Below, one piece after another: positions 1 through 25,960 of a stretch of 25,960 nt of DNA. This DNA is from a virus, in the IMG/VR virus record IMGVR_UViG_3300028025_000845, positions 1 through 25,960 of that record; one strand, given 5' to 3'. The notes beneath the pieces are model-generated. The model had not been told where the DNA came from and made no database searches. It saw only the letters and a list, made by a program, of their open reading frames with translations. Position numbers and translations under genes: made by a program. The stretch's first letter is position 1. Each line of letters opens with the position of its first letter.

Positions 1-211
1 CGCCAGCAGTCTGTGCGCCATTGAATGCTACTGAAACAAAATCACCAACGACCAAGCCAATGCCAGTGCTGGCAAAGTTTTGGGCGGCAGTTGTAATTGT
101 TGCAACAGCGGAGGGGGTAAGAGTCAAAGAAAAAACACCACCTTTGACCACGTTGGTCATGGGGGCAAATGATTCTTGGGTGACTGTCGTTGCTGGTCCG
201 GGATTAGCCAT
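1..211 (-). CDS. Small phage structural protein downstream of coat (partial, 3' end missing)
   Basis: The frame opens with ATG at 211-209 after a good ribosome binding site (AAGGA, 8 nt upstream) and stays open to the window edge, giving about 70 residues without a stop. The visible part is rich in Thr, Val, Ala and Gly, has no Cys, and ends in a stretch with the pattern GLVVGDFVSVAFNGAQ, which looks like beta-strands. It is the first gene after the coat gene on the same strand, where phages often keep a decoration or minor head protein. I do not recognise the family with certainty. A structural role is inferred from position and composition only. Confidence 0.6.
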   Translation of the reverse strand, partial: MANPGPATTVTQESFAPMTNVVKGGVFSLTLTPSAVATITTAAQNFASTGIGLVVGDFVSVAFNGAQTAG

Positions 212-239
212 GATAATTTCCTTAAATTAAGTTTAGAAC

Positions 240-258
240 GGGGGGTTTTTAGCCCCCC
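240..258 (-). other. G/C hairpin between coat gene and next gene
   Basis: Six G and six C form a perfect stem (240-245 with 253-258) around a 7-nt loop, 8 bases after the coat stop codon. There is no T-run after it on either strand, so it is not a canonical intrinsic terminator. It could shield the 3' end of coat mRNA or reduce read-through into the following gene. Confidence 0.5.
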
Positions 259-265
259 TTGAACA

Positions 266-1504
266 TTAAGCGGCTACGCGGCAAGCCAACTCAGGGTAGA
301 GTGGGGCCCAGCCATACAGAACGTCCAAACGTGTGGGGATGGAGTCATTGTTAATGGTGTACTGACGCACAACACGCATTGACAAACCAATTTCCTTATC
401 GCTTGCACGACCAGCAAAATGCACACCTTCTGGCAATTCCAGATCGGCTACTGCCAATGTGAAAGCATTGCGGTGCATGATGATGTTTTGTGGGGAAACA
501 GTACCTGACTTGTTAAAGAACGTAATGGCGGCTGTTGAGCTAGTTGTTGGGATTGACACGTTCTGGAATTGACCAGCGGTAATCACAGCAGGGCTAACCA
601 CGACAGACATAGTGCCATCAGTAGCGGAAACGGCTTGCTTAACCACGAAATTACGCAGTTTGTTTGTGCCGTAGGCTTGACGATTCTGGGGGTTAACAGC
701 AAAAACACCAGCAATTTGGAATACATCGCCAGCGTTAAGTGAAACCGTACCAGTAGCAGTCAAAGTGATGGTGCTTGTTGATGCCCAACCAGAAGTCAGG
801 AAACCTGTGCCTGTGGTTGTGTTCTCGACAGCAGTACCAGCGAATGAGCCAAATGTTTGGCTTACCACGTTCTGATCCATCTTCCAGTTCATACCAGCAG
901 AGTCACGACCCATCAAACCCTTTTCGTATTGGTTGCCAATACGGTCAGAGGGAACAAACAAACCCTTCAAGCTATCCACGATTGTTGCGCTTGTAAAAGG
1001 CTCAACGATACATGAACGACGGCCATCACGGGGTGCGCCTTCAGAGTCAAGGTAAGCGCCAGCGGTCAGATAAGTAATCAAACCTGTGGGCGGTGTTCCA
1101 GCAGTACCAACGATGTTGGCAGTTTGCAGGGTAGCCATAGACATACCGTCACGGTCAATCTTGTTGGCAATAGCGGCAATAGCTGGCTTCAGCACTCGGT
1201 CACTAAACATATCCAAGGACAAAGCCAAGTCTTGTGTTGTGAACTGTGTGTCAACGTGGAACTGTGTGGACAAAGTAACGGGAACTGAAGTCTCGTTAAA
1301 ATCTTCCACGTTCAGCGCAGGGCCAGTAGTACCAATGAAACGGCCAGGCTTGCGGACATTGACTGTGTTACCAATCTTTGCACCGACAACAGCGAACTGG
1401 TCATCATAGTTGCGGTCAACTTCACTTGTGAAAGTCAACTCATTTTCCAAGACCATCAACGCTTCGTTGGTGATCTTGCTGATCGTCAATAAATTATTAG
1501 CCAT
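266..1504 (-). CDS. Major capsid (coat) protein, P22 gp5 family
   Basis: This 412-residue protein forms the icosahedral shell; P22 coat is 430 residues. The N-terminal part (MANNLLTISKITNEALMVLE) and the following region with NVRKPGRF near residues 50-56 match the P22 coat layout. Residues about 225-325 are rich in Thr, Val and Ser with alternating beta pattern, where P22 coat carries its inserted Ig-like I-domain. The start is supported by GGAG upstream of ATG at 1504. It follows the scaffold gene with a 24-nt gap, as in P22 (gene 8 then 5). P22 coat folding depends on host GroEL/GroES, which is relevant because this phage encodes a GroES-like protein. Family assignment is confident; domain limits are estimates. 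Confidence 0.9.
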   Translation of the reverse strand: MANNLLTISKITNEALMVLENELTFTSEVDRNYDDQFAVVGAKIGNTVNVRKPGRFIGTTGPALNVEDFNETSVPVTLSTQFHVDTQFTTQDLALSLDMFSDRVLKPAIAAIANKIDRDGMSMATLQTANIVGTAGTPPTGLITYLTAGAYLDSEGAPRDGRRSCIVEPFTSATIVDSLKGLFVPSDRIGNQYEKGLMGRDSAGMNWKMDQNVVSQTFGSFAGTAVENTTTGTGFLTSGWASTSTITLTATGTVSLNAGDVFQIAGVFAVNPQNRQAYGTNKLRNFVVKQAVSATDGTMSVVVSPAVITAGQFQNVSIPTTSSTAAITFFNKSGTVSPQNIIMHRNAFTLAVADLELPEGVHFAGRASDKEIGLSMRVVRQYTINNDSIPTRLDVLYGWAPLYPELACRVAA

Positions 1505-1528
1505 TTAAATTCTCCAAAAAGATTAGGT

Positions 1529-2428
1529 TTACCGAATTTTTCCCGATTTACGTGCGGCTTTCCAAGCCTGATAACTACCGTGAAATTCGCCATCAGCGGA
1601 TATCGGTACATCAGCCTTGCCTTGCCCACCACGAATCGGTTGAATCGGTGTTGGTGCTTTACTTCTAACAACAGGGGTTGTCTGCTTAGTTTCAGGATTA
1701 ACCTCAAACCTTGCTTCCAATTTTCCTATCTCTCTAAGCGCTGCATTTGGACTCAAGCTAGCGATTTTTCTGGCAAGGTCATTGTTTTCAGCTAGGTGAT
1801 ACAGGATTTTTGGGCCTACATCACTCTCCAGAATTGCATCACGGACTGCGTTGTTTACAACTACGTCACTTGCTGCGACCAAATCATCAAAATCGGGCAT
1901 TTCCGCTTTAGCCGCCTGAACTTTCTGCGCCCAAGATTGGATAATCCTTTGTTGCGCTTCTTGCTCTCTTGCTACCGCTACTTGCCTATCCCGTTCAGCT
2001 AACGCTTTTTCTGTTGAAAACTCAGCTAGAGCCTTCGCATACTCAAACGCATCGCTGAACTGGCTTGGTTGTGGCTCTGCATCATATTGAACAACCTGTT
2101 GTGGTTGTTGTTGCTGTTGCATCGCTACCAAACGCTGTTCTAGTTCTACCCTCGCTTGACGTTCGGCTTGTGCCTCTCTACGGGCTTCCTCACGTTGCTT
2201 GGTTATCTCTGAAAACCGCTTTTCAAGTTTAGGATTTTGCTTTCGCTCACCCTCTTGGTTTGCTTCCTTTTCTGCCTCTTTCGGCTCACTCTGATCGTTT
2301 TCGGCTACTGGCTCGGTTTCCTCAACCGCCTCAGTCTCCGCATAAGATTCAGCTAAACCTAATCTGTTTGCATAAAATTCTGCTGCATTCTCGCTAGTCA
2401 ATACTTGACCCGCTTCTTTATCGGACAT
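1529..2428 (-). CDS. Scaffolding protein (P22 gp8-like)
   Basis: This 299-residue protein would guide coat assembly and then leave the procapsid; P22 scaffold is 303 residues. It is strongly charged and mostly helical. Residues 30-70 are acidic, and residues 70-120 are a Glu/Arg/Gln-rich coiled-coil segment including a run of six Gln. The C-terminus is basic (YQAWKAARKSGKIR); in P22 a basic C-terminal helix-turn-helix binds the coat protein. It lies between portal and coat, the expected place. Sequence conservation among scaffolds is low, so the call rests on position, size, charge layout and the basic tail. Confidence 0.82.
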   Translation of the reverse strand: MSDKEAGQVLTSENAAEFYANRLGLAESYAETEAVEETEPVAENDQSEPKEAEKEANQEGERKQNPKLEKRFSEITKQREEARREAQAERQARVELEQRLVAMQQQQQPQQVVQYDAEPQPSQFSDAFEYAKALAEFSTEKALAERDRQVAVAREQEAQQRIIQSWAQKVQAAKAEMPDFDDLVAASDVVVNNAVRDAILESDVGPKILYHLAENNDLARKIASLSPNAALREIGKLEARFEVNPETKQTTPVVRSKAPTPIQPIRGGQGKADVPISADGEFHGSYQAWKAARKSGKIR

Positions 2429-2448
2429 ACGTTTCCCAACGATTTAAC

Positions 2449-2465
2449 CCTGTGAACCTCACAGG
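2449..2465 (-). other. Perfect 7-bp hairpin between portal and scaffold genes
   Basis: CCTGTGA and TCACAGG flank a 3-nt loop in the 75-nt gap after the portal stop. No T-run follows on the minus strand. It could act as an mRNA processing or stability element that helps set the large portal-to-scaffold expression difference, which is an inference. Confidence 0.45.
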
Positions 2466-2503
2466 TAAGGTTTAATGGTTTTTACCACATATTTTTTACA
2501 AAA

Positions 2504-4585
2504 TCAAATAGCCCGTTCTGTTGCCTCGGCATTTGCTGAATTTAATGCGCCTTTATCCATTGTGGCCAACACAAGAGCAATCTGTTGCTTCATTCTTTCA
2601 ATTTCTAGCCTTGTCTGCGTATTGATTACCGTGTCATTAGCTTGTGCATCCACACGCATCTGCATTTCATTACGGTCACTCTGTTCACGCAATTCAGCCT
2701 CATTAGCCCTTCCTGTCTCTTTCATCAGGGTGCGCTTAGTCTCAGAGTCTTGACGCAATTGCTCAACATCCATGCGGTTTTTCAGCATCAAATCTCTAGC
2801 TTCAAGCGCTTGTGTAAGGTCTTGAATCTGTTTCTGTGACATAGCCAGTTGCATCTGAACTTGTGGCGGTACTTTAGACTTATCGTCAATCTGAGCCATT
2901 GGGTTAGAGGCGGCAAGGCGGTCAGCAATGATGTCAGCGCCTGGCCAATCCATGTTGCGGAACACCAAGTCACCCGCCACTTGCATAAGTTCAGGCGCAG
3001 CGGCCAACAGAGGAAGCATATTGTCCACAGCCTCTTGACGCTTGCTGTTGTAGCCTGGCCCTGTCTCCATGACCACATCATATTGACCCACAGAAATGTC
3101 GTTTAGAACTCTACCAACAGAATCCCGTTGGTTGATCGTCAACAGTTCTGGTTTACCGTCATCACCAATGATTCGCATGACACGCTCTGTGTCGTAAATT
3201 TTAGGAATCAGGTCTAAGCAAATCTTGCCAACGTGACTGATTGAACGTGTTAGGTTGTCGTAATAGTCAAAGTTTGTTAGGTCAACTTGTTGTTGTTGGC
3301 CATTCAATGCTTTGCCTGAAATGTTGCCTTGACCAAGTTGTGCAGGGTCAAACACGCCCATAATGTTTTTAATATCATTGTCCACGCCCATTGCTGCGGC
3401 CATGATTCCCGCTTGTGGCGGCTCTGGCTGTAGTCGTGATGGAACTGGCGCAGGGCGACCGTCAATGTCAGTCTGTTTGTAACGCAGAACAGGGAATGAC
3501 TTGATGTTGGCATTTGCCCAATCTTGTTCATGTCCTTCGTCTTGGCCTTCAGCAATCAACCATTTAGCCTTTGGCGCTAATGCAACACCCTCAGTAATAG
3601 CGGTTTGCCAAAAGTTATACATACGCTGTGGGTCTTTAGCATAACGAATCATGCCAAACTTTTTGCGCTTGTCGCCAATGACAATGTGTCGGCCATAAAC
3701 AGGAACAATTGGGATGTATTTGCCAGCCCAATCACGTTCCTCAAGAATCTCAACCGCAGTCATCTTGCAATATTTGATGGTTTTCTTGAATGAATCACGC
3801 TTGTCCACCACCGTAATGCCGTAAGCCTCTAGGCGCTTAAAGAAGTCTTTGTCATCAGCAAATGTAGCCGTGCCATCGCTCAAAAGGTACAGAGTAGCCT
3901 TTTCTCTGACGGTGTAGTAATACTCAGCAAGGCGAATGTCCTCTTTGGTAATCCACTCAGACTGTGAGTCACCCGTTCCACGTTGTGTGAAACTTGTGCC
4001 ACCGTCATCAGCATCAGGGTACAGCTTGCGGAATTCCTCTTTCAGCATCATTGTTGTAATCAAACAACGGTCAGCGTCAGAGCCATCAGGTGCTACTGAA
4101 TTGGGATCAAAGTACACCGTAAATGGGTTATCTACAGGGTCAATGTAGATTTCCTGATCAAACGAATCTTCTGAAATGTAGTCAGTTCTGACCCGCATAT
4201 AGCCCCAACCCATGCGAACAGCGTATTCAAACGCATTGTCATAGGCATGGTCAGCATTGGAATTGACCTCAATGTGGCGAATGATGCCGCTAATTGTTTG
4301 TGCGTCAACCATGTCCTCATGCGTGTTTGTAGCATGGACTTTGATTCGGGGGCGTTGCTGGCGCTGCTGATTGGAAACTTGGCGGCAATAGTTATCCACC
4401 TTGTTAACCGTAATGCAAGGGCGTGACTCAAGATTGCGTGAGTTTTGCAGGGTAACTGGCCATTGATCACCAGCGCCAAACTTCAAATCCTCAAGCGCTT
4501 CCTGACGATTCATTGTGTCTGCATCGTTAGCAAACTTGAGAAACTCTATTGCCTCTTGAATTCGTTTGTCGTAATCATCAGCCAT
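2504..4585 (-). CDS. Portal protein, P22 gp1 family
   Basis: This 693-residue protein forms the dodecameric ring at one capsid vertex through which DNA is packaged and ejected; P22 portal is 725 residues. Visible family features are the N-terminal helix, then FGAGDQWP near residues 36-43, a segment RPCITVNKVDNYCRQVSNQQ, and AVRMGWGYMRVRTDY in the first 150 residues. The last 110 residues are long, Gln/Glu/Met-rich helix, as in the C-terminal barrel of P22 portal. The gene is preceded by AGGG spaced for ATG at 4585 and follows terminase large by 29 nt. It is full length without frameshifts. Confidence 0.9.
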   Translation of the reverse strand: MADDYDKRIQEAIEFLKFANDADTMNRQEALEDLKFGAGDQWPVTLQNSRNLESRPCITVNKVDNYCRQVSNQQRQQRPRIKVHATNTHEDMVDAQTISGIIRHIEVNSNADHAYDNAFEYAVRMGWGYMRVRTDYISEDSFDQEIYIDPVDNPFTVYFDPNSVAPDGSDADRCLITTMMLKEEFRKLYPDADDGGTSFTQRGTGDSQSEWITKEDIRLAEYYYTVREKATLYLLSDGTATFADDKDFFKRLEAYGITVVDKRDSFKKTIKYCKMTAVEILEERDWAGKYIPIVPVYGRHIVIGDKRKKFGMIRYAKDPQRMYNFWQTAITEGVALAPKAKWLIAEGQDEGHEQDWANANIKSFPVLRYKQTDIDGRPAPVPSRLQPEPPQAGIMAAAMGVDNDIKNIMGVFDPAQLGQGNISGKALNGQQQQVDLTNFDYYDNLTRSISHVGKICLDLIPKIYDTERVMRIIGDDGKPELLTINQRDSVGRVLNDISVGQYDVVMETGPGYNSKRQEAVDNMLPLLAAAPELMQVAGDLVFRNMDWPGADIIADRLAASNPMAQIDDKSKVPPQVQMQLAMSQKQIQDLTQALEARDLMLKNRMDVEQLRQDSETKRTLMKETGRANEAELREQSDRNEMQMRVDAQANDTVINTQTRLEIERMKQQIALVLATMDKGALNSANAEATERAI

Positions 4586-4614
4586 GATGTTGCCCTAAGT
4601 GATTTGGAGACATT

Positions 4615-5898
4615 TTAACTCATCCAAGAATAATCGCTACCATAATTTGCGTTTGCTCTTGGCTTTCTGGCTTGTCTAGGCTCATTTACCATCAAACCAA
4701 TGTACCTAAACGCATCTGCGCCATGTGAATAGTTGTCGTGCAATGGCGTTTTGCTGAATTGCTTAGTGTCTGGGTCAACATCGTAACGGTAATGGCGTAG
4801 GCATTGCAAGCCCTCGTGACAGTTTTCACGGTCAAACCAGCAGTTTACAAAGATTGTCCTAGCCGCGTTTATGGAATCCATAATGGGCGTTCTTGGGATT
4901 ATCTTGGTTTTGTAACCAGCATTCCTAACAATTTCCTCAATGCTTCTGCCATTCCCTGCCAGCGTCTTGTTCTCAGCATCGTGTGGCAACCATAGCGTGT
5001 CGTACATATAGCCAAAGGTTTGCATCTTAGCCAGATAGTCGCTCATGGTCTGCTGATTGCCCTCAATGTAGCGAATCAAGCGGGTTTCCATACCCACAAA
5101 CTGTAAGAACCAGATTGCTGTGGCATCAGACCAACCAAGGTCAAAGATGGCGTGAACAGGTTTTGTAGCATCGTAGTTGACCTTTGTGATGCGGCCATCT
5201 AACTCAGCCAGTTGCATTTCTTTGGCAAAGATAGCCCCATCTACTGTCTGTCGGCATAAACCTTCCCAAACCACGTTATAGCCCTGTGGATCACGGTGTT
5301 TAAGCGCATCCTTCTCAAGTTTCAGCGTTTCAGGAAACCAAGGGTTATCTGACCAGTTAATCTTTTGGACAATACAGTTCTCAGGCGGGTTAAGCACAAA
5401 CCGTTGGTAAGTTTCATCAGTCTCTAACTCAGGGTTAAACGTCACCCAAATTTCTGACTTTTCCTTACGAATGGTAGGGATCAGCACGTTCCACGACATA
5501 CGGCTAGTTGTTTGGGCTTCCTCCACCCAACACACATCAACGCCCTCATAAGACTTAACGTTGGCAACATTGTTCTTTAAACCCACAAAGCTAAACTCTG
5601 TGCCGTTCTTGCCCCTGATACTTGTTTGGGTGATTTCGTAGAACGACCCAAGCCCTAGAGCCTCAATCTGGTCACACAATAGTTTGTGAACTGAGTCTTT
5701 GATAGATGTTTGGAATTCACGGGCGCAAAGCACTCTTAACGGGGCTTGAGCGCCTTTAATGAGCAAAGCCCTAGCAACACCCCATGACTTAGCGCCACCG
5801 CGTCCACCGTACAAGACTTTATAACGTGAGGGCTGAAACAAACACTGTAGCTTGAGGGGAAACTCAGCCTTTGCAATTGCTTGTTCTACATTACTCAT
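4615..5898 (-). CDS. Terminase large subunit (ATPase and nuclease)
   Basis: This 427-residue protein is the DNA-packaging motor. The N-terminal ATPase has a Walker A motif GGRGGAKS at residues 31-38, a Walker B ending VCWVEEA at 122-128, and FNP at 154-156. The C-terminal RNase H-like nuclease shows the expected acidic residues: D253 in FDLGWSDA, D307 in LPHDAEN and D395 in GADAFRY. The layout fits the PBSX/Terminase_3 type. The start overlaps the end of the small subunit by 8 nt, which implies translational coupling. All key residues are present, so it should be functional. Confidence 0.93.
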   Translation of the reverse strand: MSNVEQAIAKAEFPLKLQCLFQPSRYKVLYGGRGGAKSWGVARALLIKGAQAPLRVLCAREFQTSIKDSVHKLLCDQIEALGLGSFYEITQTSIRGKNGTEFSFVGLKNNVANVKSYEGVDVCWVEEAQTTSRMSWNVLIPTIRKEKSEIWVTFNPELETDETYQRFVLNPPENCIVQKINWSDNPWFPETLKLEKDALKHRDPQGYNVVWEGLCRQTVDGAIFAKEMQLAELDGRITKVNYDATKPVHAIFDLGWSDATAIWFLQFVGMETRLIRYIEGNQQTMSDYLAKMQTFGYMYDTLWLPHDAENKTLAGNGRSIEEIVRNAGYKTKIIPRTPIMDSINAARTIFVNCWFDRENCHEGLQCLRHYRYDVDPDTKQFSKTPLHDNYSHGADAFRYIGLMVNEPRQARKPRANANYGSDYSWMS

Positions 5899-6301
5899 TA
5901 GGCTTTACAAAGCTGACCTGAATGCCTGAAAGCAACGGTGTTCCATCAGCGCCTGTGATTTCGGTCTTTGTGCTTTCACGATACTTCTTTGGGAATCGTG
6001 CCGCCATAGACCGTGACCACAATGTTGCGTTTAAACGGTCACTTTCTTTGTTCTCAACCATATATGCGGAGGCTTGTTCTTCCCACCACGCTTGCTCATA
6101 AGTCTTGGCATCGTCCAAGGCGTGCATAAATTCTTCGTGAGTATCACGCCAAAGATACATTGTGCGTAAGGAAACGTTAAGGTTTGCCGCTATTTGCTCA
6201 ACACTTTTGCCGATTCTGCCCAAAGTAACCACTTCCTCACAATATTTAGGATCGTAGAGGGTAGGGCGACCAACAGGGCGTTTCTCGGTTGTATCAGTCA
6301 T
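5891..6301 (-). CDS. Terminase small subunit
   Basis: This 136-residue protein would recognise phage DNA and recruit the large subunit. The N-terminus RPVGRPTLYDPKYCEEVV is typical of small terminases, and residues 30-60 (SVEQIAANLNVSLRTMYLWR) form a clear helix-turn-helix. The rest is helical, with a Trp pair (AWWEEQA) and a basic segment (RFPKKYRES). It begins inside the end of the preceding 49-residue gene (8-nt overlap) and has no strong ribosome site, so it is probably translated by coupling. It directly precedes the large subunit. Confidence 0.88.
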   Translation of the reverse strand: MTDTTEKRPVGRPTLYDPKYCEEVVTLGRIGKSVEQIAANLNVSLRTMYLWRDTHEEFMHALDDAKTYEQAWWEEQASAYMVENKESDRLNATLWSRSMAARFPKKYRESTKTEITGADGTPLLSGIQVSFVKPNE

Positions 6302-6443
6302 TAGGTGATTCTACGGGTTTCTCTAGTTCTCGCAACCACGCTTCATTCTCGGCAATAGCGCCAGATATGGCATGGAAGTTAGCCAACATTTGTTCTTTTT
6401 GCTTCACGAGGTCAGCAATTCGGGCTTTTACTTGTTCCAACAT
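6294..6443 (-). CDS. Small coiled-coil protein, unknown function
   Basis: A 49-residue protein. I chose ATG at 6443 because it overlaps the TAA of the upstream gene by one base (TAATG). A longer upstream reading would run through that gene in another frame. Residues 1-40 have regular hydrophobic spacing (VKARIADLVKQKEQMLANFH), consistent with one long helix or coiled coil. It sits just before the terminase small subunit. I do not recognise it beyond being a common style of small phage protein. Function is unknown. Confidence 0.65.
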   Translation of the reverse strand: MLEQVKARIADLVKQKEQMLANFHAISGAIAENEAWLRELEKPVESPND

Positions 6444-6721
6444 TAGCAGTTCCAGTTCTTTAATGATGCCTTGGCACGTTCTGCTGGGCCTTTGGCGTTC
6501 TTTACTACGCCTTCCATTCGGGCGCAAAAACTTGCCTTTCGTCCTTCGTCCTTTTTTGTCTTAGGATTTGGCGCTGGCGGCTTTAGGTTTGAATTGTTCT
6601 TGGCGTTGTACTCAGCGCGACCCTTAGCGGTCATTCCCGCACCCTTGTCTGTCGGGTTATAGGTTTTGTCCTTGCCCGTTGTCTTGTGAGGGATAGGCTT
6701 ATCGTGCTTTTTAGTCGCCAT
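6443..6721 (-). CDS. DUF6321-like small basic protein
   Basis: A 92-residue, very basic protein (many Lys, few acidic residues). The order of motifs is a Lys/Thr-rich N-terminus, LTxKGRAEYNAKN-type segment (here MTAKGRAEYNAKNNSNLKPP, residues about 30-49), then GRKASFCARMEGV, and a C-terminal KASLKNW followed by Cys. This matches my recollection of a family of unknown function (DUF6321) seen in phages and environmental genomes. The gap to the upstream gene is 2 nt. The family name is recalled, not checked. A nucleic acid-binding role is possible from charge. Confidence 0.7.
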   Translation of the reverse strand: MATKKHDKPIPHKTTGKDKTYNPTDKGAGMTAKGRAEYNAKNNSNLKPPAPNPKTKKDEGRKASFCARMEGVVKNAKGPAERAKASLKNWNC

Positions 6722-6723
6722 GA

Positions 6724-6888
6724 TTATTTCTTTGCGGTTTTAGCAGACTGTTTAAATGCCGCGGCTGTAGGTGCGCCCTTTGTGCCGGGCGTTCTCATAC
6801 GCTCTACGGGTTTACCCTCAGCTTTTTGTTGCTTGATACGCTCTTGTTTAGCGTGAATATTGGCATAAAGACCGGGTTTAGTAGCCAT
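6724..6888 (-). CDS. Small basic conserved phage protein, unknown function
   Basis: A 54-residue Lys/Arg-rich protein beginning MATKPGLYANIHAKQERI. The start at 6888 is supported by AGAGGA seven nucleotides upstream; a longer frame would begin inside the GroES-like gene. Pro/Thr/Gly patches near the middle (RMRTPGTKGAPTAAAF) suggest a flexible chain. It resembles small proteins I recall next to DUF6321 genes in other phages, but no function is known to me. It lies 2 nt after the GroES-like gene. Confidence 0.65.
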   Translation of the reverse strand: MATKPGLYANIHAKQERIKQQKAEGKPVERMRTPGTKGAPTAAAFKQSAKTAKK

Positions 6889-6890
6889 GA

Positions 6891-7175
6891 TTAGTCCTCT
6901 ATTACAAAACAAACATCTTGCCAACTCATTTTGAGTAAGCGCTCATCATTGTGCTTGATTTCCTCAAACTTTAGGTATTCGTCTTTGTATTCTTTGGCAA
7001 ATGTACCAAAAGTGATGCGATCACCAACATTTAAACCTTCAGCTTGGGCTTCTGGGCCTACTGCGATCACAGTTCCACGACTGTCAGCTTCTGCGGAATG
7101 GATAATTAAAGTGTCGCTTAACGTACGCTTTTCGGGACGCACAAGGATTTTGTCTCTTAAAGGTTGCAAGTTCAT
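6891..7175 (-). CDS. GroES-like co-chaperonin
   Basis: A 94-residue protein with the full GroES layout. It starts MNLQPLRDKILVRPEK (GroES: MNIRPLHDRVIVKR). A mobile-loop region follows at residues about 16-33 with the hydrophobic LII at 23-25, where GroES has IVL for GroEL binding. Then come RGTVIAVGP, NVGDRITF and a C-terminal strand ending DVCFVIED. Between AVG and VGD there are 9 residues against 16 in E. coli GroES, so the roof hairpin is shortened. It likely caps host GroEL, probably to fold the coat protein, as T4 gp31 does. The start overlaps the upstream gene by 4 nt (ATGA). Confidence 0.85.
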   Translation of the reverse strand: MNLQPLRDKILVRPEKRTLSDTLIIHSAEADSRGTVIAVGPEAQAEGLNVGDRITFGTFAKEYKDEYLKFEEIKHNDERLLKMSWQDVCFVIED

Positions 7176-7390
7176 TTTGCATCCTTTGCTGGTCTGCCAC
7201 GTCTCTTAGGCAAAAAAGCACCCGCCTCTAGGACGGGTGTAACATCCTCCGTTGGGACGATGGCAACTAACTCAAATTCACCGCACCACTCAGTGTAGTG
7301 ACGGTTTTGGTAAGTGGGGTAGCGTCTGCACTGCCCCATCTGGCCTATATCATTAAAGTAAACACAAGCCTTACAATTCAAACCAGACAT
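7172..7390 (-). CDS. Four-cysteine small protein with AT-hook-like tail
   Basis: A 72-residue protein. Cysteines at positions 6, 9, 21 and 36 (C-x2-C, C, C) could bind zinc. The C-terminus PKRRGRPAKDAK contains the RGRP core of an AT-hook, a minor-groove DNA-binding motif. The start has AAGGA seven nucleotides upstream. It is coupled to the GroES-like gene by an ATGA overlap. The N-terminal Cys pattern resembles small phage proteins of unknown function. DNA binding is inferred from motifs. Confidence 0.68.
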   Translation of the reverse strand: MSGLNCKACVYFNDIGQMGQCRRYPTYQNRHYTEWCGEFELVAIVPTEDVTPVLEAGAFLPKRRGRPAKDAK

Positions 7391-7459
7391 TTCAAATCCT
7401 TATCATTTGTGATGTTTAGAAGCCCATTCAGTCGTGCATGACTGTTTGGGTTTCGCTTT

Positions 7460-7672
7460 TTAGCGGTACTCTGCTTTGGTCTTAGTGTAGCAAATGCCGT
7501 TAGTGCGGCCAGTGTTGAACTGGTGATCAGCGCCCATTTTGTCCTCTTTACCCATAGCAACGCCACCACGCATTTTTTCCATGCGTTCGCCTGTACGGTC
7601 AGAAGATTCAGCACCTTTAGGGGGTGTTGCACCAGTAGTGCTTTTAGCCATTGTTGTATCCATTTTACCCAT
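7460..7672 (-). CDS. Small hydrophilic conserved phage protein, unknown function
   Basis: A 70-residue protein with many Gly, Lys, Met and Thr. The middle part RTGERMEKMRGGVAMGKEDK and the C-terminal HQFNTGRTNGICYTKTK look conserved in style with small phage proteins I recall. ATG at 7672 has AAGGA seven nucleotides upstream. Another frame here (7378-7632) has no ribosome site and an unnatural composition, so I prefer this one. It would be the first gene of the leftward packaging/head transcript that starts from the promoter at 7705-7733. Function is unknown. Confidence 0.62.
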   Translation of the reverse strand: MGKMDTTMAKSTTGATPPKGAESSDRTGERMEKMRGGVAMGKEDKMGADHQFNTGRTNGICYTKTKAEYR

Positions 7673-7701
7673 GATATTTTCCTTGCAAAGAATTTATGGT
7701 T

Positions 7702-7733
7702 TTGACTTTATGCGCTATGTGGCACAATGTCAA
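7702..7733. promoter_or_regulatory. Overlapping divergent promoters inside an imperfect palindrome
   Basis: On the minus strand, TTGACA (7733-7728), a 17-nt spacer and TAAAGT (7710-7705) form a good sigma70-type promoter for the leftward head genes. On the plus strand, TTGACT (7702-7707), a 15-nt spacer and CACAAT (7723-7728) could drive the 7757 gene. Each -35 overlaps the other's -10. The 32-bp block matches its own reverse complement at 22 of 32 positions. Confidence 0.55.
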
Positions 7734-7756
7734 CCACCATTTTAACAGGATTTGTC

Positions 7757-7927
7757 ATGGCCACAAATTTTAAAATCACTTCTGCTAAATCTAGCGCCCC
7801 TAAACAGCCTATGCACTATGAAAAAGTTTCTGAGCATCGCGCTGAAATGTCCCGCATCAAAGCTGTGGAACAAGAATTAAAACGCCATGAGGCTCAAGGC
7901 TTAGACAAGGCTCACAAGGGCAAGTGA
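7757..7927 (+). CDS. Lone plus-strand small protein, unknown function
   Basis: A 56-residue hydrophilic protein beginning MATNFKITSAKSSAPKQP and ending in a Lys/His-rich tail (DKAHKGK); residues 25-50 look helical and charged. The start has AGGA seven nucleotides upstream. It is the only plus-strand gene between two leftward blocks and has its own candidate promoter. Its last 16 nt overlap the 3' end of the convergent HNH-like gene. I do not recognise it. Such solitary opposite-strand genes are often accessory (moron-like), which is an inference from orientation. Confidence 0.62.
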   Translation: MATNFKITSAKSSAPKQPMHYEKVSEHRAEMSRIKAVEQELKRHEAQGLDKAHKGK

Positions 7928-8232
7928 GGAACTGGCACTTCTGGAGGCCATCTGTCTCCTAGTGCTTTAATTGTCTCTTTGTGGGCTTTTTGCCACATTT
8001 CTTTGCGTTCATCTTTGGATAAATGCGCCCCTTGGTCTATTTCGTAATGGCATTTAAGGCACAAAGCGGCCACTAGGTTGTCATCAGCTTTGATGCCCTT
8101 ACCCTTACCACCGCCCCAATTGCTATGAGCCGCTTGGACGCCATTGTCCATTCCACAGCTTTGACAAGAGAGAGCCGCCACTAGCTTCAGTAGTTTCTGG
8201 CTTCTCACATATTTGTGCTTCAGATATTGCAT
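7912..8232 (-). CDS. HNH-like zinc-binding protein (putative nuclease or recombination-associated)
   Basis: A 106-residue protein with Cys23-x2-Cys26, then AAHSNWGGGKGKGIKADD with His36, and Cys58-x2-Cys61-His62 in ALCLKCHYEIDQG. This is the zinc-stabilised layout of small phage HNH-type proteins found in replication/recombination regions. The C-terminus is charged, then Pro-rich. The start at 8232 has no strong ribosome site and lies 110 nt inside the zinc-ribbon gene, so translation may be coupled. A later start is possible. DNA cleavage is not proven; related families include proteins that only bind DNA. Confidence 0.72.
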   Translation of the reverse strand: MQYLKHKYVRSQKLLKLVAALSCQSCGMDNGVQAAHSNWGGGKGKGIKADDNLVAALCLKCHYEIDQGAHLSKDERKEMWQKAHKETIKALGDRWPPEVPVPHLPL

Positions 8233-8350
8233 ATTCTTGGGTTAAAAATTTATGTCCATTGATGCAGATACGTCTGCGGGTGACAAATTCAGGCGTTGAT
8301 CGGGTATCTAAAACTTTAAGGTTTTCAGAACTACAGCGGGGACACATCAT
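8123..8350 (-). CDS. Small zinc-ribbon protein (NrdR-like N-terminal ribbon)
   Basis: A 75-residue protein. The first 40 residues match a zinc ribbon: CPRC at 3-6, VLDTRST at 13-19, RRRIC at 25-29 and GHKFLTQE at 32-39. This resembles the ribbon of NrdR, but with His33 in place of the fourth Cys and no ATP-cone domain. The last 35 residues overlap the HNH-like gene in another frame and are of low complexity, so they may be unconstrained. ATGATG allows starts at 8350 or 8347. A transcription-regulator role is possible but not shown. Confidence 0.68.
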   Translation of the reverse strand: MMCPRCSSENLKVLDTRSTPEFVTRRRICINGHKFLTQEYAISEAQICEKPETTEASGGSLLSKLWNGQWRPSGS

Positions 8351-8352
8351 AT

Positions 8353-8685
8353 TTACTCCGTTGTTTTTACGCCTAAACGCTCACTTGCTTGCTCTGATCG
8401 CCAAATGTCCGATTTCATTTGAGCCGCCCTCAGTTTCCACAAAAGGGTTTCCTCTTGTTCTATGGCTTCAGCCAGCCCATGTAAAAGTTCTTGGTAATCA
8501 GGATGTGCGTAGGCTTCACGCTCTTGTGCCACCGCAGAATCAAAACCTTTAGTCATTGCGTCTTTCATAAGCAAAGCCTTTTTTGTCTTGCGAAATTCCT
8601 CAAGAAAAATCCGTTGTGATTTCGCAACACCAAATTTTGGGGCCTGTTCCAAAATAAACTCAATCGCTTTGTATGGCGCTTTCAC
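8353..8685 (-). CDS. Conserved phage protein of the replication region, unknown function
   Basis: A 110-residue, largely helical and charged protein. The segment AVAQEREAYAHPDYQELLHG followed by an Glu-rich helix and WKLRAAQMKSDIWRSEQ resembles hypothetical proteins I recall next to recombinase or nuclease genes in phages of Burkholderiales. The start is GTG at 8685, overlapping the stop of the nuclease gene (GTGA) with GGAG seven nucleotides upstream, which supports the unusual start codon. No catalytic motif is visible. Function is unknown. Confidence 0.68.
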   Translation of the reverse strand: MKAPYKAIEFILEQAPKFGVAKSQRIFLEEFRKTKKALLMKDAMTKGFDSAVAQEREAYAHPDYQELLHGLAEAIEQEETLLWKLRAAQMKSDIWRSEQASERLGVKTTE

Positions 8686-8948
8686 TTGACAACTCCAATC
8701 ATGCGTAATGCCGCTTCAGGACAATCTATTCTTGCCAAGGTACTACCAGACCAATTTTCAAAGAAATCGGTTTGTAGGGCTGTTAAACGCTTTTTAGAGT
8801 TTGTTTTGATTTCCACCAAGAATGTGTGACCCTTGTGGCCAACTAAAAGGTCAACAGGAAGCCCAATGATCCAGACATAAGCGCCAGCGGCTCTCAGCGC
8901 TGAAACTATTTGGTCTTGGTTTGCGTCAACCCTTGCGGCTCGTCTCAT
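8682..8948 (-). CDS. Small PD-(D/E)XK nuclease (VRR-NUC-like)
   Basis: An 88-residue protein with a minimal nuclease core: D33 in LPVDLLVGHKG, E46 and K48 in FLVEIKT, and Q59 in LTALQTDFF. The spacing fits VRR-NUC and similar small Holliday-junction or flap nucleases in phages. It begins MRRAARVDANQDQIVSALRA, as do related phage proteins. AGGA lies seven nucleotides upstream, and the gene overlaps the previous one by 23 nt. It probably trims or resolves DNA intermediates during replication. The substrate is unknown. Confidence 0.78.
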   Translation of the reverse strand: MRRAARVDANQDQIVSALRAAGAYVWIIGLPVDLLVGHKGHTFLVEIKTNSKKRLTALQTDFFENWSGSTLARIDCPEAALRMIGVVK

Positions 8949-9141
8949 CTTGAATCCTGTTCATGCGTTGTCTCAAATCCAAAGTATCTGACTCGCCTCT
9001 GATTCGTTGCAAGTCCAGCAACACAGCCTGCCACCAGAGCAACGCTTGCCTTGAGCCAATCGTCTGTTTCTTGGCTTTGTAGCGCCTTGTCCACTCTCGG
9101 GCTTCGCAGTCCTTGAAGTGTTCCAATTCTTTCGGAGTCAT
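8926..9141 (-). CDS. Small conserved phage protein, unknown function
   Basis: A 71-residue basic protein. The opening MTPKELEHFKDCEAREWTRR resembles a family of small phage proteins near replication genes that I recall mainly from betaproteobacterial phages. A second frame (8945-9166) overlaps almost fully, but its protein shows no family-like pattern, so I prefer this frame. The ribosome site is weak, which lowers certainty. It overlaps the nuclease start by 23 nt. Function is unknown. Confidence 0.62.
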   Translation of the reverse strand: MTPKELEHFKDCEAREWTRRYKAKKQTIGSRQALLWWQAVLLDLQRIRGESDTLDLRQRMNRIQDETSRKG

Positions 9142-9162
9142 TTGTTGGCCAGTTAAATGTCA

Positions 9163-9529
9163 TCATCTACCAAATTGTTTTCTAAGTTCTGCCAATTTTG
9201 CCATTGCTTCAGCTTTAACTCTGTCACTCTCAATTTGCTCGTGAATGGTCATCTTGCGTTCAATCTGAGGTAATGGCTTAAAAGGAATTTCCGGGCCTTG
9301 ATTGCACAAATTTCTAAATTTGATCGCGCTAGGTACAAATTCCTCGTTTAGCTTATTAATGGCAAAGTCCATGCTTGGGCGGTAAGTCAAGAATTTGCCA
9401 ATCTGACCCTTCCATTCTTGGCGAACAAACTCCGGGTCAAGGCCATCAAAATGACGGTTAAACGGTGCGCCATAAATGGCCATCATTCGCCCAAAAATGT
9501 AATCAAGACCTTCGTCTTGGTTGCAAAAA

Positions 9530-9552
<23 letters not shown>
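9163..9552 (-). CDS. Replication protein P-like (helicase-loader role)
   Basis: A 129-residue protein. I chose ATG at 9552 because GGAGG lies 8 nt upstream. The segment IYGAPFNRHFDGLDPEFVRQ followed by EWKGQIGKFL and later PSAIKFRNLCNQ matches the pattern of phage replication P proteins as I know it. It is shorter than lambda P (233 residues), with a short C-terminal helix (AEAMAKLAELRKQFGR). It overlaps the end of the O-like gene by 23 nt. The likely job is to bring the host DnaB helicase to the phage origin. The family fit is good, but the mechanism is inferred. Confidence 0.72.
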
Positions 9553-10213
<661 letters not shown>

Positions 10214-10216
10214 AAA

Positions 10217-10234
10217 AGCCCAAAAAAAAGGGCT
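10217..10234 (-). promoter_or_regulatory. Alternative hairpin just before the replication gene
   Basis: On the minus strand AGCCC, eight T and GGGCT form a small hairpin ending 3 nt before ATG at 10213. Its AGCCC arm is also the 3' end of the long stem at 10230-10304, so the two folds exclude each other. With the long stem formed, the T8 run directly follows a stem, giving an intrinsic-terminator shape. Confidence 0.55.
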
Positions 10235-10304
10235 ACACCTGAAGTCTCACCCTTGCGGATGTTGGCGGACTGGCGTAGTAACCAGCAGACTTCATGTGTA
10301 ACCC
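10230..10304 (-). ncRNA. C4-type antisense RNA candidate (three-way junction)
   Basis: Read on the minus strand, GGGTTACACATGAAGTCT (10304-10287) pairs with AGACTTCAGGTGTAGCCC (10247-10230): 18 positions with one G-U wobble and one mismatch. Inside are two hairpins: GCTGG/CCAGT around TTACTACG, and CATCC/GGGTG closing a GCAA tetraloop. All three wobbles are G-U only on the minus strand (C-A on plus), so the RNA is most likely leftward. Eight T follow. Size (75 nt) and shape match C4 RNAs of phages P1/P7 (77 nt), which bind a/b boxes in a target mRNA and silence it. Identity with the Rfam C4 family is inferred from architecture and boxes, not from a covariance search. Confidence 0.72.
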
Positions 10305-10324
10305 TACTACATTAACACCGCCAA
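10305..10324 (-). promoter_or_regulatory. a/b-type target boxes for the C4-like RNA
   Basis: On the minus strand, TTGGCGG (10324-10318) is fully complementary to CCGCCAA in the RNA junction (10268-10262). TGTAGTAG (plus 10304-10311) pairs with the whole 8-nt hairpin loop TTACTACG (six Watson-Crick pairs and two G-U). The boxes lie between the Cro-like stop codon and the RNA, as in reported c4-a1b1 arrangements. Confidence 0.7.
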
Positions 10325-10338
10325 GTGTTTGCATAATC

Positions 10339-10494
10339 TTACTCTAAAAACCAATCAGGACGCAACACCATCAATTGATAAAGCCGACCAGTTGGAATGG
10401 TTTTCCAGTTGTGTACTGCCGCCCTAGTAATGCCCAAAATTCTAGCAAGCTCACTCTGTGAGCCAGCCAATGTGATAGCTTTTTGTTTGTCCAT
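10339..10494 (-). CDS. Cro-like helix-turn-helix repressor
   Basis: A 51-residue protein from ATG at 10494. It has a clear helix-turn-helix: SQSELARILGITRAAVHNWK (residues 13-32), followed by IPTGRLYQL and a short C-terminal LRPDWF, typical of Cro/YdaS-like regulators. A longer frame to 10605 exists but would cross the promoter region and add an odd Cys-rich stretch. No ribosome site precedes ATG; instead TATACT lies seven bases upstream, suggesting leaderless mRNA. It probably binds the dyad at 10527-10542 and controls both its own promoter and the rightward promoter. No CI-like partner is visible in the window. Confidence 0.78.
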   Translation of the reverse strand: MDKQKAITLAGSQSELARILGITRAAVHNWKTIPTGRLYQLMVLRPDWFLE

Positions 10495-10500
10495 GCAACA

Positions 10501-10506
10501 AGTATA
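10501..10506 (-). promoter_or_regulatory. -10 element (TATACT) for leftward early transcript
   Basis: TATACT (5 of 6 consensus) lies so that transcription would begin at or next to the A of ATG 10494, giving a leaderless repressor mRNA like lambda cI from PRM. At 16-18 nt spacing the -35 region is poor and overlaps the operator-like dyad. Confidence 0.5.
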
Positions 10507-10526
10507 GCAAAATAAACATCGTGCTA

Positions 10527-10542
10527 GTTGCATAAATACAAC
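10527..10542. promoter_or_regulatory. Operator-like 16-bp dyad
   Basis: GTTGCATAAATACAAC is an inverted repeat with a single mismatched pair plus the centre. The half-site ATGCAAC recurs at 10493-10499 over the repressor start codon. Position between the two promoters suggests Cro-like repressor binding. Confidence 0.55.
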
Positions 10543-10569
10543 ATTAGGGTAAGTCCCTATAAAAAAGTC

Positions 10570-10597
10570 TTGCTGTGTGTTTAGTTTGATGTACAAT
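10570..10597 (+). promoter_or_regulatory. Rightward early promoter
   Basis: TTGCTG (10570-10575), a 16-nt spacer and TACAAT (10592-10597) form a sigma70-like promoter. The predicted start near 10604 gives a leader of about 37 nt with AAGGA before ATG 10641. Confidence 0.6.
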
Positions 10598-10640
10598 ACA
10601 CCCATGCCCTGAACTTCTTGGGGTCTTTTAAGGAATCAAA

Positions 10641-10853
10641 ATGGCAACCTCTTGGACAAAAAACCAATTAGTAATTTGCTTTAATGACTATGACAACACA
10701 TGGTCAGTCAAAACCATTCCTTTGACATTAAAGCAAGCAATTAAATTTGTTATCCATGTCACGCATGGTCATGTGTTCCACAAAAGCTACAAAATTGTTA
10801 GCTTGACAGAGTGGGAAGCAATGCAAAAAGAAACCACCAAGGAAACAGCATGA
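10641..10853 (+). CDS. First gene of rightward early operon, unknown function
   Basis: A 70-residue protein starting MATSWTKNQLVICFNDYDNT, with AAGGA seven nucleotides before ATG. It has one possible amphipathic helix (LKQAIKFVIHVTHGH) and a Lys/Glu/Thr tail, and no transmembrane segment or known motif. Being first behind the promoter, it should be made very early. It overlaps the next gene by ATGA. I do not recognise it. Confidence 0.68.
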   Translation: MATSWTKNQLVICFNDYDNTWSVKTIPLTLKQAIKFVIHVTHGHVFHKSYKIVSLTEWEAMQKETTKETA

Positions 10854-11107
10854 AACACAATCTTCAGCACAGCTTTCAAGACGTGGTGTCTTTTGATGAC
10901 GGTGAGACTCTTGAAGTCGTAACCGTTGGCTATGACTACTACCCAGAAGAAATCAATTACCCCCACGCACCTGACTACAAAGAAATGTTCGATGTGTTTG
11001 TATTTGCAAACGACAAAGACATTACTTATGACATTCCTTCTGAGGAATATGACCGTTTAGTTGACGAAGCTAAACGTAACTTTTACACATCTTGCGAGGC
11101 CGTATGA
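10850..11107 (+). CDS. Acidic small protein, unknown function
   Basis: An 85-residue acidic protein. I chose ATG at 10850: it overlaps the preceding stop (ATGA) and has AAGGA seven nucleotides upstream, while the frame could extend 13 codons further with no support. It is rich in Asp, Glu and Tyr (YDYYPEEINYPHAPDYKEMF in the middle) and ends with a helix ending SCEAV. No known family comes to mind. Tight coupling to both neighbours shows it belongs to the early operon. Confidence 0.66.
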   Translation: MKHNLQHSFQDVVSFDDGETLEVVTVGYDYYPEEINYPHAPDYKEMFDVFVFANDKDITYDIPSEEYDRLVDEAKRNFYTSCEAV

Positions 11108-11196
11108 AACACAAAATTATCCAAACAATTGTTGAATGCTTTTTAGCCATCGTTATCTTTGGCGGTATCGGTGTACTACTCGCATGGAGGGGCTAA
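11104..11196 (+). CDS. 30-residue single-pass membrane protein
   Basis: ATG at 11104 overlaps the preceding stop (ATGA), and its TAA overlaps the next start (TAATG), so start and stop are both fixed by neighbours. The protein MKHKIIQTIVECFLAIVIFG plus ten more residues has a basic N-terminus and one hydrophobic helix of about 20 residues, ending in WRG. It is a likely inner-membrane peptide. Function is unknown; very small early membrane proteins of phages sometimes affect host physiology or exclusion. Confidence 0.62.
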   Translation: MKHKIIQTIVECFLAIVIFGGIGVLLAWRG

Positions 11197-11354
11197 TGAA
11201 CACACGTTACTTAAAACAAGTAAGACGTATATTTTCACAATATGACGCACCGCCTGAAGTTATACGTTCATATCAGCGCCAGTGGGTGCGCTCTGTTCGC
11301 AGACTTGGAACTAAATGGTTGGTTGCTAAAAACGTTGAAAGGATTGAATCATGA
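11196..11354 (+). CDS. Small basic protein, unknown function
   Basis: A 52-residue protein beginning MNTRYLKQVRRIFSQYDAPP. The start overlaps the previous stop by one base (TAATG), and its own stop overlaps the next start (ATGA). It is strongly basic (many Arg and Lys) and helical, so nucleic acid binding is possible. It lies just before the annealing protein. An upstream extension to 11136 would run through the 30-residue gene in another frame and is not supported. I do not recognise a family. Confidence 0.65.
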   Translation: MNTRYLKQVRRIFSQYDAPPEVIRSYQRQWVRSVRRLGTKWLVAKNVERIES

Positions 11355-11905
11355 CAGTCGCACATCTTTTGACGCTTAACGTCAATGATCACACAGAAAA
11401 GAAAGCAAACCTGACTTATTTGTCATGGGCTTGGGCATGGGCTGAAGCACTTAAAGCTGATGCTAAAGCCACGTTCAAAGTAGAAATGTTTGGTGACAAA
11501 TGTTTCATGGACATAAACGGTACAGCAATGGTCTGGGTAACAGTCACTATGTTTGACAAGCCTATGACTTGCCAGCTACCCGTAATGGATCACCGCAACA
11601 AAGCCATTCAGAGTCCTGATGCCTTCCAAGTCAACACTGCAATCATGCGTTGCATGACCAAAGCACTTAGCTTGCATGGCCTTGGGTTATACATATACAG
11701 CGGAGACGATCTGCCTTCTTTTGTAGAGCCTGAGTCAACCATTGACCCAGACAGCATGACAGACTTGTTTTTGGCCATCCACAACGCCAAGACACAGGAC
11801 GAATTGAAGCTGGCTTACAAAATAGCTTATGCCGCTTGTGATGGTGACAAGGCTTGGCAGATCAAAGTCATTGCGGCTAAAGATGAAGCAAAGGGGAAAT
11901 TATGA
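11351..11905 (+). CDS. DUF1071-type single-strand annealing protein (Sak3-like)
   Basis: A 184-residue recombinase. The N-terminal segment NLTYLSWAWAWAEALKADAK (residues 20-39) and the later DAFQVNTAIMRCMTKALSLH with GLGLYIYSGDDLP (residues 90-122) are signatures of DUF1071, a group of phage annealing proteins functionally like Red beta. The last 50 residues are helical and Lys/Ala-rich. It is directly followed by a YqaJ-type exonuclease, the usual partner that exposes single strands. AAGGA lies upstream of ATG. Role: annealing homologous single strands during phage recombination or repair. Confidence 0.85.
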   Translation: MTVAHLLTLNVNDHTEKKANLTYLSWAWAWAEALKADAKATFKVEMFGDKCFMDINGTAMVWVTVTMFDKPMTCQLPVMDHRNKAIQSPDAFQVNTAIMRCMTKALSLHGLGLYIYSGDDLPSFVEPESTIDPDSMTDLFLAIHNAKTQDELKLAYKIAYAACDGDKAWQIKVIAAKDEAKGKL

Positions 11906-12519
11906 TTGTCCAAGGCACAGACGAATGGTTTGAGGCTCGTATTGGTAAGGTCACAGCATCCCGTGTGGCCGACATAATTGCCCAAACAAAATCAGGCTAC
12001 AGCGCCAGCCGTGATAACTACATGGCTCAATTGGTGTGTGAACGTCTAACGGGTCAAAAGGGTGAAAGTTTTACCAATGCCGCTATGCAATGGGGGACAG
12101 AAACAGAACCCCTTGCCAGAGCCGCCTACGAAGCCTTAAAAGACCTTTTAGTTGATGAAGTGGGGTTTATACCCCACCCAAGGATTTTGATGGCTGGTGC
12201 GTCCCCTGACGGGCTTGTTGGGGATAATGGATTGCTAGAAATCAAATGCCCTAACACTGCGACACACATAGACACGTTGTTGTCTCAAACTGTGCCGGGC
12301 AAATACAACACGCAAATGCAATTCCAAATGGCTTGCACAGACCGTGAATGGTGTGACTTTGTGTCGTTTGACAATCGTCTGCCATCAGAACTTCAATTGT
12401 TTGTTAAACGTATCCCGCGGGACAATATGTATATCAGACTAATGGAAGATGAAATTGTCAAATTCTTAAATGAACTTGATCTTAAAATTGCTCAACTTAT
12501 GGAAATTAAAAATGTCTAA
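11902..12519 (+). CDS. YqaJ-type exonuclease (lambda Exo fold)
   Basis: A 205-residue nuclease. Motifs in order: QGTDEWFEARIGKVTASRVA (residues 4-23), WGTETEP at 64-70 (E69), GASPDG at 99-104 (D103), LEIKCP at 112-117 (E113, K115), and QMQFQMACT at 138-146. These are the PD-(D/E)XK catalytic residues of the YqaJ/lambda Exo family, which resect double-stranded DNA ends. The gene overlaps the annealing protein by ATGA and the SSB-like gene by 8 nt. All key residues are present, so it should be active. Confidence 0.88.
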   Translation: MIVQGTDEWFEARIGKVTASRVADIIAQTKSGYSASRDNYMAQLVCERLTGQKGESFTNAAMQWGTETEPLARAAYEALKDLLVDEVGFIPHPRILMAGASPDGLVGDNGLLEIKCPNTATHIDTLLSQTVPGKYNTQMQFQMACTDREWCDFVSFDNRLPSELQLFVKRIPRDNMYIRLMEDEIVKFLNELDLKIAQLMEIKNV

Positions 12520-12748
12520 ACTTTACGAAATCACCGTTGTTTCTGGTAAATACAAAAACAAAGATGGTGTAGAAAAATCGCGTTATCAAACCATTGGATC
12601 AGTCATTGAGACAAAAAACGGCCCAATGCTTAAACTTGATAGCATTCCACTTCCTGATGGCGGTTGGAACGGTTGGGCTTATCTAAACACACCCAAGCCA
12701 AAAGAAGATTACAAAGGTTTACCAGCGGACGAAGAAATCCCTTTTTAA
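12512..12748 (+). CDS. Small SSB-like protein with acidic C-terminal tip
   Basis: A 78-residue protein from ATG at 12512, overlapping the exonuclease end by 8 nt; a longer frame has no support. The N-terminal 60 residues look like a beta-rich small barrel (KLYEITVVSGKYKNKDGVEK, then YQTIGSVIETKNGPMLKL). The C-terminus is PADEEIPF, closely matching the DDDIPF tip by which bacterial SSB recruits repair enzymes. With an annealing protein and exonuclease just upstream, it completes a recombination module. The OB-like fold is inferred; the tip is seen directly. Confidence 0.72.
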   Translation: MSKLYEITVVSGKYKNKDGVEKSRYQTIGSVIETKNGPMLKLDSIPLPDGGWNGWAYLNTPKPKEDYKGLPADEEIPF

Positions 12749-12828
12749 ATTTACGGAGGGAAAGCTGTGCAAAGGAAATTCCTAGCTTGCAGACGAGCAG
12801 TTAGTACCCCCACCTTTTAGGAGTAATC

Positions 12829-13194
12829 ATGGACTTTAAAGAAACATTTAAACAAATTTTTGCCATGCCCGATTTTCCAAGAGTTAGGGCAAATGATCCT
12901 CTTACATCGTTTGAGGCGGCTGAGTCAATTAAACCTGTTGTCTCCGCACATCACCAGCTAATTTTGGATTGTTTGTTAATGCACGGTGCTTTAGGAAAAG
13001 ACGGTATTGCCGCCTTGACAAACCTTGATGGCAACCAAGTGGCCAGACGGTTAAACGAAATGAAAGTAATTGGTTTGATAGAACTAACTGGTAACACCGT
13101 CAAGTCAAATTCAGGCAGAAACGAAAGAGAATGGAAAGCCTTTTCTTTGTCACAAAAAGAGCCTAGTATTTCTTTGCAACAATTAGTTGCGTAA
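12829..13194 (+). CDS. Winged-helix DNA-binding protein, putative regulator
   Basis: A 121-residue protein. Residues 20-45 carry NDPLTSFEAAESIKPVVSAH, a segment I recall from phage winged-helix proteins. Residues 50-85 form the helix-turn-helix (HGALGKDGIAALTNLDGNQV then ARRLNEMKVIGLIE), followed by a wing with TVKSNSGRNEREW. AGGAG lies upstream of ATG. It sits at the end of the recombination operon after an 80-nt gap, so it may be expressed separately. A regulatory role is likely but the target is unknown. Confidence 0.74.
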   Translation: MDFKETFKQIFAMPDFPRVRANDPLTSFEAAESIKPVVSAHHQLILDCLLMHGALGKDGIAALTNLDGNQVARRLNEMKVIGLIELTGNTVKSNSGRNEREWKAFSLSQKEPSISLQQLVA

Positions 13195-13204
13195 GGGGAA
13201 CATC

Positions 13205-13426
13205 ATGAAATTTGAAATGGACATTGGCTATATTGAAAATGAGAAAATTACAATTGAGACATGGGATTTTGACAAAATTGAAATCATCAAGTCCTTTATT
13301 GATTTTCAAGAGGAACACGGCTGGGCAGTTGAATATGAAGCAATTGACGGTGATGAGGATGATTTTGAAGATACAGAAGATGAAGAAATAACACCTGTAG
13401 GTTTAACTTCTGACGAAGAACTGTAA
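13205..13426 (+). CDS. Highly acidic 73-residue protein (possible DNA mimic)
   Basis: ATG at 13205 is preceded by AAGGGGA at good spacing; an upstream TTG in frame is less likely. The protein has 27 Asp/Glu, only 4 Lys and no Arg in 73 residues, a net charge near -23. Residues 47-62 are almost wholly acidic (AIDGDEDDFEDTEDEE). No family is recognised. Strongly acidic early phage proteins such as T7 Ocr mimic DNA and block restriction enzymes; that role is inferred from charge alone. It is the last gene of the rightward operon. Confidence 0.66.
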   Translation: MKFEMDIGYIENEKITIETWDFDKIEIIKSFIDFQEEHGWAVEYEAIDGDEDDFEDTEDEEITPVGLTSDEEL

Positions 13427-13447
13427 CTTATAAGCTACAAAAGGGGC

Positions 13448-13591
13448 TTACTTGGCCATCAGGTACAGCCCCACATTTCCTATTGCATAGCCGATATATA
13501 CCACGGCCATATACGGGTTTCCTTTGAACAATTGTTCTGCCGCAATGTATGCGTAGATCAATCCCGTGATGATGATTAATGGCCCACTCAT
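13448..13591 (-). CDS. 47-residue membrane protein at end of right-hand leftward block
   Basis: The start ATG (13591-13589) overlaps the stop of the phosphoesterase gene (TGATG), and the frame runs 47 codons to TAA at 13448. The protein begins MSGPLIIITGLIYAYIAAEQ and contains two hydrophobic stretches separated by FKGNPY, so it may span the membrane twice. It ends NVGLYLMAK. The coupling and composition make it a real gene despite its size. Function is unknown. It converges with the acidic gene, leaving 21 nt between stops. Confidence 0.66.
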   Translation of the reverse strand: MSGPLIIITGLIYAYIAAEQLFKGNPYMAVVYIGYAIGNVGLYLMAK

Positions 13592-14577
13592 CAAAAGGCA
13601 CTCACATCAATTATTTGGCCTCTGAAATCGATCAAACCCTCATCAAACTTACAAGCCAACTGAGGCCATAACAACTTGCCATTGTGAAAGTTAAGCACCG
13701 CAAACCCTGACCTATGATTGCTTGGGTTTAATTCAGCATAACTAAATTGTGGGCCGTCAGTCTCAGCCAATGTTCCGGTATCACAGCCAAACCTTACGCC
13801 ATTAAAATCACTAAACGGACTGACTTTCAAAGAATGCAAGTGCCCAGTAACTATTGAAACACCAGCGTTAACAGTATTGTTGTGTGTAGCGTGAATTCCA
13901 CCCTTGTATCGGTGCTTGACAATCACATCATCAGTAGGCCACACCGCCCAACAGAAGTCCCAATTTGGGATATGGTCTGTCAGCTTAAACCCTTGTACAT
14001 CTTTAAATTGTGGTGCGTGTTGCGCCAATCTGTTGCCAAACCGAATGTCATGGTTTCCCCATGTAAACAGTAACTTTACATTGTGCCTTGCGGCTTTGGC
14101 AGTTTCCTCAATTTCGCCTAATGCACCTTGACAGGCTTTTAACTCTTGAATGACAGAAGTCTGAGGCTGGTCAGTAACATCATGGCGGCTTATAGACGCA
14201 CCGTCAAAAGCATCCCCGTTACATATCACCGCCTTTGGTTTAAGTTCTTGGATGGCCCATAGAAGCCCTTTAAATGCCGTTGTGCGTTGACCGGGTATAA
14301 AGTGAGCGTCAGAAAAAACAATTACACATCCATCTAGCATTCCAAGTTCAATTTGTTTTAGTGGGCTAAATGACTTAGGCTTGTTTTTGTTATACAAATC
14401 ACCTCGATGATCTTTTGAATTGAGGGTCATTTTGTAGGTTTTTTCAATCCACCTTCTACGCAAATGAACTGCTCTGGTATTGATTCCAAGATGTTGACCT
14501 ATTTTTGTAGCAGATTGCAGTTGCCCCCATAGTTGGATGAACTCTGTATCAGTACACGTTTCGTTATGAGCGCCCAT
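13591..14577 (-). CDS. Metallophosphoesterase with N-terminal helix-turn-helix
   Basis: A 328-residue protein. Residues about 20-46 read as a helix-turn-helix (SATKIGQHLGINTRAVHLRR). From residue 85 onward comes a calcineurin-like phosphoesterase core: SDAHF (D90, H92), NGDAFDG (D122), GNHD at 174-177, GIHATHN (H229) and GHLH at 245-248, the full metal-binding set. AGGA precedes ATG and the gene overlaps the zincin-like gene by 14 nt. The substrate is unknown; phage members may act on nucleotides or nucleic acids. The fused DNA-binding-like N-terminus is notable. Confidence 0.83.
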   Translation of the reverse strand: MGAHNETCTDTEFIQLWGQLQSATKIGQHLGINTRAVHLRRRWIEKTYKMTLNSKDHRGDLYNKNKPKSFSPLKQIELGMLDGCVIVFSDAHFIPGQRTTAFKGLLWAIQELKPKAVICNGDAFDGASISRHDVTDQPQTSVIQELKACQGALGEIEETAKAARHNVKLLFTWGNHDIRFGNRLAQHAPQFKDVQGFKLTDHIPNWDFCWAVWPTDDVIVKHRYKGGIHATHNNTVNAGVSIVTGHLHSLKVSPFSDFNGVRFGCDTGTLAETDGPQFSYAELNPSNHRSGFAVLNFHNGKLLWPQLACKFDEGLIDFRGQIIDVSAF

Positions 14578-14941
14578 TGGAATCCTTAGTAGTCAAAAGC
14601 TGTTCTAAAAGATTAATAATCCGATGTTCCTGCGCTTCAAGCTGATCATCTGAAGCCTTAGGATCGGTTGCAGTCACCATCAAATCATGTAGAAATACAT
14701 GAAGTAACTCGTGTAGGGCTGTTTTTTCAAGGCTTGATGGTGTGATTTGTTCAGCACCCCAATCACCTAAACGGTACGTTGCAAGTCTTGCGGCATCATT
14801 AAATTCAACAGAGGCCATGGCATTCTTTGCTGGCTTAATGCCTTTTTCAATGCGCCAATCGCCAAGACTTAGCAATTGTTGCCACTTTTTAACACTTTGT
14901 GCAAAGTATTCGACATCTTGTGGTGTAGGAATGTTAGCCAT
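14564..14941 (-). CDS. Zincin-like metallopeptidase-fold protein
   Basis: A 125-residue protein with an HExxH motif: H77, E78 and H81 in TALHELLHVFLHD, with another His at 85 and Glu105 as possible third ligands. The N-terminal half includes SLGDWRIEKG and AARLATYRLGDWG, in keeping with small phage SprT- or zincin-like proteins. No signal peptide is visible, so it acts in the cytoplasm. It lies between the endolysin and the phosphoesterase. The target is unknown; protein processing is possible. Confidence 0.72.
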   Translation of the reverse strand: MANIPTPQDVEYFAQSVKKWQQLLSLGDWRIEKGIKPAKNAMASVEFNDAARLATYRLGDWGAEQITPSSLEKTALHELLHVFLHDLMVTATDPKASDDQLEAQEHRIINLLEQLLTTKDSNGRS

Positions 14942-14971
14942 TACAACACCTTAAATAAGATTTATGACAAT

Positions 14972-15415
14972 TTAATTTAACAAAGCGCAATCAGCTTGTC
15001 TGCGCTTGAGCAAGCCGGGCAAGACTTTGCCCCCACCTTTAGTCCAAAGCATCAATTGCTCTTTAGCGCCTTCCCAATCTTGAGCATTGATTTTGCGCTT
15101 CAAAGTGGATGTCTGGAGTCGTCCAACACCAAGGTTATAAACAAAGTCAACGATAGCGTTGCACTTGCGTTCATCAGTTAAAAGAATGGGGCAGTTTCTA
15201 ATAACACCGGGCAAATATGTATGCTCAAGTTCTACCATCAGTAAGGCTCTTGCTGTAGACTCGTCCATAGGGGAATCTTCCAAGGTCACTTTGCGCCCGT
15301 CAGAATAGTAAGTTGACCCATAACCTATGGTTGCAACACCCGCAGGGCATAAATAGGGCTTACTTCTAAACCCCTCAAACTGCCTACACAAAGCCGCGGC
15401 AAGTTCTAAATTCAT
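14972..15415 (-). CDS. Endolysin, glycoside hydrolase family 24 lysozyme
   Basis: A 147-residue muramidase that degrades peptidoglycan at lysis. The catalytic region is FEGFRSKPYLCPAGVATIGY (residues 13-32). By alignment with T4 lysozyme, E14 is the catalytic Glu (T4 E11), C23 occupies the place of Asp20, and T29 matches Thr26. Later motifs AIVDFVYNLGVG and LPGLLKRRQAD are typical. There is no signal sequence, so it needs a holin to reach the wall. It overlaps the holin gene by ATGA. The Asp-to-Cys change should still allow activity. Confidence 0.88.
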   Translation of the reverse strand: MNLELAAALCRQFEGFRSKPYLCPAGVATIGYGSTYYSDGRKVTLEDSPMDESTARALLMVELEHTYLPGVIRNCPILLTDERKCNAIVDFVYNLGVGRLQTSTLKRKINAQDWEGAKEQLMLWTKGGGKVLPGLLKRRQADCALLN

Positions 15416-15906
15416 AGTCCACGCTTAGACAATGTACGGTCAAGAAACCAATAGTTAATTGTTCCTGAAAGTAGTGCAGAAAAGTCTGGAGTCATCATTG
15501 TTTTAAAGACTTCAGTAGCTGGCGCACCATTTAACCAAGCGTTGTATGCAAACCACACATGGATAAATGACCATATAAAAAGAACCCAATAAGTGACCAC
15601 AGGACGCACAGAAGCTGAAAGTGAGGCTACCCATCCACCCGCGGCTTTTACCATTGTTGCTTGCTGTTCTATGGCCGAATTAAAGGCATTCATTACGCCT
15701 ACATCTACTGCGGCTTCACGTTGTGCGCCAATTTCAGCTAGTTTTTGCTGGCCACGTTGGGCTTCCAAGTCACATTGGAACTTAAACATATTTAGTTCAT
15801 GCTGGCGCTCATTCTTTTTATCCAGCCACTTCAGCACTTCAGGGGCCATCCTAAAAATGCCACCAAAAATAGAACCCAATAAACCACCGCTTAAAACTTC
15901 AAACAT
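15412..15906 (-). CDS. Holin-like membrane protein (3TM gene-transfer-agent-type)
   Basis: A 164-residue protein. The N-terminus is hydrophobic/Gly-rich (MFEVLSGGLLGSIFGGIFRM), followed by a charged helical region to about residue 85. Then SLSASVRPVVTYWVLFIWSF and a second hydrophobic part follow, ending with FSALLSGTINYWFLDRTLSK. This is the layout of the 3TM holin family (GTA holin type) often found next to phage lysozymes. Overlap with the endolysin gene supports a lysis role. Pore formation itself is inferred. Confidence 0.75.
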   Translation of the reverse strand: MFEVLSGGLLGSIFGGIFRMAPEVLKWLDKKNERQHELNMFKFQCDLEAQRGQQKLAEIGAQREAAVDVGVMNAFNSAIEQQATMVKAAGGWVASLSASVRPVVTYWVLFIWSFIHVWFAYNAWLNGAPATEVFKTMMTPDFSALLSGTINYWFLDRTLSKRGL

Positions 15907-15908
15907 AG

Positions 15909-16181
15909 TTAGTCCTTACAAGATTTTGATTTGTCGTCATTTTGCATAAGTTTGATACCAGACAGGAATCCAATCATGCCGCCTATAAGAGTAGAAAAAG
16001 CGGGTGAAATCATTTTGAAAATCTCTGCATTGTCCACTTCCTTGGCCCACAGACCCAACATAAAGCTGATTACCATGGCCAACACGGAGATACATAGGGT
16101 TGTGCTTACCATTAGCGTGACGTACAGCGTCAACTTGTCTCTGGTGTCTGGTGACGTTTTGGGTGTTGGTTTCTTGGTCAT
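15909..16181 (-). CDS. Two-TM membrane protein, possible second holin or antiholin
   Basis: A 90-residue protein with two predicted membrane spans, residues 18-46 and 59-80, a charged N-terminus (MTKKPTPKTSPDTRDK) and a Lys/Asp/Ser tail. The topology would place both ends in the cytoplasm. It sits 2 nt before the 3TM holin-like gene and overlaps the preceding gene by ATGA. Phages often encode holin/antiholin pairs in this position. Another reading frame (15937-16194) overlaps it but lacks coupling. Confidence 0.7.
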   Translation of the reverse strand: MTKKPTPKTSPDTRDKLTLYVTLMVSTTLCISVLAMVISFMLGLWAKEVDNAEIFKMISPAFSTLIGGMIGFLSGIKLMQNDDKSKSCKD

Positions 16182-16417
16182 ACAAGGGCATCAATTTGTC
16201 GTTTCAGATTGGTAATGTCAATGTTTATCGTAATCTGTCGCATTCTGTATTCATAAATTTCATACTCATATTGATGAAACTTTTTAACTTGCTGATCTAT
16301 CTGAACTTGCACCGCCCGTTCAGCGTCTAATCTTTCCACACGCTTGGCAAACACTTTTGATTGCATGGGCGGGTTTGGTTGAACTATTGGATACCATTTG
16401 TCGTAACTGATCTTCAC
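16178..16417 (-). CDS. Small coiled-coil protein in lysis block, unknown function
   Basis: A 79-residue hydrophilic protein. Residues 20-79 are helical and charged, with heptad-like spacing (RVERLDAERAVQVQIDQQVK, later TNLKRQIDALV). No membrane segment or signal peptide is seen, so it does not fit the usual i-spanin topology. ATGA overlaps link it to both neighbours. I do not recognise the family. Confidence 0.66.
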   Translation of the reverse strand: MKISYDKWYPIVQPNPPMQSKVFAKRVERLDAERAVQVQIDQQVKKFHQYEYEIYEYRMRQITINIDITNLKRQIDALV

Positions 16418-16701
16418 TTTTTTTCCCGATCAAGCGCATTCTTGTATCCTTGAATAACTTTATGCCTTAACAATGCACTATCAGCACTACCAGCCCATTC
16501 CGATAAATTATTCCAAATTACTACAAAGTCGGAACTTTTGCATAAGTATTGATGATTTGTAAGCCAAGCAGACATTTGCTGATGACGCTCAGATGGATTA
16601 TGAATTGTGTAAGCTATTCCATAAAACTCACGCACACTACATAAGTCTTTGCCTGTAGATTGAAGCGCTAGAGTCAGAACAATTGCAATGATCCAGCGCA
16701 T
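16414..16701 (-). CDS. Exported small protein with signal peptide, unknown function
   Basis: A 95-residue protein. The first 17 residues (MRWIIAIVLTLALQSTG) form a typical Sec signal or membrane anchor. The mature part has Cys21 and Cys54, which could form a disulfide in the periplasm, and the segments AYTIHNPSERHQQMSAWL and FVVIWNNLSEWAGSADS. There is no lipobox, so it is not an obvious Rz1-like lipoprotein. It is coupled to the next gene by ATGA. It may help in lysis or entry exclusion; neither is shown. Confidence 0.66.
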   Translation of the reverse strand: MRWIIAIVLTLALQSTGKDLCSVREFYGIAYTIHNPSERHQQMSAWLTNHQYLCKSSDFVVIWNNLSEWAGSADSALLRHKVIQGYKNALDREKK

Positions 16702-16705
16702 TCAT

Positions 16706-16909
16706 TTACTTTGACCAATAGTGAGAAACGTAACCAAAGAAAGTAGAAACACCAGACACAAAAACCATACCCATCCAAAAGCCACCACGACCCTTGTTAG
16801 CTAATTCAATCAGCGTATCTAGTTGAGCTTCCATCTTGTCAATCTTTGCTTCCATTGACTCAACTTTTTGTTGAAGCACCCCATATTGCACCAAATCAAT
16901 TTCAGCCAT
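16706..16909 (-). CDS. Coiled-coil protein with C-terminal membrane anchor (XhlA-like)
   Basis: A 67-residue protein. Residues 8-40 form a coiled coil (VLQQKVESMEAKIDKMEAQL), and residues about 43-62 are a hydrophobic span (GFWMGMVFVSGVSTFFGYVS) followed by HYWSK. The architecture is like XhlA-type proteins, which work with holins in some phages. It follows the tail-tip gene by 1 nt and starts the envelope block. The family link is by shape only. Confidence 0.66.
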   Translation of the reverse strand: MAEIDLVQYGVLQQKVESMEAKIDKMEAQLDTLIELANKGRGGFWMGMVFVSGVSTFFGYVSHYWSK

Positions 16910-16910
16910 A

Positions 16911-17453
16911 TCATGCTTTCTGAATGAATGCCAAAGAATAGTAAAGGGGCAAGTTTGTGCCGCCAGAACTTGTGACCGATGATGTGAAGCCGCCTGTGTT
17001 ACCTACAGCATAGGTGCTACCAGAACCCACCACAAAACGATCACGCAAGTCTGGTGTGCCGTTAGAGCCATTGCAAAGGTAATAACCTACAGGGATAGCA
17101 CCAATAGAGCCTGACCACATAATGATGCCACCAGCGGGGATTGGGTTAACTGCCGCGGCTGTTCCCAAGATGCCATAAAGATTATCGTAAGTGGCAATCT
17201 GCACATTAGCAGAATCAGTCAAAACAAACTTGTAAGAAAAACCCTCAGTCAACCAAATTTCTTGTGGGGGGCGACCGCTTGTCCCTAATTGAATAGGATT
17301 GGTGTTGGCAATAGTTCCCGTTGCAGTTGTGTAGGTTGCAAGCGGGGTTGTAGAGCCAGCTTGGTAGGTGTAGATATACCCACCGTTGAGGGGAATGCCT
17401 GTGTTGGTAAAGAATTGGAAACCGTTACCGATTGGTGCAAGATTGACTGCCAT
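16911..17453 (-). CDS. Short tail fibre / tail-tip protein with collar domain
   Basis: A 180-residue protein. The N-terminal ~95 residues (NGFQFFTNTGIPLNGGYIYT, LGTSGRP, FSYKFVLTDSANVQIATYDN) resemble in pattern the head-binding domain of P22 tailspike. The rest is a phage tail collar domain: IPAGGIIMWSGS, IPVGYYLCNGSNGTPDLRDR, FVVGSG and the final LPLYYSLAFIQK. No beta-helix enzyme domain is present. It follows the ejection genes, where P22-like phages place their receptor-binding protein. Preceded by AGGA. Confidence 0.8.
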   Translation of the reverse strand: MAVNLAPIGNGFQFFTNTGIPLNGGYIYTYQAGSTTPLATYTTATGTIANTNPIQLGTSGRPPQEIWLTEGFSYKFVLTDSANVQIATYDNLYGILGTAAAVNPIPAGGIIMWSGSIGAIPVGYYLCNGSNGTPDLRDRFVVGSGSTYAVGNTGGFTSSVTSSGGTNLPLYYSLAFIQKA

Positions 17454-17454
17454 G

Positions 17455-19677
17455 TTATTTTCCTATGTCTGAAAGTTTAGTGCCAGCGGCAGGGCGCAGA
17501 GACTCTTTCATCTCTTTTTTCATTTTGTTTTGCATATAAAGATTTGTTGCTGGCTTAACGACCGATCCCACCACGGGTATTTCCTCTAACACGCCAGTAA
17601 GATAATTTTTAGCCATCTGTCCCGCAGAAACCGTTGTGTTTGATTCATTGACAAAAGCGCCTTTAGGTCTAGCTTCAATCAATGTACCAGCGTTGGCAAT
17701 CTTGCGTAAACGGTTAGCTTCCTCAGCGCCAAACAAAGCATCTAATTTTTTGTTTACATCCAAATCAGAAATGCTTTTTGCAAATTTACCAGTAGCAAAG
17801 TTTCCGCTTGCATCAGTAGAATTACGAATGATGTAGTCTAAAGTGCCAGCCCTCAAGTTTTGAATAGCTTGTGGATTGTCACCAACTAAATCAATCATCT
17901 TGGCAAAGTCTTGATTCTTAGAACTAAACACATTGTTTTGGATAAAGTTTTTAGTATCAGCACCGCCATTTTCAACCATTGCATAAACAGAGTTGTAAGT
18001 TGGTCTGTTTTTGTCAATCAAGTCAAACTCACGTTTAGCCAAACCACGAGCTTTGTCAGCAAACACTTTAGCTTCTGCTGTCTCACCAATAAGCGGCAAA
18101 CTTTCTAATTCATTGCGAACCAAACCTAAAGCATGAACCGCGTTGCCATCATCAGCTTTTTGTGCTTTTCTTGTTTCACGGGCAATTTGTGTTGCTAAAT
18201 TTTGGAACTGATCAAAGTTCATTGGTTTGCCAGCTATGTATTGATCAACTTTAGTTTTGATAGTAGGCGGCAAGAAATCAATGTCCTCATTCTTGGTCAA
18301 CGCATTCATTGCATTTTGTGCAAATGTCTTGCTGTCAACTTCCAATTTACCAGCACCAAAGTCTGCTAGGTCTTTATATGCTTGTTGCTTTTCAGCTTTG
18401 AATGCGTCAATCTTTGCGCGAACTTGCTCAATTGCGCCTTGGGCATTAGACACATAATCAGGGGCAAACACATCAGGCGCGGCACGTTCTTTAACCAACG
18501 TCACGTTCTCTTTTAGCGCTTTGTTTTGTTCATTAAAACGATCAACAAATTGCTCTTTAAACCCTCTTTCATTTCGCTCACGGGAAATAAGTGTTGGGTT
18601 TTGTGAAGCCTGACCACGGGTCAAACGTACTGGAACATCCAGAGAATCTGCGTCAACTATACGATTTAGTGCTTCTATGTTTGTTTCAGCAGGGTTTAGC
18701 AATTTCAAATCAGCGGCTAACTCTGGCTTTGCTTGTGCAATAGCGGCATCAATCTGCGTTTTGGCTTGAGTAGCGGCCGCGCCAGCGCTTTGTTTACCGC
18801 CTTTGGCTTGAAACTGTTGCTCAAGCTGGCCGGGTGCGCCAGCGCGAATTTCATTGCCCCATTGACTAATGGTTTCTGCGCCTTTAACCAAAGGTTTAGC
18901 TACGGTAGCCAAAGGTTTAGCTAATACCGCTGGTGCGGCAATTGTTGCCGTTCCCATCATGTTTTGCACATCAGGAAGTGGCAAACCTGTTTTTTGGGCA
19001 ATCCACTCAGCGCCTTTATTGACGTTTTCACCAATAAAGTTCATTAGTCTTTGTGAAGCCTCGCCCTGATAAGCGGGGCTTTGCGTAACCCCAAATGTCT
19101 TACCAAACGGTTTTTCTAATGCACCTGTAACAGCTTGACCATATTGCTGTGCTTTTTCTGGCGTAGTAAATGGACGGGATGCGGCTTGAACAACTTGGCC
19201 AGCCATAGGCAAAATACCGCCAATGGTAGTGTCAGCCAATGACGCAACACTAGCGCCCACATCACGCCCCATCTGGCCATACATTTCACGCGATCTTTGC
19301 AGATTGATAATTGCTTGATCGGTTTTGTTTTTGGCTACTGGCTTATCAGTTTTAGCGGTCTTAAAAGCATCTTGAACAGCAGAACCAATTGCATCCACGC
19401 TAAAGTCATCACTTTGCGTTTGTGCGGTAGTGGGTGCAGTAGTGGGTGCGCCACCCATGCGCTTCATTTCTCGTTGAAGCGCCTCTAAATTACGGGCAGA
19501 AGTTGGATTACCAGCCGCGGCAAGTTTGCTTTCTTTTTCATATTCAGCTTGTAATATCCTTAAAGACTCTTGTTCACGGGAAGATGGAGTCTTTACGGGG
19601 GGCGCTGATTTGCGACCAAACGCAGAACTAACCGCGCTATTGATCGAATCTATATCAAAATCATCAACAACAGCCAT
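17455..19677 (-). CDS. Putative DNA ejection (internal virion) protein, gp16-like position
   Basis: A 740-residue protein. The N-terminus has a repeated motif: DDFDIDSINSAVSSAFGRK (5-23) and DDFSVDAIGSAVQDAFKTAK (90-109), separated by Thr/Ala linker. Residues 120-290 are Ala/Gly/Pro-rich with hydrophobic segments, and residues 330-700 are long charged helices. It is the third large gene after gp10, like P22 gene 16 (609 residues) in 7-20-16. It overlaps the previous gene by TAATG. Role: entry into host envelope with the DNA. Sequence identity to P22 gp16 is not claimed. Confidence 0.68.
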   Translation of the reverse strand: MAVVDDFDIDSINSAVSSAFGRKSAPPVKTPSSREQESLRILQAEYEKESKLAAAGNPTSARNLEALQREMKRMGGAPTTAPTTAQTQSDDFSVDAIGSAVQDAFKTAKTDKPVAKNKTDQAIINLQRSREMYGQMGRDVGASVASLADTTIGGILPMAGQVVQAASRPFTTPEKAQQYGQAVTGALEKPFGKTFGVTQSPAYQGEASQRLMNFIGENVNKGAEWIAQKTGLPLPDVQNMMGTATIAAPAVLAKPLATVAKPLVKGAETISQWGNEIRAGAPGQLEQQFQAKGGKQSAGAAATQAKTQIDAAIAQAKPELAADLKLLNPAETNIEALNRIVDADSLDVPVRLTRGQASQNPTLISRERNERGFKEQFVDRFNEQNKALKENVTLVKERAAPDVFAPDYVSNAQGAIEQVRAKIDAFKAEKQQAYKDLADFGAGKLEVDSKTFAQNAMNALTKNEDIDFLPPTIKTKVDQYIAGKPMNFDQFQNLATQIARETRKAQKADDGNAVHALGLVRNELESLPLIGETAEAKVFADKARGLAKREFDLIDKNRPTYNSVYAMVENGGADTKNFIQNNVFSSKNQDFAKMIDLVGDNPQAIQNLRAGTLDYIIRNSTDASGNFATGKFAKSISDLDVNKKLDALFGAEEANRLRKIANAGTLIEARPKGAFVNESNTTVSAGQMAKNYLTGVLEEIPVVGSVVKPATNLYMQNKMKKEMKESLRPAAGTKLSDIGK

Positions 19678-21311
19678 TATTGCCCCTTGACAAGCGTACT
19701 CATAAACTTGATTTTAGTCAGCAGATTTTTGTAACCCGTAGAATCAGGGCCACCAACGGCATTGACAACTTCTTTTATGCCATCTTTGTCGTTGTTTCTC
19801 ATTGCATCATAAAGACGAATGGCGTTTACGTCAGCAATTTGACTCCATTTATTTTGGAAGTCTCTAGCCGCAAACGGGTCTTTAGTTTTATTAAATTCGT
19901 TTTCAACACCTTGGTTGAACAAACTTGTTGCAGTTGACAAAGCACGATTGACACGGGCGGTTTGTTTGATAGCTGGCGCTGTCCAATCGGTTGTTCCAGC
20001 AATCTGACCAGCAATTTGGTTAGCCGCATCAGTACCACTTAAACCAGAGGATTTTGACAATTCCGCTGTTTGAAGCGCCATGTAATGACCAAGCTGTTGC
20101 AAGTTGGTTGCGTTGTCACCACCAAAAGGCAACGCGGCATAACCACCCGTCAAATTGGCAATAGCACCAGCACCTTTACCAGAAATCACATCATCAGCAA
20201 TTTTAATGATTTGGTTGCTATTAAATTGTTGATTAGGCACATTAGCGGCCGCGGCCATTGACCTTGTGCGAATTGCTTGAGCATCGCGCAAAGTGTCTGC
20301 GTTTTCACCGGGGCGCATTCTTACAGGCGCATTAGAGGGCATTGCAGGGGCTTGTGGCGCGTTTACTTGCGGTTGTGGCATACCACCACCCTGCTGTGGC
20401 ATTGCGCCTTGTGGCGGCATTGCGCCCGGCTGTTGTGCGCCTTGCATCATGTTTGGTGCAACACCAGCGGGAATAGTAATTTCACCCAATAACTGTCCCG
20501 TAGGACTCATTGCAATGGCAGTTGGGTTGTTGTTTTGGTCAGTTCTGCCAGTTGGCACATATTGTGTGCCGGGGGCCATTGTCAACGGTTGTCCGCGTCC
20601 CGTCATTTGAATGTTAGGCGCTTGTCCTGTAGGACTCATTGGCGTAGTCAATGTTTCTTGTAATTGACCACCAGTATTTGTCAAACTAACTTTAGGCGCA
20701 AACTCTTGACGCTGTACTGGAATAGACAACAAAGATGCAGACTCAGCAAGCAAGTCTTTTGTAATGTTGGGGCCGGGTTGTGCTCTGTTAAGCAAATCAA
20801 TTCGTGAATTGATCATGCGTTCCAAAGACGGGTTGTCTGGATTGTTTTGAATCAAACCTTGATAGGCTTTGATAATTTGCTTGGGATCGTTAACACCCAT
20901 CAAACCAAGTGAGTGATCAACATTACCAATAATGTTTCGTTCAGTTTGCGTCAATGATTGCTTGGCACTAGCCGCTTCAGTTTGGCTTTTGTGTAATCCA
21001 CTCAATGAAGTGATTACATCAGCGCCTGTCAACGGGGCAATCTTTGGAATAGCTGAATTGATTTTGTCCATGTCAATCCGACCATTAGTCTGCCAATTGG
21101 ATGGATTGCTTGTAAATTCCTGAAGTCTTATACGCTCATCGTTTTTTTGCTTTAAAACTTGGTTTTCAATCTGTGCTTTTTCCAAAGCCAAAGGATTTAA
21201 TTGTTGTGTTTGCTGGAAGTTTTGAATTCCAGAGGCCATGCCCAACATATCCCCAAGACTTGTAGCTTGGGGTTTGGCGTAATTTACGTTCATTGAAAAG
21301 TCAGCCATCAT
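19677..21311 (-). CDS. Putative DNA ejection protein, gp20-like position
   Basis: A 544-residue protein. Residues 1-200 are helical and Gln-rich. Residues 220-325 form a flexible Pro/Gln/Gly/Met linker, with MSPTGQ repeated at 225-230 and 268-273 and the run QGAMPPQGAMPQQGGGMPQP. Residues 330-544 are a second helical domain. It begins ATGATG after AAGGA and sits between the two other large candidates. P22 gp20 is 471 residues. The call rests on size, order and low-complexity style of ejection proteins. Confidence 0.66.
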   Translation of the reverse strand: MMADFSMNVNYAKPQATSLGDMLGMASGIQNFQQTQQLNPLALEKAQIENQVLKQKNDERIRLQEFTSNPSNWQTNGRIDMDKINSAIPKIAPLTGADVITSLSGLHKSQTEAASAKQSLTQTERNIIGNVDHSLGLMGVNDPKQIIKAYQGLIQNNPDNPSLERMINSRIDLLNRAQPGPNITKDLLAESASLLSIPVQRQEFAPKVSLTNTGGQLQETLTTPMSPTGQAPNIQMTGRGQPLTMAPGTQYVPTGRTDQNNNPTAIAMSPTGQLLGEITIPAGVAPNMMQGAQQPGAMPPQGAMPQQGGGMPQPQVNAPQAPAMPSNAPVRMRPGENADTLRDAQAIRTRSMAAAANVPNQQFNSNQIIKIADDVISGKGAGAIANLTGGYAALPFGGDNATNLQQLGHYMALQTAELSKSSGLSGTDAANQIAGQIAGTTDWTAPAIKQTARVNRALSTATSLFNQGVENEFNKTKDPFAARDFQNKWSQIADVNAIRLYDAMRNNDKDGIKEVVNAVGGPDSTGYKNLLTKIKFMSTLVKGQ

Positions 21312-21317
21312 TTATCC

Positions 21318-23486
21318 TTATGTCGCTTTAAGCATAGAACCTACCAATGCAAGATTGCCTAGATTGCCTAAAGCCGTTGCAGTATTTGCGCCACTTGCAG
21401 AAGCATTACCCGCCAATGCTGAACCTATGCCTGTAGCAAGATTAGCAGAATTAGCACCATATAAATTAGCCGCATTGATACCCTGCCCAGCACCTGTCGT
21501 AAGGTTGCCGCCATAAGTATTAGAAGCGCCTGTTAAATTGCTTCCATACTGGTTGTAAGCACCTTGCAATTGACCAAGGTTAGATGACAACACATTGTTT
21601 AAATTGTTTGTTACACCTGATGTATTAGAGCCGTAAGCAGTACCAGCGCCCAATAGATTGCCTGTGTTGGTTGTAAGGTTGCCGCCAAGGTTAGATGACA
21701 ATGAACCTAAATTACCACCCAATGTATTGCCAAGGCTTGCTAATTGACCGCCAGAAGTTGTGCCAATGTTGGCCATTCCAGCCAATGTGCTGTAAATGTT
21801 TTGGCGTTGCGTGTTGAAATTGTTAAACGCATTTTGATAAGCGCCACTTGCATAGTCTTGAGTATATTTTTGCAGACCTTGCAAAGCATTTCCACCAATA
21901 CTTCCACCGCCCATGTTTGCGGCACGTTGGTTAGCCATTTGACCTTGAGCCAATTGGAATGCGTAGTTAGGGGCTAATTGGCTATTCAAGTCAGCCGCAC
22001 CAAACTGGCGGGTTAAATAGTCTTGATTGTTAATTAACCCTTGCGAACCAGCCTGACCAACTTGTTGATAAGGTTGTTGAATTCCAACTTGTTGGTTGTA
22101 AATGTTATATAAATCACCACGGGAATTTGCATAATTGGCGTTCAGAGCATTTGCATTTGCCGCGGCTTGGTCTTTTTGACCTTGATAAGTATTTGCCAAC
22201 AAACCTAATTGGTTGTTTGCGTTTGCGTTAATGTTTGTGTTAGCTGTGTTGTATGCGCCAACTTGATTTGCTAAATTAGTATTTAGATTAGTTCCTAAAT
22301 TAGCGTAATTACTTGCCAATGTTGCATTGTTTGCCGCATTCAAGGCTTTAGCGTCTGTGTAAGCGGTATTGAGTTGAGTGTTTGCCGTATTACCGTATTG
22401 GCTAATCAAATCCCTAGCATTAGAAATGCCAGCTTGATTTGCAACAGCACCAAGCCCACTACCAAGAGCATTTAAAGCCAAGCCTTGACCTAGTGTTGTT
22501 CCTAAAGCAGAAGTGGCGGCCCCACTACCTAATAATGAACCGCCAGCGTTTCCTAAAGCGCCTAATGTAGAACCAGTTAATCCTGTGGCTGTATTAGCCA
22601 AAGTTGAACCTAATGCCGCATTGCCAAGCAAAGAGTTTGTGGCGGCCATACCGCCAACGCCAGCACCTACGCCAGTACCTAAAGCACCACCTAAACCAGC
22701 CGCGCCTGTTGCACCGCCTAAACCACCAGCACCCGCGGCAGTCAATCCAGAACCAAGAGAGCCGCCAAGACCAGCCGCACCCGTTGCACCGCCAAGACCA
22801 CCCGCGCCAGCCGCAGTTAAACCTGTTCCAGCACCCATGCCAGCCACAGCCGCTTCACCGCCTAATGCGCCTAAAGAACTGAGAGCAGAAGCGCCTTCTA
22901 AAGCGGTTGCACCACCAGCGCCAATAGTAGAGCCGCTAAGAGTTCCAATTGTTGAACCAGTTGATGCGCCACTAAGTAAGCCTTCAGATACACCGGGGAT
23001 GCCAAACGCCAATGCCGCAAGCGCTAAACCACCAATGATGGCTTTTTTGTCGCTTGTGTCTCTACTCCATGTTGAAATTACAGGCTTGCCATCAGCATCC
23101 TTTTTAATTTCATAAATAGTGCCGCCACCGCCTGTGTATGTAGAGCCAAAACGTCTGTTTGTGCCTGTAGCATCCACATTGTTTAAATCAGTAACACCTT
23201 CATTAGAAAGGTGTCGAGCCATATCCAAAGCCACTTGTTCAGCCGCTGATGGGGCATGACCCAAAAGTTTGGTTGCTTCATCGTAGTTAAAACCTACGCT
23301 TTCACCTTTAGTGCTAAAAACACCGCCTTTAACGGCATTAGGATCAATTGACGCTGTTATTTGTTTTGCAAGCGACAGAATAGTTTGAGGGTTATACGAC
23401 TTGCCTTGATAATCTACTAAACCACCAGACGCATTGCCAGCGTTATTAGCAACATCGCCAACAAGTGAAGAAATTAAGTTGTCCAT
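21318..23486 (-). CDS. Putative DNA ejection/transfer protein, gp7-like, low-complexity
   Basis: A 722-residue protein. Residues 1-150 form a mixed domain (VDYQGKSYNPQTILSLAKQI). Residues 150-350 are extremely Gly/Ala/Leu-rich with a 25-residue tandem repeat. Residues 360-470 are Asn/Ala/Gln helices. Residues 485-570 are the conserved-looking part (NQDYLTRQFGAADLNSQLAP, then GGGSIGGNALQGLQ and a segment ending RQNIYSTLAG). The tail is again Gly/Asn/Leu-rich. I recall the 485-570 segment from proteins annotated as DNA transfer proteins in podoviruses. The hydrophobic Gly/Ala part may enter the host membrane. Confidence 0.68.
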   Translation of the reverse strand: MDNLISSLVGDVANNAGNASGGLVDYQGKSYNPQTILSLAKQITASIDPNAVKGGVFSTKGESVGFNYDEATKLLGHAPSAAEQVALDMARHLSNEGVTDLNNVDATGTNRRFGSTYTGGGGTIYEIKKDADGKPVISTWSRDTSDKKAIIGGLALAALAFGIPGVSEGLLSGASTGSTIGTLSGSTIGAGGATALEGASALSSLGALGGEAAVAGMGAGTGLTAAGAGGLGGATGAAGLGGSLGSGLTAAGAGGLGGATGAAGLGGALGTGVGAGVGGMAATNSLLGNAALGSTLANTATGLTGSTLGALGNAGGSLLGSGAATSALGTTLGQGLALNALGSGLGAVANQAGISNARDLISQYGNTANTQLNTAYTDAKALNAANNATLASNYANLGTNLNTNLANQVGAYNTANTNINANANNQLGLLANTYQGQKDQAAANANALNANYANSRGDLYNIYNQQVGIQQPYQQVGQAGSQGLINNQDYLTRQFGAADLNSQLAPNYAFQLAQGQMANQRAANMGGGSIGGNALQGLQKYTQDYASGAYQNAFNNFNTQRQNIYSTLAGMANIGTTSGGQLASLGNTLGGNLGSLSSNLGGNLTTNTGNLLGAGTAYGSNTSGVTNNLNNVLSSNLGQLQGAYNQYGSNLTGASNTYGGNLTTGAGQGINAANLYGANSANLATGIGSALAGNASASGANTATALGNLGNLALVGSMLKAT
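22686..22826 (-). repeat. 25-residue tandem repeat in ejection protein
   Basis: Residues 221-242 and 246-267 of the 722-residue protein are nearly identical (GLTAAGAGGLGGATGAAGLG in both), with a 75-bp period. The DNA copies differ at several third-codon positions, so the duplication is not recent. Confidence 0.8.
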
Positions 23487-23499
23487 AATTTAGGCTCTC

Positions 23500-23739
23500 T
23501 CAAACATTGTAGTAAGGCACTTTGTAAGCCTGACCATTTACCGTGACATTGATAAACCCAACAGGGTTAGCTGGAAGCGTTGCAGACCCTGCCGTTGCAG
23601 TATCAGCAGAACTGAAATTCAACAAGTTTAAAAAAAACTGTTGCCATGACCGCGTTGGACGATTAGTCGCCCCATCCAAAAAAACTGATTGTGGATAAGG
23701 GTTAATCTGCTGTGTGGTTGAAAGTCCAGACGTAGCCAT
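23500..23739 (-). CDS. Small virion-region protein, unknown function
   Basis: A 79-residue protein starting [20 protein letters not shown] and containing RPTRSWQQFFLNLLNF (residues 27-42), then an Ala/Thr/Pro-rich end closing in VNGQAYKVPYYNV. Its start overlaps the gp10 stop by one base (TAATG). P22 has the gp26 tail needle in this slot, but this protein is too short and lacks a long coiled coil. Small proteins with the FLD...RPxRxW pattern are common in phage structural blocks. Function is unknown. Confidence 0.65.
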   Translation of the reverse strand: MATSGLSTTQQINPYPQSVFLDGATNRPTRSWQQFFLNLLNFSSADTATAGSATLPANPVGFINVTVNGQAYKVPYYNV

Positions 23740-25739
23740 TAGTTTTCTGCCCCTTGTACTTTAAGATTTGCCGAAATAATGACAAAGTTCACAGGATCAG
23801 TTACAGAAACTTCAAATATTCTGTCACGGGCTGTCCCTAATCTGCGCCAAATGGCACGATTTGTGTATTTGCCAAGTTGACCAACGCTTGTCCAATGCTC
23901 GTTTGACCATGTAGAACCACCATCATTTGACCATCTAAGCATTGCTTGAGGGTTGTTTGTAGTTGTAGTTATTACTGGTTGCTGAGTCGCCAAAATGTAA
24001 GTTTTTTCAGGCTCAATGGTCAAAGTTGCACTTGCGGTAATTGTGTAATTATCGCCCAAATAAATGGTGTTTGTATTAGTTACTTGTTCAGCACCAGAAA
24101 TGCCCGTTGTCCCCACCCCCGGCTGGAACTGAATCTGCAATTCATCAAAATACTGACGTTGAAACTCAGTCACCAAGTGTGGCGCTCTACGCAATCTGCG
24201 GATATTTTGGCCATCGTCTGTGTAATTTGTTTTGTCCAATTCATACAGTTTGCCGTTTTCATAGTCACCAATAATGACCAATCCTTGAAACACAGCACAG
24301 CAATTACCACGGTGACGCTGATATTCGTTTTTCTCTGTTGTGTAAAGCCATTTGTGCCACATTGCTGTGGTTGCGTCATAAGCCCATGTAAGTTCTAAAG
24401 ATGGAAAAGTAACAACAAAAACCTCATGGCCTTCTAGTTGATAAGTCCAAGAAATAGCATCGCCAACATATTTGTTGACTAAAGTGTTTTCAACGGCATG
24501 GGTAGAAATTCGTTGTGGAATGTATCCTTGCATTTGCATGATTTGGGATTGGCCACGGTTGTTACGGGAAACGTAAGCAAATGAATTACCAAGTCGAGCA
24601 ATTGAAAACGGTGCGGCAATACCGTGCTGGGTAGAAGTGCCGGGGATTCTTTGGAACGGGAACGGCACAGCGCCTACATCAGTCCACACTTCTGAGGAAA
24701 TTTCACCCATCAAATAAATTTCACGGTGATCTACAATCAAAGCCACCAAATCATCTGGTGCGCCATCTTTTAATGAAAAGCTAGTTTGTGGCGAAATAGG
24801 CGACAAAAGGTCACTAGCGCCAAATTGCTGAGTCGTTGGGTTGTTATAGACAAAGTAGTTGTCAATAATATCCACCGTGTTTGCACCACTAAATGCACCG
24901 TCAGTAGAGGGTAGAACAGAGAAGTTCAAACCGTACATGGTCACGCCAACGGCTACAGTGCTTGCCACGCTTACCGTGTAAGTTCCGACACCGCCTGTAC
25001 CCGTCCCCAAAGCAGTAATGATTGTGCCAAGGGTTACGCCAACGCCACTAATAGTCTGACCAACGTGCAAAACGCCTGATGCGACCGCAGAAACAGTCAT
25101 TACTGTTCCCGCAATAGTGGCAGTCACTACCGCACCAACAGTTGCAGAATTCATTACTGAGTTTGCAACAGTTTGGCTTCTGTTAATCGTGTATGTGCCC
25201 ACACCGCCAGTTCCTGTGCCAAGCGCAGTAATAACAGTTCCAGACAATACACCTATGCCAAACAAAGATTGTCCAACAGCAATCGTGCCACTAGAAACGC
25301 TTGCAACAGTTAATGTTGTGCCGCTTGTAGAACCCGTAAACACCGCAGACGCAGGGCTTGATATGTACCATGTGTAACGAAAAGCACCGTCAACAATATA
25401 AACATTGATGCCGTTGTCAGTAATACGCACTATTCCCGTACTGGAACTAAGTTGACCAATAACCGCAGGGACAAAATTAGCCGTAAGCGCATAGACATAA
25501 GAGCCGCAAACGGCAATCATTTGCTCACCGCCAGACACGGTGTGAAGCCCACGAACCTCTTGCATATTAGGCAACAGCGTTTTTAGCGTCAAACCCGGTG
25601 TCGGATACAGCGCAATCACCCCACGCTCACCCTGCTGTTTTACAGGGTCAACTTCTGGAAAAAAATTAATGCACTCCTGAGCATCCTGATAGATACTAGG
25701 CGCTTCGTATGATGAGCCAACAAAACCAAAATCTGGCAT
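23739..25739 (-). CDS. Packaged DNA stabilisation protein, P22 gp10-like tail hub
   Basis: A 666-residue protein. P22 gp10 (472 residues) forms the hub that closes the portal tube. Family-like features are the early [11 protein letters not shown] and LYPTPGL, the central [20 protein letters not shown] and [12 protein letters not shown], and the C-terminal [20 protein letters not shown] followed by [11 protein letters not shown]. Residues about 132-270 are an insertion of two Gly/Thr/Val-rich repeats, which explains much of the extra length. A second smaller insertion is near 543-598. It lies just after gp4 and before the ejection genes, as in P22. Confidence 0.83.
24936..25346 (-). repeat. 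Two ~65-residue repeats inserted in the gp10-like protein
   Basis: Residues 132-196 and 204-268 align over their full length, with [15 protein letters not shown] identical in both. The DNA differs at many synonymous positions, so the protein sequence is kept by selection or the copies are old. Confidence 0.85.
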
Positions 25740-25748
25740 GGTAGCCCC

Positions 25749-25960
25749 TTAAACAAAGCCGCCAGTAAGAATCCATCCCGCATCCTTCGCCCTACCCGTC
25801 TGCAAAGCATCAGGATAACGGGCTACCGCAAGTGGGGCCATGTTTGTGCGTTTGATGGTAGCTTTAGCTTGCCCTGCAAACGTCTGAATCATTTGTATTT
25901 GCGTTGGTGAGGCTTTGCCATACATAGGCATCAAACGCTCGGCCAAACACCATCTAAGGC
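25749..25960 (-). CDS. Head completion / packaged DNA stabilisation protein, P22 gp4-like (partial, N-terminus missing)
   Basis: The frame is open to the window edge, giving about 70 residues ending at 25749. The visible part LRWCLAERLMPMYGKASPTQ, then ATIKRTNMAPLAVARYP, matches the pattern of the P22 gp4 C-terminal half (NLACRIAPDYALEATAKI and ISRAKRAPYPS). Gp4 binds the portal first and starts tail assembly. The gene is followed after 9 nt by the gp10-like gene, as in P22. An in-frame TTG at 25946 is unlikely to be the true start. Family length is about 166 residues, so over half is outside the window. Confidence 0.74.
   Translation of the reverse strand, partial: LRWCLAERLMPMYGKASPTQIQMIQTFAGQAKATIKRTNMAPLAVARYPDALQTGRAKDAGWILTGGFV

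What the first reader, a model, noticed from the sequence alone, without database searches (positions are those of the whole stretch)
10230..10324. C4-type antisense RNA with its own a/b boxes between a Cro-like gene and a replication gene
A 75-nt minus-strand RNA has an 18-position closing stem, two internal hairpins (one with a GCAA tetraloop) and a T8 run. Just upstream lie TTGGCGG, fully complementary to the junction CCGCCAA, and TGTAGTAG, which pairs with the complete hairpin loop. Three G-U pairs exist only in the minus-strand RNA. P1/P7 C4 RNA has this architecture and silences an antirepressor transcript. Here no antirepressor is visible and the boxes precede a replication initiator, so the target may be phage replication itself or a superinfecting relative.
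Basis: partly seen in the sequence, partly recalled or inferred. Interest (0 to 1): 0.85.

Follow-up and report, generated by a model that had tools for sequence, protein, structure and literature searches.

The report
C4-like antisense RNA gating phage replication
Just in front of its replication gene this freshwater phage encodes a small RNA, ending in a transcription stop signal, whose loop matches a nearby target box; more than 20 loop/box versions have changed in step across related phages, which points to an RNA-based, type-specific switch on phage replication.

Summary
On the minus strand, a promoter-like site at the end of a P22-Cro-like gene leads into a hairpin displaying box a (TTGGCGG), box b (TGTAGTAG), then a ~75-nt RNA with an 18-position closing stem, a specificity hairpin whose whole loop complements box b, an unpaired CCGCCAA complementing box a, a GCAA hairpin and T8, 9 nt before the O/DnaD-like replication gene. 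IMG/VR gave 95 distinct homologous stretches (54 aligned). Box b and loop co-vary at all six pairs, with 21 loop types, while box a, its complement and the specificity stem are almost invariant. This is real RNA-RNA specificity.

It shares the core of P1 C4 RNA (CUGCUGG-loop-CCAGUC-YGYCAAC) and works like C4 and P4 CI. It is not in Rfam C4 or c4-a1b1: no hit, second hairpin on the other side of the core, own intrinsic terminator, no downstream a2/b2 copy. P4 CI is precedent for such an RNA shutting off replication.

Most likely the terminated RNA acts in trans on boxes of new transcripts to stop replication-gene transcription (autocontrol, same-type superinfection immunity). Trans action is inferred; a cis-only attenuator remains possible. 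Three other unclassified RNA types occupy the same slot in related phages.

The parts
10360..10365 (-). -35-like element TTGCGT (inside the 3' end of the cro-like gene)
   Evidence: TTGCNN -35-like hexamers recur 15-19 nt (mostly 16-18) upstream of the -10 site in homologues; the -35 score itself is not above shuffled sequence
10336..10341 (-). -10-like element TAAGAT, 18-nt spacer
   Evidence: TATRAT/TAARAT-type -10 ends 8-16 nt before TTGGCGG in most of 90 distinct upstream regions; mean 4.9 of 6 matches against 3.8 in shuffles
10314..10329 (-). 5' hairpin AACAC-TTGGCG-GTGTT displaying box a
   Evidence: loop invariant, stem covaries (aacac/gtgtt, aacgc/gcgtt, aatgc/gcatt, aatccc/gggatt, cacgc/gcgtg), 4 of 5 pairs with changes on both sides
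10318..10324 (-). box a TTGGCGG (target of CCGCCAA)
   Evidence: invariant in all 54 aligned homologues; only copy in the window positioned with box b
10304..10311 (-). box b TGTAGTAG (specificity box, pairs with the hairpin loop)
   Evidence: covaries with the loop
10230..10304 (-). ~75-nt C4-like RNA: closing stem 10304-10287 with 10247-10230
   Evidence: fold; 14 of 17 closing-stem pairs with changes on both sides
10269..10286 (-). specificity hairpin GCTGG-TTACTACG-CCAGT
   Evidence: stem invariant in A1; variant stems GCCGG/CCGGT (L781) and GGGTG/CACC (L783)
10274..10281 (-). specificity loop TTACTACG, complementary to box b
   Evidence: 21 loop sequences among homologues, complemented by their own box
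10262..10268 (-). single-stranded junction CCGCCAA, complementary to box a
   Evidence: invariant; P1 C4 has CTGTCAA at the same place with TTGACAG boxes
10248..10261 (-). GNRA-capped hairpin CATCC-GCAA-GGGTG
10222..10229 (-). T8 tract completing an intrinsic terminator with the closing stem
   Evidence: T-tract retained in homologues; next gene's ATG 8-16 nt after it in 89 of 91
9530..10213 (-). O/DnaD-like replication initiation protein gene, 227 aa
   Evidence: phrog_26426 replication protein 7e-14, phrog_678 O-like 1e-12
10339..10494 (-). Cro-like regulator gene (51 aa from ATG 10494)
   Evidence: P22_Cro 8e-9, YdaS 2e-9 (scanned from the longer ORF 10339-10605)

Best explanation
This is a C4/CI-like antisense control element for the phage replication operon. 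SHOWN from sequence: a conserved promoter-like site followed by a leader with boxes a and b, followed by a C4-like RNA that is at the same time an intrinsic terminator directly before the replication gene, with box/loop pairing kept by compensatory change. INFERRED: most transcripts stop at T8 and leave a stable RNA of about 75-110 nt. This RNA binds boxes a and b of new leaders in trans, by kissing of loop with box b plus CCGCCAA with box a. That keeps the boxes from pairing in cis with their own downstream copy and so favours the terminator. High RNA level therefore shuts off replication-gene expression (autocontrol and same-specificity superinfection immunity); low RNA level at the start of infection allows read-through. 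The box/loop pair sets the specificity type.
For: Box-b/loop helix: 6 of 6 pairs with changes on both sides, 95.9% of cells paired against 80.3 +/- 1.2 in shuffles and 16-55% when slid; own box/loop mean 6.28 Watson-Crick pairs against 3.76 when boxes and loops of different types are swapped, 23 pair types; L079 is a G-U intermediate between GTAGTA/TACTAC and GTAATA/TATTAC. Specificity diversifies faster than the scaffold: among 267 pairs with an identical closing stem, box b and loop differ at 30% and 25% of sites, hairpin 3 at 7%, box a, junction and hairpin 2 at 0%. Shared core with P1 C4. Geometry: box b abuts the closing stem base and its partner loop lies about 23 bp away, so the pairing cannot form in cis once the stem is complete. 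Prefix folding predicts a transient cis a-a' helix before the 3' arm is made, replaced later by the terminator. T-tract to ATG spacing of 8-16 nt holds whatever gene follows. P4 precedent (PMC4825925).
Against: No transcript, no termination assay and no infection data. Covariation alone does not separate trans from cis pairing. No second a/b target site was found in the window, and the extra a/b matches listed in related loci (first 30 of 101 shown) are the element's own complement. 17 of 18 contigs lack a tyrosine integrase and all lack an S24 repressor, so classical prophage immunity is not evident. The predicted cis a-a' helix is weak and might be displaced before RNA polymerase reaches T8.
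Confidence: 0.6

Rival explanations
1. Cis-only attenuator: boxes a and b are antiterminator sequences that pair with their own junction and loop in the same nascent RNA and compete with the terminator; no trans-acting RNA, no immunity.
For: Every complete box hairpin found is followed by its own C4-like element, 72 of 72, no orphan targets; prefix folding predicts a cis a-a' helix before the terminator closes.
Against: Fast, coordinated change of box and loop on an unchanged scaffold has no obvious benefit in a purely cis switch; the homologous-looking P1 and P4 RNAs act in trans.
Confidence: 0.25
2. Trans-acting antisense RNA that mainly targets something else (a superinfecting relative's leader, a satellite or a host RNA) or acts on translation of the downstream gene; the upstream boxes serve to titrate or process the RNA.
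For: Loop diversity is immunity-like; in P1 the C4 RNA acts through boxes near a ribosome binding site; in type B of the same locus the loop complements the region just before the start codon.
Against: No other box pair found in the window; the element is tightly coupled to the next gene's start.
Confidence: 0.1
3. Ordinary long terminator/hairpin between cro and rep; boxes are coincidental.
For: Stem plus T8 is a good intrinsic terminator.
Against: Box/loop covariation with 0 of 500 shuffles, invariant box a and junction, conserved 5' hairpin and -10 site.
Confidence: 0.02

Closest known systems
P1/P7 C4 antisense RNA (Rfam RF01695) with a1b1 boxes (RF03163)
   Same: Upstream a/b boxes; closing stem; specificity hairpin CUGCUGG-loop-CCAGUC followed by single-stranded YGYCAAC; a box complements the junction, b box complements the loop; a tetraloop side hairpin
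   Different: Side hairpin lies 3' of the junction instead of 5' of the specificity hairpin; RNA ends in its own U-tract; no a2/b2 copy downstream; box a sits in a hairpin loop; next gene is a replication gene, not icd/ant; no hit to either Rfam model
Satellite phage P4 CI RNA (scores 74.9 bits with RF01695)
   Same: RNA encoded in the leader of the replication operon, target upstream of it (seqA); [quoted passage not shown]
   Different: P4 also has seqC downstream and processing of a longer transcript; no U-tract after P4 CI in the record; structure and sequence not alignable by covariance model
Plasmid countertranscript attenuation (pT181/pIP501 type, from general knowledge)
   Same: Small RNA controls rep through transcription attenuation; loops set specificity (incompatibility)
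   Different: Here the RNA is encoded on the same strand as its target and matches it only through two short boxes

Membership tests
Rfam C4 (RF01695) | Covariance-model score at or above 45 bits | tested here: not met
   No hit at E<=10 in window or 5 relatives, nor in variants L781 and L783; P1 68.8, P4 74.9 bits
Rfam C4 (RF01695) | Order: tetraloop hairpin, then specificity hairpin, then a' junction, inside the closing stem | tested here: not met
   Window order is specificity hairpin, junction, tetraloop hairpin
Rfam C4 (RF01695) | Core GCYGG-loop-CCRGU-NYGYCAAC | tested here: met
   GCTGG-TTACTACG-CCAGTCCGCCAAC; L781 has GCCGG..CCGGTCCGCCAAC, closest to the Rfam consensus
Rfam C4 (RF01695) | a and b boxes complementary to junction and loop | tested here: met
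Rfam C4 (RF01695) | RNase P-processed RNA silencing an antirepressor transcript | not testable with these tools
   No antirepressor next to the element; processing needs experiment
Rfam c4-a1b1 (RF03163) | Covariance-model hit upstream of the RNA | tested here: not met
   none; P1 control 51 bits
P4 CI-type immunity RNA | Leader of the replication operon with upstream target box | tested here: met
P4 CI-type immunity RNA | Second target (seqC) downstream of the RNA | tested here: not met
P4 CI-type immunity RNA | RNA in trans causes transcription termination | not testable with these tools
   needs assay
Intrinsic terminator | Stable stem followed by a U-tract | tested here: met

The most novel reading that the evidence does not exclude
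Freshwater phages that mostly lack integrase and CI repressor carry, in one slot before the replication gene, exchangeable RNA cassettes of at least four architectures (A-D), each with a co-varying box and loop and together more than 80 specificity types: a large, diversifying RNA incompatibility/superinfection-immunity system that sets which related phages may replicate in the same cell, in viruses without evident lysogeny.
Probability: 0.35. Interest if true: 0.88.

Novelty: new variant of a known kind. Interest (0 to 1): 0.7.

Why it matters
RNA-based phage immunity is known mainly from P1/P7 and P4-like elements. Here a rearranged C4-like RNA that is its own terminator recurs across a large group of uncultured freshwater phages with at least 21 loop types, and related phages use three further RNA designs in the same place. 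That makes specificity-by-loop testable on natural variants and suggests superinfection or copy-number control by RNA in phages that look virulent. The elements are absent from Rfam 15, so annotation pipelines miss them.

Tried and rejected
Rfam hits to mir-87 and other families were chance-level. A 15-base scan of genome contigs was too short; none of the 118 loci showed the full element. A specific core pattern gave 0 of 399 Burkholderiales genomes, so no prophage or host was found; a covariance search of four genomes was also empty but had no positive control. Listed second a/b sites were the antisense of the element itself. Own model R1 finds the window (117.5 bits) but not P1 C4, P4 CI or types B-D, so I did not merge the types. 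P1 c4 is not annotated in the record stretches I opened first; the Rfam search located it. Limnohabitans phage DC33 and MW202640 have related rep genes but no comparable element next to them. Type B box/loop statistics are weak because its sequences are G/C-simple (6.0 against 4.6).

Full report
OBSERVATION. The minus strand of 10230-10324 was re-read and folded. The fold is strongly non-random on the minus strand (z -5.4 for 10220-10310) and weak on the plus strand (z -2.0 for 10217-10330). Added here: box a (TTGGCGG) is shown in the loop of a 5' hairpin (10329-10314); a promoter-like site TTGCGT-18-TAAGAT (10365-10336) places the likely start at about 10329; T8 directly after the closing stem makes the RNA an intrinsic terminator; the replication gene starts 9 nt later.

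CONTEXT. The downstream gene is an O/DnaD-like replication protein, the upstream one a P22-Cro/YdaS-like regulator. The window is a 25,960-base IMG/VR virus record with a portal, terminase, Sak annealing protein, YqaJ exonuclease and lysozyme. No tyrosine integrase, serine recombinase or S24 repressor was found in it.

RELATIVES. Searches with rep, cro and the core sequence gave hundreds of loci; 95 distinct stretches carry the element, 63 distinct element sequences when trimmed. In the 54-sequence alignment A1 44 pairs including both box pairings were counted: 98.7% paired, 25 pairs with changes on both sides, 232 such cells, 0 of 500 shuffles. Box b and loop alone: 6 of 6 pairs covary. Box a and CCGCCAA never vary in A1; outside A1 the specificity stem also varies with compensation (L781 GCCGG/CCGGT; L783 GGGTG/CACC). 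Swapping boxes between specificity types lowers the longest match from 6.28 to 3.76. Among pairs with identical closing stems, box and loop are the most variable parts. This comparison is conditioned on the closing stem, but hairpin 3 and the 5' stem, which are not conditioned, change two to four times less.

PLACEMENT. The T-tract is followed by an ATG after 8-16 nt in 89 of 91 elements with a callable gene, whether that gene is rep, a DUF1376-looking replication protein (by eye), a GIY-YIG- or HNH-looking endonuclease or a small ORF. In L050 and L054 rep follows the endonuclease (coordinates). So the element is tied to the start of this operon. Every complete box hairpin found by its own pattern is followed by a C4-like core.

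COMPARISON. P1 C4 and P4 CI were taken from their records as controls. The window shares with P1 the string CTGCTGG-loop-CGCCAGTC-YG-YCAAC and the pairing plan (P1 boxes TTGACAG and TTAGTG; window TTGGCGG and TGTAGTAG). It differs in hairpin order, in the terminal U-tract, in lacking a2/b2 and in its target gene. Neither Rfam model hits the window or its variants and my model R1 does not hit P1 or P4. I therefore say it works like C4/CI and may share ancestry through the core, but is not a member of the Rfam families as defined. P4 CI RNA is described as preventing expression of P4 replication genes by premature termination through upstream and downstream targets (PMC4825925); P1 C4 acts on ant mRNA near its ribosome binding site (PMC12197685).

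MECHANISM. Box b touches the base of the closing stem and its partner loop is at the far end, so the box-b/loop pairing cannot coexist in cis with the complete stem (inference from geometry). Folding of growing transcripts predicts a cis a-a' helix while polymerase is between about 10262 and 10244, then replacement by the terminator. The natural reading is an attenuator in which RNA made by earlier termination occupies the boxes in trans and tips new transcripts into termination. That would give negative feedback on rep and block replication of incoming phages with the same type. The steps from 'RNA is made' onward are inferred. A cis-only attenuator is the main rival.

OTHER RNA TYPES IN THE SAME SLOT. 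Right after near-identical cro genes (for example 98% in L082 type A and in L084 type B) other phages carry type B (loop complementary to the sequence just before the next start codon), type C (5' hairpin with GTGGCA, 10-nt box and loop; 62 distinct pairs in 92 elements; 9.4 own against 5.2 swapped) or type D (GTAGGAA/TTCCTAC, GTGAGAA/TTCTCAC, GTGGAAA/TTTCCAC). None matches Rfam at gathering thresholds. Of 32 virus records of 26-58 kb (types A-D, including the circular 34.7-kb GenBank genome MW202462, deposited as complete, which has type A at 109 bits) only one has a tyrosine integrase. Most are contigs, so absence is not proof of a virulent lifestyle.

LIMITS.

Noticed in passing
L121 and L123 just downstream of the cro match at 3001-3147; loci: Type C RNA: promoter TATAAT, hairpin with GTGGCA loop, 9-12 nt box matching a hairpin loop, long closing stem and T-run; 62 distinct box/loop pairs in 92 elements, no Rfam match.
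   Followed up: partly
L125, L126, L133, L136, L140 just downstream of the cro match: Type D RNA: box GTAGGAA/GTGAGAA/GTGGAAA matching loop TTCCTAC/TTCTCAC/TTTCCAC inside a terminator-ended hairpin.
   Followed up: partly
L084, L090, L092, L117 just downstream of the cro match: Type B RNA (GAAACACGGCTAGG...CTGCCGCAGTTTC): an internal loop complements the sequence just before the next gene's ATG, sometimes as a tandem repeat (GGGTCT...GGGTCT).
   Followed up: partly
L050, L054, L055, L171, L183, L206, L213, L225, L262: Homing-endonuclease-like ORFs (GIY-YIG or HNH by eye) sit immediately after the T-run; in L050 and L054 rep follows, keeping the 8-14 nt T-run to ATG spacing.
   Followed up: partly
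L276: 12838(-) and 3692(-): One contig carries both a type A core and a type D core.
   Followed up: no
MW202462.1 (L765 913-1015): GenBank circular phage genome with an unannotated type A element; an antisense hypothetical ORF (33654-33896 +) is annotated partly over it.
   Followed up: yes
L135 downstream of the element at 3164-3271: The usual rep start ATG reads AGG, so rep in this contig may be broken or start elsewhere.
   Followed up: no
L153 3172-3247 and 4500-4565: Two int-alpA RNA (RF02996) hits near a divergent cro-like relative.
   Followed up: no
PQ492659.1 (Limnohabitans phage DC33): Classed as Inoviridae in its record although it is 39 kb with a rep gene related to tailed-phage genes; the taxonomy looks wrong.
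   Followed up: no
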